DNA of 43,467 bases, taken from Candidatus Vecturithrix granuli (lineage in GTDB: Bacteria; Moduliflexota; Moduliflexia; Moduliflexales; Moduliflexaceae). This document shows positions 1 through 43,467 of this stretch, piece after piece. The DNA lies in NCBI GenBank assembly GCA_000739535.1, contig DF820474.1, forward strand, positions 6,799-50,265, in the 5' to 3' direction. The position numbers and the translations under genes were made by a program. The notes under the pieces are model-generated. The model was not told the DNA's origin. It was given only the letters and a program-made list of their open reading frames with translations, and made no database searches. How positions within the stretch are numbered: the stretch's first letter is position 1; every line of letters begins with the position of its first letter.

Positions 1-51
1 CTCCAGTTTCGCGGCTATCAACGATGCGCGAAACTGGAGTTTCGCGCTACA
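1..51 (+). repeat. Palindromic 5'-leader repeat, family A (left end cut by window)
   Basis: This is the right part of a 63-nt inverted repeat whose full copies lie at 14260-14322, 35601-35663, 41816-41878 and 43402-43464. The arms carry GCGAAACTCCAGTTTCGCG and its complement, and the element ends in CTACA. It is followed directly by TTTTCAGGGGAGGA, which is the Shine-Dalgarno site of the gene starting at 72. An ATG inside the right arm (24) is in frame with that gene and would add 16 repeat-encoded residues; the strong ribosome site argues against its use. Confidence 0.9.
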
Positions 52-71
52 TTTTCAGGGGAGGAAAATTT

Positions 72-569
72 ATGAGTTTGTTAGATCCCATTATTGCCGA
101 ATTGCAACACGAAGCCGTCACAACACGGAAACTATTCGAGCGCGTCCCGGATGAACAATTCGACTGGCAGCCTCATCAAAAATCCATGTCCGTGAGGAAC
201 CTCACGAACCATATTGCGCAGATTTATAACTGGTGCGGCTATATTGTGAATCAGGATGAACTCGACATTGCTACCGCGCAATTCGAGCGGAAGATGGCCG
301 GCACGACGCAGGAATTGTTAGCGCTGTTTGATGAAAATGTCGCCAATGCGGTCGCATTACTCAAAAAACAAGACGAGCAGCATGTCCTGAAGACCTGGAC
401 TTTCCGCAACGGCGCACAGGTCATGTTTGCCTTGCCGCGTATGGCCGTTATACGGACGATGGTACTGAATCATGGGATTCATCACCGCGGCCAGTTTTCA
501 GTCTATCTGCGTTTGCTGAATATTCCCTTGCCTCCTATGTACGGTCCTACGGCTGATGAGCCGATGTAA
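72..569 (+). CDS. DinB-family metal-binding protein
   Basis: A 165-residue protein of the DinB/YfiT four-helix-bundle superfamily. Members bind a divalent metal with three histidines; many act as thiol-dependent transferases or have no known substrate. The expected triad is visible: H47 in LTNHIAQI and H134/H138 in NHGIHHRGQ, followed by the usual short tail LLNIPLPPMYGPTADE. Length fits the family. The start at 72 is chosen because GGGGAGGA lies 7-8 nt upstream; a longer in-frame reading from 24 would translate the palindromic repeat. It stands alone, with a hairpin leader in front and repeats behind. The family is clear; the reaction is unknown. Confidence 0.88.
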   Translation: MSLLDPIIAELQHEAVTTRKLFERVPDEQFDWQPHQKSMSVRNLTNHIAQIYNWCGYIVNQDELDIATAQFERKMAGTTQELLALFDENVANAVALLKKQDEQHVLKTWTFRNGAQVMFALPRMAVIRTMVLNHGIHHRGQFSVYLRLLNIPLPPMYGPTADEPM

Positions 570-593
570 AGCAATGTCTCATGACGATCAATC

Positions 594-685
594 GCCAGTC
601 TCAAAGCGCAAGGACGCTGAAGCGCCCTGCGGAATCGGATAGTGGGCTTGAGCCTGCTTCAGCTTTGAGACCGGCCATTGATGGC
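594..685. repeat. Imperfect inverted repeat in the 570-832 gap
   Basis: The 263-bp gap between the DinB-like gene and the RHH gene holds no credible ORF. CCAGTCTCAAAGC near 594 is nearly complementary to GCTTTGAGACCGG at 662. The right arm continues into a 24-nt segment (662-685) that recurs with one mismatch at 12561-12584, beyond the methyltransferase gene. Confidence 0.6.
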
Positions 686-832
686 TGGGCTGAGGAGAGA
701 TAAGTAGTATTTTCGCAAGTATGACGATTTCCTTGACAAAACGTAGGGTGCAAGCCTACAGTGTAAATAACTGCCAGAAGGAATACAACTACAGCGGATT
801 TGAGAAAATAACGGATTTGAAGGGAGGATGCG

Positions 833-1144
833 ATGAGCACAGCCACAGCAAAAATCAAACCACAAACAAAACTGCGCAAAAAGCGAGTGAGCATTCGCCT
901 TAATCCGGATATTCACCAGCAAGCCGAGCAGCTTGCAAGGGCTGACAAACGCAGTTTTTTGCAATTTGTCGAACTTGCGTTGGAACGCTATCTTCAGGCG
1001 ATCCAACACGAGAACAGCACTCTGGACCAACAGGTGGTCGCAAAATATTTACAGATAGGCGCGATCTATCCGATTTTCACGCCCTATGGCGCAGAAGCTG
1101 CTGCTGAAAAATTAAGCGAACTCTTAAAAAGGCGACCAACATGA
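833..1144 (+). CDS. Ribbon-helix-helix DNA-binding protein, antitoxin-like
   Basis: A 103-residue protein with a basic N-terminus and a ribbon-helix-helix core at about residues 17-56 (KKRVSIRLNPDIHQQAEQLA...FVELALERYL). This is the CopG/MetJ-like fold used by many antitoxins and small repressors, which dimerise and often repress their own operon. The remaining 45 residues look helical and match nothing I recognise. GGGAGG sits 6 nt before the ATG. The stop overlaps the start of the next reading frame (ATGA at 1141-1144), so the two were built as a coupled pair, but the partner is broken. It may have been the antitoxin of a toxin-antitoxin pair; the fold is likely, the role is inferred. Confidence 0.72.
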   Translation: MSTATAKIKPQTKLRKKRVSIRLNPDIHQQAEQLARADKRSFLQFVELALERYLQAIQHENSTLDQQVVAKYLQIGAIYPIFTPYGAEAAAEKLSELLKRRPT

Positions 1145-1428
1145 TACCACGACGATTTGCATATTCACGTATGCCTGCTTATCCGGGTCTTGAGCCGGGT
1201 TTACCTGTTATTCCTTTTACTCTGACCTATCAGGGAAAATCCTGTACCATCCAGGCCATCGTTGACAGCGATGCAAGCATCAATGTGCTTCCCTACAATG
1301 TCGGCGCAAAATTGGGCTTGATCTGGGAGATCCAGACCTTCTTTTTTCAAGAATTTGATGTCGTGTTTTCCGGTTCACAGCAAATCTTTGAGATTGCTCC
1401 CAAAGGTGTCCTGCTTCAGTCAACTTGA
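1141..1428 (+). pseudogene. Degenerate retropepsin-like aspartic protease
   Basis: The 95-residue reading frame contains AIVDSDASINVLPYNVGAKLGL, close to the active-site region of bacterial clan AA (retropepsin-like) proteases, where the motif is D-S/T-G-A. The catalytic glycine is Asp here (GAC AGC GAT GCA), one base from Gly. After LIWEIQT the sequence jumps to FFFQEFDVVFSGSQQ and FEIAPK, which resembles the C-terminal block of such proteins. The flap and middle strands, some 40 residues, appear deleted. It overlaps the upstream RHH gene by 4 nt (ATGA). I infer an inactive relic; the family call rests on the motif and the tail, and the deletion size is estimated from memory of the family. 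Confidence 0.6.
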
Positions 1429-1438
1429 AAGGTGAGAC

Positions 1439-1458
1439 ATGGCCAACGAACCGATTGA
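1439..1458 (+). repeat. 20-nt duplicate of the Res gene start
   Basis: ATGGCCAACGAACCGATTGA occurs here and again at 2659-2678, where it is the first 20 nt of the restriction-helicase gene. Here it opens only a 20-codon frame that ends inside the TIR gene. It looks like a footprint of the event that placed the TIR gene between the protease relic and Res. Confidence 0.8.
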
Positions 1459-1478
1459 CATGACGAGAGGAAGAAACG

Positions 1479-2396
1479 ATGGATATAGAAGCGCAGGGTG
1501 ACATCAAAGTCTTTATCTGCTACGCCAGAGAAGATATGGCGATCGCCAAATATTTGTATCAGGATTTGCGCCAACCCGGCATACGACCCTGGATGGATAC
1601 GGAAGATTTGCAACCCGGGCAGCAATGGAAAGAGGTCATTGCCGACGAACTGCAGCGCAGCGACTTTGTGCTGGTGCTGCTCTCGTCCCGTTCTCTGACG
1701 GAATACGGCTATGTTCGCAAAGAACTGAACGACATACTTGACCTGGTGAAACGATGCCCGTCGGATCGCTGTTTTCTGATTCCGGTGCGCCTGGAAGCGT
1801 GTGAACCGAAAGAGGAACAATTGCGACAGATTCAGTGCTACGACCTTTTTCTTCAATCGTATCCCAAAGGGTTGACGCAGATTTTCAAGGTCCTTCTGCC
1901 GAACGGCAGACGGGTTGCGCTCCGCCGCGAGCCGATGACGGTGTCAGAAAAGGACAGGTACAAGGTATTTGAACTTAAGGGACACAATTTCCCACGCACC
2001 TATATTGGGAATGATTTTGAAGACCAGGGCGAGGTCGTTATTGACCATGCCACCAGCCTGATGTGGCAAAAATCCGGCTCACCGAACCTCATGACGTATG
2101 CAGAGGCTCAGGAGTATATCAAGGCGCTCAACCGGGAACGTTTTGCCGGATTCGCTGACTGGCGTCTGCCCACCATCCCGGAACTTATATCATTGATAGA
2201 ACTAGAGCAACAGGAGAACGGCTTGCATATCAACCCGATTTTTGACGTAACGCAATGGTGGTGTTGGAGCGCGGATCGCTTACCAGAAGGTGGTTCGCCG
2301 TGGTCGGCGTGGAGCGTCAATTTTCGCAACAGCAACGTGTACTGGAGCTACTTCGACAACACCCGCAGTTCCATCCGCGCGGTGCGTTCCAAATAA
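1479..2396 (+). CDS. TIR-domain protein with C-terminal DUF1566 (C-type-lectin-like) domain
   Basis: A 305-residue two-domain protein. Residues about 9-135 form a TIR domain: KVFICYARED (first strand and BB-loop side), DxFVLVLLSSRSL, and YVRKEL with E82 at the position of the catalytic glutamate of TIR NADases. Residues about 175-305 are a DUF1566/Lcl-type domain (ATSLMWQKSG, GFADWRLPTIPEL, WCWSAD, final SSIRAVRS), related to the C-type-lectin/FGE fold. TIR domains in bacterial immunity deplete or cyclise NAD once triggered; the lectin-like half would be the sensor. The ATG follows GAGAGGAAG. The 3' end looks like a hypervariable target (see 2299-2393). Domain calls are firm; the defence role is inferred from architecture and neighbours. 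Confidence 0.85.
   Translation: MDIEAQGDIKVFICYAREDMAIAKYLYQDLRQPGIRPWMDTEDLQPGQQWKEVIADELQRSDFVLVLLSSRSLTEYGYVRKELNDILDLVKRCPSDRCFLIPVRLEACEPKEEQLRQIQCYDLFLQSYPKGLTQIFKVLLPNGRRVALRREPMTVSEKDRYKVFELKGHNFPRTYIGNDFEDQGEVVIDHATSLMWQKSGSPNLMTYAEAQEYIKALNRERFAGFADWRLPTIPELISLIELEQQENGLHINPIFDVTQWWCWSADRLPEGGSPWSAWSVNFRNSNVYWSYFDNTRSSIRAVRSK
2299..2393 (+). other. Candidate diversity-generating-retroelement variable region
   Basis: The last stretch of the DUF1566 domain is rich in NNC codons that A-directed mutagenesis of AAC would produce: AAC, AGC, AAC, TAC, AGC, TAC, TTC, GAC and AAC lie between invariant-looking GTG and TGG codons, and the gene ends with ATCCGCGCGGTGCG (IRAVR). Position at the extreme 3' end of a lectin-fold gene is where DGR variable regions lie. 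No template repeat, reverse transcriptase or Avd gene is in the window, so this is a candidate only. Confidence 0.4.
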
Positions 2397-2510
2397 TGAT
2401 ATTGGTCATTTGATTATTTGACTCTTTGATCCTTTGCTTTTGGGGGCCCTTCGACGAGGCTCAGGATACGGTAAAGGAGGCTTATTCATACGGATCAAGC
2501 TTACGGTTTT

Positions 2511-2582
2511 CGTCCTGGAAGGACGGTTGAGAATAGCCCACCGTTAAAACGGTGGGCTATTCTCACCTGTCCCTCCGGGACA
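2511..2582. repeat. Three consecutive hairpins between the TIR and Res genes
   Basis: Three perfect small palindromes lie in series: CGTCCTGGAAGGACG (2511-2525), a 17-bp stem with a 2-nt loop at 2529-2564 (arm GAGAATAGCCCACCGTT), and TGTCCCTCCGGGACA (2568-2582). The first two recur at 12511-12556. The 2397-2658 gap otherwise holds no gene. Confidence 0.85.
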
Positions 2583-2658
2583 AAGAACATTAACCTGATA
2601 CGTATGGATTTGCCACCTGTCGAAAAATTTTTGATTACACGCATAGGGGCAAGCAGCT

Positions 2659-5600
2659 ATGGCCAACGAACCGATTGAGAATCCGGTGATTAATTCACCT
2701 TTTGCAGAACCGCTGCGGCATTTTCGATTCAGCGACGCGGGCATTACGAATGAAATCGCGCCGGGCCGGCGCAAAAGCGTCTATTTTATCCCGATTGCAA
2801 AGCCCAAACAGCGCAGCAGCCAATTATCGCTGCAATACGAACAGCAGAGCGAAGCCAGAGAGAATCGCCTGATTAACGAATTGCGGGAAAAGGTCGCGCC
2901 CTGGCGGCGCGCCGACTATCCGGGCGTCAGTTACACCACGCGCCGTCTGTTGGAATACTGGCAGCGCGCGGAGCGCGAACGCCGGCTGTTTTTCTGCCAG
3001 ATCGAGGCGTTGGAAATCATTATCTATCTGACCGAATTGGGCCGCAATGCGGATCTGAATTATTTTGAGAACCAACTGCGCGAGGCCAACGCCAACGCCA
3101 CGCCTGAAGGCCATGCACCCCTGCCGCGCATCGCGTTTAAGATGGCGACCGGCAGCGGCAAAACCGTCGTGATGGCGATGCTGATCGCCTGGCACACGCT
3201 CAACAAGCTCGCCGACCGCCAGGCGCGTAAGTTTTCAGACGCGTTTCTGATTGTGACCCCGGGTCTGACAATCCGCGACCGTCTGCGCGTGCTGCTGCCC
3301 AACGACCCTGACAATTATTACCAGCGATTAGACCTCACGCCGCCCTCGATGTTCGCTGATTTAGGACAAGCCAAAATCTTGATCGCCAATTACCACGCCT
3401 TTCTGCTGCACGAACATACGAAAGCCGGAAAATTGACCAAAACTCTTCTGACGCCGAACAATGCGGCCAGTCCTTTCACCGAAACTCCGGGACAAATGGT
3501 GCGGCGCGTGTGCGGAGCCTTTGGCGGCAAAAAGGGGATCATCGTCATCAACGACGAAGCGCACCACTGTTACCATCCGAAACCGGATGACCGCAAAATC
3601 AAGCCGGAAGATGTTGATCTGAAAGAACTCGAAAGCCTGGAAGAAGAAGCGCGGGTCTGGATTAACGGGTTAGAAGCGATTCAGCAGAAGATCGGCGTGC
3701 GCGCGATCTATGATCTTTCGGCCACGCCCTTTTTTCTGCGCAGTTCCGGTTACAATGAAGGCATGTTGTTTCCCTGGGTGGTCTCTGATTTCTCCCTGAC
3801 CGACGCCATTGAGAGCAGTATTGTCAAAGTGCCGCGCGTGCCGGTGGCGGATAATACAGCTCAGGCTGAAGATTTGATCTACCGCAACCTCTGGAAACAC
3901 ATTCGCAAGGACATTCCCAAAGGCACGCGCCGCAAAGAGGACGAGGGCAGCGAACCGACCCTGCCCAAAGAACTTCAGGGCGCGCTGCACAGCCTGTACA
4001 GTCATTACGAAAAAACGTATAAACTCTGGGAACAGGCGCGGCTGAGCGGCGCAACTGACGCGCCGCCGCCGGTCTTTATCATCGTCTGCAACAATACGCG
4101 CACCTCCAAAACCCTGTTCGATTACGCGGCCGGCTATGAGAAAATCGAAAACGGTGCGCCGGTGCTTGTGCCGGGCAAACTGCCGCTGTTCAGCAACGTG
4201 GAGGAATCCGGCGCGATTACCGAACGCCGTTGGAGCACTCGCCCCAGCACGCTTCTGATTGATTCGCAGCAGTTGGAATCCGGCGAGAGCCTGAGCGCGG
4301 AGTTTAAAACCGCGGCGCAGCGCGAGATTGAAGAGTTCAAAGATGAACTGCGCGTCCGCTATCCGGGGCGCGATGTGACCACGCTGACCGATGAGGAACT
4401 ACTGCGCGAAGTCATGAACACGGTCGGCAAACCGGGCAAGCTTGGTGAGCAGATCAAGTGCGTGGTGTCGGTCTCCATGCTCACGGAAGGTTGGGATTGT
4501 TCGACTGTGACGCATATCCTCGGCGTGCGCGCCTTCGGCACGCAACTGCTGTGCGAGCAGGTCGTGGGTCGCGGACTGCGGCGCATGAGTTACGAACCTG
4601 AAACGCATACCGTTGAGATGGATGGAACAACGTTTGAATTTCAAGCCTTTCCGGTGGAATATGCCGAAGTCTATGGCGTGCCCTTCGAATTCATCCCCGC
4701 GGCCGGCAAAGCGCGCCAGATTCCCGGACCTGTAGCCGGCATCCGCGTGCAAAGCCTGACTGAACGCGCCGCGAGCCGCATTACCTTTCCGCGCGTGATG
4801 GGGTATTGCCATGAATTTGGCAGCGAACGTCTGAGCGCGCATTTCGACGAAAGCGCCCGCTATACACTCACGCCGCGCCATCTGCCCACCTTTGTCGAAA
4901 CCGCGCCGATTGTCGGTGAAACCAGTTTTCACGGACTCTACGATCTGCAACAGCGGCGCATGAATGAAGTCGCATTCTTCCTGGCCCGGCTGGTGTTAGA
5001 GCAGTATTTCCGCCAATCTGACGACCCGTCCGCCGGCTTCATCGGCAATCCTGCGGCAACGCCGGTCAAACCCTGGCTGTTTCCGCAACTGCTCGCGATT
5101 GTCAAAACCTGGCTGGATACCTGCCTGATCTGCAAGGATCAGACCTTTCCGCAAATGCTGCTGATTCACGAATACGCGCACACGGCCGCGGACCGCATTT
5201 ATCACGGCATCGCCCACGCTATGAGCGCGGAGAGCCGCCTCAAGCCGCTTTTGCACCCCGTCGAAAGCGTCGGCAGCACCGATGAAGTTAATTTTCTCAC
5301 GCGCAAACCGGTCTATCTCACGAACGCCAAATGTCCGCTGTCGCATATTGTGCTGGATAGCGGCTGGGAGCGCAACGTGGCGCAGGCCCTGGAACATCTG
5401 CCGCAGGTACAGGCCTACGTCAAAAACGCGCACCTCGACTTTACGATTCCCTATACATACCAGGGGCAGGATCGCCGCTATACTCCCGATTTTATCGCCA
5501 AAGTTGACGATGGGCGCGGCGCAGGGGATTTATTGCACCTCGTCATCGAGGTCTCCGGCGAACCCCGCGACGATAAAGCCGCCAAAGTCTCCACGATTAA

Positions 5601-5730
5601 GAATTTGTGGATTCCGGCCGTCAACAATAGCGGTCAATTCGGGCGCTGGGCGTATCTTGAAATTACAGACCCTTATCAGGCCATCAGCGGGTTACAGGCG
5701 TTTTTGGAGAACTACAGGGATTTCACATAA
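2659..5730 (+). CDS. Type III-like restriction endonuclease, SF2 helicase/nuclease subunit (Res)
   Basis: A 1023-residue DEAD/DEAH translocase with a C-terminal nuclease. Helicase motifs are in order: Walker A ATGSGKT (163-169), DEAH (299-302), SAT (354-356) and VVGRGLRR (635-642). The end carries a PD-(D/E)xK-like pair, PDF (943-945) and IEVSGE (963-968); the second half reads E-x-S, not E-x-K. Such subunits partner with beta-class methyltransferases, here at 9496-12246, separated by four other frames rather than adjacent. Together they would modify and restrict DNA at a short site. No strong ribosome site precedes 2659 (AGGGG about 11 nt upstream). The last codons lie inside a palindromic repeat. 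The type III-like assignment is confident; the recognition site is unknown. Confidence 0.9.
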   Translation: MANEPIENPVINSPFAEPLRHFRFSDAGITNEIAPGRRKSVYFIPIAKPKQRSSQLSLQYEQQSEARENRLINELREKVAPWRRADYPGVSYTTRRLLEYWQRAERERRLFFCQIEALEIIIYLTELGRNADLNYFENQLREANANATPEGHAPLPRIAFKMATGSGKTVVMAMLIAWHTLNKLADRQARKFSDAFLIVTPGLTIRDRLRVLLPNDPDNYYQRLDLTPPSMFADLGQAKILIANYHAFLLHEHTKAGKLTKTLLTPNNAASPFTETPGQMVRRVCGAFGGKKGIIVINDEAHHCYHPKPDDRKIKPEDVDLKELESLEEEARVWINGLEAIQQKIGVRAIYDLSATPFFLRSSGYNEGMLFPWVVSDFSLTDAIESSIVKVPRVPVADNTAQAEDLIYRNLWKHIRKDIPKGTRRKEDEGSEPTLPKELQGALHSLYSHYEKTYKLWEQARLSGATDAPPPVFIIVCNNTRTSKTLFDYAAGYEKIENGAPVLVPGKLPLFSNVEESGAITERRWSTRPSTLLIDSQQLESGESLSAEFKTAAQREIEEFKDELRVRYPGRDVTTLTDEELLREVMNTVGKPGKLGEQIKCVVSVSMLTEGWDCSTVTHILGVRAFGTQLLCEQVVGRGLRRMSYEPETHTVEMDGTTFEFQAFPVEYAEVYGVPFEFIPAAGKARQIPGPVAGIRVQSLTERAASRITFPRVMGYCHEFGSERLSAHFDESARYTLTPRHLPTFVETAPIVGETSFHGLYDLQQRRMNEVAFFLARLVLEQYFRQSDDPSAGFIGNPAATPVKPWLFPQLLAIVKTWLDTCLICKDQTFPQMLLIHEYAHTAADRIYHGIAHAMSAESRLKPLLHPVESVGSTDEVNFLTRKPVYLTNAKCPLSHIVLDSGWERNVAQALEHLPQVQAYVKNAHLDFTIPYTYQGQDRRYTPDFIAKVDDGRGAGDLLHLVIEVSGEPRDDKAAKVSTIKNLWIPAVNNSGQFGRWAYLEITDPYQAISGLQAFLENYRDFT

Positions 5731-5790
5731 GCAGGGATTGTTATAAGCAAGGGATTAAAAATCCTTGCTTATGAGAAATCCGTGTAGTTT
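5710..5790. repeat. Palindrome family B overlapping the Res stop codon
   Basis: Outer arms read AACTACAGGGATTTCACATA and, in complement, AACTACACGGATTTCTCATA. An inner hairpin (ATAAGCAAGGGATT / AATCCTTGCTTAT) fills the centre. The Res stop TAA (5728-5730) lies within the left arm, so the repeat encodes the last residues of Res. Related ends occur at 7050-7130, 9281-9387 and 9415-9487. Confidence 0.85.
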
Positions 5791-5806
5791 CAAAGGAATC
5801 ACCAGC

Positions 5807-6112
5807 ATGACAATTCGAACATACTTCAACCTGCGCAAAAAGCGAATCTTAATGGTGCTTTTTGGCTGTGCTGTGACGGCAATCGTGAGTGCGCTTCTCA
5901 GCGTGCGGTATGAGTTCCTCTTTTTGTTCACCCTGTCAGGCGTCGCAACGGCCATTGTCGTCATGTATTGTGCCGTGATTTTTGGATTCCGCTGCCCGAA
6001 GTGCAGGGGGCAGTGGGGGTATCTGGCCATGTATTCGGGGAAGACGTTTTCGATCCGGAAGGATCTCAAATATTGTCCGTATTGCGGCGCCGACCTCGAT
6101 AAGGAGATTTAA
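5807..6112 (+). CDS. Small membrane protein with C-terminal zinc ribbon
   Basis: A 101-residue protein, not recognised as a named family. Two hydrophobic segments (about 14-32 and 37-60) suggest a helical hairpin in the inner membrane, with a cytoplasmic tail. The tail holds two CxxC knuckles, C63-P-K-C66 and C90-P-Y-C93, the pattern of a zinc ribbon. The start at 5807 has AAAGGA about 11 nt upstream; an in-frame ATG at 5765 would begin inside the palindrome and is less likely. It sits between Res and the XisH/XisI pair on the same strand. Function cannot be inferred beyond a membrane-tethered metal-binding module. Confidence 0.7.
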   Translation: MTIRTYFNLRKKRILMVLFGCAVTAIVSALLSVRYEFLFLFTLSGVATAIVVMYCAVIFGFRCPKCRGQWGYLAMYSGKTFSIRKDLKYCPYCGADLDKEI

Positions 6113-6149
6113 TTACAGCATTATTCATGAGTATTGACCTTCTTTATTC

Positions 6150-6207
6150 GTACCCCGGACATCCCTGTCCGGTCTATTTGCAGCCCGGACAGGGATGTCC
6201 GGGGTAC
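6150..6207. repeat. Inverted repeat, GTACCCCGGACA family
   Basis: GTACCCCGGACATCCCTGTC and its complement form a near-perfect hairpin of about 24 bp per arm with a short AT-rich loop. A half copy lies at 43371-43394. The 6113-6393 gap otherwise holds only this hairpin and a weak promoter-like TTGACA at 6285. Confidence 0.85.
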
Positions 6208-6393
6208 AGGTCTGTTTTTCCCTGAAAGGGATACAGATATGATGAATGAGTAAAAAAATAATCGTGGATTTTTCATCCTTCTGCTTGACAAACCGGATGA
6301 CGCAAGCATAGAGTTGTTATTTATCGAGCAACAACTTTATGATTCAATTAGCTGCGTGAAGGCAAGCTGGCAATGTGATGAGGATGGTGTATT

Positions 6394-6492
6394 ATGCCCG
6401 TCAGAGATATGTACCATGATGTGGTCAAACATGCGTTAATCAAGAATGGATGGACGATTACGAAGGAGGAGATCGTCTTATGGCAGACATAG
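6394..6492 (+). pseudogene. XisH remnant (N-terminus only)
   Basis: The 32-residue frame begins MPVRDMYHDVVKHALIKNG and continues WTIT, matching the conserved N-terminus of XisH (fdxN element excision controlling factor), normally about 130-140 residues. After residue 23 it runs straight into the ribosome site of the XisI gene and stops. The rest, which carries the nuclease-like fold of XisH, is missing. A single internal deletion joining codon 23 to the xisI leader explains it. XisH and XisI are usually adjacent, which supports the call. Confidence 0.75.
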
Positions 6493-6830
6493 TAATCTAT
6501 CGCGAGACGATTCGAAAGTATTTACAGGATTACGCCAATCTGGTCGCTTCCTCTGCCTTAGAAACGGAGCAGGCGATTGAAACGGAAGTGGTGTTCGATA
6601 CCGAACACGATCATTATCAATTAGTGAATGTCGGTTGGCAGGATGAACACCGTATTTATGGCTGCGTGGTGCACATTGACATCAAAGATGACAAACTCTG
6701 GATTCAGCATAATGGAACCGAATTGCCGGTGGCTGAGGATTTGGCGCGATTAGGCATTCCTAAGGATCATATTGTGTTGGGTTTTCAAGCCCCGATCCGC
6801 CGTCAATACTCCGATTTTGCAGTAAATTGA
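6480..6830 (+). CDS. XisI-family protein
   Basis: A 116-residue protein matching XisI, first described as a factor controlling excision of the Anabaena fdxN element. Family hallmarks are clear: DTEHDHYQLVNVGW, RIYGCVVHIDIKD, KLWIQHNGTE, and GIPKDHIVLGF near the C-terminus. XisI proteins usually pair with XisH; their wide spread outside cyanobacteria suggests a toxin-antitoxin or conflict role, but the mechanism is not established. The start at 6480 is set by AAGGAGGA 10 nt upstream; a longer in-frame ATG (6450) lies before that site. Its XisH partner is reduced to a stub immediately upstream, so this copy is orphaned. Confidence 0.88.
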   Translation: MADIVIYRETIRKYLQDYANLVASSALETEQAIETEVVFDTEHDHYQLVNVGWQDEHRIYGCVVHIDIKDDKLWIQHNGTELPVAEDLARLGIPKDHIVLGFQAPIRRQYSDFAVN

Positions 6831-6854
6831 AATTTTGTAACAATTTCCCTGGCT

Positions 6855-7006
6855 TTTTCGTCGTAGGCGATAGAGTATTGTAGTAACGTTGCCTCCATCC
6901 CCTCCCTGTTTTCGCCGTAGGCGATCCATAGGGTAACCGTTGCGCGGTAAGGAGGATGACGGGAGCGCTGTCGTTTGCTACAATACTGGATCGCCTACGG
7001 CGAAAA
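6855..7006. repeat. Inverted repeat with 30-bp arms
   Basis: TTTTCGTCGTAGGCGAT followed by AGTATTGTAG on the left pairs with CTACAATACT then ATCGCCTACGGCGAAAA on the right. A further internal copy of TTTTCGCCGTAGGCGATC lies at about 6911, so the element looks nested. It sits between XisI and the STAND gene. Confidence 0.8.
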
Positions 7007-7035
7007 GATGGGCAAAAGAATAAGGTTTTTCCGGC

Positions 7036-7144
7036 ATGTTTGGAAAAAACTACAAGGATTGAGTGTACAAGGGATTGAAAACCCGGTTTTACAAGGTATC
7101 TCAAATCCTTTGTACACTCAATCCCTGTAGTTTTCCCCAAACAT
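7036..7144. repeat. Palindrome family B with longer ends
   Basis: ATGTTTGG...ACTACAAGGATTGAGTGTAC on the left mirrors GTACACTCAATCCCTGTAG...CCAAACAT on the right. The ACTACA-GGATT core is shared with the repeats at 5710, 9281 and 9415. It ends 19 nt before the STAND gene start. Confidence 0.85.
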
Positions 7145-7163
7145 CACGCAAGAACCCAAAATT

Positions 7164-9278
7164 ATGGCGATTGAACAAGAGATTGTCACTTGGTTAGAAC
7201 GACATAGCGACATTCTGGACCTTAAGGAAACGTCAGGACGCAAAGCATTCCTGTTTAAAGCAGATTTAACTGACCTTCAAAACAAGCTTAAACTGGAAGA
7301 AACCACCGCCATTTTTTGCAGCGACCTGGTGCAACGCCTTCGAAACTATGGCGCACTGTCCGATGGCCGCGATCCGCTGACTGCCGTGCTGGAAGCTGCA
7401 AAAACCATGGTGGGCCGCGACAAACAGGCAGAGTGCGATGCACTGATCGCCCGGCTGCAATCCGCGCCCCGGTCCCGGCAAGCAGGATGGCCCTCAACGA
7501 CGCCCCGCCATCTGCCCCCCATAGACGCATATTTTGTTGATCGGGAACAGCAATTAGCCGATCTGATGCGCGATCTCTATCCTGGAAAAGTGGTGACCCT
7601 TTGTGGCATGGGCGGAATTGGCAAAACCGCCCTGGCCGCGCAAGCGGCGCGGCAAATCGAACCGGAACGCTTTCCGGATGGCATTCTGTTCCATTCCTTT
7701 TACAAACAACGCGATCACAAGGTCGCCTTAGAATATATTGCCGCAACCTTCGGGATTGAGCCCAAACTGACACCGGAGAAAGCCGCGCAAATCGCCTTAG
7801 CAGGCAGACAGGCCTTACTGATTTTGGATGGCACAGAAGAAGCTGACGATTTGCGTCCAATTCTAAATGTACGGGGAACGTGTGGCGTGCTGATCACCAG
7901 CCGCAAGAAGCACGACGCGCTCCAAACGCGATTGAATCTATCTCCGTTAAGCCAACAATTCGCACTTGATTTACTCAATTCGTGGAGAGGGGCGCAAGGC
8001 ATGGATGCTGCCGCGCAACAGATTTGTGAAATCCTTGATGGACTTCCGTTAGCAGTCCGTCTGGTGGGACATTATCTGAGTGAAACGGGCGAACCGGCAA
8101 CTGAATACCTGGCGTGGTTAAAAACACAACCGTTTGACGCCTTAGATCGTGGCGACCATCGCGACGAAAGCGTCAAGGTGTTATTACGCCGGAGTGTGGC
8201 GCAACTCAGCGAACTTGCGAGGCAATCTTTAGCGGTTATTGGGCTGTTGGCGTTTGCGCCATGTGCGATTGAACCACTCGCCGCCGCGCTTGACTGTGAC
8301 ATCAGGCAATGCCAAACGGCAGCAGGCGAACTGGTCAATTTCGGCATCCTGCAAACGACCGCCGACCGGTATGAAATGTGCCACCGGTTAATTCATACCT
8401 ACGCGCAACACCAACTCCCATCTCCGCCAGAAGCTCTTGAACGCCTGGTCGCCTATTATCTCAATTTTATCAAAGAACAGCAACAACATGGACGTGCTGG
8501 TTATGCTCAAATGGATCCTGAACGTTTCCATCTAATGCAAGTGTTGGAAACCTGCCAGGAACGAGCAATGTGGTCATCGGTAAGCGTACTGGTTGGCAAG
8601 ATAGATACCTATTTAGACCGGCAGGGGTATTGGAGTGAACGGCAAGCCGCGCTGAAGATGAATCTGATAGCTGCTCACCAACAAGCAGATCAATCAGATG
8701 AGGCCTGGTGCGTCAACAATTTAGGACTCACGTGTTTGCATCGCGGCGATTACGCGACGGCCTTGACCTATTTGGAGCAGAGTTTGGCGATTCAACGCGA
8801 CATCGGCGACAAAGCGGGGGAAGGCACGACCCTGAATAACCTGAGCCAGATTTATGACGCGCGGGGCGATTACGCGACGGCCTTGACCTATTTGGAGCAG
8901 AGTTTGGCGATTCAACGCGAAATCGGCGACAAAGCGGGGGAAGGCGCGACCCTGAATAACCTGAGCCAGATTTTCAAAGCGCGGGGCGATTACGCGACGG
9001 CCTTGACCTATTTGGAGCAGAGTTTGGCGATCAGGCGCGAAATCGGCGACATCGCTGGAGTGTGCGCCACGTTGTTTAACATGGGGCATATCCATGTTCA
9101 GAACGAAGAATTGCAAGAAGCCCTCGAAGCGTGGGGCACAGTATACCGCCTCGCAAAACCGCGCAATCTGGCGCAAGCATTAGAGGCTCTGGACAATTTG
9201 GCCGGGCAATTAGGGCTTCCCGGCGGTTCGGAAGCATGGGAAAAGCTGGCTGCTGACATGGATGCAGCCATGAAATGA
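7164..9278 (+). CDS. STAND NTPase: NB-ARC with TPR repeats
   Basis: A 704-residue signal-transduction ATPase. Residues 1-100 are a small helical domain that may be an effector-associated adaptor (GRDPLTAVLEAAKTMVG...ALIARL). NB-ARC follows: Walker A GMGGIGKT (148-155), kinase-2 LILDG (219-223), sensor LITSRKK, and GLPL (293-296). A winged-helix-like region leads to TPRs; three near-identical 40-residue repeats with GDYATALTYLEQSLAI span about 528-632. Such proteins (the Avs and NLR-like class) bind an invader molecule through the repeats and oligomerise to trigger an effector. No nuclease or TIR is fused; the effector would be recruited. There is no clear Shine-Dalgarno site. It lies between Res and Mod. 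Confidence 0.9.
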   Translation: MAIEQEIVTWLERHSDILDLKETSGRKAFLFKADLTDLQNKLKLEETTAIFCSDLVQRLRNYGALSDGRDPLTAVLEAAKTMVGRDKQAECDALIARLQSAPRSRQAGWPSTTPRHLPPIDAYFVDREQQLADLMRDLYPGKVVTLCGMGGIGKTALAAQAARQIEPERFPDGILFHSFYKQRDHKVALEYIAATFGIEPKLTPEKAAQIALAGRQALLILDGTEEADDLRPILNVRGTCGVLITSRKKHDALQTRLNLSPLSQQFALDLLNSWRGAQGMDAAAQQICEILDGLPLAVRLVGHYLSETGEPATEYLAWLKTQPFDALDRGDHRDESVKVLLRRSVAQLSELARQSLAVIGLLAFAPCAIEPLAAALDCDIRQCQTAAGELVNFGILQTTADRYEMCHRLIHTYAQHQLPSPPEALERLVAYYLNFIKEQQQHGRAGYAQMDPERFHLMQVLETCQERAMWSSVSVLVGKIDTYLDRQGYWSERQAALKMNLIAAHQQADQSDEAWCVNNLGLTCLHRGDYATALTYLEQSLAIQRDIGDKAGEGTTLNNLSQIYDARGDYATALTYLEQSLAIQREIGDKAGEGATLNNLSQIFKARGDYATALTYLEQSLAIRREIGDIAGVCATLFNMGHIHVQNEELQEALEAWGTVYRLAKPRNLAQALEALDNLAGQLGLPGGSEAWEKLAADMDAAMK
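8745..9057 (+). repeat. Tandem 120-bp coding repeats (TPRs)
   Basis: Units starting near 8745, 8865 and 8985 are in exact 120-bp register and nearly identical at nucleotide level, including synonymous positions (for example GGCGATTACGCGACGGCCTT in each). This implies recent expansion or gene conversion rather than selection on protein alone. Confidence 0.92.
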
Positions 9279-9280
9279 AC

Positions 9281-9387
9281 GAAACTACACGGATTTGGTG
9301 TAGGAAGGATTCTCAGCAACAGAGTTCGGCGGCGCGCCGACCAGGTCGCCGTCAAGAATCCCTCCTACACCAAATCCGTGTAGTTTC
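9281..9387. repeat. Palindrome family B, long hairpin after the STAND gene
   Basis: GAAACTACACGGATTTGGTG on the left mirrors CACCAAATCCGTGTAGTTTC on the right. The stem continues through GTAGG-AGGATTCT pairing, and the centre contains GGCGGCGCGCCGACC. It begins 2 nt after the STAND stop codon and could act as an RNA stabiliser or a barrier to transcription. Confidence 0.9.
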
Positions 9388-9414
9388 CCAGGAGCAGGCG
9401 TTCACCCGCCATGA

Positions 9415-9487
9415 AACTACAGGAATTGATATATAAGCAAGAATGCTCTTCCGAATGATTCTTGCTTATATATCAATTCCTGTAGTT
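9415..9487. repeat. Palindrome family B, second hairpin before Mod
   Basis: AACTACAGGAATTGATATAT mirrors ATATATCAATTCCTGTAGTT, with an inner AAGCAAGAAT/ATTCTTGCTT stem and a short loop. It ends 8 nt before the methyltransferase start codon, leaving no room for a normal ribosome site. Confidence 0.9.
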
Positions 9488-9495
9488 CCCTAAAA

Positions 9496-12246
9496 ATGCG
9501 ACGAACGAAGAAACCCGTTGAGGTTGAGAGCATTACGCACGTGTCTGACACGCGCAAGAATATTCCGACTGAGGAACTGCGCGATTTTGTGGCGGAGGAT
9601 GAACACAATCCCCCCAACAGTCTCTATCCGCGCAATCCTGACCTTGACCCGCAGTTGGTGTGGCAGGGGAAAGATGAACAGGATAGCGCGGACCTGGAAG
9701 TGCCGGTCGTGCCGATCTACATTCAGGAAAAAATTCATCCGCACGCCATTATTGAGGATATTCGCCGCCAGGCCAAACAGACCGCGCAGAAGCAAGGGGA
9801 AACCACGCTGGATCTGTTTGCGGATTTCAACGGCATTGACTTTGAGCAGCAGCTTGAGTTTTACCAGCACAACCAGAAATGGCAGAACCGCATGATTTTA
9901 GGCGATTCGCTCTTTGTGATGACCTCGCTCGCGGAAAAAGAAGGGCTGAAAGGGCAGGTGCAGATGATCTATCTTGACCCGCCCTACGGCATCAAATTCG
10001 GCTCGAACTGGCAGGTCAGTACCCGCAAGCGCGACGTGAAGGATGGCAAAGTCGAAGATGTCACGCGCCAGCCCGAACAGGTCAAAGCCTTCCGCGATAC
10101 CTGGAAACTCGGCATTCATTCCTATCTGGCCTATCTGCGCGACCGCCTGGCCGCAGCGCGGGAACTGCTGACCGACAGCGGCAGCGTGTTCGTGCAGATC
10201 GGGGATGAAAATGTGCATTTGGTGCGCTGCCTGCTGGATGAGGTGTTTGGGAGTGAGAATTTTGTTGCTCTTATTCTTTTTCGAAAAACTGGTGGATTAC
10301 AAACAAATCTTCTTGCTTCAGTTGGAGATTACCTTCTTTGGTATGCTAAAGATTTTTCCAATCTAAAATATCGGCAACTTTATCTTACAAAAAAACCTGG
10401 TCAATCTGGCGCATCACAATACAAATACACACTGCGAGATGGTGAGTTAATAGAATTATCTCCTGAAGAACTACAGGTAACTAATTCTTCCGAATTGTTA
10501 ACCCACGATAACCTAACTTCACAGGGTAATCCAATCATTGAATTTAAGTTTCAAGGTAAAATTTTTAGATCAAATTTTAAACCTCCAATACCAAGTTTAC
10601 AACGTCTTGCTGTTACAGGAAGACTCTTCCCAATTGGTAATACTTTACGCTATCTACGATCATTGTCGGACTTTCCAGTGTTTGAGATAAATGAACTCTG
10701 GGAAGATGTTGGAACAAGTGGGTTTTCTGAGAAAAAAATATATGTTGTTCAAACCAACCCTTCTGTCATTGAACGTTGCCTCCTGATGACCACCGACCCC
10801 GGAGATTTAGTGCTTGACCCGACCTGCGGCAGCGGCACAACCGCATACATGGCGGAGCAGTGGGGCCGGCGCTGGATTACGTGCGACACCTCCCGCGTCG
10901 CATTGGCGCTCGCCCGGACGCGCCTGATGGCCGCGAAATATCCCTATTACCTGCTGGCCGATTCCTCCGACGGGCTGAAAAAAGAGGCTGAATGCACGGG
11001 CAAAGTGCCGGAAAATCTGCACACCGGGGGCGACATCAAAAAAGGCTTTGTGTATAAGCGTGTGCCGCACATCACGCTCAAATCCATTGCCAACAATGTG
11101 GAAATTGACGTGCTTCACGCGCAGTATCAGGCACAGCTTGAACCGCTGCGCGCCAGACTGAACGAGCTGCTGCGCCAGAATTGGGAAGAATGGGAAATCC
11201 CGCGTCATGCGAATGATGATTGGTCGCAGGCCACCAAAGACACGCTGGCCCAATGGTGGGAACTGCGCCAGCAGCGCCAGCAAGCCATTGACGCGGCGAT
11301 TGCTCGCAATGCAGACACGGAAACCCTGTTTGACCAGCCTGTTGAAGACAACAAGAAAATCCGCGTGACCGGCCCCTTTACGGTCGAAAGCCTCTCGCCC
11401 CATCGCGTGTTATCCACTGACATTGACCAGCCGCAGTCGGAGCAGGCGGCGCGGGCAGAAAGCGCAGGCGGCGATTTTACCACCCTGCTGCTTGAAAATC
11501 TGCGCAAAGCCGGGGTGCAGAACACGATCAAAAACGAACGCCTGAAATTCGACAGCCTCGACCCCTATTCCGGCCGCTGGATTCAGGCCGAAGGCCGCTA
11601 CACAGAACAGGACGGCGCAGCCCGACGCGCCGCGATTTCGATTGGCCCGGAACATGGCGCGGTCAGTCCGCAGCAGGTTAAAGAAGCCTGCAAAGAAGCG
11701 GTGCAGGGGCTGGGGTTTGACGTGCTGCTGGTCTGCGGCCTGGCCTTTGACCCCCATGTCTCAGAAGAAGCCAGACGCTACGGTAAACTGGTCGTGCTGC
11801 CGGTGCGCGTCAATCCTGATCTGGTCATGGGCGGCGATCTTTTGAAAAAAACCGGCAGCGGCAACCTGTTCATGATTTTCGGCGAGCCGGATTTAGAGAT
11901 TCGCCGGACAAAAGACGGCAAGGTGCAGGTCGAATTATTGGGGCTGGACATCTACGATCCCACGACCGGCCAGATTCGCAGCAATTCCACCCGCGAGATC
12001 GCCTGCTGGTTTATTGACACCAATTACAACGAAGAGAGCTTTTTCGTGCGCCATGCCTATTTCACCGGCGGCGACGAACCCTACGACAAGCTGAAACGCG
12101 CCTTAAAAGCCGAAATTGACGAGGCCGCCTGGTCGCAGCTCTACTCCACCGTCAGCCGCCCCTTCGATTCGCCGGAATCGGGCAAAATCGCCGTCAAAGT
12201 TATCAACCACTACGGCGACGAGGTATTAAAGGTGTTTGCGGTATAG
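9496..12246 (+). CDS. Type III-like site-specific DNA methyltransferase (Mod)
   Basis: A 916-residue adenine/cytosine-N methyltransferase. DPPY (161-164, within LDPPYGIKFGSNW) precedes the SAM-binding motif DPTCGSGTT (441-449), which is the beta-class order of type III Mod proteins. The region between, about residues 250-425, is the target-recognition part. The 450-residue C-terminal extension (to LKVFAV) is long, as in the large Mod partners of Res-like helicases. Its product would protect sites cut by the Res at 2659. No Shine-Dalgarno is visible; a hairpin ends 8 nt upstream. Codons for the recognition region are far more AT-rich than the flanks (see 10240-10780). Confidence 0.93.
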   Translation: MRRTKKPVEVESITHVSDTRKNIPTEELRDFVAEDEHNPPNSLYPRNPDLDPQLVWQGKDEQDSADLEVPVVPIYIQEKIHPHAIIEDIRRQAKQTAQKQGETTLDLFADFNGIDFEQQLEFYQHNQKWQNRMILGDSLFVMTSLAEKEGLKGQVQMIYLDPPYGIKFGSNWQVSTRKRDVKDGKVEDVTRQPEQVKAFRDTWKLGIHSYLAYLRDRLAAARELLTDSGSVFVQIGDENVHLVRCLLDEVFGSENFVALILFRKTGGLQTNLLASVGDYLLWYAKDFSNLKYRQLYLTKKPGQSGASQYKYTLRDGELIELSPEELQVTNSSELLTHDNLTSQGNPIIEFKFQGKIFRSNFKPPIPSLQRLAVTGRLFPIGNTLRYLRSLSDFPVFEINELWEDVGTSGFSEKKIYVVQTNPSVIERCLLMTTDPGDLVLDPTCGSGTTAYMAEQWGRRWITCDTSRVALALARTRLMAAKYPYYLLADSSDGLKKEAECTGKVPENLHTGGDIKKGFVYKRVPHITLKSIANNVEIDVLHAQYQAQLEPLRARLNELLRQNWEEWEIPRHANDDWSQATKDTLAQWWELRQQRQQAIDAAIARNADTETLFDQPVEDNKKIRVTGPFTVESLSPHRVLSTDIDQPQSEQAARAESAGGDFTTLLLENLRKAGVQNTIKNERLKFDSLDPYSGRWIQAEGRYTEQDGAARRAAISIGPEHGAVSPQQVKEACKEAVQGLGFDVLLVCGLAFDPHVSEEARRYGKLVVLPVRVNPDLVMGGDLLKKTGSGNLFMIFGEPDLEIRRTKDGKVQVELLGLDIYDPTTGQIRSNSTREIACWFIDTNYNEESFFVRHAYFTGGDEPYDKLKRALKAEIDEAAWSQLYSTVSRPFDSPESGKIAVKVINHYGDEVLKVFAV
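10240..10780 (+). other. AT-rich target-recognition segment inside Mod
   Basis: From about 10240 to 10780 the coding sequence shifts from GC-rich, C/G-ending codons to AT-rich text (for example GAATTTTGTTGCTCTTATTC), then returns abruptly to GC-rich codons just before DPTCGSGTT. The edges match the border between conserved catalytic motifs and the specificity region. It looks like a recombined recognition domain from another source. Edges are judged by eye. Confidence 0.75.
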
Positions 12247-12261
12247 GTAATTACGTGTTTC

Positions 12262-12503
12262 GGTAGTGGTGAAATGGGAAGTGATAACTCATGGCCAGGG
12301 GGTGGTCAGGAGTGCGATGCGGTCGTCGCAACGGCATCTCTTTATCATCTCTGGTTTCCATCAGCACACTGGGGGTGGTCAGGAGTGCGACGCGGTCGTC
12401 GCAACGGCATCTCTGATGCCGCGCCTGTCATGCGATGACCTCATCGCACTCCTGTGTCCCGGACACTGTTCCGACATTCATCACTTACCATTTCATCACT
12501 ACC
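12262..12503. mobile_element. MITE-like element with 24-bp terminal inverted repeats
   Basis: The left end GGTAGTGGTGAAATGGGAAG(TGAT) mirrors the right end with two mismatches. The element is flanked by CGTGTTTC on both sides (12254-12261 and 12504-12511; CGTGTTTCG if the terminal G is counted), an 8-9 bp target duplication. Inside are two direct repeats of about 42 bp starting with GGGGGTGGTCAGGAGTGCGA (near 12299 and 12371) and an inverted partner CATCGCACTCCTG. There is no ORF, so it would need a transposase in trans. The insertion abuts the left edge of a CGTCCTGGAAGGACG repeat. Confidence 0.8.
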
Positions 12504-12510
12504 CGTGTTT

Positions 12511-12584
12511 CGTCCTGGAAGGACGGTTGACAATAGCCCACCGTTTCAACGGTGGGAAAGGCTTTGAGACCGGTCATTGATGGC
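12511..12584. repeat. Hairpin array and GCTTTGAGACC repeat, second copies
   Basis: CGTCCTGGAAGGACG (12511-12525) and CCCACCGTTTCAACGGTGGG (12537-12556) repeat the first two hairpins at 2511-2564. GCTTTGAGACCGGTCATTGA(TGGC) at 12561-12584 repeats 662-685 with one mismatch. These lie between the converging Mod gene and the Rnk-like gene. Confidence 0.85.
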
Positions 12585-12599
12585 CGAGATAACTCCTTA

Positions 12600-13031
12600 T
12601 CATAAGTCATAATCGCCGGCCGCTTCGGGCTGGTAGAGAATTTCTTCGACGCGCAACTGTTTTATGCCGGACGGCACCTTCCACTCAATAATGTCTCCGA
12701 CGCGATAGCCGATTAGCGCGGTACCAATGGGCGCTAACACAGAAATTTTGTTCTGCTCAATATTGGCGTTATGCGGAAAGACGAGCGTGTAGATTGCCTC
12801 TTCGCCTGAATCAATATCTTTTAAACGCACCTTTGAATTCATGGTAATGACATCAGGAGGAATCTCCTGCGGTTCGACGATTTCCCCTCGTTCTAATTCC
12901 TCGGTCAATTTTTGCAGATGCAGTTTATCCCGGCTTTTCGGATTCGCCTGTTTAATGAGCGCGCTTAAGCGTTCATAATCGAATTCGGTCACATAAATAA
13001 TCCGTTTTTCCTCGCCTGAGTTCATCACCAT
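12600..13031 (-). CDS. Rnk/GreA-GreB C-terminal family protein
   Basis: A 143-residue protein of the Rnk/GreA family. The N-terminal part (YVTEFDYERLSALIKQA...LHLQKLTEELERGEIV) forms a short coiled coil, and the C-terminal part is the FKBP-like domain shared with GreA/GreB (MNSKVRLKDIDSGEEAIYTL, SVLAPIGTALIGYRVGDIIEW). Rnk binds RNA polymerase near the secondary channel and competes with Gre factors; its older name is regulator of nucleoside diphosphate kinase. GAGGAGGG lies 5 nt upstream of 13031, so this start is preferred over the in-frame ATG at 13061. It is the last minus-strand gene before the defence segment and may be transcribed on its own. Confidence 0.85.
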   Translation of the reverse strand: MVMNSGEEKRIIYVTEFDYERLSALIKQANPKSRDKLHLQKLTEELERGEIVEPQEIPPDVITMNSKVRLKDIDSGEEAIYTLVFPHNANIEQNKISVLAPIGTALIGYRVGDIIEWKVPSGIKQLRVEEILYQPEAAGDYDL

Positions 13032-13201
13032 AGTTCCCTCCTCATCCCTGTGTTCCGGCATTATGCATAATCATGCACCTCATAAAAATGACAAAAACCC
13101 GGTTGTTCACAGAGTAGCGTATTGATCATCCCCTGAAGGGGGTGTATAAACAAATCTGTACATCCTTTCGGCGAAAAGAGAGTGGTCCTTATTTTGAACG
13201 T

Positions 13202-14239
13202 TTATCTTGCCACACGGCCGGAGGCGTCTCCGGCCATAAGTTTTTCGGCTTCTTCGCGGCTAACCAGATTAAAATCGCCAAAAATCGAATGTTTCAAACA
13301 AGAGGCAGCCACGGCAAAATTAATTGTGCGCTGTAAATCGTCGCCGTAGGTGATTAAGCCGTAAATCAAGCCGGCCATAAACGCATCGCCGCCGCCGACG
13401 CGGTCAACAATGTGACTGACCTGATAGACCGGGGCCTGATACAGGGTTTTCCCGTCATACAAGATGCCGGACCAGGTGTTGTGGCTGGCGCTGATGGAGC
13501 CGCGCAGGGTGATGGCGACTTTCTTCAGATTCGGAAAACGGGCCACGAGTTTCTCCGCCACTTCCCGGTAGGCCGCCGCTTCGACTTTGCCGCCGGTTAC
13601 ATCCGCCTGTTCCGCTTTGATGCCAAAAACCTTTTCAGCATCTTCTTCATTGCCGATGGCCACGTCGCAATATTGCACTAATTCCGGCATGACTTCGCTG
13701 GCTGTTTTGCCCCATTTCCAGAGTTTTGCGCGGTAATTCAAATCACAAGAGACCGTCAAGCCCATGTCTTTAGCTTTCTTCACGGCTTCCAGACAGACTT
13801 TTGCCGGGCCTGCGGCAATAGCCGGCGTGATACCGGTCCAATGAAACCAGGTTGCCCCTGCAAACGCCTTTTCCCAGTCGATCATGCCAGACTCAATCGT
13901 GGCTAAGGCGGAATTGGCGCGGTCATAAATGACTTTACTGCCACGCTGCATGGCCCCCATTTCCAGAAAATAGATGCCGAGGCGGTCGCCGCCGCGTACA
14001 ATGTGCGATGTGCCCACGCCGAATTGACGCACAAAATTCAGGCAGGCGCTGCCTAAATCGTTTTTGGGCAAACGGGTAACATATTCGGTCGGAACGCCGA
14101 AATGCGCCAGGGAAACAGCCACATTCGATTCTCCGCCGCCAAAAACCACATCAAAGCTTCTGGCCTGTGTAAAGAGTTGAAATCCCGGAGGGGATAAGCG
14201 TAACATAATTTCTCCGAAACACACAACTTTTTGATTCAT
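13202..14239 (-). CDS. kdgK: 2-dehydro-3-deoxygluconate kinase (PfkB family)
   Basis: A 345-residue ribokinase-fold sugar kinase that phosphorylates KDG to KDPG with ATP. It begins KVVCFGEIMLRLSPPG, as KdgK proteins do, has the N-terminal GGGESNVAVSLAHFG substrate loop, and the PfkB signature DRVGGGDAF (279-287) with D285 as catalytic base. The start at 14239 follows AAGGAG by 10 nt; an in-frame ATG at 14287 lies inside the palindromic leader repeat and is rejected. KduI and KduD upstream on the same strand make KDG, which fixes the substrate with good confidence. A family A hairpin sits directly before its ribosome site, separating it from the YhcH-family gene. Confidence 0.92.
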   Translation of the reverse strand: MNQKVVCFGEIMLRLSPPGFQLFTQARSFDVVFGGGESNVAVSLAHFGVPTEYVTRLPKNDLGSACLNFVRQFGVGTSHIVRGGDRLGIYFLEMGAMQRGSKVIYDRANSALATIESGMIDWEKAFAGATWFHWTGITPAIAAGPAKVCLEAVKKAKDMGLTVSCDLNYRAKLWKWGKTASEVMPELVQYCDVAIGNEEDAEKVFGIKAEQADVTGGKVEAAAYREVAEKLVARFPNLKKVAITLRGSISASHNTWSGILYDGKTLYQAPVYQVSHIVDRVGGGDAFMAGLIYGLITYGDDLQRTINFAVAASCLKHSIFGDFNLVSREEAEKLMAGDASGRVAR

Positions 14240-14259
14240 AAAAATTTTCTCCTTAAAAA

Positions 14260-14322
14260 TGTAGCGCGAAACTCCAGTTTCGCGCATCGTTTACAGCCGC
14301 GAAACTGGAGTTTCGCGGTACA
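14260..14322 (-). repeat. Palindromic 5'-leader repeat, family A, before kdgK
   Basis: A full 63-nt copy: TGTAGCGCGAAACTCCAGTT opens the left arm and the right arm ends in GGTACA. On the minus strand it ends 20 nt before the kdgK ATG and is followed by TTTTTAAGGAG. Relative to the gene it has the same loop orientation as the copies at 1 and 35601. Confidence 0.95.
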
Positions 14323-14333
14323 TTCCTCCTTCA

Positions 14334-14789
14334 TTATTCCACTCGAACTTTCACCACAATCTTACGCACGGAGGATTTCCTGTGCAGTTGGCAATTCGGG
14401 CGATGAATATCCTGGGGATAGAACACGGCAAAATACCCCGGTTTCATCGGTAACGATGCATATTCTGCGGGCGGCTGTACAAAGTATATATCTTTTGTTT
14501 CGTTATATTCCTGCAGGATCGGAAGATTCGCTTCTAACGAGACATCAATACATTCTTCTCCTTCCAAAAGCACCTGCACGTCAAGATATTTTTTGTGCGC
14601 TTCAAAACGGCGTTCTTCGCGCGGACTGGTATCATAAGTTGAAACCAGCGCGTACATGGCCTCGCCATCAATAGGGCAGCGGCCATCAGGCTGCGCCAGA
14701 TCGAACTCAGCCGCAAACTTCAATGCCCTGTATAAAGGGCTGTCTTTTCGGCAATATGTATCAATATGCTCAAATGTATCGTAAATCAT
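14334..14789 (-). CDS. YhcH/YjgK/YiaL (TabA) family protein
   Basis: A 151-residue cupin-like protein of the DUF386 family. Typical family blocks are present: FEAHKKYLDVQVLLEGEE, then YFAVFYPQDIHRPN, with E/H and H residues that could bind a metal, and a basic end (VRKIVVKVRVE). Members occur in sugar-acid and sialic-acid operons and have been proposed as anomerases or isomerases of sugar acids; TabA was named for biofilm effects. AAGGTG stands 6 nt before the ATG. It lies 12 nt downstream of the DctQ stop and is surely part of the same transcript, which points to a role in handling the imported sugar. Confidence 0.88.
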   Translation of the reverse strand: MIYDTFEHIDTYCRKDSPLYRALKFAAEFDLAQPDGRCPIDGEAMYALVSTYDTSPREERRFEAHKKYLDVQVLLEGEECIDVSLEANLPILQEYNETKDIYFVQPPAEYASLPMKPGYFAVFYPQDIHRPNCQLHRKSSVRKIVVKVRVE

Positions 14790-14801
14790 ATTTCACCTTG
14801 T

Positions 14802-15329
14802 TTATCTGTTTTCAGATTGATGTAAAAACTTCACATACGCCAGAATCTCACGAATCACGTTGCGGATGGAATACCCAACCATGATGAATCCTGAGACGGG
14901 CATACACACATATAAAAATCGTTTGGACAGATTAAAGACCGGCGTCCAATCTTTTGCCAGGATCGTCAGCCACAGGGCTTGATAGGCAAAAATCAGGAGA
15001 AAGGCGAGCGAGACAAGCTCTAACCCGATAACGACAAGACGCCCCCCTCGATATTTCTGCACTTTGACAGGAAACCAGTCGAGTTTGAAATGTTCATCCC
15101 GCGCCCACAGCGCGGCTGCGCCAAAGAACACCATCCAGGCAAAGGCCCATTCGACGACCTCGTCAAACCAATAAAAAGCCATAATCGGAACGTAGCGCAC
15201 GAACACATTCCCGGTCAGCAAGAGCAGCAGCAGAGTAAAGCAGAGAATACAGATCCAACGCATTCCCCCCACCAGCCAACGATCCAATAGACGTAAATAT
15301 GGAACAAGATTATTCATGATTTTCTTCAT
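14802..15329 (-). CDS. TRAP transporter small permease (DctQ type), system 2
   Basis: A 175-residue inner-membrane protein with four hydrophobic segments and the family pattern FVRYVPIMAFYWFDEVVEWAF (written in two parts: FVRYVPIMAFYW, then FDEVVEWAF), where the aromatic-plus-acidic stretch and the following WFAWMVFFGAA region are typical of DctQ. The start at 15329 overlaps the DctM stop (ATGA, 15326-15329), implying coupled translation; an ATG at 15317 is an alternative. It partners with the DctM at 15326-16612 and DctP at 16695. The order P-M-Q is unlike the usual P-Q-M seen in system 1. Confidence 0.9.
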   Translation of the reverse strand: MKKIMNNLVPYLRLLDRWLVGGMRWICILCFTLLLLLLTGNVFVRYVPIMAFYWFDEVVEWAFAWMVFFGAAALWARDEHFKLDWFPVKVQKYRGGRLVVIGLELVSLAFLLIFAYQALWLTILAKDWTPVFNLSKRFLYVCMPVSGFIMVGYSIRNVIREILAYVKFLHQSENR

Positions 15330-16612
15330 TCTCCCATGACAAGATTCGGCAGCCAGAGCGAAATTGAGGGAACAAAAGCGACCGCTAAGAGCACAAGGAA
15401 AATCCCTAACAAATAGGGCCACATTTCTTTGCTGAGTTCTCCAATTGACACCCCGGTAATACTAGATACAGCATACAGACACATTCCGACCGGCGGCGTT
15501 AACAGGCCGATCATCGAAGCTAATGTCATCACCACGCCAAACTGGACCGGATCAATCGAAAAATGAATAATCACCTTTTGAAAAATCGGAATGGTAATCA
15601 GCAGCACTGCAATGCCTTCCAAAAAACAACCGAAAATCAGCAAGATCAGGATAATCATCAACATCACGACGACATAATTCGTGCTAATGCTGGTTAAACT
15701 GGCAATCACCTGGGCAGGAATGCGGTGCAGAATCAAAAGCCAGGCAAAGAAACCGGCCGCCGCAATGATAAACATAATCCGCACCGTGTGAGTGAGAGTT
15801 TCCCAGAAAATGGCCGGTAAATCCTTGAAGTGAATCGTTCGATACACGACTAATCCGAGGAAAAGGGCGTACAAACAGGCCACAACCGAAGCTTCGGTCG
15901 GTGTAAATTGTCCGCTCAGGATGCCCCCGATGATAATAACCGGAGTTCCCAGAGGTAAGGCCGCCTCTTTCCCGCTTACGAAAATTTCTTTGAGATTGCT
16001 ATGCTGCTCACGGGGATAATTGCGGTATTTTGAAATGAAATAAACTGCGATCATCAGAGCGATGGCCATCAGCCCTCCCGGAATCACGCCGGCCAGAAAG
16101 AGTCTGCCCACTGAGACCCCGGTTAAATGTCCGTAAATAACAAAGGGGATGCTGGGTGGAATGACCGGACCAATTGTTGATGAGGCGGCTGTAATCGCGG
16201 CTGAAAATTTCCAATCGTAGCCGTTATCTTTCATGGCCTTCATCTCAATTATACCTAATCCGGCTGCATCAGCAACGGCAGCGCCTGACATACCGGAGAA
16301 AATGAGGCTGGCAATAATATTGACCTGGCCTAAACCGCCCCATACGCGGCCGACAAGGGATCGAGCAAAACGGAAGATCCGTTCCGTAATCCCCCCGGTA
16401 TTCATCAGATTCCCGGCTAAAATAAAGAACGGGATCGCCAGGAGCGTAAAGGAGGTGGTAGAGGCGTACATGCGCTGAGCGACCATGGTGAGAATGTCGG
16501 CCTGCCCCATAACTAAAAAGGTCAACACGGCGGTGAGTCCCATGGCAACCGCGACCGGAATCCCAAGAAAAATAAATCCGATTAAGACAGCAAAAATTAC
16601 AAATGTCGTCAT
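15326..16612 (-). CDS. TRAP transporter large permease (DctM type), system 2
   Basis: A 428-residue polytopic inner-membrane protein with about 12 hydrophobic segments. It drives sodium-coupled uptake of an organic acid delivered by the binding protein. Family motifs are present: LLAIPFFILAGNLM, the SGMSGAAVADAAGLG loop, IGPVIPPSIPFVIYG, and GLLTPPVGMCLYAVSSI near the end. Length fits DctM. GGAG is about 11 nt before the ATG. A terminator-like hairpin (16646-16680) separates it from the dctP gene upstream. The neighbourhood indicates a hexuronate or unsaturated oligouronide substrate, which is inferred. Confidence 0.93.
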   Translation of the reverse strand: MTTFVIFAVLIGFIFLGIPVAVAMGLTAVLTFLVMGQADILTMVAQRMYASTTSFTLLAIPFFILAGNLMNTGGITERIFRFARSLVGRVWGGLGQVNIIASLIFSGMSGAAVADAAGLGIIEMKAMKDNGYDWKFSAAITAASSTIGPVIPPSIPFVIYGHLTGVSVGRLFLAGVIPGGLMAIALMIAVYFISKYRNYPREQHSNLKEIFVSGKEAALPLGTPVIIIGGILSGQFTPTEASVVACLYALFLGLVVYRTIHFKDLPAIFWETLTHTVRIMFIIAAAGFFAWLLILHRIPAQVIASLTSISTNYVVVMLMIILILLIFGCFLEGIAVLLITIPIFQKVIIHFSIDPVQFGVVMTLASMIGLLTPPVGMCLYAVSSITGVSIGELSKEMWPYLLGIFLVLLAVAFVPSISLWLPNLVMGE

Positions 16613-16645
16613 CGCTCACATACTCCGCAAATTTTCGGATATTCT

Positions 16646-16680
16646 AAAAACCGGGTTTCTTCAAGAAACCCGGTTTTTTG
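16646..16680 (-). terminator. Terminator-like hairpin between dctP and dctM
   Basis: On the minus strand AACCGGGTTTCTT pairs with AAGAAACCCGGTT, followed by TTTAG. It lies 15 nt past the dctP stop. Such partial terminators are common behind binding-protein genes and would give more DctP than membrane subunits. Confidence 0.75.
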
Positions 16681-16694
16681 TCTGTCTGACTTCC

Positions 16695-17681
16695 TTATTT
16701 GGCTTCTTCAAGCATTTTCAAAAAGGCGTCAAGATTCTCGGCGCCAACCGATGCTTTCATGCGGTCATACGCCGGCCCCATCTTAGCTTTAAAATCTGCC
16801 ACATTCGGCCAGGTAACTTCCATGCCCAACTCTTCGAGCTTCTTGATCTGCTCCGATTCAGCGTCGCGGAGGGTTTTCCGCATAAAATCTCCGGCTTTTT
16901 TACTCTCTTCTTTGATAATCTGCTGCTGCTCCGGCGTCAGCTTATCCCAGGTTTTCTTGCTCATCACATGCACCATCGAATTATAGGTATGACCTGTCAT
17001 CGCAAGATATTTCTGGGTTTCATAAATTTTGAACGCATAAATCACGCTAATCGGATTTTCCTGGCCGTCAACTACCCCTTGCTTCAGAGCCATTGGCAAT
17101 TCGGAAAATTGGATAGTCTGGACTGTGGCTCCCAGGGCTTCCATTGCGGCCTGATTCGGCAATTCCGGGGGAGTTCGGACCTTTAATCCTTTAACGTCAT
17201 CCGGGGTATTGATCGGGCGAACGCTATTTGTCAAATTCCGGAAACCCCATTCCCAGTTTGAGAGAAAAATCAGTCCGGCGTCTTCTAAATCCTTTTCCGC
17301 CCATTTCATAAAGGGGCCGTCCAGCACTTTGTAAGCATGATCGTAATTCTCATAAGCAAAGGGCAGCATGACGCACCCAAATTTTTGGGAATACTTTGCC
17401 AATTGCCCCTGGGTCGGAAGGCTCATGTCAATAACGCCCAGGACATTCTGCTCGAGGACTTCCGGAGGATTACCCAACTCGTTGTTCGGATAAATTTCCA
17501 CTGTAATTTCCCCATTCGTCCGTTGAGCAACGCCTTCAGCAAACATTTTGGCGGCATCGTTGCCAGCATGATCGGCATTAGCATAATGCCCTAATTTCAA
17601 TTCCAGGGCAACGCCCGGCTGGCAGACAAGCAGCATGAGTACGGCAAATAGAATGATTCCTGACAACATTTTGCTTTTCAT
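16695..17681 (-). CDS. TRAP periplasmic solute-binding protein (DctP type), system 2
   Basis: A 328-residue periplasmic protein. Residues 1-27 are a signal peptide (MKSKMLSGIILFAVLMLLVC, cleavage probably after the GVA segment). The mature part opens LELKLGHYANADHAGNDAAK and has the DctP hallmark GLKVRTPP, whose arginine binds the ligand carboxylate, then ALGATVQTIQFSELPMALKQGVVDGQENP. AGGAGG is 9 nt before 17681; the longer in-frame ATG at 17702 lies before that site. It feeds the DctM/DctQ pair downstream. Position beside kduD and kdgK suggests a uronate ligand. Confidence 0.92.
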   Translation of the reverse strand: MKSKMLSGIILFAVLMLLVCQPGVALELKLGHYANADHAGNDAAKMFAEGVAQRTNGEITVEIYPNNELGNPPEVLEQNVLGVIDMSLPTQGQLAKYSQKFGCVMLPFAYENYDHAYKVLDGPFMKWAEKDLEDAGLIFLSNWEWGFRNLTNSVRPINTPDDVKGLKVRTPPELPNQAAMEALGATVQTIQFSELPMALKQGVVDGQENPISVIYAFKIYETQKYLAMTGHTYNSMVHVMSKKTWDKLTPEQQQIIKEESKKAGDFMRKTLRDAESEQIKKLEELGMEVTWPNVADFKAKMGPAYDRMKASVGAENLDAFLKMLEEAK

Positions 17682-17780
17682 AACACTACTCCTCCTGAGC
17701 ATATTTAAGTGAGGGATGAAACACGCTGTCGTGCTTCTCCTTCGTTGTTGTTACAGTGAAACTCTGAGTAATGTGGAATC

Positions 17781-17923
17781 TAAGTAATTATAAATATATT
17801 TGTTGCACTTTTCCAGAACCTCACCCCCGGCACCTCTCCAAAAGAGAGGGGAAACTTCCTCCCCTTCCAGGAGGGTTGTGAAGAGATTTTTCAAAGTTGA
17901 AAAAATTTATTCATAATTACTTA
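17781..17923. repeat. Inverted-repeat element in the dctP2 upstream gap
   Basis: TAAGTAATTAT (17781) mirrors ATAATTACTTA (17913-17923). Between them are AGAGAGGGG and CCTCTCC complementary tracts (CCTCTCCAAAAGAGAGG). The 17682-18036 gap has no gene; a TATAAT at about 17787-17792 (minus strand) may serve dctP2, but no good -35 is visible. Confidence 0.5.
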
Positions 17924-17976
17924 CAAGGCATCTGTTTGTAAAATGCCCCCAATTTCACCTCCTTTTACTGGGTTCT

Positions 17977-18030
17977 CATGTTCGTAGTTCTGCTTTCAAG
18001 CAGCCCGCTAAAGCGTGAACTACAAACATG
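17977..18030. repeat. Short inverted repeat after kduD
   Basis: CATGTTCGTAGTTC mirrors GAACTACAAACATG, with a GCTTTCAAGCAGCCCGCTAAAGC inner region that can also pair (GCTTT/AAAGC). It lies 7 nt past the kduD stop and may end or stabilise that transcript part. Confidence 0.65.
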
Positions 18031-18036
18031 CGCGGA

Positions 18037-18801
18037 TTATCTTCCCAGCCAGCCGCCATCAACGGCCAGCGTAAAGCCATTCATATAATTTGAGGCCGCA
18101 GAGGCTAAAAAGACGACTGCGCCTTGCAGTTCTTCCGGATCGCCCCAATGGCCCGCAGGGATACGTTCGAGAATCGCTTTATTGCGCACCGGGTCACTGC
18201 GCAGCGGCGCGGTGTTATCGGTAATCATATATCCGGGCGCAATGGCATTCACATTAATATTGTGCCTGGCCCATTCGTTGGCTAATAATTGCGTCAATCC
18301 GCGAATACCGCTTTTACTTGAGGTATAAGGCGGAATCAAAATCCCTCCCTGAAAGGCGAGCAATGACGCAATACTGATAATTTTTCCCCCTGTGCCTTGC
18401 TTGACAAATTGATTGGCGACAGCCTGGCTCAAGAAAAAGACGGATTTCAGGTTCACATTCATCACGTCATCCCAATCTTTTTCCGTGAATTCCAGCGAAG
18501 GCGCGCGGCGGATAATCCCGGCGTTGTTGACCAGGATATTGATTTTGCCAAAGGTTTCAACGGTTTTGGCGACAATGCCTTTAATTGGCTCGATTGTGAT
18601 CAAATTCGCCTGAATGCCCAGGAACTTGCGTCCGGTTGCTTCGATTTTCTGCTGCACATCTTCGGGCGCATGGGAATTATACACGCCGACAATATCGGCT
18701 CCGGCTTCCGCTAATCCAATCGCCATAGCTTTTCCTAATCCCGTAGCGACGCCTGTCACAATTGCAACCTGATCTGTGAGTTTGAATTTATCTAATATCA
18801 T
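18037..18801 (-). CDS. kduD: 2-dehydro-3-deoxy-D-gluconate 5-dehydrogenase
   Basis: A 254-residue short-chain dehydrogenase that reduces 3-deoxy-D-glycero-2,5-hexodiulosonate (the KduI product) to KDG with NADH. It shows the TGVATGLG cofactor loop (16-23), NNAG (92-95), S146 and YTSSK (Y159, K163), and the C-terminal GFTLAVDGGWLGR typical of KduD. AGGAGG lies 7 nt before 18801; an in-frame upstream ATG at 18897 is not credible because it is far from any ribosome site and adds residues outside the SDR fold. It lies between kduI and the second TRAP system on one strand. Confidence 0.92.
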   Translation of the reverse strand: MILDKFKLTDQVAIVTGVATGLGKAMAIGLAEAGADIVGVYNSHAPEDVQQKIEATGRKFLGIQANLITIEPIKGIVAKTVETFGKINILVNNAGIIRRAPSLEFTEKDWDDVMNVNLKSVFFLSQAVANQFVKQGTGGKIISIASLLAFQGGILIPPYTSSKSGIRGLTQLLANEWARHNINVNAIAPGYMITDNTAPLRSDPVRNKAILERIPAGHWGDPEELQGAVVFLASAASNYMNGFTLAVDGGWLGR

Positions 18802-18825
18802 CGTTTTTCCTCCTGTTTTTGAGTT

Positions 18826-18930
18826 GAACACTACCACGAATTTGAGAAAGGAACGAATTGCTGTGTCATTCTTCCATCTATTCGTTGTATTCTTCAATTC
18901 GGTGTATTCTTTAATCCGTTGTAGTGTTGT
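18826..18930. repeat. Degenerate inverted repeat between kduI and kduD
   Basis: AACACTACCACGAATTTGAG at the left loosely mirrors ATCCGTTGTAGTGTT at the right; ATTCGTTGTATTCTT-type segments are repeated inside (near 18880 and 18897). It is related to the cleaner palindrome at 19870-19938. Confidence 0.55.
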
Positions 18931-18951
18931 AATCAGTTTCTATGCCTGCCC

Positions 18952-19782
18952 CTATCGTAACTCGCTCATCGGCACATGATCCATATCGGTGAAGGTCTGG
19001 TTTTCGCCGACCATGCCCCAGATAAAAGTATAATTCGTGGTACCGACTCCGGAATGAATCGAATAACTCGGTGAAATAACCGCCTGTTCGTTGCGCACGA
19101 TGATATGGCGTGTTTCTGTGGGTTCGCCGGTAAAATGAAAGACGACCGCTTTCTCTGGCAAATCAAAATACAGATAGACTTCCATGCGGCGTTCATGCGT
19201 ATGGCAGGGCATCGTGTTCCAGACATTACAAGGTTCCAAAATTGTCATCCCCATGACAAGCTGGCAACTTTGCAACACATCAGGATGCACGTATTGGTAG
19301 ATTATGCGTTTGTTCGATTCTTCCAGCGAACCTAAGTGTACCTGGCGCGCGTCGGCCAGGCCGACTTTTTTGGTCGGATACGCAGCGTGCGCCGGAGCAC
19401 TGTTGCAATAAAATTTGGCTGGAGCAGCTTTATCTACGCTTGCAAAGGCGACTTCTTTGATTCCTTTGCCGATATAGATCCCGTCGCGTGGCCCAAGAGA
19501 AAACGTTTCTCCGTCCAGGGTAATCGTTCCGGCGCCGCCAATATTAATGGCCCCCATTTCGCGGCGTTCTAAAAAATACTCGGCCCCTAGCTCTTTGCCG
19601 GCTTCAAGTGTAAGGGCTGCATCAGTCGGGCAGACGCCGCCAACGATAATACGATCAACATGGCTGTACACCAGATTGATTTGACCAGGTTCGAACAGCT
19701 TTTCGATCAGGTATTCTTGCCGCAGCCGGTCGGTCGTATAGGTTTTAAATGCCTCAGGATGGGCAGGATAACGAATCTCCAT
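18952..19782 (-). CDS. kduI: 5-dehydro-4-deoxy-D-glucuronate isomerase
   Basis: A 276-residue cupin enzyme that isomerises 5-keto-4-deoxyuronate, formed from unsaturated uronates after polysaccharide-lyase action, to 3-deoxy-D-glycero-2,5-hexodiulosonate. The zinc site is visible: [20 protein letters not shown] gives H194, H196 and E201, with H243 in SIHSG. It starts [15 protein letters not shown] as KduI proteins do and has the family length. AAGGAG lies 9 nt before 19782; the longer frame from 19866 is rejected. It is followed by kduD and preceded by the IclR regulator on the same strand. Confidence 0.95.
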
Positions 19783-19869
19783 GATATTTATCTCCTTTTC
19801 TTGTTTCTTATGTTTGGAAACCTCTTTAATTGTGGACCTCAACGTTTTTATGGTATGAGTCAACACTAT

Positions 19870-19938
19870 CTACAACGGATTTGAGAACTCAACAGATAAC
19901 AATCCGCAGAATCCGTTCCATTCTTTCATCCGTTGTAG
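19870..19938. repeat. Inverted repeat upstream of kduI
   Basis: CTACAACGGAT (19870) mirrors ATCCGTTGTAG (19928-19938), with a second ATCCG/CGGAT pair inside. The ends recall the ACTACA-GGATT palindromes of the defence segment. It fills the iclR-kduI gap. Confidence 0.75.
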
Positions 19939-19973
19939 TGATGGCGACCGAAATGATGGTTGACGTCTCTATT

Positions 19974-20774
19974 TTATCCCCGAAATCCCAGTTTACGCGA
20001 GATAGCTAAGGCTGTGGCCACAACCTCCTTCCGCAATTCATTTTCTATGATTTTTTTGGTCAGATGCACGGTTGTTCCGGAAATACTAATTGCCGCCACA
20101 ACTTTCCCGGATTCATTGCGAATCGGCGCGGCCACACAGCGAACCCCTTTTTCGCGTTCTTGTTCATCAAGGGCAAAGCCTTGCGCACGAATTTTTTTGA
20201 GTTGTTCTTTCAATATTTCCGGGTCACTAATCGTATTCTCCGTAATTTTTTTTAACTCTTTCGTAGCGATAAATTGTTTCAGGTCTTCCTCAGAAAGATG
20301 CGCCAGCAGTATTTTACCCGAGGCACAAGCATGAGCGGGGACACGTAACCCGACTCTGGAGGTCATGCGAAATCCCACGTCATGATTCACAGCATCGAGC
20401 TTATCTATATAGACGATTTCCTGTTGATCGAGAATCACCAGATGAACCGTTTCCTTAATTCGCTGCGCGAGATCGACCAGAAATGGCCGCGCTTCTTCTC
20501 GCAAATCTAATTGATTCAATAAACGATTACCTAACTCGACCAGTTTAAAGCCAAGCGAATAGTGTTTGGTGGTCGTCTCCTGGCGTACAAAGCCAAAATA
20601 GATGAGAGACGACAAGAACCGATGGGTCGTGCCCTTGGGCAATTGAACGTTTTCCGATAACTCCCCCAGACTCATCCCCCCGGGATATTGCGCCAACGCA
20701 TCCAGAATGTCTGCAACACGTTCGATGGTTTGAATCAAGTTGGTTGGTTTCGCTTTTGGTAACGATTCGTTCAT
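19974..20774 (-). CDS. IclR-family transcriptional regulator (KdgR-like role)
   Basis: A 266-residue regulator. Residues about 15-75 form the winged helix (IERVADILDALAQYPGGMSL, then LPKGTTHRFLSSLIYFGFV); the rest is the IclR effector domain (LGNRLLN, HLVILDQQEIVYIDKLDAV, HACASGKILLAHL, GVRCVAAPIRN). IclR proteins include KdgR, which senses KDG in pectin degraders. It lies 23 nt after DctM and before kduI, so it is embedded in the operon it likely controls. GAAA/TTTC palindromes over two promoters (23837 and 26299) are plausible targets. The start at 20774 has only a weak ribosome site; an in-frame start upstream would run back into dctM. Confidence 0.88.
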   Translation of the reverse strand: MNESLPKAKPTNLIQTIERVADILDALAQYPGGMSLGELSENVQLPKGTTHRFLSSLIYFGFVRQETTTKHYSLGFKLVELGNRLLNQLDLREEARPFLVDLAQRIKETVHLVILDQQEIVYIDKLDAVNHDVGFRMTSRVGLRVPAHACASGKILLAHLSEEDLKQFIATKELKKITENTISDPEILKEQLKKIRAQGFALDEQEREKGVRCVAAPIRNESGKVVAAISISGTTVHLTKKIIENELRKEVVATALAISRKLGFRG

Positions 20775-20797
20775 ACAGGATCTACCGCTCTTTCCGC

Positions 20798-22081
20798 CTA
20801 TGGCATAAGCCAATTTGGCAAGAACATAGTTAATTGAGGAATATACGTGACCAACAACAGCACAATCAGCATGGCTGGCCACAAACTCAGCATCGACACA
20901 GATACGCGCTCCATCGAGGTTTTTCCCACCGTACATCCGACAAACAAGCCCGTGCCAACCGGTGGAGTAGTCAGCCCAATACCCAAATTCAACATCAGTA
21001 CCACGCCGAACGTCACCGGATCCATGCCGGTTGCTATCATCACCGGCAGCAGCACCGGTGTGACAATCACAATCAGCGGCGCAACATCCATAATCATGCC
21101 TAACCCGATCAACAATAGATTGATGAGCAGATAGAGCAAAAATGTGTTATCAGTGATGGAGAGTAAAAATGTGGTCGCTTTGGATGGGATTTGCAGAAAT
21201 GTCATCATCCATGCAAAGGCCGACGCGCAGCCGATCAGGAACAGCACCGAGGTCGTGGTTTTGACCGCGTCGAGCAATACGCTCCAAATATCGGCGAACT
21301 GCATTTCTTTATACACAAAAATTCCCAGGAAAATTGCGTAAAACACAGAAATGGCTGAGGCTTCGCTGACGGTGAAAATACCGAACGCGATGCCGCCGAC
21401 AATCACCACCGCCGCCAGAATCGCCAGCAGGCCATCGCGAATGATAATCAACGATTCTTGCAACGGCGGGCGTTGTTCGCGGGGATAGTTGCGCTTAATG
21501 GCGATATAATAGCTGCTGATCATCAGAGCCAGTCCGACCATAATTCCGGGAATATAGCCGGCCAGAAACAATTTGCCGACCGATACGCCGCCGGCAATCA
21601 TGGCGTAAATCACCATATTATGGCTGGGAGGAATAATAATACCCTGTGTGGCTGACGCTACGGTAATGGCGGTAGAAAATTCGCGGTCGTAGCCCTTTTC
21701 CACCATCATGGGGATCATGATCGGCCCGGTGGATGAAATATCGGCAATGGCCGACCCGGAGACGCCGCCAAAAAACATTGATTGGATACAGTTGACCATC
21801 GCCAGCCCACCCCGAAACGGCCCGACGAGGATATAGGCAAAATCCACAATCCGCCTGGCAACGCCCCCTTTAGCCATAATTCCACCCGCCAGAATAAACA
21901 AGGGAATCGCAATCAATGGAAACACCTGAATTCCGGCGCTGATGCGCTGCACCAGCATAGCCGGGCCGATACCCGTCATCAATCCGGTCAGAAACGCCGC
22001 TACTCCGAGGCAAAAGGCCACCGGCAGGCCGCAAAATGTCAACAGTAAAAACGATCCGATCAGCACCAGCGATGGCGACAT
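20798..22081 (-). CDS. TRAP transporter large permease (DctM type), system 1
   Basis: A 427-residue polytopic permease with LIAIPLFILAGGIMAKGGVA, the SGSAIADISSTGPI loop, GIIIPPSHNMVIYAM and GLTTPPVGTGLFVGCTV, all DctM landmarks. It is sodium-driven and works with DctQ at 22081 and DctP at 22664. Its ATG overlaps the DctQ stop by one base (TAATG), so the two are translationally coupled. The order P-Q-M is the usual one. It differs clearly from the DctM of system 2, so the systems are not a recent duplication and probably import different sugar acids. Confidence 0.93.
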   Translation of the reverse strand: MSPSLVLIGSFLLLTFCGLPVAFCLGVAAFLTGLMTGIGPAMLVQRISAGIQVFPLIAIPLFILAGGIMAKGGVARRIVDFAYILVGPFRGGLAMVNCIQSMFFGGVSGSAIADISSTGPIMIPMMVEKGYDREFSTAITVASATQGIIIPPSHNMVIYAMIAGGVSVGKLFLAGYIPGIMVGLALMISSYYIAIKRNYPREQRPPLQESLIIIRDGLLAILAAVVIVGGIAFGIFTVSEASAISVFYAIFLGIFVYKEMQFADIWSVLLDAVKTTTSVLFLIGCASAFAWMMTFLQIPSKATTFLLSITDNTFLLYLLINLLLIGLGMIMDVAPLIVIVTPVLLPVMIATGMDPVTFGVVLMLNLGIGLTTPPVGTGLFVGCTVGKTSMERVSVSMLSLWPAMLIVLLLVTYIPQLTMFLPNWLMP

Positions 22082-22590
22082 TACCGTGTTCCTCCTTTTG
22101 ATAAAGATTGACCGACAATGCGCTCAAACATTTTCACCACCGTAAACAGCATCATGAACACTGCGGCCACAGGGAGAATAATATATGTCGTTCCAATCGG
22201 AATTCGCAGGGCCGACATCTGTCCGCCCATTGTTCGTTGAGCCAGCACAATCCCTTCCTTCACAATCCAAAACGCGAACCACAACACCACGCCATCCATA
22301 ATGGTCAGCAGCCAGAGACGTACACGGGCGGGAAGCCGATCAATCAAGATATTCAGGCGCACGTGCGAATCGGTCCGGATGCAGCCTGCCGCCCCCAGCA
22401 TGGTTGCCCACATCATAGAAAGCAGCGCCAGCTCTTCAGCCCAAAAGATACCGGTATTAAATATATATCGCGCCACGACTTGCCACCCGACCAGGAATGC
22501 GAGAAACCCCAGCATAAAAGCGATAATGATCGAAAAAACACGTTCGATAGCGTCCATCCAGCCCGACACCCGTTGCACGATCGTATTCAC
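22081..22590 (-). CDS. TRAP transporter small permease (DctQ type), system 1
   Basis: A 169-residue membrane protein with four hydrophobic helices, VVARYIFNTGIFWAEELALL (the aromatic-W-x-EE block of DctQ) and MMWATMLGAAGCIRTDSHV. It forms the membrane complex with DctM. Translation begins at GTG (22590-22588), preceded by AGGTG. The stop overlaps the DctM start by one base. A 15-bp perfect hairpin (22621-22653) lies between it and dctP. Confidence 0.9.
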   Translation of the reverse strand: MNTIVQRVSGWMDAIERVFSIIIAFMLGFLAFLVGWQVVARYIFNTGIFWAEELALLSMMWATMLGAAGCIRTDSHVRLNILIDRLPARVRLWLLTIMDGVVLWFAFWIVKEGIVLAQRTMGGQMSALRIPIGTTYIILPVAAVFMMLFTVVKMFERIVGQSLSKGGTR

Positions 22591-22620
22591 AGTTTCACCT
22601 GTTCTGTTCTATCAGCGATT

Positions 22621-22653
22621 CAGAAGTGCAAAAGCTCGGCTTTTGCACTTCTG
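22621..22653. repeat. Perfect hairpin between dctP1 and dctQ1
   Basis: CAGAAGTGCAAAAGC-TCG-GCTTTTGCACTTCTG: a 15-bp stem and 3-nt loop without a U tract. It may stabilise the dctP message. It is similar to the hairpins at 27571-27621, 34911-34949 and 40731-40779, which share a CAAA-GC core and (G/A)GAGTGC-type ends. Confidence 0.9.
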
Positions 22654-22663
22654 ACATCCTGAA

Positions 22664-23665
22664 TTACTTGCCAGCATCCATAATGGCCTGGATCAGATCA
22701 GCCCCGACAATTGGCTCAAATTGCTTGTGAATCGGCGCGGCCAGCGCCTGAAAAGCCGTAATATCATCTACCTCGTTGAACTCCATGCCTTTTTCTTTCA
22801 ATTGCGCGGTTGCTTCGCCAACATAGTCGGCCCATATCTGGCGTTGCAAGGGAATGGTTTCCTGCGCTGCCTCCAAAATAGCAGCCTGGACTTCGGGAGA
22901 AGCCGAGTCGAATATCTGTTTGCTCATAATCAAAATATCAGGAATCGACACGTGCCCGGTATAAGAGAAATATTTGGCAACTTCTTGCATATTGAAGGAG
23001 AGCACGGTGGGTTCGTTATTTTCCCATCCATCGATCACCTTCTGCTGTAAGGCCACATATACCTCCGATTGTCCCATCGGAACCGCGGTTGCACCAAGCG
23101 CATTGATGGTTTCGATCAGTGGTTCGCTCTGCATCACACGAATTTTCAAGCCCTTCATATCATCAGGCGTCCGAATCGGGCGAACTGAGGTGGTCACATT
23201 TCTGGAACCAGCGTCAAAGAATGCCAACCCCTTGAACCCACTGGCCTCGAGATCCGCCATCAACCTCTCGCCGATCGGGCCGTCAAGCACCAGGTGTTGA
23301 TGTTCCAGATTACGCCAGATAAACGGCAGACTGACAACCTGCAAGGTTTTGGAAAACTGACCGAGCGGCGCGGAAGACACCTTGGTAATCTCGATCGAAC
23401 CAAGCTGCGCACCCTCGATATAATCTTTTTCCTGGCCTAATTGTCCGGCCGGATAGACGGTGATGACGACTTCGCCATTGGTCTTTTCGTTGACTTTTTC
23501 GGCAAAGGCCACCAACGCTTGATGAACCGGGTGCGAATCCGGCAGCACCGACGCCAGTTTCCAGTTATAGGTTGCCGCATACAGTGGAGAACCAACTCCT
23601 ATCACCAGACTCATTGCCACAATGGCACACACCATAAACATTGCTGCACACCTTTGACATCTCAT
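22664..23665 (-). CDS. TRAP periplasmic solute-binding protein (DctP type), system 1
   Basis: A 333-residue periplasmic binding protein. A signal peptide covers residues 1-30 (hydrophobic core VCAIVAMSLVIGVG, cleavage after SPLYA). The mature protein starts ATYNWKLASVLPDSHPVHQA and carries the ligand-binding block GLKIRVMQSEP with its conserved arginine, then GATAVPMGQSEVYVALQQKV and IDGWENNEP. AAGGAGGG lies 8 nt before the ATG. It is the first gene of the TRAP-iclR-kdu unit; the promoter at 23837-23878 gives a leader of about 180 nt. Confidence 0.93.
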   Translation of the reverse strand: MRCQRCAAMFMVCAIVAMSLVIGVGSPLYAATYNWKLASVLPDSHPVHQALVAFAEKVNEKTNGEVVITVYPAGQLGQEKDYIEGAQLGSIEITKVSSAPLGQFSKTLQVVSLPFIWRNLEHQHLVLDGPIGERLMADLEASGFKGLAFFDAGSRNVTTSVRPIRTPDDMKGLKIRVMQSEPLIETINALGATAVPMGQSEVYVALQQKVIDGWENNEPTVLSFNMQEVAKYFSYTGHVSIPDILIMSKQIFDSASPEVQAAILEAAQETIPLQRQIWADYVGEATAQLKEKGMEFNEVDDITAFQALAAPIHKQFEPIVGADLIQAIMDAGK

Positions 23666-23836
23666 ACCATAGCCCTCCTTGTAACCCTATACTGATAAAT
23701 TACAAGATTCATCGATCACCCTGAGCTTGCCTGCTGACACGGCTTCGACAGTTCAACATGACCGATATCCTCTAATTCAACAGCATTACCCTGTAACCTG
23801 TTTGTTAATAAGAATGGTTTTACCTGTTCCGCATAA

Positions 23837-23878
23837 CGAAACATATTTTCAACATACGAAATAAATGATTCTTGTCAA
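23837..23878 (-). promoter_or_regulatory. Promoter and GAAA/TTTC operator of the dctP1 unit
   Basis: On the minus strand: TTGACA (23873-23878), 16 nt, TATGTT (23851-23856), running into TTGAAAATATGTTTCG (23837-23852), a GAAA-N5-6-TTTC palindrome at the transcription start. The same layout occurs at 26299-26340 ahead of the dehydrogenase gene. Confidence 0.65.
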
Positions 23879-23953
23879 GAATTTTTTTTAAACAGTGACT
23901 ATTTTTACCGGACGATTTTCTATTTATAAGCAAGCCATCCCCTTTACGCCAGG

Positions 23954-24065
23954 CAGGGCTGTTAAGTTCTATGAATGATTGTCATCTCGACTTCGCTCGA
24001 TGACCGGGCACTCGTTCGTCGAGCGAAGTCGAGACAGTCTGCGTTGCGAGAACTTCACTGCCCTG
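23954..24065. mobile_element. TIR-bounded palindromic element, copy 1
   Basis: Ends CAGGGCTGTTAAGTTCT and its near complement AGAACTTCACTGCCCTG enclose a second, unlike palindrome (TCTCGACTTCGCTCGA / TCGAGCGAAGTCGAGA). Copy 2 (26839-26982) shares the ends but has a different centre. The right end is 2 nt from the stop of the URO-D-like gene. Confidence 0.7.
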
Positions 24066-24067
24066 CT

Positions 24068-25210
24068 TTATCTCAGGGGATACGCGCCGTTGATTTTGCC
24101 TGCCGCAAACATGGCGCACACATTTTCTGGTTTCACATCCGGTTGAGCATTGTGCACAAAATTGAGTACATAGCCGCCGCCTGCCCCCAAATCATGAATT
24201 ACCTGCCGGACTTCCTGCGCAACATCTTCGACGCTGCCATGAGGCAGAATTTCACGGGTATCTATGCCTCCCCAAAACGTTAATTGATCGCCAAATTCCG
24301 CTTTTAAAGACGCGGGATTCATGCCCTTTGCGGTGGTTTGAATCGGATTAAGAATCTCAACTCCGATTTCGATCAAATCCGGGATAAGCGGTCGCACCGC
24401 GCCGCAGGAATGATACATGATTTTGGCTTGTGTGTAGTCGCGGATACAGGCAATCAGTTGTTGATGCCGGGGTTTGAGAAATGTACGATACATGCGCGGC
24501 GAAATCATGAGTTGGGCGTCTCCGGCCAGATCATCCGCAATAAACGCAATATCCACATGTCTTCCGTCCACTTCGCGGAAGATGTTGCGGATCGTGCGCA
24601 GATGCACGTCCAGAATTTTGTCCATCAGGGCGTGCATAAACTCAGGACGGGCGGCAAGATCTACAAACCAGCCTTCAAAACCACGCATGTATTGACTGGT
24701 GTGCAGAATAGTCGCGCCTAAATTCAGCACTACCGCATAATCGGTATGTTCGTGCAGATAGGCAGCGCGTTCTCTGAGTCCGCGAACTCGTCCGGGGTCG
24801 TCAGGATCAGGCCAGGGGAAATGCTCTAAGGCTTCAATGCCCGGTTCATCTTCAAAAGGGCATTGGGCCAGATCAAAATAATACCCGCCGTCCGGACAGG
24901 TTCGGATCACGCCCCATTCATCCTGATAAGCGTTTGGTCCAAGATCAGGCGGAATAAAATGATCCGGCGCTCCGGCATAGAGGGAACGGGTATCAATGTC
25001 GAAATATTCAAGAATGTCTTCATCCGGCAGCACAATCTGCTGCATGACGTCCCAGATCACAGGCGGTTTGGTTTCAAATTGCAGCAGTTTACGGACATTT
25101 TCATAGACGATCCGGTGAAGACTGGTGCATTTTGTGCCTGCCAGATCACAGGGCACACGATCCGGTTCCTGATGATTGACCGCCGTCATGACACGTTCGC
25201 GATGAGTCAT
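24068..25210 (-). CDS. Uroporphyrinogen decarboxylase-fold (URO-D/MtaA-like) protein
   Basis: A 380-residue protein of the URO-D superfamily, which includes heme-pathway decarboxylases and corrinoid methyltransferases. It opens MTHRERVMTAVNHQEPDRVP, the usual start of the non-heme branch, and has YHSCGAVRPLIPDLIEIGVE, with H and C in the position of the zinc ligands of MtaA/CmuA-like enzymes, and WGGIDTREILPHGS near the end. It is probably not a heme enzyme, since no tetrapyrrole genes are nearby. It lies 26 nt after the dehydrogenase gene in one unit. A demethylase of a methylated sugar acid is possible but unproven. Confidence 0.82.
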   Translation of the reverse strand: MTHRERVMTAVNHQEPDRVPCDLAGTKCTSLHRIVYENVRKLLQFETKPPVIWDVMQQIVLPDEDILEYFDIDTRSLYAGAPDHFIPPDLGPNAYQDEWGVIRTCPDGGYYFDLAQCPFEDEPGIEALEHFPWPDPDDPGRVRGLRERAAYLHEHTDYAVVLNLGATILHTSQYMRGFEGWFVDLAARPEFMHALMDKILDVHLRTIRNIFREVDGRHVDIAFIADDLAGDAQLMISPRMYRTFLKPRHQQLIACIRDYTQAKIMYHSCGAVRPLIPDLIEIGVEILNPIQTTAKGMNPASLKAEFGDQLTFWGGIDTREILPHGSVEDVAQEVRQVIHDLGAGGGYVLNFVHNAQPDVKPENVCAMFAAGKINGAYPLR

Positions 25211-25236
25211 TGTACGTGTACCTCTTTGGGTTGTTG

Positions 25237-26256
25237 TTACTCAAATGTCAACAGCACCTTGCAGGTTTCGTCCGGATGCTCCTCAATCAATTTCATGGCC
25301 TGTTCCGCTTCCGTAAAAGGAAAGGTATGCGTCACGAGCAGAGCCGGCTGCACTTCGCGGTTGTTGAACCACTGCACGACTTCCGGGAACTTATGGGCAT
25401 TCAAACGGGACCCTCTGATTTCCAGTTCTTTGGTGGTAATATCAAACTGACACAGGGCCGAAGGATTCTTTGTGAATCCGATGACCATGACTCGGCCAGC
25501 CGGTGAAGCTAATTTGACCGCTTGTTCCAGAATTTGCGGATTGCCGACCGCGTCAATCACCACTTGCGGCCCTGTGCCCTGAGTTTCCTGACGCACAATC
25601 TCAGCCACCGATTCCTGCGTAGAGTTGATCACGCGATCCGCGCCCATTTTTTTCGCCAATTCGAGACGAGGCGCAAGAATATCCACAATTAAACAACGTG
25701 CGCCCAGTTTTTGGGCAACTTGCATGGTTGCCAGACCGATTGAACCGGAACCGAAAATCAGCACAGTATCATCTTCGGTGATCTGCGCACGCCAGGTAAT
25801 TTCAGCGGCAATCGAAAAAGGTTCGGCTGTGGCAAGTTCTTCCCAGGTCAGCTTCTTTGAGAATTTATAGACATTCTGCTGCGGCTGCACCGAATATTCC
25901 GCAAATCCCCCGTCAACGTGCACACCCAGGCATTGCACCGTTGAGCAGATATTGTGGCGGCCAATCGAACAGGCGTAGCAGGAACCACAGCTTAATACCG
26001 GGTCAACCGCCACATGGTCGCCTGCCTGTATGTCAGTGACTTTTGCTCCGACTTTGACAACCTCTCCGGCAAATTCATGCCCGATCACTTTCGGATATTC
26101 GGTACCGGGACGGGTTCCGTGATAAATGTGCACATCCGTGCCGCAAATCCCGGCCGCTTTTACATGAATCAACACCTCATCATCTCTGAGTTGTTCAGGC
26201 AAAGCGAGTTCACAAATTTCTAAATCTAAAGGCGTATTTACGCGAATGGCTTTCAT
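25237..26256 (-). CDS. Zinc-dependent alcohol dehydrogenase, sugar-acid/polyol type
   Basis: A 339-residue medium-chain dehydrogenase. The catalytic zinc site has C38 (GICGTD), H60-E61 (GHEFAGEV) and probably E145; the structural zinc has C90, C93, C96 and C104 (LSCGSCYACSIGRHNIC). The Rossmann loop is FGSGSIGLA (168-176). GVHVDGGFAEY and GSRLNAHKFPEVVQW recall L-galactonate 5-dehydrogenase (LgoD/YjjN) and its relatives, which fits a uronate locus. NAD is the expected cofactor. It is the first gene of a two-gene unit with the URO-D-like gene and is served by the promoter at 26299-26340. Exact substrate unknown. Confidence 0.88.
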   Translation of the reverse strand: MKAIRVNTPLDLEICELALPEQLRDDEVLIHVKAAGICGTDVHIYHGTRPGTEYPKVIGHEFAGEVVKVGAKVTDIQAGDHVAVDPVLSCGSCYACSIGRHNICSTVQCLGVHVDGGFAEYSVQPQQNVYKFSKKLTWEELATAEPFSIAAEITWRAQITEDDTVLIFGSGSIGLATMQVAQKLGARCLIVDILAPRLELAKKMGADRVINSTQESVAEIVRQETQGTGPQVVIDAVGNPQILEQAVKLASPAGRVMVIGFTKNPSALCQFDITTKELEIRGSRLNAHKFPEVVQWFNNREVQPALLVTHTFPFTEAEQAMKLIEEHPDETCKVLLTFE

Positions 26257-26298
26257 AAGACTTGATCCTCATAGGTTATAATTTATCGTTTCTTATTG

Positions 26299-26340
26299 CG
26301 AAACACTCTTTCACGATATGAAAATAAAAAATACTGTCAA
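26299..26340 (-). promoter_or_regulatory. Promoter and GAAA/TTTC operator of the dehydrogenase unit
   Basis: On the minus strand: TTGACA (26335-26340), 16 nt, TATCGT (26313-26318), running into GTGAAAGAGTGTTTCG (26299-26314). Over 20 nt from the -10, TATCGTGAAAGAGTGTTTCG matches the dctP1 site at 15 positions with identical spacing. Confidence 0.65.
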
Positions 26341-26386
26341 GAAAAATTTTGTTTTTGTAAGTCATTTTTTACGAACCACAAAAACA

Positions 26387-26433
26387 CAAAGGCACAAAGC
26401 AGTCTCTTCAAAAAAAAGACCTTTGCGCCTTTG
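26387..26433 (-). terminator. Possible terminator after the acetyltransferase gene
   Basis: CAAAGGCACAAAG (26387-26399) pairs with CTTTGCGCCTTTG (26421-26433) across a 21-nt loop. On the minus strand it lies 31 nt past the acetyltransferase stop and is followed by T-rich sequence. Confidence 0.4.
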
Positions 26434-26463
26434 CAGTGCGAAAAAAATGTATCAATCGTCTTT

Positions 26464-26739
26464 TCAGGAACGCACCATGTCCGCGTACTGCGGATGCCGT
26501 TTGAAAAAAATGCGCACATAGGAACAACTCGGAATCACGCCAAATCCGTGTTCCTGGGCATATTTCACCGCTTCCTGTACAATTCGTTCTGCAATTCCCT
26601 GTCCGCGCAATGACGGCGGCACATACGTATGATTGAAATCGAGCGTCGTTTCATCAACCTGACGATAGGTCATCTCCGCTTCTGAGCCATCAAGAATACT
26701 ATAAAATCTCCGTGTTGTTTGATCATGAAGAATATTCAT
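26464..26739 (-). CDS. Small GNAT-like N-acetyltransferase (COG2388/YidJ type)
   Basis: A 91-residue single-domain GNAT of the short COG2388 type. It has FYSILDGSEAEMTYRQVDET, then LDFNHTYVPPSLRGQGIAER, where RGQGIA is the acetyl-CoA pyrophosphate-binding loop, and ends GFGVIPSCSYVRIFFKRHPQY, also standard. GAGGAG lies 8 nt before 26739; a longer in-frame reading from 26931 would run into the repeat element and is rejected. The acceptor is unknown for most of these proteins. It stands alone, upstream of the dehydrogenase promoter. Confidence 0.88.
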   Translation of the reverse strand: MNILHDQTTRRFYSILDGSEAEMTYRQVDETTLDFNHTYVPPSLRGQGIAERIVQEAVKYAQEHGFGVIPSCSYVRIFFKRHPQYADMVRS

Positions 26740-26838
26740 CGTATGCTCCTCAAAAATGATTTTGTCGTCACGTTCTCTCTTGACAGGTTTCATCACATCA
26801 GCATAATGTTTTTTTACCCAAAACGTACGACATATCCA

Positions 26839-26982
26839 CAGGACTGTTAAGTTCTCTGAATCTGTGACTGCTTGTGATGGAGTCCACTTTTCGAAGTGGC
26901 CTCCATCTGGGCAATGTGAGATATGGTTCATTCCGTGGAGGCCACCTCAGAAGGTGGACTCCACAAGAACTTAACAGCCCTG
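26839..26982. mobile_element. TIR-bounded palindromic element, copy 2
   Basis: Ends CAGGACTGTTAAGTTCT and AGAACTTAACAGCCCTG enclose two TGGAGTCCAC...GTGGCCTCCA hairpins in opposite orientation. ACATATCC occurs at 26830-26837 and 26987-26994, a possible target duplication offset by a few bases on the right. No ORF. Part of the 26740-27384 non-coding stretch. Confidence 0.7.
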
Positions 26983-27103
26983 TATAACATATCCGTGTCA
27001 ATATAATTTTTTCAAAAACTCAAGCTTAATAATTACTTACCCCACGGCCACAAAAATTCTAGCAGTATACGAAGGTTGAGATGGCTATATTTCTTGATGC
27101 TTT

Positions 27104-27252
27104 TCAAGGAAAGGGGTATTTGCTGCTGATGGTGTTGGCGACAAGGACTCCGCTTCTGACAGCCGGGTCGATCCCTTCGGCCAGGTCTTTGGTGGCCAGG
27201 CCGGTCGCATCGCCGATCAGCAAAGCGTGATCCTGCTGCACAACGTCGCGCC
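27104..27252 (-). pseudogene. Remnant of a geranylgeranyl-reductase-like flavoprotein
   Basis: One minus-strand frame reads DHALLIGDATGLATKDLAEG and then IDPAVRSGVLVANTI before a stop. This is the C-terminal FAD-binding motif (GDAAGLA...EGI.PAVESG) of geranylgeranyl-reductase-type oxidoreductases. Only about 49 codons remain, without a start, and upstream text (LLEAGA) sits in another frame. It is a decayed fragment. Confidence 0.55.
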
Positions 27253-27301
27253 TGCCTCGAGTAGCATACGCATAGCAATCCTAAATGAAATGTGGTATCG
27301 T

Positions 27302-27331
27302 TGGAGTCCACCTTCAAGGTGGCCTCCAACG
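27302..27331. repeat. TGGAGTCCACC hairpin, lone copy
   Basis: TGGAGTCCACCTTC-AAGGTGGCCTCCA is the same small hairpin found twice inside the element at 26839-26982, here without the outer ends. Confidence 0.7.
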
Positions 27332-27384
27332 TCGAAGAATGAAGGTTACTTGCCCGTTTCGCGATTCTCCTTGACAAGCATGAT

Positions 27385-27594
27385 ATGGAGGTTGCAGACT
27401 ATTTGGATGCTTTGAAAAAATATCTTCCGAATTCCGGGGTAGATAGCAAGTTACATGAGATACAGAGTTTTTTTAATGACCATGATTTTGAAGAGGCGTT
27501 CGATATGTTACACGAGATGGCCCGAAATTTGGGAATTACAGCATTATACAGTTGGGTTGACACCAGAATCAGGAGCGTCAAAGCCTGGATTTGA
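27385..27594 (+). CDS. Hypothetical small protein, possibly truncated
   Basis: A 69-residue frame, acidic and helical (MEVADYLDALKKYLPNSGVD, then FFNDHDFEEAFDMLHEMARN). The F-x-x-A-x-x-x-L pattern is vaguely like small immunity proteins, but I do not recognise a family. There is no Shine-Dalgarno site. Its last eight codons (from 27571) lie inside a palindromic repeat that also supplies the stop, so the original C-terminus was probably replaced. It may be a remnant rather than a working gene. Confidence 0.45.
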   Translation: MEVADYLDALKKYLPNSGVDSKLHEIQSFFNDHDFEEAFDMLHEMARNLGITALYSWVDTRIRSVKAWI

Positions 27595-27621
27595 CAGCCA
27601 AAGACGAGCTTTGGCACTCCT
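27571..27621. repeat. GGAGTG-type hairpin over the end of the small ORF
   Basis: AGGAGCGTCAAAGC mirrors GCTTTGGCACTCCT, with a tighter GCCAAAG/CTTTGGC hairpin inside. In reverse complement it reads GGAGTGCCAAAGCTCGTCTT, very close to GGAGTGTCAAAGCTCATCTT at 34911. Confidence 0.8.
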
Positions 27622-27722
27622 AACGCGATCTCAATACTGATAAATAATGCTGTACTTTACAGGGAAATGGAGATCGTGGATGACACATCAACAAGAATAA
27701 ACATCCCCCAGGAGCGAAGACG

Positions 27723-28853
27723 ATGAACACCCTTCAGAACACTGAATCACCAGCAACTATTCTTATCGTTGACGATCTGTCGGACAATCTACGTTTATTG
27801 TCAGGTATTCTGCAAAATCAGGGCTATCTGGTCAGGCTCTTGCGCGAGGGACAGATGGTACTGCCATCCGTGCTGGGTTTCCCTCCGGATATCATCTTAC
27901 TGGATATTATGATGCCTGATCTGTCTGGCCATGAGGTGTGTCATCAATTGAAAGCCGATGAACGCACGCGTGACATCCCGGTCATTTTTCTCAGCGCGCT
28001 GCATGGCGTCGCCGATAAAGTGAAAGCGTTTGCCGCTAGCGGCGTTGACTATATTACTAAGCCCTTTCAAAACGAAGAGGTGTTGGCGCGGGTGAAGGCG
28101 CATCTGACCATCCGCCGGCAGCAACAGCTTATTCAGGAGCAATATGCAGCTTTACAGACGCTGAATGCCAGTAAAGACACGTTTTTCTCAATTATTGCAC
28201 ATGATCTCAGAAACCCCTTTGGCGGATTTGTGTCCATGACCGAGTTATTGGAACAACAGCTTGAAAGTTGGAAGCCAGAGCAGGTGAAGCAGGTGGTCAG
28301 CGAACTCCGAAGGTCTGCGGAGAGACTCTTCGCTTTACTGGAAAATCTGTTGACCTGGTCGCGCCTTCAGCGCGGAGTGATGGAATATCGCCCCGAACCT
28401 GTCATTCTTTACCATCTGGTTGAACGTAGCGTCGCCCTCTTGAATCAACTTGCAACCCAGAAAGACATTCACCTGAGGAACCTGATTGATCCATCCATTC
28501 TTGTCTTTGTGGATGTGGCGATGATTGACACGGTTATGCGCAATCTGATTTCCAATGCCCTGAAATTCACGCCATCCGGAGGGAGCGTCACGCTCAGTGC
28601 TTCCCAGGATGACCAGGTTGTCGAGGTTGCCATCAGTGATACCGGCATCGGCATCCCGGCTGAAAAAATTCCGCTGCTGTTCCGCATTGACGCTAAATAT
28701 CAGCGGCGCGGGACAGCCGGCGAACCGGGCACAGGGCTGGGTTTAGTATTATGCCAGGAACTGCTTGAACGCCATGGCGGCCAACTCCGGGTCGAAAGCG
28801 AGATCGGAAAAGGCACTTGTTTTACCTGTACCCTCCCGAAAGTGTCGCGGTAA
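27723..28853 (+). CDS. Soluble REC-histidine kinase
   Basis: A 376-residue cytoplasmic protein with a receiver domain first (DD at 17-18, phospho-acceptor D61 in ILLDIMMP, K in ITKPF), a short coiled coil, a HisKA helix with phospho-histidine H160 (IIAHDLRNP), and an ATPase domain with NLISNALKFTP, DTGIGIP and GTGLGLVL. The receiver probably gates the kinase. AGGAGCG lies before the ATG. It is followed by a hybrid sensor kinase and a sigma-54 regulator; its receiver is strikingly like that of the regulator at 33423, so the two may share a phosphodonor. Confidence 0.92.
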   Translation: MNTLQNTESPATILIVDDLSDNLRLLSGILQNQGYLVRLLREGQMVLPSVLGFPPDIILLDIMMPDLSGHEVCHQLKADERTRDIPVIFLSALHGVADKVKAFAASGVDYITKPFQNEEVLARVKAHLTIRRQQQLIQEQYAALQTLNASKDTFFSIIAHDLRNPFGGFVSMTELLEQQLESWKPEQVKQVVSELRRSAERLFALLENLLTWSRLQRGVMEYRPEPVILYHLVERSVALLNQLATQKDIHLRNLIDPSILVFVDVAMIDTVMRNLISNALKFTPSGGSVTLSASQDDQVVEVAISDTGIGIPAEKIPLLFRIDAKYQRRGTAGEPGTGLGLVLCQELLERHGGQLRVESEIGKGTCFTCTLPKVSR

Positions 28854-28989
28854 GAGGGGCATCGAATGACGCGAATACGACGAAGGTGACACAATGTACG
28901 TAACGACAAGAATACTGAATATCCTCGGTGTTCGCTAAACAAACGTCAAAGAAAATTATTTATGCTGAGTTACAGGAGTTATGTTACCC

Positions 28990-31900
28990 ATGAAAAAATT
29001 GTCAACGCTGGTAGTTTTGTCATTATCGTTTGTCTTCCTAATTGCCGCAACAACCGGACTGATTGGTTATATTTCCCTGCATAACGGAAAACAGGCGGTT
29101 GAGAATCTGGCGAGGCAATTACAAGTTCAGATTTTTGTCAGTATTCGTGAAAAACTCGGCGATTATCTGGCAATGCCCCACCGTCTCAATCGTCTGAATG
29201 CGGATATTATTGCTCAGAATCCTGGAACCATTGAAAATTTGGAAGGATTACGCCCTATCTATCTCCGACAGCTTAAAGCGTTTGATTCTGTGACTACGGT
29301 TGCTATCGGCGTCGAGAAACAGGGAAATTATGTCGGCCTCGGGCGCAGAGATGACGGTTACTTTAGCAGTGGGTTGGTCAACCATGCTATGGACAGTGTT
29401 TATCGCGTTTATCTGCTTGATGATCAGTGCCAGGTGGTTCGATTACTGACTGAAACGCCTGATTATGACGCCCGTACCCGTGCATGGTACACATCCGCTG
29501 TTCAAGCCGGCAAAGCGGCCTGGAGCCCTATTTACATCTTTGCGTCGGGCCTCGATATTGGTATTACCGCAGTCCTCCCTATTTACAATAACGCCAGGGA
29601 GCTTGTCGCCGTGCATCAGTCAGCTCTAACCGTGGAATTCATTGACAAATTCCTTCAAGGGCTGCAGATTGGGAAATCAGGCCAGGTGTTTCTCATGGAG
29701 CAGGATGGCATGTTGGTAGCCTCCTCAACGGCTGAACCAGTGATCCGGAAGGTCGCCGACAAATTTGAGCGGCTCAAGGCCATCGAAAGCGCTGTCCCAT
29801 TCATTCGCACGGCTTCGACGTATCTGAAGAATCAGTTTGGAGAGATGAGCCACATTCCCGATATGTTGAATTCACATATCGCGATTGATGGACAGCGTTA
29901 TTTTTTATCGGCGGCAAAACTGCGCGACCTGTACGGACTGCACTGGATCATGGTCATAGGTTTACCTGAATCCGATGTGATGGAGCAGATTGATGCCAAT
30001 ACGCGCACCACAATTTTGCTGTGCCTCGTAGCATCGCTTGCGGCGATGTGGCTTGGGATGATCATTGCCCGCAGACTGGCTGCTGTCAATCAGCGGTTGG
30101 AATTGGAAATTGCCGAACGTAAACAGGCGGAAGAGGCGTTACAAGGAATCGCTGAACGGTATCGCAAAGCAGAAAAATTAGGGCAAGTCGGCCATTGGGA
30201 ATATAATATTCGAACGACTGAATTTTCTGGATCCGAAGAAGCCAAACGCATCTATGGATTTGATCCGGCTTCAGACCATTTTCCTACCGATGAGATCGAA
30301 CAATGTATTCCAGAGCGAGACAGAGTCCATCAGGCTCTCGTTGATTTGATTGAACGAAACAAAGAATATCATTTGGAATTCGAAATCATCACGCAAGATA
30401 CCCAGGTGCACAAAACCATTGTTTCCCTGGCGGAAATGGAAAAAGATGCACAGGGCAATCCGCTTAAAGTTATTGGCATCATCAAGGACATCACCGCGCT
30501 CAAACAGGCGCAAGAACGCTTGCAGATTCATTCTCAGCGTTTTCGCACCGTCCTTTCCAGCCTGTATGCCGGAATCCTGCTTGTCAACGAAGACACTCAA
30601 ATCGAGTTTGTCAATCAAGCCTTTTGCGATCTCTTTCAGTTGGAGTGTTCACCGGATGACGTAACGGGGTTGACCGCAGCAGCCTTGCTTGAGAGAATCA
30701 AACCCGTCTATGCCGATCCCGTTGGGGCCATGTTTCGTATTCATGAGATCCTTCGCCAGGGGACGCCGGTGAAATCCGAAGAAGTCGCCCTGAACAAGCA
30801 ACGAACGTGCCTGCGTGATTTCATCCCAATCTACATTGAGGGGAAACGATATGGCCGCTTATGGCACCATCAGGACATCACTGATCGCAAACACGCGGAA
30901 GAGGCGTTGCAGGAGAGCAACAATCTGCTCAATTCACTCATTGACGCCTCACCCGTCGCTATTATCGTGTTAGATACCGAAGCCCGCGTGACGCAGTGGA
31001 ATCCGGCGGCCGAGCAGATTTTCGGCTGGAACGCCCGGGAAACGCTGGGGCAATTCAATCCGATCGTGCCGCCGGAACAACACGCCGCTTTTCGCCTGAT
31101 GTTTAACCGGCTGTTACAAGGCGAGGTGCTCCGGGGTGTCGAAATTCGGCGGCAGCGCAAGGACGGGACATCCATTGACATCCTCCTATCAAACGCCGCG
31201 CTACGCAACACGCAAGGCGAGGCTATCGGCGCAATTACTCTATTTACCGACATCACCGACCGCAAACAGGCGGAGGAGGCGTTGAATGTTGCGCTGGAAA
31301 AATATAAAGTGTTATTTGATTCGTTTCCGTTAGGTATCAGTATAACCGATAAAAACGGCAAGATTGTCGAAGCGAATCGTGAATCCGAACGGCTGCTTGG
31401 CATTTCTCAACAAGAACAAACGCGAAGGACCTATGATAGCCAGGAATGGCGGATCATCAGACCGGATGGGACGCCCATGCCGGCTGAAGAGTATGCCAGC
31501 GTAAGAGCCTTGCACGAACAGCGTTTGATTGAGAATGTGGAGATGGGAATTGTGAAGGAGCAGAACGAAATCATCTGGATTAGCGTCACGGCGGCGCCAA
31601 TCCCCCTTGAAAATTATGGGGTAGCGATTGCGTACGGCGACATCACCGCCCGCAAGCGGACTGAGGAGGCGTTGCAGCAGGCCAAAGAGGTCGCCGAAAC
31701 CGCCAACCGTGCCAAAAGCGCGTTTCTCGCCAACATGAGTCATGAACTGCGTACCCCACTCAATGGCATTTTAGGCTATACGCAGCTTCTCAAGCGCGAC
31801 CCGCACCTGACTGCTAAACAAAGACAGGGCATTGAGACCATCCATCGCAGCGGCGAACACCTGCTAGCCCTGATCACCGAGGTACTCGATCTGGCCAAAA

Positions 31901-33348
31901 TCGAAGCCGGGAAAATCGAACTGGAACCGGCCGAGTTTTCGCTAAAGACTTGCATTCGCACGGTTGTAGAAATGATCCGCATCAGGGTTGTCCAGAAGCA
32001 GTTGATTTTCTCCTATCAACCCGACGGAGACCTATCCTACACGCTTTTTGGCGACGAACGGCGGCTGCAGCAGGTCTTGCTCAATCTCCTCGGCAACGCC
32101 GTCAAATTCACCCTGACAGGCAGGGGGACCTTTCGGGTGAGCGCTCGCGATACTCGCCAGTCAGGCTCTCTGACGTGTCATCTGGAATTTGAGGTCGAAG
32201 ATACAGGTATCGGCATCCCCACAGAGAAATTGGCCGACATCTTCCTCCCCTTTGAACAGGTGCATGATCCTCGCATCAGAACTGAGGGCACGGGCTTAGG
32301 CTTAGCTATCAGCGATCAGATCGTGCGCTTGATGGGCGGCGAGATCCAGGTCGAGAGCCAGCCCGGAGTCGGTAGTTGCTTCCGGTTCGAAATCGAGCTG
32401 CCGGTCATTGCCTCTCCTGCGTCGGACCAAGTCAGACACATCCGAAAAATAACTGGCTTGAAAGACCACCCGCCCACCATTCTGATTGTGGATGACCATG
32501 AGGACAATCGCCGGGTGCTGCGCGAAATGCTGAAGCCCTTAGGCTTTCATCTGGTTGAAGCGGAAAATGGGCAGGAGGCTCTCGATCAGGTGGCCGCCGT
32601 TCAGCCCGATCTGATGTTGCTTGATCTCAAAATGCCGGTGATGGATGGGTATGAAGTCCTGACACGCCTGCGGGAGCACGACGCGGCATCCCTTCCGGTG
32701 ATTATCGCGTTCTCGGCCGGGGCCTACGATCATATCCGCCAGCAGAGCCTGGAAGCCGGCTGTGATGATTTCCTGGCGAAACCTTTTCAAATGGAAAAGC
32801 TGCTTGACATCCTGGAAAAACATCTGCATGTGAAATGGGAGCCTGAAACCGTCGCTCAGGAGACAACAGCAGCAGATCAGACATTCCCTCTGCCTCCGCG
32901 AGAGGATTTGCTCGCGTTACACAAAGCTGTCTTCATCGGTGATATTATGGCGATTCGAAAGCACTTAACTGAGCTTGAACACCGTGATCCCGCCTTGAAG
33001 CCCTTTGTGGATTTCTTTCGAGGACTGGCCGACAGTTTCCGGCTCGATCTGATGCGCGAGAAGCTTGACGCATTTCTGAATCCCCTGTCCTCGCCCGTTG
33101 AGATAGAGAAGCCGCGTCAGCAGGTGGATCGGAACATCACGGCAGATGCTCTGCACACTCTGCCAGAGGCGTGGCAGATCAGCCTGAAAAACGCCGCGTT
33201 ACAGGGTAACCCTGAAGCAATGAAGCACGTAATAAACCAGATTCGCACACAGGATGCTGCTCTGGCTGAAAGTCTCGCAGTTCTGACCGCGGAATTCGAA
33301 TTTGGTAAAATCCTGACATTGTTTCATGTATATAGAAGTCATCGATAA
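28990..33348 (+). CDS. Membrane hybrid sensor histidine kinase, dCache-PAS4-HisKA-HATPase-REC
   Basis: A 1452-residue sensor. TM1 (about 5-27) and TM2 (about 339-361) bracket a periplasmic double-Cache-like domain (ARTRAWYTSAVQAGKAAWSP is a Cache hallmark). Four PAS domains begin near 386, 516, 646 and 770. HisKA has H918 (NMSHELRTPLNG), the ATPase has GTGLGLAIS near 1099, and the receiver has D1212 (LLDLKMPVMDG). About 190 residues follow the receiver, partly helical, without a clear HPt histidine. The start at 28990 suits the AGGAG 11 nt upstream better than the ATG at 28981, which is only 2 nt from it. It is probably the phosphodonor for the neighbouring receivers; the ligand is unknown. 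Confidence 0.92.
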   Translation: MKKLSTLVVLSLSFVFLIAATTGLIGYISLHNGKQAVENLARQLQVQIFVSIREKLGDYLAMPHRLNRLNADIIAQNPGTIENLEGLRPIYLRQLKAFDSVTTVAIGVEKQGNYVGLGRRDDGYFSSGLVNHAMDSVYRVYLLDDQCQVVRLLTETPDYDARTRAWYTSAVQAGKAAWSPIYIFASGLDIGITAVLPIYNNARELVAVHQSALTVEFIDKFLQGLQIGKSGQVFLMEQDGMLVASSTAEPVIRKVADKFERLKAIESAVPFIRTASTYLKNQFGEMSHIPDMLNSHIAIDGQRYFLSAAKLRDLYGLHWIMVIGLPESDVMEQIDANTRTTILLCLVASLAAMWLGMIIARRLAAVNQRLELEIAERKQAEEALQGIAERYRKAEKLGQVGHWEYNIRTTEFSGSEEAKRIYGFDPASDHFPTDEIEQCIPERDRVHQALVDLIERNKEYHLEFEIITQDTQVHKTIVSLAEMEKDAQGNPLKVIGIIKDITALKQAQERLQIHSQRFRTVLSSLYAGILLVNEDTQIEFVNQAFCDLFQLECSPDDVTGLTAAALLERIKPVYADPVGAMFRIHEILRQGTPVKSEEVALNKQRTCLRDFIPIYIEGKRYGRLWHHQDITDRKHAEEALQESNNLLNSLIDASPVAIIVLDTEARVTQWNPAAEQIFGWNARETLGQFNPIVPPEQHAAFRLMFNRLLQGEVLRGVEIRRQRKDGTSIDILLSNAALRNTQGEAIGAITLFTDITDRKQAEEALNVALEKYKVLFDSFPLGISITDKNGKIVEANRESERLLGISQQEQTRRTYDSQEWRIIRPDGTPMPAEEYASVRALHEQRLIENVEMGIVKEQNEIIWISVTAAPIPLENYGVAIAYGDITARKRTEEALQQAKEVAETANRAKSAFLANMSHELRTPLNGILGYTQLLKRDPHLTAKQRQGIETIHRSGEHLLALITEVLDLAKIEAGKIELEPAEFSLKTCIRTVVEMIRIRVVQKQLIFSYQPDGDLSYTLFGDERRLQQVLLNLLGNAVKFTLTGRGTFRVSARDTRQSGSLTCHLEFEVEDTGIGIPTEKLADIFLPFEQVHDPRIRTEGTGLGLAISDQIVRLMGGEIQVESQPGVGSCFRFEIELPVIASPASDQVRHIRKITGLKDHPPTILIVDDHEDNRRVLREMLKPLGFHLVEAENGQEALDQVAAVQPDLMLLDLKMPVMDGYEVLTRLREHDAASLPVIIAFSAGAYDHIRQQSLEAGCDDFLAKPFQMEKLLDILEKHLHVKWEPETVAQETTAADQTFPLPPREDLLALHKAVFIGDIMAIRKHLTELEHRDPALKPFVDFFRGLADSFRLDLMREKLDAFLNPLSSPVEIEKPRQQVDRNITADALHTLPEAWQISLKNAALQGNPEAMKHVINQIRTQDAALAESLAVLTAEFEFGKILTLFHVYRSHR

Positions 33349-33371
33349 CTTCGACGCTGACATACAACATC

Positions 33372-33406
33372 AAATGCACTGCGAAATGACATTTCGCAGT
33401 GCATTT
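33372..33406. repeat. Perfect hairpin 5' of the sigma-54 regulator
   Basis: AAATGCACTGCGAAATG and its exact complement form a 17-bp stem with a 1-nt loop, ending 17 nt before the ATG at 33423. It is unrelated in sequence to family A but sits in the same place, just 5' of the ribosome site. Confidence 0.9.
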
Positions 33407-33422
33407 ACATGGAGTAAAGAGT

Positions 33423-34898
33423 ATGAACATACGACAGACCCCTGAAACGCCAGCAAGTATTCTGATTGTTGACGACCTGCCGGACAATCTGCGTTTATTG
33501 TCAGATATTTTACAAGACCAGGGCTATCTGGTTAGATTACTGCGCCAGGGAGAGATGGTGTTACCATCTGTGTTGAGTTTGCCTCCTGAACTTATTTTGC
33601 TGGATATCATGATGCCTGGCATGGATGGCTATGAAGTGTGTCAGCAATTGAAGACCGATGAACGCACGCGAGACATCCCGATTATTTTTCTCAGCGCGCT
33701 GGAAGATATTGCCGATAAGGTGAAAGCCTTTGCTGTTGGCGGCGTTGACTATATTACCAAACCCTTTCAGGCTGAAGAGGTATTGGCGCGGGTGCAGACC
33801 CACCTGACGTTGCAGCAATACCGCGCTCATCTTGCAGAATTAGTGGATGAGCGTACACGTGAACTCAAACACGCCAACGAACAATTACAGACGGCTCTGG
33901 CTGAAATCCGGCAATTGAAGGATCAACTTCAGGTTGAGAATCTCTATTTTCGTGAAGAGATTAAATTGGAACATAACTTTGACGAGATTCTCGGTCAGAG
34001 TCCATTGCTCGCCTACACGCTGTTCAAGGTTGCGCAGGTCGCCGCGACAGACACGCCGATCCTCATTCTGGGCGAAACCGGCGTCGGAAAAGAATTGATT
34101 GCCCGCGCGATTCATCATGCCAGCCTTCGCAAAGATCGCCCGCTTGTGAAAGTCAATTGCGCCGCGTTGCCTGCGCATTTGATCGAAAGCGAATTATTCG
34201 GCCATGAAAGAGGCTCGTTTACGGGCGCAATAGCCAAGCGGATCGGCCGCTTCGAATTGGCGGATGGGGCGACCCTCTTTTTGGATGAAATCGGTGAACT
34301 CCCGTTGGAATTGCAGCCCAAGCTGTTGCGCGTGATTCAGGAGGGGGAGTTCGAACGTCTCGGTAATTCTCGCACACTGAAAGTAGATGTGCGTCTGCTA
34401 GCGGCGACAAATCGGAATCTCGAAGCGGAAGTTCACGCCAAAAAGTTTCGTCAGGATCTCTACTATCGTTTAGCTGTGTACCCGCTCACCATTCCGCCGT
34501 TGCGCGAACGGCGCGACGACATCCCGCTGCTGGTTCAGGCCTTTGTGCGCAAGTTCAGCAAGAAACATGGCAAGCTGATTGAAACCATCCCGCAAGCCAC
34601 GCTGACAGCCCTGCAACAGTATGCCTGGCCCGGCAATGTCCGCGAATTGGAAAACGTGATTGAACGAGCGGTGATCACAACGCCTGATCACATCCTGCGC
34701 GTTGAATTGCCAGAAACGCCCATAGCGATTACAGAGCCAACGAAAACTTTGGAGACCGTCGAACGTGACTATATCACCCAGGTATTGAAATCCACGAACT
34801 GGAGAATTGAAGGCCCCAAAGGAGCGGCTCTCATCCTGGGACTGCACCCGAATACTCTTCGTTTTCGTATGCAAAAACTCAACATCAAACGTTCTTGA
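33423..34898 (+). CDS. Sigma-54-dependent response regulator (NtrC type)
   Basis: A 491-residue regulator with receiver (D61 in LILLDIMMPGMDG), a coiled-coil linker (LAELVDERTRELKHANEQLQ), AAA+ domain and Fis-type helix-turn-helix. Walker A is GETGVGKE (217-224); the sigma-54 loop reads GSFTGA (264-269) for the usual GAFTGA; DEIGELP and LAATNRNL follow. The C-terminus is GAALILGLHPNTLRFRMQKL, a Fis HTH. It would activate RpoN promoters after phosphorylation. GGAGTAAAGAGT precedes the ATG at 33423, so the longer in-frame start at 33399 is rejected. The targets are unknown. Confidence 0.94.
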   Translation: MNIRQTPETPASILIVDDLPDNLRLLSDILQDQGYLVRLLRQGEMVLPSVLSLPPELILLDIMMPGMDGYEVCQQLKTDERTRDIPIIFLSALEDIADKVKAFAVGGVDYITKPFQAEEVLARVQTHLTLQQYRAHLAELVDERTRELKHANEQLQTALAEIRQLKDQLQVENLYFREEIKLEHNFDEILGQSPLLAYTLFKVAQVAATDTPILILGETGVGKELIARAIHHASLRKDRPLVKVNCAALPAHLIESELFGHERGSFTGAIAKRIGRFELADGATLFLDEIGELPLELQPKLLRVIQEGEFERLGNSRTLKVDVRLLAATNRNLEAEVHAKKFRQDLYYRLAVYPLTIPPLRERRDDIPLLVQAFVRKFSKKHGKLIETIPQATLTALQQYAWPGNVRELENVIERAVITTPDHILRVELPETPIAITEPTKTLETVERDYITQVLKSTNWRIEGPKGAALILGLHPNTLRFRMQKLNIKRS

Positions 34899-34910
34899 TG
34901 TTTGAATTGA

Positions 34911-34949
34911 GGAGTGTCAAAGCTCATCTTTGGCGGTCAAAGCACTCCT
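34911..34949. repeat. GGAGTG-type hairpin after the sigma-54 regulator
   Basis: GGAGTGTCAAAGC...AAAGCACTCC can fold with an inner CAAAG/CTTTG stem. It is homologous to the element at 27571-27621 in opposite orientation and related to 22621 and 40731. The 34899-35194 gap holds this, the palindrome at 34979 and no gene. Confidence 0.75.
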
Positions 34950-34978
34950 GTTTCTCCTTTCAATTCAACTTACATATT

Positions 34979-34994
34979 CCACAATATATTGTGG
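34979..34994. promoter_or_regulatory. 16-bp perfect palindrome, operator-like
   Basis: CCACAATATATTGTGG is a perfect palindrome, followed by a half site AATATCTTGTGG ending near 35012. It has the size of a dimer operator and lies about 200 nt upstream of the ABM-domain gene. No known regulator is implied. Confidence 0.4.
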
Positions 34995-35194
34995 TTCTGC
35001 AATATCTTGTGGAGGATTGTGTCAACCTGGAAGAACGCGCCCGTGTTCTCGTCGCCTCGAACCTCTTGTAAAATCCTCTGTTATCATACCTTGCTCATCC
35101 GAACGTGCTGATGGCATGGAGTTTGAAATAAGAAGTGTATGATTGCACACTGACATTCAGGACGAACTGACTTAACAAACGTGAGGAAGGATTG

Positions 35195-35500
35195 ATGATT
35201 GCCGTGACCATCACCATGACCGTATTGCCTCAAAAACGTCAAGAATTGTTGCTCACTCTGCATGAGTTGATCGCGGTGATGCGCCAGGATACGGGGTTTC
35301 TCGACGCCCGGATCAGCATGAAAAACGGAAACAGTTCTGTGGTGACGCTGATAGCAGAATGGGAAACGCCGGAAGCGGTACAGACCTACATGCAATCCGA
35401 GTATTTCCGAATTTTATGCGGCGCCCTGCAACTGTTAACCTCCTCCTCAGAAGTGATGCTTCAGCAAAAGGACAATCTGAGCAAGGGGAAACCCGTATAG
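35195..35500 (+). CDS. ABM-domain protein (putative quinol monooxygenase, YgiN-like)
   Basis: A 101-residue dimeric alpha-beta-barrel protein of the antibiotic biosynthesis monooxygenase family. It shows the pattern VTITMTVLPQKRQELLLTLH, GFLDARISMKNGN, TLIAEWETPEAVQTYMQSEY. GAGGAAGG lies 5 nt before the ATG at 35195. YgiN-like members oxidise quinols or are only structural homologues; the last 30 residues are not typical. It stands apart between two signalling groups. Confidence 0.8.
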   Translation: MIAVTITMTVLPQKRQELLLTLHELIAVMRQDTGFLDARISMKNGNSSVVTLIAEWETPEAVQTYMQSEYFRILCGALQLLTSSSEVMLQQKDNLSKGKPV

Positions 35501-35600
35501 AGCGGAACAAACGTATAAACGCTGACGATGATAATAGACAAATATGTATTTAATAGGAGCTATCATGAGCATAAGCTCACCCGGCATGATGAAAAACAGA

Positions 35601-35663
35601 TGTAGCGCGAAACTCCAGTTTCGCGGCTATCAACGATGCGCGAAACTGGAGTTTCGCACTACA
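35601..35663 (+). repeat. Palindromic 5'-leader repeat, family A, before the chemoreceptor
   Basis: Full 63-nt copy: TGTAGCGCGAAACTCCAGTT...GAAACTGGAGTTTCGCACTA. Preceded by ATGATGAAAAACAGA and followed by TTTTCAGGGGAGGA, the ribosome site of the gene at 35687. The same flanks occur around the copy at 41816 (left) and at 1 (right). Confidence 0.95.
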
Positions 35664-35686
35664 TTTTCAGGGGAGGATGAAATGAC

Positions 35687-38419
35687 ATGAAAAGCATCAA
35701 ATATACCATACTTGTCAGTTTTTGCACCATGGCGGCAATCAGTATTACCGCGTTAGCGGTCGTGATTTCAAACAAAATCAGTGAGAGCCTGTCAACCCAA
35801 GCCGAGCATCTCAGCGCCCAGATGACGCATCAGATTTATGAAACGCTCAATTTGCCCCATCAGACCTTTGAACTCTTGATGCGAGAAGAAATTCGCCGCA
35901 GCGTCAAGGAATTATGCGAGAACCCGGTGTTAATTGCCAATGCAGAATTGGGGCGACTGAATACCTTAAAAGCTGAACTTCAGTCCGCAGCCAGAAAGCA
36001 TGAATGGGATTTTGCGCTCTTGTTAAATTTAAAAGCCCAGTTACTGGCGTCATTTCCTTCAGATCTGAATGACTTCGAGATTGAAGCGTATCTGCACACC
36101 TGGGATGTTAGCGAGCTTCTGCATCGGATGGCCGCAGAACCGTCCAGAGAAGAAACAGCTATGTGGGATACCTTTACCCGGCAGAATCTCCAGGCCTTAC
36201 ATGTTCTCAAATTAGACACCCGACCTTTTCCCGCCGAGGGCGCACTCAGTAGTGTCGCTGCAAGCATTATCACAAATGATTTTGACGAACCCCTTGGCAT
36301 CTGTCTTGTCGGAAAATTGTTGAATGATTACGTGGAGCCGTTGGAACGGCTGCACAGAATTGCCGGCTATGCCAGCATCATCTATCTCGACGCCATCCCG
36401 ATTGTCCACGCCGGATTGATCGCTCCTGAAGATTCAGCGCGCGATTTTGCGCCACTCCCCATACCTGTGGAAATTCAGAAGCGTCTCCTGGACAGCTCCA
36501 AAAAACAAAGCCACCACGTGTTCACCTTTGCCGGAGTCCCTTATCTTTCCGCCTGTTCCCCGCTCTCCTCCTTTACTGGGAAACAGCTCGGCTTTCTGTG
36601 CATCGGGCTGCCTGAATCGCAAATTACAGACGCTCAACAAACCGTTCTTTCGTCAGGAATCGCCGCAAAGCAAGAGGTCCAGGCATGGATTGTGAACATT
36701 GGTGTGGTCTCCTTAGGTTTTTTTGCGTTCGCCTCTTTCCTGATCGCCGCGAACATTGTCAAACCGCTCAGGCAGTTGACCGACCGGGCCAACAAATTGG
36801 CCCGCGGAGATTTTCAGGAAGATCTGCGCGTGACGTCCAGAGACGAAATCGGAGCCTTGAGTCAGAGCTTGAATGAGGTGATGCACTCCTTCCGGGAGAT
36901 TGCCGCAACGTCCGAAGCGATCGCGCTGGGACACGTCCAACAGCAGGTGGTGCCCCGCTCAACAGAAGATGTGTTAGGTCATTCGTTACAATATATGGCG
37001 ACGTATCTCAGCGAAATGGCCTCTCTGGCCGACACGGTAGCCCGGGGCGATTTGACGCGCACCGTTCACCTGCGTTCACACGACGATAGCCTGGGACAGT
37101 CGCTCCAGGCGATGACCACAGGTTTGCGGTCATTGATTGAACAGATTCGAACCAGTGTGGAACAGTTGACCTCCACCGAAGACGATATCTCGTCGCTGGC
37201 AACTCTCAATATCGAGATTGTCAAAAACGTCCATACCGCCATCGCGCAGATGACTGCGACCATGACCGAAATGCAAAACAGCGTGGCCGCGGTGTCGGAA
37301 AATATGGATACGCTGAATGCGTCCGTGGAAGAAACCTCGTTGTCAGCTTCCCAGATGGAGGCTTCTATGGATCATATTGCTTCACACACACAGAACTTCA
37401 CCCGCCAGGCTCAGCACACCATGGACTTTGTTACCCAGGTCGTCTCTGCCCTGGAACAGATTCTGAAAAGCACGGCCTCGTCTCAACAGTTGTCACAAGA
37501 AACGATGCAGGAGGCGCGTGAAGGCCAGCAAGCCGTCAAACAGGTGATGAGCAGCGTCCAGACCATTCAACAGACGATCAGCATGGCCGTCGAAGCGATT
37601 ACGCAATTCGCGCACAGTTCTGAAGAAATTGACACCATTCTGGAGGTCATTCGAGACATTACCGACCAGACGTCGCTCCTGTCCCTCAACGCCTCCATTA
37701 TCGCGGCTCAGGCCGGAGAACAGGGCAGAGGTTTTGCGGTGGTGGCCGGGGAAATTAAGCATCTCTCCACAGGGGTGGCCGCTTCGACGAAAGACATCGC
37801 CCGGATTCTTCAAAATCTCCAGCAGAATACCAGCCGGATCGTGCAGGCGGTACATGAGGGCGCGGCCGATGTGAAGTGCGGACTGGAGCACACCATCCAG
37901 GCGCAAACCACCCTGGAACACATCACGACCAGCGCGGAACGGTCATCCGCTATCGTCGCTGAAATTGCAGAGGCGTTGCACAGTCTCATGCTGATGACGC
38001 ACCAGGTCTTTGCAGCAATGACAGAAGTGAATACGATGACCGCCGACATGATGACCACCATCAATGAACATCAAATCGGAACACGCCAGATTCACCAGGC
38101 GATCGCGCAAATCACTGACCTGTCATTTCAGGTTCAGCAAGCCTCGGCTGACCAATTGGCCGGAGTGCGTCATGTCCTTGACTCCGCACAGGATGTTGTC
38201 ATGCTGATGGATCACAATTTGGAAAGTTCGCAGCACGTTGTGCAGGTGGTCAAAGACCTCTCAACCCAAGCGGATCTCCTGTTAGATGCGGTTGACCGGT
38301 TTAAACTGAGATCTGAGCCTCAAAGGGCGCATCCTGTCCTGGCGCCCCAATATTCAAGAGGAGGAAGGACGTTCATGGACCTCAAAGTGAACATGAACGT
38401 CCCCGCTTCTCCGGTATGA
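35687..38419 (+). CDS. Methyl-accepting chemotaxis-like receptor with atypical tip
   Basis: A 910-residue transmembrane receptor: TM1 (about 7-29), periplasmic sensor to about 335, TM2 (VNIGVVSLGFFAFASFLIAA), HAMP (KPLRQLTDRANKLARGDFQE), then a second HAMP-like repeat (MASLADTVARGDLTRTVHLR) and a long coiled coil with the signalling hairpin. The tip reads DQTSLLSLNASIIAAQAGEQ (660-679). Against Tsr, N376 is S663, E385 is I672 and R388 is Q675, positions used for trimer and CheA/CheW contacts. GGGAGGA lies upstream of the ATG. No cheA, cheW or other che gene is in the window. It may signal to the adjacent STAS, GAF and GGDEF proteins instead. Confidence 0.9.
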   Translation: MKSIKYTILVSFCTMAAISITALAVVISNKISESLSTQAEHLSAQMTHQIYETLNLPHQTFELLMREEIRRSVKELCENPVLIANAELGRLNTLKAELQSAARKHEWDFALLLNLKAQLLASFPSDLNDFEIEAYLHTWDVSELLHRMAAEPSREETAMWDTFTRQNLQALHVLKLDTRPFPAEGALSSVAASIITNDFDEPLGICLVGKLLNDYVEPLERLHRIAGYASIIYLDAIPIVHAGLIAPEDSARDFAPLPIPVEIQKRLLDSSKKQSHHVFTFAGVPYLSACSPLSSFTGKQLGFLCIGLPESQITDAQQTVLSSGIAAKQEVQAWIVNIGVVSLGFFAFASFLIAANIVKPLRQLTDRANKLARGDFQEDLRVTSRDEIGALSQSLNEVMHSFREIAATSEAIALGHVQQQVVPRSTEDVLGHSLQYMATYLSEMASLADTVARGDLTRTVHLRSHDDSLGQSLQAMTTGLRSLIEQIRTSVEQLTSTEDDISSLATLNIEIVKNVHTAIAQMTATMTEMQNSVAAVSENMDTLNASVEETSLSASQMEASMDHIASHTQNFTRQAQHTMDFVTQVVSALEQILKSTASSQQLSQETMQEAREGQQAVKQVMSSVQTIQQTISMAVEAITQFAHSSEEIDTILEVIRDITDQTSLLSLNASIIAAQAGEQGRGFAVVAGEIKHLSTGVAASTKDIARILQNLQQNTSRIVQAVHEGAADVKCGLEHTIQAQTTLEHITTSAERSSAIVAEIAEALHSLMLMTHQVFAAMTEVNTMTADMMTTINEHQIGTRQIHQAIAQITDLSFQVQQASADQLAGVRHVLDSAQDVVMLMDHNLESSQHVVQVVKDLSTQADLLLDAVDRFKLRSEPQRAHPVLAPQYSRGGRTFMDLKVNMNVPASPV

Positions 38420-38431
38420 TGAAGGCGATGT

Positions 38432-38490
38432 GTACCGACGGACAGCCTTGTCCACAGAGGAGTTCGGCGGACAAGACTGTCCGTCGGTAC
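38432..38490 (+). repeat. Leader hairpin before the STAS-like gene
   Basis: GTACCGACGGACAGCCTTGT pairs with ACAAGACTGTCCGTCGGTAC. It is preceded by CCGGTATGATGAAGGCGATG and followed by TACTTTTAAAGGAG, so it occupies the same slot as family A hairpins but has a different stem. Its GGACAGCC-TGTCC core resembles the repeat at 6150. Confidence 0.85.
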
Positions 38491-38516
38491 GGGTACTTTT
38501 AAAGGAGAAATGAACT

Positions 38517-38915
38517 ATGGAATTATTTGAAAATGAATATGTCAAGCTGTCAATTGACAAAAATGTTCCCTGTTTAGAATGGATTGGCAAGAAGTACATG
38601 CCATCGAAAGAATTCAGAGCCTCTGAAGAGAAAAGTGTACAACTATATTGTGAATATAAAAATATCTACCCTCAATTGGAGTGGTTTGTTGACGCTCGCG
38701 ATATAGGACCCATCGCCCCTAAAGACACGCAATGGGTGGTCAATGAAATTCTTCCGCACTTTGCCACAGCCGGTTTGACAAAAGAAGGATTTGTGGTTCC
38801 CAAAAACGTGTTAGGAAAAATGACCGTCAATTACTACACATCAAGAGTCGGGAAAATCATAGAAATTCGGATTTTTGAGACCGTTACAGCGGCAAAGAAT
38901 TGGCTGAAAGCCTAG
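38517..38915 (+). CDS. SpoIIAA/STAS-like protein
   Basis: A 132-residue protein resembling the STAS/SpoIIAA-like family: MELFENEYVKLSIDKNVPCL and EWIGKKYMPSKEFRA, then WFVDARDIGPIAP and IRIFETVTAAKNWLKA. Such proteins are single STAS-like alpha/beta folds that bind partners, often in signalling clusters. AAAGGAG lies 9 nt before the ATG. It has no obvious phosphorylatable serine motif. It stands between the chemoreceptor and the GAF protein on one strand. Confidence 0.7.
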   Translation: MELFENEYVKLSIDKNVPCLEWIGKKYMPSKEFRASEEKSVQLYCEYKNIYPQLEWFVDARDIGPIAPKDTQWVVNEILPHFATAGLTKEGFVVPKNVLGKMTVNYYTSRVGKIIEIRIFETVTAAKNWLKA

Positions 38916-38989
38916 CATCCTTACAAAACACAGGGATAGTTTGATATTATTAAGCACAATAAAACAAACTTGGGAAGGAGAAATGACGA

Positions 38990-39721
38990 ATGGGAGTAAA
39001 ACTGAAAACATTTTTTGATGAAGCCGGCCAAATCGGAGGAATCGCCGCCCGCGTGGCGCTGGCGAGATATACGACCCTGGCATCGAAGCGAGCCATTGAG
39101 CTGAACGATTCCCCGGAGATGATTCAGAAGTTTGAAAAGGCTCTTCAAAAAATACGGGCGGAATTCAAAACCGACAGCAGCGCATCCGTTCCAACTGGAT
39201 CGGCATTTGCTTCGCAGATGGTTGATGTGAAAAAACTGAGAAATGCTTTGACTGCCCTCGAAAGAGACAAACAACACGGCATTTCAGATCTCAATACAAC
39301 GATCAAACGCGTCACGGAAATGGCGGCCAAAGAGCTGAATATTGCTCGCGTCAGTGTGTGGTTTCTTGAGAATAACAACACCTTGCTCGAATGTATTGAT
39401 CTTTTTGACCGAAAACTGTCGAAACATAGTTCGGGTTTACAATTAGTTGAGAGGGATTATCCCACATATTTCGTGGCATTGAAATATGCAAGAGCGATTG
39501 ATGCGTATGACGCCAATACTGACCCGAGAACCTCGTGTTTTTCTGAATCATATTTACGGCCGCTTGGCATCGTTTCCATGCTCGACATTCCAATTTGGCA
39601 CAAAAGCGACCTGAAGGGGGTGTTGTGCCAGGAGCATATCGGCGCCAGGCGCAGGTGGACTTATGAAGAAGCCGACTTCGGCGTCGAACTGACAGGTTTG
39701 ATCAGCCAGGCGCTCGAATAA
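38990..39721 (+). CDS. GAF-domain protein
   Basis: A 243-residue cytoplasmic protein. Residues 1-85 are helical (IRAEFKTDSSASVPTGSAFA), and about 95-240 are a GAF domain (RVTEMAAKELNIARVSVWFL, then SYLRPLGIVSMLDIPIWHKS, LKGVLCQEHIGARRRWTYEE). This class senses small molecules or redox cofactors. AAGGAG is upstream of the ATG. No catalytic output is fused; its partner is probably the REC-GGDEF protein 87 nt downstream. Confidence 0.85.
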   Translation: MGVKLKTFFDEAGQIGGIAARVALARYTTLASKRAIELNDSPEMIQKFEKALQKIRAEFKTDSSASVPTGSAFASQMVDVKKLRNALTALERDKQHGISDLNTTIKRVTEMAAKELNIARVSVWFLENNNTLLECIDLFDRKLSKHSSGLQLVERDYPTYFVALKYARAIDAYDANTDPRTSCFSESYLRPLGIVSMLDIPIWHKSDLKGVLCQEHIGARRRWTYEEADFGVELTGLISQALE

Positions 39722-39808
39722 AAGAACATTGTTGAAAATCAAGCCGAACTGATGTGCCGGTTTCTGCCTGACAGCATACTGAGTCTCCAACCGGTTTTGG
39801 AGTTATGA

Positions 39809-40714
39809 ATGAGAGAAAAGATTTTACTCATTGACGACGAAGAGGACATTCGTCATTTCCTCTCACTCACCCTGGAAGACGAAGGGTATGAGGTCATCAC
39901 CGCTTGCAATGGGCAGGAGGGGTTGAATCTGTTCACACGCCAGTCTCCGGATTTAGTGATTACCGATATGCGCATGCCGCAAAAAGATGGGATGGCAGTG
40001 CTCAAAGAAATTAAAGCCACAGGCTCTGACGTGGATGTCATTATGCTGACCGGCCATAGCGATGAAAATATGGTCATCGCCTGTCTGCGCCAGGGGGTCT
40101 ATGACTATCTCCGCAAGCCATTAGAAGATCTTGATCTGCTGATCGCCTCGGTGAGGCGAGCGATCCAAAAACGACGATTAGAATTGCACAATAAAGCCTT
40201 ATTGCACAGGTTGGAAGAACTCGCCATCAAAGATTCCTTGACAGGCTTGTATAATTATCGCTATCTACAGATTGCGCTGGATCAGGAAATTCTCCGGTCA
40301 GCGCGATTTCAGCATCCGTTTTGTCTGTTGATGATTGATCTTGATGACTTTAAGCAGGTGAATGATACGTATGGCCATTTATGCGGGGATGCAGTGTTGA
40401 AAAAACTTGGGGAAATTTTCCTCGCGACAGTCCGAGTGTGTGATAGTGTGTACCGGTACGGGGGCGAAGAATTTTGCCTGCTCATGCCGGAAACTTCTCG
40501 AGAAGGGGTAATTCCAGTCATCCAACGACTTTTGGAAGCCATTCGTTTCACGCACGTCAATTGGCAGGAGCATTTCGTCCGGATCACCGTGAGCATTGGC
40601 GGCGCAGCTTACCCTGACCACGCCGGCGAAAAAACCGCGTTGCTGCAGTATGCGGATCAGGCATTGTATCAGGCGAAAAAAGAAGGGAAAGACCGGTTTG
40701 TGTTTCATGGGTAA
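39809..40714 (+). CDS. REC-GGDEF response regulator (diguanylate cyclase)
   Basis: A 301-residue two-domain regulator that makes cyclic di-GMP from two GTP when phosphorylated. The receiver has DD at 9-10, phospho-acceptor D53 (ITDMRMPQKDG) and K103. The cyclase has DSLTGLYNYRYL, DDFKQVNDTYGH and the active loop GGEEF (218-222). The inhibitory site RVCD (209-212) is exactly five residues before GGEEF, so product inhibition is expected. A GGAG is close to the ATG. PleD/WspR-type output of the adjacent sensors is likely. Confidence 0.94.
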   Translation: MREKILLIDDEEDIRHFLSLTLEDEGYEVITACNGQEGLNLFTRQSPDLVITDMRMPQKDGMAVLKEIKATGSDVDVIMLTGHSDENMVIACLRQGVYDYLRKPLEDLDLLIASVRRAIQKRRLELHNKALLHRLEELAIKDSLTGLYNYRYLQIALDQEILRSARFQHPFCLLMIDLDDFKQVNDTYGHLCGDAVLKKLGEIFLATVRVCDSVYRYGGEEFCLLMPETSREGVIPVIQRLLEAIRFTHVNWQEHFVRITVSIGGAAYPDHAGEKTALLQYADQALYQAKKEGKDRFVFHG

Positions 40715-40730
40715 GTTCTGTGAACCCTGA

Positions 40731-40779
40731 GGAGTGCAAACTTTAGCTTGTCTTATAGCAGGCGGAAACTTGCACTCCT
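40731..40779. repeat. GGAGTGCAAA hairpin after the cyclase gene
   Basis: GGAGTGCAAACTTT mirrors GAAACTTGCACTCC across a loop. It shares the GGAGTG-CAAA design with 22621, 27571 and 34911. Confidence 0.75.
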
Positions 40780-40810
40780 GCATGTATCAGAATGAAGTTG
40801 ATCTTAGATT

Positions 40811-41764
40811 ATGGCTAAAAAATGGATGATCAAGGCAAGCGTCTTGTTGCGCCTGGCGATAGTCTCTGTCCTGTGGATAGTCGCTGGAGGGGGGGGCCTG
40901 CGCGTCGAGGCTGAGAGCCAGGGATCGCCGCCGTCCGGTCAGGAAGTTCGGATTCCGATCTCGCTTGGCGTGGATGCCCAGAGTATTCAACAACGAGAAA
41001 CGAGTTCGAAAGATGTTCAGGCGGCATGGGATGTTTGGTACGAAGGGATTGGCAAGACTTACGGAATATCACTTACGATCAACGTATATGAGGATCTTCA
41101 GGCCCTGGTACAGGATTTTAATATGGGCCGGCTTGATCTTGCGATCACAACCGCGTTGAATTATCTGCGAATGACTCCGCAGATCGAACCGAATCGGGAT
41201 TCAGACATCTACGGGGTGATCGTAAACGGGAAAAAGACCTACCAGTATCTGGCTCTGACGCGCCTCGATGCCGGCGTGGCGGACATCACAGATGTCTGTG
41301 GCAAGGCCTGCCTGATCCGGGCCGATGATGCGGCCGGAACGCTGTACCTGAACACCCTGTTATTGAAGCATGGCCAGCCCGACCTGTCTGCTTGTTTTGA
41401 AGAAGTCAAGGAGAGTCCATCCTTTTCTCAGGTGGCACTGGGAGTGTTCTTTAAAAAAGGAGGCGTCGGTGTGACAACGAAGTCTGTCTTTGACACGATG
41501 GTGGACCTGAACCCTCAGCTTGGCAAACAACTTACCATCCTCGCAACCTCTCCGGAATTGGCGAATGGCATTTTCTTTTTTCATAAGCAGGTCTCGCCAG
41601 AGCTGAAAACATTACTCCTGAAGCATATCCTGAATCTCCAGGCCACCTCCTACGGGCAGCAAATTTTATTGTTATATAAAATTGACGACGTGGCGCAGTT
41701 TGAACCAGCCGATCTGGACTCGGTGAAGACCTTACTACAGGAATATGAACAATTGAAACCCTAA
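40811..41764 (+). CDS. PhnD-like periplasmic binding protein
   Basis: A 317-residue protein with an N-terminal signal peptide (about 1-35, hydrophobic LLRLAIVSVLWIVAGGGG). The mature part has the type 2 periplasmic fold of the PhnD/SsuA/transferrin-like group: GISLTINVYEDLQALVQDFN, MGRLDLAITTALNYL, and GTLYLNTLLLKHG, SFSQVALGVFFKKGGVGVTT. No ABC permease or ATPase is near. Such orphan proteins often deliver ligand to a sensor, so it may serve the chemoreceptor or another receptor here. No strong ribosome site precedes the ATG. The ligand is unknown; phosphonate is not implied. Confidence 0.82.
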   Translation: MAKKWMIKASVLLRLAIVSVLWIVAGGGGLRVEAESQGSPPSGQEVRIPISLGVDAQSIQQRETSSKDVQAAWDVWYEGIGKTYGISLTINVYEDLQALVQDFNMGRLDLAITTALNYLRMTPQIEPNRDSDIYGVIVNGKKTYQYLALTRLDAGVADITDVCGKACLIRADDAAGTLYLNTLLLKHGQPDLSACFEEVKESPSFSQVALGVFFKKGGVGVTTKSVFDTMVDLNPQLGKQLTILATSPELANGIFFFHKQVSPELKTLLLKHILNLQATSYGQQILLLYKIDDVAQFEPADLDSVKTLLQEYEQLKP

Positions 41765-41815
41765 CAGAGGAACTGTCATGAGCTGACGCTCCCTCGGTAT
41801 ATGATGAAAATCAGA

Positions 41816-41878
41816 TGTAGCGCGAAACTCCAGTTTCGCGCATTTTTGACAGCCGCAAAACTGGAGTTTCGCGCTACA
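41816..41878 (+). repeat. Palindromic 5'-leader repeat, family A, before tolC-like gene
   Basis: Full 63-nt copy with the loop in the opposite orientation (CATTTTTGACAGCC) to the copies at 1, 35601 and 43402. Preceded by ATGATGAAAATCAGA and followed by TTTTCATAGGAGGA. The gene begins at 41901. Confidence 0.95.
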
Positions 41879-41900
41879 TTTTCATAGGAGGATACTCGTT

Positions 41901-43343
41901 ATGAAACGATCTCTGTTGGTAAGATTACAATTTGTTCTGATGGCAACCTTGTTACTCGTCATCATCTCCGTTGGCGTAGGAGCGCAAGAAAACTTGACTT
42001 CCGAATGCACAAAGGTCATCCGCATCACCAGCCTCGAAGAATGCCTGAAACTTGCGTTTGAGCAGAACCGGCAACGCCAGGTCTCGCGCGCGGCCATCGC
42101 GCGCGCCGAAGCGCAGCATCAACAAGCCCTGTCGTCCTATTGGCCGCAGGTGACGGCGACTCTATCAGCGAGCCGGCGCGATGAAGATAGTAATTTTCTG
42201 TTTCCTGAAGAGATTTCGACATATAACATCGCGGGTTTGGCTCCGCTGCCGATGGACGTCACGGTACGTGTCCCGGAAAAAGATGTGAAACATCTTGATC
42301 GCGATTTGTTCGCGGGTTCACTCAATTTCCTGTACCCGCTCTATACCGGCGGAAAACGGAGAGCAGTGGTCAAACAGGCGGAGCTTGGCGTCCACATCGC
42401 CGAAGAATCGGCTCGGCGCACCGATCTCCAGATTCTCTATGACGTGAAGCGGATGTATTACGGCAAGATTTTGGCAGCCAGGCTGCGAGCGCTTGGTCAG
42501 GAAACATTGGAACGGCTGCAGGCGACGCAGACCTTGACCGAACAACTGTATCAAACTGGAACCGGGGCAGTGAAAAAAACCGATTACCTGCGGACGAATA
42601 TGATGGTCTCGACTGCACGTTCGCTCGTTGAATTCTTGCGATCGAATGACGATCTGGCAACTGCGGCCTTGATCAATGTCCTGGGATTCCCCTGGGATAC
42701 CCATCTGGAACTGACTGACGCCGAGATTCCTTTTATTCCATTGAGCGCGGAGGTACATGATCTGGTGGCCGAAGCCTACCAATTCAGTCCGGATTGGGGT
42801 CAGTTCGAATTGGCGCTCGCAGCCGCCGAAACCAGCATCCAGCAAGCAAGGGGCGGACATCTGCCAACCATTGCGCTCACCGGTGATCTCACCTATGTAG
42901 CAAAGACTTACGATTCCGGGCTGATGAGTGATCAGAACCGCAACTCCTGGACCGTGGGCGTGGCCCTGGAACTGCCTATCTTTACCGGATTTCGAACGAC
43001 CCAACAGGTCAAAGAAGCGCAGTCCCGGGTCGAGCAACTGCAACACCAACAAATGTTGCTCAGCGAAGGGATCGCTCTGCAAATCCAGGATGCTTTCTTG
43101 CAAATAGATCGCGCCCGCGGACAGGTCGAAGCCCTCCAGGAATCGGCGACGTTTGCGACTGAAAATCGGGAACTGAATATCCGGGCGTATCAGAATGATC
43201 TGGTGGAAACCCGTGAAGTTCTTGAAGCGCAACTGCTCGAAGCGTTTATCAAGGGCCAGCATCTCAAAGCTCTGTACGATCATGCGATTAGCCGGGCCTT
43301 GCTGGATTGGTTGATTGGACGTGAAGTGGCAAAACGATTGTAA
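41901..43343 (+). CDS. TolC-family outer-membrane efflux/secretion channel
   Basis: A 480-residue outer-membrane factor. Residues 1-28 are a signal peptide ending near VGVGAQ. The rest has the two-fold TolC repeat: SLEECLKLAFEQNRQRQVSR with YWPQVTATLSASR, and later FSPDWGQFELALAAAETSIQ with HLPTIALTGDLTY, and long periplasmic coils (RVEQLQHQQMLLSEGIALQI). It forms a trimeric duct for an RND, ABC or MFS pump. AGGAGGA lies 10 nt before the ATG. No pump or adaptor is in view; a leader hairpin at 43402 suggests the next gene starts just past the window. Confidence 0.93.
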   Translation: MKRSLLVRLQFVLMATLLLVIISVGVGAQENLTSECTKVIRITSLEECLKLAFEQNRQRQVSRAAIARAEAQHQQALSSYWPQVTATLSASRRDEDSNFLFPEEISTYNIAGLAPLPMDVTVRVPEKDVKHLDRDLFAGSLNFLYPLYTGGKRRAVVKQAELGVHIAEESARRTDLQILYDVKRMYYGKILAARLRALGQETLERLQATQTLTEQLYQTGTGAVKKTDYLRTNMMVSTARSLVEFLRSNDDLATAALINVLGFPWDTHLELTDAEIPFIPLSAEVHDLVAEAYQFSPDWGQFELALAAAETSIQQARGGHLPTIALTGDLTYVAKTYDSGLMSDQNRNSWTVGVALELPIFTGFRTTQQVKEAQSRVEQLQHQQMLLSEGIALQIQDAFLQIDRARGQVEALQESATFATENRELNIRAYQNDLVETREVLEAQLLEAFIKGQHLKALYDHAISRALLDWLIGREVAKRL

Positions 43344-43370
43344 CCTCATTCCTGCCCCCTCTCGGCTTCG

Positions 43371-43394
43371 TACCCCGGACAGCCATGTCCGGGA
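43371..43394. repeat. Half copy of the GTACCCCGGACA repeat
   Basis: GTACCCCGGACAGCCATGTC (then CGGG) matches one arm of the inverted repeat at 6150-6207 and can itself form a CCCGGACA-TGTCCGGG hairpin. It lies just before a family A copy. Confidence 0.75.
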
Positions 43395-43401
43395 GATGAA
43401 A

Positions 43402-43464
43402 TGTAGCGCGAAACTCCAGTTTCGCGGCTGTCAACAATGCGCGAAACTGGAGTTTCGCGCTACA
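43402..43464 (+). repeat. Palindromic 5'-leader repeat, family A, at the right edge
   Basis: Full 63-nt copy with the loop GGCTGTCAACAATGC in the same orientation as at 1 and 35601. It is followed by TTT, where other copies continue TTTTCAGGGGAGGA and an ATG, so a plus-strand gene very likely starts within about 25 nt of the window end. Confidence 0.95.
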
Positions 43465-43467
43465 TTT

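Follow-up and report, generated by a model that had tools for sequence, protein, structure and literature searches.

Diversity-generating retroelements (DGRs) employ an error-prone reverse transcriptase (RT) that copies a non-coding template and mutates adenines, and the resulting cDNA replaces the variable repeat (VR) of the target. Several described systems bear on the gene reported here, the closest precedent being the DGR-diversified conflict sensors of multicellular bacteria found in Thiohalocapsa PB-PSB1 (Doré et al. 2024, PMC10907252). There, as in the present genome, C-type-lectin-fold variable tails are associated with STAND, NACHT, TIR and MoxR/vWA-associated proteins, and further likenesses are the presence of several loci per genome, incomplete loci, action in trans, and hosts that form filaments or aggregates. 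The tails named in that study are however FGE-type CLec domains, and its TIR target also has a CHAT domain. Lectin-fold sensors combined with effectors and NTPases, often with a DGR, have likewise been described (Kaur 2020, PMC7159879; Kaur 2021, PMC8195603), although these use the FGS/FGE domain, whereas the gene considered here uses Lcl_C, the current Pfam name for the former DUF1566. DUF1566 has itself been reported as the commonest Pfam domain among DGR targets (Ye 2014, PMC4159848; Yan 2019, PMC6642488), congruent with the initial annotation, which called it an established DGR target. Those targets share with ours the domain family and the C-terminal VR, but belong to pilin, lipoprotein, adhesin-like or toxin contexts, and TIR is not mentioned in PMC6642488. 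Finally, remote variable proteins of cyanobacteria (PMC7517822) are paralogues encoded far from the RT, with a VR that shares at least 50% DNA identity with one belonging to the DGR of that genome. KSB3 bacteria so far described are filamentous (PMC4312070), and in the literature searched we found no publication treating diversity-generating retroelements together with KSB3.

Here we analysed a window of 43,467 nucleotides from Candidatus Vecturithrix granuli, located on the contig referred to as C10. The features relevant to the argument, with the evidence for each in brackets, are as follows.

1439 to 1458, forward strand: first copy of a 20-bp direct repeat, preceding the TIR-Lcl_C gene (repeat search)
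1479 to 2396, forward strand: TIR-Lcl_C protein, candidate remote DGR variable protein (ORF, Pfam)
1509 to 1880, forward strand: TIR_2 domain (Pfam; PADLOC TIR matches)
2034 to 2387, forward strand: Lcl_C (formerly DUF1566), C-type-lectin fold (Pfam; AlphaFold2; VIA-align)
2293 to 2399, forward strand: VR, homologous to the template at G000:C10:171132-171235, reverse strand (DNA comparison)
2313 to 2366, forward strand: VR core, 18 codons long; template Asn (AAY) codons align with 11 of these (alignment with template)
2659 to 2678, forward strand: second copy of the 20-bp direct repeat, coinciding with the opening 20 bases of res (repeat search)
2659 to 5730, forward strand: type III restriction enzyme res subunit (Pfam ResIII; PADLOC REase_III)
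7164 to 9278, forward strand: EAD8/NB-ARC/TPR protein, between res and mod (Pfam)
9496 to 12246, forward strand: type III methyltransferase mod (Pfam; PADLOC MTase_III, E 0)

As the initial annotation had proposed, the gene encodes a fusion of TIR and DUF1566, a protein of 305 amino acids with TIR_2 at residues 11-134 (E 6e-27) and Lcl_C (PF07603) at residues 186-303 (E 2e-23), and its placement in a restriction locus is equally correct, as it directly precedes the type III res gene. Glu82 of the TIR_2 domain, within the motif VRKEL, lines up with a Glu in two other TIR-Lcl_C proteins (L101 and L104) and is a candidate catalytic residue. The perfect 20-bp repeat has only two copies in the window, which bracket the TIR-Lcl_C cassette, the second coinciding with the start of res, suggesting that the cassette was inserted in front of res, where the restriction operon begins. 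The EAD8, NB-ARC and TPR gene represents a second conflict-type gene within the same type III restriction locus. On the other side of the cassette, a 95-aa ORF (1141-1428) matches PADLOC PDC-M52B models and holds a retropepsin-like motif that by eye has decayed to DSDAS; it is preceded by a 103-aa ORF with weak antitoxin-like DNA-binding matches.

AlphaFold2 modelling of the Lcl_C domain alone with 65 sequences reached a pLDDT of 94, while the full protein with 11 sequences was poorly predicted (pLDDT 56) and that model was set aside. The top fold match of the domain model was the C-terminal domain of Legionella Lcl (8q4e; Z 11.0, 2.9 A over 113 residues, VIA-align), followed by many C-type-lectin domains, and we are confident that the predicted domain adopts a C-type-lectin fold. 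Mtd and TvpA, two known DGR variable proteins, were not among the fold matches listed, which is uninformative either way. On the model, the variable codons map to strands and loops at the very end of the domain.

The codons that follow TGG (2310) read AGC GTC AAT TTT CGC AAC AGC AAC GTG TAC TGG AGC TAC TTC GAC AAC ACC CGC. The run of NNC codons noticed initially in the C-terminal tail is thus real: 10 of the 11 codons aligned with template Asn end in C, versus 83/294 of the gene's remaining codons (Fisher p = 4e-5), or p = 0.03 when the comparison is restricted to NNY codons. Alone, the excess of C-ending codons is only suggestive of a DGR pattern; comparison with paralogues makes it strong. 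Against six other tails of the genome, leaving out L039, the window tail differs in 88/138 comparisons at template-A sites and in 29/186 elsewhere (permutation p < 5e-5).

Indeed, the tail belongs to a family. The genome encodes 15 Lcl_C genes, eight with an NNC tail: the window gene (TIR), L039 (adjoining the template described below), L035 (trypsin and TPR), L045 (nSTAND1), L038 (NACHT-like), L043, and two that are broken, L041 (a TIR-Lcl_C gene interrupted by stops) and L042 (a single in-frame TAG). The target-like tails, at least eight in number, are spread over six contigs and sit on differing conflict-type proteins. Over the 54-base core of the eight tails, the pairwise difference is 70% at template-A comparisons versus 17% elsewhere, where random bases would differ in 75% of comparisons. 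None of 20,000 permutations reached this contrast (p < 5e-5), with or without L039 and also for the window alone; since tail pairs are not independent, these figures are to be read as effect sizes more than exact probabilities. Codon identity at sites with the same residue is 79% in the VR and 51% upstream for the NNC-tail genes, versus 34% and 39%, respectively, for ordinary Lcl_C paralogues. As expected of a DGR target, the window gene encodes a C-type-lectin fold and has its VR at the 3' end, with the variation concentrated at template-A sites.

Some further observations concern the family members. The two broken genes, L042 (G000:C21:600115) and L041 (G000:C20:198962), still have well-formed VRs despite upstream in-frame stops, and the fixed bases of the L042 VR are intact. 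Moreover, a conserved non-coding tail that starts with TTTGGTCATTTGATTATTTGATCC follows the stops of L035, L039, L040, L043 and L045, and in most target genes continues into a stem, ACAGGGGGC/GCCCCCTGT, and a T run; this element may be a terminator or a homing aid.

A template was located 162 kb from the window on the same contig, where a non-coding stretch (C10:171132-171235, reverse strand) reads as an Lcl_C tail with Asn codons. The sister Lcl_C gene L039 ends approximately 390 bases upstream of it, and its VR (C10:171621-171724) differs from the template at 13 of 104 nt, with 12 mismatches at template A and 0 at VR A (hypergeometric p = 5e-7). An automatic scan for template and VR pairs recovered the same two sequences. 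Template and L039 VR are a true template/VR pair, so that the genome holds what characterizes a DGR, a non-coding template with a VR differing from it at template adenines. Genes for VWA_CoxE, MoxR-like AAA and TIR proteins lie upstream of this target, the combination known from published ternary conflict systems. In L026:9130-14476, a MoxR-like AAA gene, a VWA_CoxE gene, an Lcl_C target, a DGR template and a TIR_2 gene stand together, forming a ternary-type conflict system whose template is stand-alone.

How does the window tail relate to this template? A whole-genome search with the template core returned only the template itself (0 mismatches) and the window VR (3 mismatches, all at template A), and the window VR is 76% identical to the template over 68 nt, and 79% to the group consensus. 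This lies above the 50% identity that defines the cyanobacterial remote variable proteins; unlike these, the window VR deviates at many non-A sites from the known template. Compared with that template it carries one additional codon and differs at 7/31 non-A core sites, and the A-bias measured against this template alone is not significant (p = 0.09). Neither is an IMH-like 3' homing end shared, the last 30 bases being identical at 19/30 positions (9 non-A mismatches), against 29/30 for L039. On account of the extra codon and the non-A mismatches, seven in the core and nine terminal, the stretch was rejected as the template from which the window tail was directly copied. The initial annotation had predicted a template differing from 2280-2396 at adenines only, and this was not found: the only Lcl_C template differs at non-A sites, and no template in the unmasked assembly matches the window VR at all non-A sites. 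The agreement is closer with two sister tails, L043 and L042, from which the window differs at 13-14/23 A sites and 3/31 others. Even against the inferred group template several fixed-site changes persist in the window, fitting drift. Since the only template found is not its own, the window gene would be a remote DGR target or a relic, and its VR was most likely derived through DGR writing from a sister template.

Such a sister template is also implied by L035, L042 and L043, whose tails share fixed bases of their own, yet a second Lcl_C template was not found in the unmasked assembly, either by pattern or with the DNA of the inferred consensus. A masked stretch of 261 bases after L035 was considered as a template site and is disfavoured, as its flanks by eye carry an inverted repeat, making an inserted element likelier there.

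The genome assembly comprises 8.4 Mb in 21 contigs, is 93.8% complete with an estimated contamination of 10.8%, and is masked in some stretches. Six RVT_1 matches occur at five places. DGR-type RTs are recognized by the motif [ILV]GxxxSQ, while the intron RTs of the same scan show QGxxxSP, and two near-identical RTs (L002 and L003), encoded on contigs C19 and C14, carry IGNLTSQ and hence are of the DGR type. Their closest PDB match (E 2e-49) is 8ub7, an entry named 'Reverse transcriptase', which we take to be the Bordetella DGR RT complex. Upstream of both RTs only the last ~30 residues are readable, the remainder being masked (3.7 kb before the C19 RT); as far as this partly masked stretch permits, these residues look like a putative accessory protein Avd. 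Directly following the C19 RT is an AAC-rich template of the FGE type, reading GGSWNNPARNMRCANRNNNRPDNRNTNIGFRLV; for the FGE-type template of L002, a VR was not found in the unmasked sequence. The genome scan for RVT_1 detected no RT on C10, and any RT serving the C10 template must therefore act in trans; the template and the RT loci have no common flanks or spacers. Thus, the DGR-type RT anticipated by the initial annotation does exist, twice, but on C14 and C19 and not next to the Lcl_C template. Together with the adenine-rich Lcl_C template and the contrast at A sites, these RTs agree with the notion that the tail arose from a template through adenine mutation.

A DGR origin of the window tail is therefore, as judged from these comparisons, very probable, and the readings that compete concern mainly its later history. 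That the cassette arose as a copy of a DGR target gene that was inserted before res, whereupon rewriting ended, is in our estimate an even call. The drift at fixed sites, the divergent 3' end and the bracketing 20-bp direct repeat are congruent with such a past, as is the decay of the related TIR-Lcl_C copy L041 through in-frame stops; against it, the reading frame of the window gene is intact, and the A-site divergence from its sister tails is near saturation, so that rewriting continued after the duplication. Whether the tail is still rewritten today is more doubtful, and we are similarly hesitant about the specific form in which a second template, unassembled or masked, would rewrite it in trans via the C14 or C19 RT. 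Precedents exist for trans targets and incomplete loci (Doré 2024, PMC10907252) and for remote variable proteins (PMC7517822), the assembly is incomplete and masked in places, including before the C19 RT, and the fixed bases of L035, L042 and L043 imply a template that the unmasked assembly lacks. The window tail however has private fixed-site changes (TTT, AGC, ACC, the extra codon and the divergent 3' end), and active rewriting is counted less likely because a recent rewrite would erase these, unless its own template carries them. An ordinary fast-evolving lectin tail with a preference for C-ending codons, for which the modest C excess among NNY codons speaks, is very improbable considering the A-site contrast of 0.70 versus 0.17 over eight tails, synonymous sites that are conserved in the VR and not upstream, and the presence in this genome of a true template/VR pair and DGR RTs. 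Hence we infer strongly that a DGR wrote the window copy, and weakly that it is active at present.

The scheme of the VR is not confined to this genome. The nearest family member of the host is the KSB3 genome G001, whose matches and their coordinates coincide with those in G097, from KSB3 bacterium DOLJORAL78, which contains L099. The VR DNA scheme is also found in other phyla, in Desulfococcaceae HSG8 and HSG9, Desulfobacteraceae and others, and the heads above it elsewhere include TIR (L101, L104), NACHT (L099, L103), caspase (L106), kinase (L108) and nSTAND3 (L100). HSG8 and HSG9 are known as multicellular magnetotactic bacteria. Each has a VR family in which the fixed bases are near-identical and the NNC codons vary strongly (L190, L194, L199, L203, L205 and L207 in HSG8; L192, L195, L198, L200, L202, L204 and L206 in HSG9), and in neither draft was a template or a DGR-type RT seen, the motif-bearing RTs being of the intron type. 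An Lcl_C template was not found in seven related genomes, apart from one coding tail, nor did 79 named loci show template/VR pairs within 8 kb of their Lcl_C genes. That such distant lineages, including HSG8 and HSG9, share the VR code suggests that the VR module travels between lineages.

The best explanation, which we consider highly likely, is that the window encodes a TIR-Lcl_C protein with a DGR variable-repeat tail and dispersed machinery, the gene being a remote target or a relic. What the data show directly is anatomy: the L039 template/VR pair, the RTs, the A-site pattern over the whole family, and the fold. A putative TIR effector is joined to a putative Lcl_C sensor, the C-terminal ~100 bp of which would constitute the VR. 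The machinery would comprise RTs on C14 and C19, presumably acting in trans on the Lcl_C template, an orphan on C10 beside one target, and tails elsewhere. By analogy to Doré 2024 and the FGS papers, the Lcl_C tail would most likely sense and bind a molecule of the invader, with the TIR domain acting as the killing or signalling effector through NAD+ depletion or signal production, sensing and NAD-type activity both being ascribed by family. The term self-diversifying immune receptor, used in the initial annotation, is plausible for the protein given its kinship to known systems.

Remote DGR targets in conflict proteins are already known; new are the direct TIR-Lcl_C fusion, the stand-alone Lcl_C template and the KSB3-family host. 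In contrast to the Doré 2024 systems, the tail is Lcl_C, the TIR domain is fused to it directly without an NTPase, and the Lcl_C template lies alone on a contig without an RT. By its sequence, the window protein is one of at least eight immune-type proteins in the genome with a common, putatively diversifiable tail. That one dispersed DGR actively rewrites this shared tail on TIR, trypsin, NACHT, nSTAND1 and MoxR/vWA effectors, with the module being passed between filament- or aggregate-forming phyla, is a wider scenario that we regard as unlikely at present. If true, a single hypervariable module would serve many killing mechanisms. The window gene itself, with its probable DGR origin, adds KSB3, a filamentous candidate phylum, and Lcl_C/DUF1566 to the DGR-diversified immune sensors, hitherto mainly FGE-type lectins. 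The compact protein, with TIR and sensor in 305 residues, would be a simple test case for targeted hypermutation as bacterial adaptive immunity.

Follow-up and report, generated by a model that had tools for sequence, protein, structure and literature searches.

The palindrome that recurs in the window, the 43,467-nt stretch of DNA analysed here, belongs to a known kind of mobile element, the REPIN, in which two REP palindromes with GTAG/GTAC tags face each other in inverted orientation. In this genome, most REPINs carry a short tail containing a Shine-Dalgarno (SD) sequence on one side only, and most of them stand directly before the start codons of functionally unrelated genes. The explanation we favour, with a probability of roughly 0.6, is that REPINs moved by a RAYT settled 5' of SD sites and that the spreading unit gained a 13-nt SD tail, ATTTTCAnnGGAG, which would serve the downstream gene. 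If this is true, it shows how the translation of genes scattered over a genome can be rewired at one stroke. REP elements usually lie at the 3' ends of genes; that placement is inverted here, and the copies offer a natural library of hairpin-SD leaders for asking how 5' structure sets expression.

REPIN copies in the window

The first-pass annotation had listed five copies of the palindrome, at 1, 14260, 35601, 41816 and 43402. All five were found as a 61-nt palindrome with a REPIN body of the form GTA[G/C]...[C/G]TAC, the second copy lying on the minus strand and the others on the plus strand. Copy 1 is cut by the window edge, so that its 3' part (1..50), which matches the other copies, is followed by the tail ATTTTCAGGGGAGGA with its SD (51..65) and then by the start codon of a DinB-family gene at 72. 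Copy 2 (GTACCGCG...CGCGCTAC, 14261..14321, minus strand) has a diverged tail, ATTTTTAAGGAG (14249..14260), preceding the start codon of a KDG-kinase-like gene at 14239; an extra AAGGAGG lies immediately upstream of this REPIN. In copy 3, a head module, AGGAG-CTATC-ATGAGCATAAGCTCA-CCCGGCATGATGAAAAACAGAT (35555..35601), with its own SD, an ATG at 35565 and a mini-hairpin at 35566-35579, leads into the REPIN (GTAGCGCG...TTTCGCACTAC, 35602..35662) and the tail ATTTTCAGGGGAGGA (35663..35677, SD at 35672-35676), after which a chemoreceptor gene begins with ATG at 35687. Copy 4 is built in the same order from a diverged head module (AGGAACTGTCATGAGCTGACGCTCCCTCGGTATATGATGAAAATCAGAT, 41768..41816), a REPIN (41817..41877) with its loop inverted relative to copies 1, 3 and 5, and the tail ATTTTCATAGGAGGA (41878..41892) before the ATG of a TolC-like gene at 41901. 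Copy 5 (43403..43463) is followed by ATTT and then by a contig assembly gap.

The distances from REPIN end to start codon are ~21, 21, 24 and 23 nt for the DinB, KDG-kinase-like, chemoreceptor and TolC-like genes, respectively. Domain matches of these genes (PF05163 DinB; PF00294 PfkB and KDG-kinase models; PF00015/PF00672 MCP; PF02321 OEP) bear out the earlier statement that four copies closely precede functionally unrelated genes. The sequence outside the palindrome had also been described as conserved, and the flanks do align, with 85% mean column identity over 122-126 nt; the far-side ATGATGAAAA(A/T)CAGAT seen at 35601 and 41816 proved to be the end of a longer conserved head. A different palindrome had been reported inside the same outer frame at 38432, and this too was confirmed. 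The whole unit spans 38410..38507 on the plus strand, where a head remnant, CCGGTATGATGAA, and a tail, TTTTAAAGGAG (38497-38507), enclose the hairpin GTACCGACGGACAG...CTGTCCGTCGGTAC (38432-38490) ahead of a start codon at 38517. Further, a plus-strand array at 9282..9487 joins two other hairpin families (CTACACGGATT.. and CTACAGGAATT..) through a short AGGAG-bearing linker that ends in ATGAAA.

Folding of the leader RNA of the copy 3 cassette gave a z-score of -7.8, and none of the window cassettes matched an Rfam family above the gathering score. Elsewhere in the window, three matches to Acido-Lenti-1 RNA (Rfam RF01687) fall at 2511-2582 and 12511-12556, in dispersed palindromic repeats flanking helicase and DNA-methylase-like genes. 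The end of an NB-ARC-like ATPase gene holds three 120-nt tandem repeats of TPR-like units (8742-9101).

REPIN anatomy and copy number in the genome

The source genome comprises 21 contigs totalling 8.38 Mb, and its contamination is estimated at 10.75%. Genome-wide, the REP core (up to two mismatches) matched 398 times in the forward and 400 times in the reverse direction, whereas the reversed control matched 2 and 1 times. Because the core and its reverse complement differ by only two bases, every REP is scored once per strand, which puts the actual total at about 400 REP units. Finer counts come from a first sample of 1.59 Mb and an enlarged sample of 2.79 Mb with 2144 genes called by a purpose-made hexamer-based caller; this is about a third of the genome, partly chosen for holding REPs, and its gene starts are predicted rather than annotated.

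The 143 REPs of the first sample resolve into 64 doublets and 15 singlets. Most of them carry a 5' tag of the GTAG type (126/143; GTAGC in 77, GTACC in 49), and 52 of the 64 doublets are inverted (+/-) pairs at a spacing of 33 (38 doublets) or 35 (14 doublets). The elements are extragenic: only 2 of 79 lie inside called genes, and 1 of 74 when other gene calls were used. The enlarged sample holds 84 REPIN doublets. Identification of the palindrome as a REPIN refines the earlier reading of it as a cassette.

A one-sided Shine-Dalgarno tail before genes

The 13-nt tail (up to two edits) is present on one side only in 74 of the 84 REPINs in the 2.79 Mb; 54 of these tails are exact and 16 differ by one edit (70 within one edit), and a tail on both sides was never seen. 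It points toward a gene in 65 of the 74 copies, where random placement and orientation in the same gaps gave 40.9 ± 3.7 with a maximum of 53. In codirectional gaps, it faces the downstream gene 51 times and points away from it three times. The first-pass annotation had named a lack of start-codon bias, or flanks that do not align beyond the palindrome, as grounds for rejecting its reading, and neither was found. The bias is strong: 44 of the 74 REPINs have their end no more than 35 nt from the start codon they face, against 9.3 ± 2.5 at random and a maximum of 19 in 4000 runs. Removing the ribosome-site term from gene calling left 38 such copies against 9.2 ± 2.5. Of the 50 codirectional copies that face a gene, only 9 are 35 nt or less from the stop codon upstream.

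The GGAG of the tail is mostly 5-9 nt from the start codon, the genome's own spacing peaking at 6-9, and it probably serves as the working SD of the downstream gene. The nine copies that face no gene, in themselves a point against the favoured explanation, all keep the tail, seven of them exactly, so the tail belongs to the element. A general ribosome-site context of this genome was rejected as its source, since TTTCA..GGA lies upstream of 22/31 gene starts with a REPIN and of only 14/1146 without one. Similarly, TTTCANAGGAG (TTTCANAGGAG) with an ATG 3-9 nt further on was counted 202 times here, head ATGs being included along with gene starts, versus 4, 5 and 2 times in three further genomes from the phylum. 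The 3' end of the genome's own 16S was looked for and not found, which counts against the favoured explanation.

The genes downstream of REPINs are functionally mixed. They include genes for a prismane protein, an ABC transporter, an FAA hydrolase, an alcohol dehydrogenase, a cupin, an N6-methylase, a corrinoid protein, a peptidase M20, an aldo/keto reductase, amidohydrolases, AFOR, an aminotransferase, an aldolase, and LeuD-like and malic-enzyme-like proteins. The two AGGAG copies, one on either side, were not claimed as a target-site duplication; by eye, the neighbouring base disagrees between the sides.

Exchangeable hairpins in a shared frame

About half of the REPINs are preceded by a 44-nt head, nAGGAGTTGTCATGAGCnnnnGCTCACCCGnCnCAATGAA, with its own SD-ATG and mini-hairpin. 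A profile search found 68 heads in the 1.59 Mb and 104 in the 2.79 Mb, and 57 of the first 68 lie between genes and point toward one on the same strand. The head pattern (at most one mismatch) occurs 118 times genome-wide and is absent from both the control and the relatives. What follows the head varies among the 104 units: a REPIN of the window family in 46; hairpins of the CTACAGGAA/CTACAAGGAT type in 33, a loosely defined class in which two related families are probably combined; a second REPIN family in seven; CCGGACA hairpins in five; a GTAGTAGCC hairpin in three; and others in ten. A tail comes after the hairpin in 88 of the 104. The description of the leader as modular was thus apt, the same head and tail enclosing hairpins of several families, and the units sometimes stand in tandem arrays. 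Further, 17 of 72 scored copies have the REPIN loop turned round with respect to the tail; as the loop occurs in either orientation, frame and palindrome are separate modules. Collectively, the three parts (head, REPIN and tail) act as modules that can be separated, a point against the favoured explanation.

An alignment of 24 full cassettes spans 128 columns, with 85% identity. The TGAAA at the end of the head is complementary to the TTTCA at the start of the tail and lengthens the stem (columns 37-41 with 117-121, 92.5% paired). Covariation in the main stem did not exceed that of shuffles and is uninformative, because the stems hardly vary. An alternative head stem, CGGG/CCCG, was rejected, with 55% of its cells paired and no covariation. 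Tandem ~104-bp units mixing GCGAAATTGTATTTCGC and TCGAAACTGGAGTTTCGA palindromes were also observed in a convergent gap at ~34.2-34.5 kb of contig C13 (locus L117).

Relatives and orthologous sites

Neither the REPIN nor the head occurs in the three other genomes from the phylum, and the exact head and REPIN patterns were found in none of 84,980 species genomes, a set that may leave out very near relatives. The one exact REPIN-tail pattern searched in viral contigs was not found there either. Two orthologous sites were compared. In a same-family genome, the gene upstream of leuD is conserved and the intergenic region is plain, versus a headless REPIN here; the hcp orthologue in that genome is likewise without an insert. 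The SD regions resemble each other at both sites (ATGTTCATAGGAGGCCAATG here versus GGTTGAGAGGAGTGAAGCATG in the relative for leuD; ATTGACAAAGGAGG versus TTTGAAAGGAG for hcp). For copies with imperfect tails, this likeness of ~10 bases each hints at insertion just 5' of a native SD. Orthologues of the malic-enzyme-like and AFOR genes were not found in the relative, and in a self-BLAST for empty sites within the genome the matches were swamped by repeats.

These sites bear on the earlier proposal of a mobile or gene-converted leader cassette that brings a hairpin plus SD. A dispersed cassette with a hairpin and an SD is what was found. The two comparisons, both of headless copies with imperfect tails, hint that some copies did not bring their SD, as the SD region there resembles the native one of the relative.

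Alternative explanations

The same two sites speak for the view that these are ordinary REPINs with a target preference, whose RAYT inserts beside T-rich SD sequences, so that the tail would be native target and no part of the element. Imperfect tails in 9 of 26 headless copies agree with this, as do the left junctions, which in headless copies are sharp at GTA[G/C]. However, exact tails are kept by copies that are convergent or face backward and are also found between tandem units at a distance from any start codon, and the tail motif is nearly absent from the other ribosome sites of the genome (the 14/1146 above) and rare in relatives; we consider target preference unlikely. If the copies had instead spread through gene conversion or through recombination among intergenic repeats, with the start bias reflecting selection that kept only SD-preserving events, this would account for the tandem arrays, the exchange of hairpins within one frame and the inverted loops. 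Yet it needs an initial dispersal step for the ~200 REPINs before unrelated genes, which share no flanks and have the sharp GTA[G/C] junctions, and it likewise seems to us unlikely.

Intrinsic terminators or attenuators, in which the hairpin plus ATTTT would end upstream transcripts, seem improbable. A single weak terminator-like match was obtained on the gene strand (35640-35657; shuffles average 0.4), but it uses only an inner 7-bp stem and a T run of four, and the tight gaps around several cassettes (4-12 nt past the upstream stop codon, ~20 nt before the next start codon) require read-through. Control of the leader by a CsrA-type protein bound at AGGA sites between hairpins, or by a leader peptide started at the head ATG, is very improbable. 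Although nAGGAG motifs recur, csrA was rejected because PF02599 is absent from the genome, the same search being positive in three control genomes. In the window, the head ATG does open a 41-codon frame through the REPIN (35565-35690), the TGA of which overlaps the chemoreceptor start at 35687 (ATGA), but head frames range from 2 to >100 codons, with three codons or fewer in 16 of 68, and the leader peptide was rejected for this lack of conservation.

Proposed mechanism and known systems

In the favoured explanation, REPINs of this lineage would have inserted mainly immediately 5' of SD sites, and the spreading unit would have come to include a 3' tail on which the downstream gene relies as its ribosome site. 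Roughly every second copy sits in the larger unit of SD-ATG/mini-hairpin head, exchangeable hairpin and SD tail, which also forms tandem arrays. Once transcribed, such a unit would place a ~26-bp hairpin ~10 nt upstream of the SD. The short gaps just described are too narrow to hold another promoter; the hairpin must therefore be transcribed there, as part of a putative 5' leader, and transcription reads through. The likeliest effect would be that the hairpin insulates the ribosome site from upstream RNA and provides an RNase III/RNase E processing point, setting the gene apart from its neighbour upstream. RNase III could plausibly act on a stem of ~26 bp, which has been proposed for Correia/NEMIS hairpins (PMC2229807). 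Whether a transposing hairpin with its own SD went further and replaced the native ribosome site of at least 100 unrelated genes, giving them interchangeable hairpins within a fixed SD-hairpin-SD frame, a common leader and a shared post-transcriptional handle, is a more tentative proposition, with the odds somewhat against it.

The elements share tagged palindromes, inverted doublets, extragenic placement and hundreds of copies with the REPIN/RAYT system (Bertels & Rainey 2011, PMC3116915; PMC3733652), together with tandem clusters that have repeated flanks and, here for a RAYT-like gene, flanking REPs from a sister family. Unidirectional REPs are reported near the 3' end of the upstream gene, at a varying distance from the downstream gene (PMC3733652), whereas the copies here mostly abut the downstream start and bear a one-sided SD tail. 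They are thus a variant of REPINs located at 5' gene ends, supplying or flanking the SD, in place of the published 3'-end placement. Correia/NEMIS elements of Neisseria and ERIC elements of Yersinia are likewise small mobile hairpins in transcribed intergenic regions, and for some of them processing by RNase III or RNase E, with an effect on neighbouring mRNA, is reported; they differ in ends and sequence and, as described there (PMC2229807), act by RNA processing, not by supplying an SD at fixed spacing. Correia elements are also described as acting through promoters (PMC2649163). The TAACTGA repeats of giant Beggiatoaceae are similarly dispersed, toward and beside the start codons of functionally unrelated genes, but they are direct repeats of 7 nt that have no hairpin and bear little resemblance to an SD; most genes downstream of them are without a recognisable SD (PMC4679880). 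The literature searched held no report of a mobile element that brings a ribosome-binding site at working distance from the starts of many genes. Mobile elements that bring promoters or terminators are well known.

A RAYT-like transposase

The REPINs were most likely moved by a RAYT-type Y1 transposase of the same genome. Twelve Y1 transposase matches were found, and one of these proteins, encoded on contig C13, matches the model of REP-associated tyrosine transposases (NF047646, E 1.5e-20; PF01797), with a score of 73.6 that is below the NCBIfam cut-off of 80. Sister REPs, GTACCGCGAACCTCCCGGTTCGCG, lie on either side of its gene; their core departs from that of the window family at four positions, and no exact window-family REP was found within 1.5 kb of any of the 12 Y1 proteins. 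The low score, the differing core and the lack of exact REPs nearby weigh against the favoured explanation. At this locus (L062 1020-1960; C13 ~26.0-26.9 kb), several sister REPs stand on each side of the RAYT-like gene, and the last of them is followed by ATGGAGAATTATG, directly before the start of the next gene. Elsewhere in the genome, a long CRISPR-like array with the repeat GTTTCAAACCCTTCCAGGGATTATTCCGCGTTTCTAC occupies ~45-59 kb of the plus strand of contig C14 (L113-L115); its offsets of 200935-214470 refer to the minus strand of a 260-kb stretch, the coordinates having been taken from the reverse-complemented stretch.
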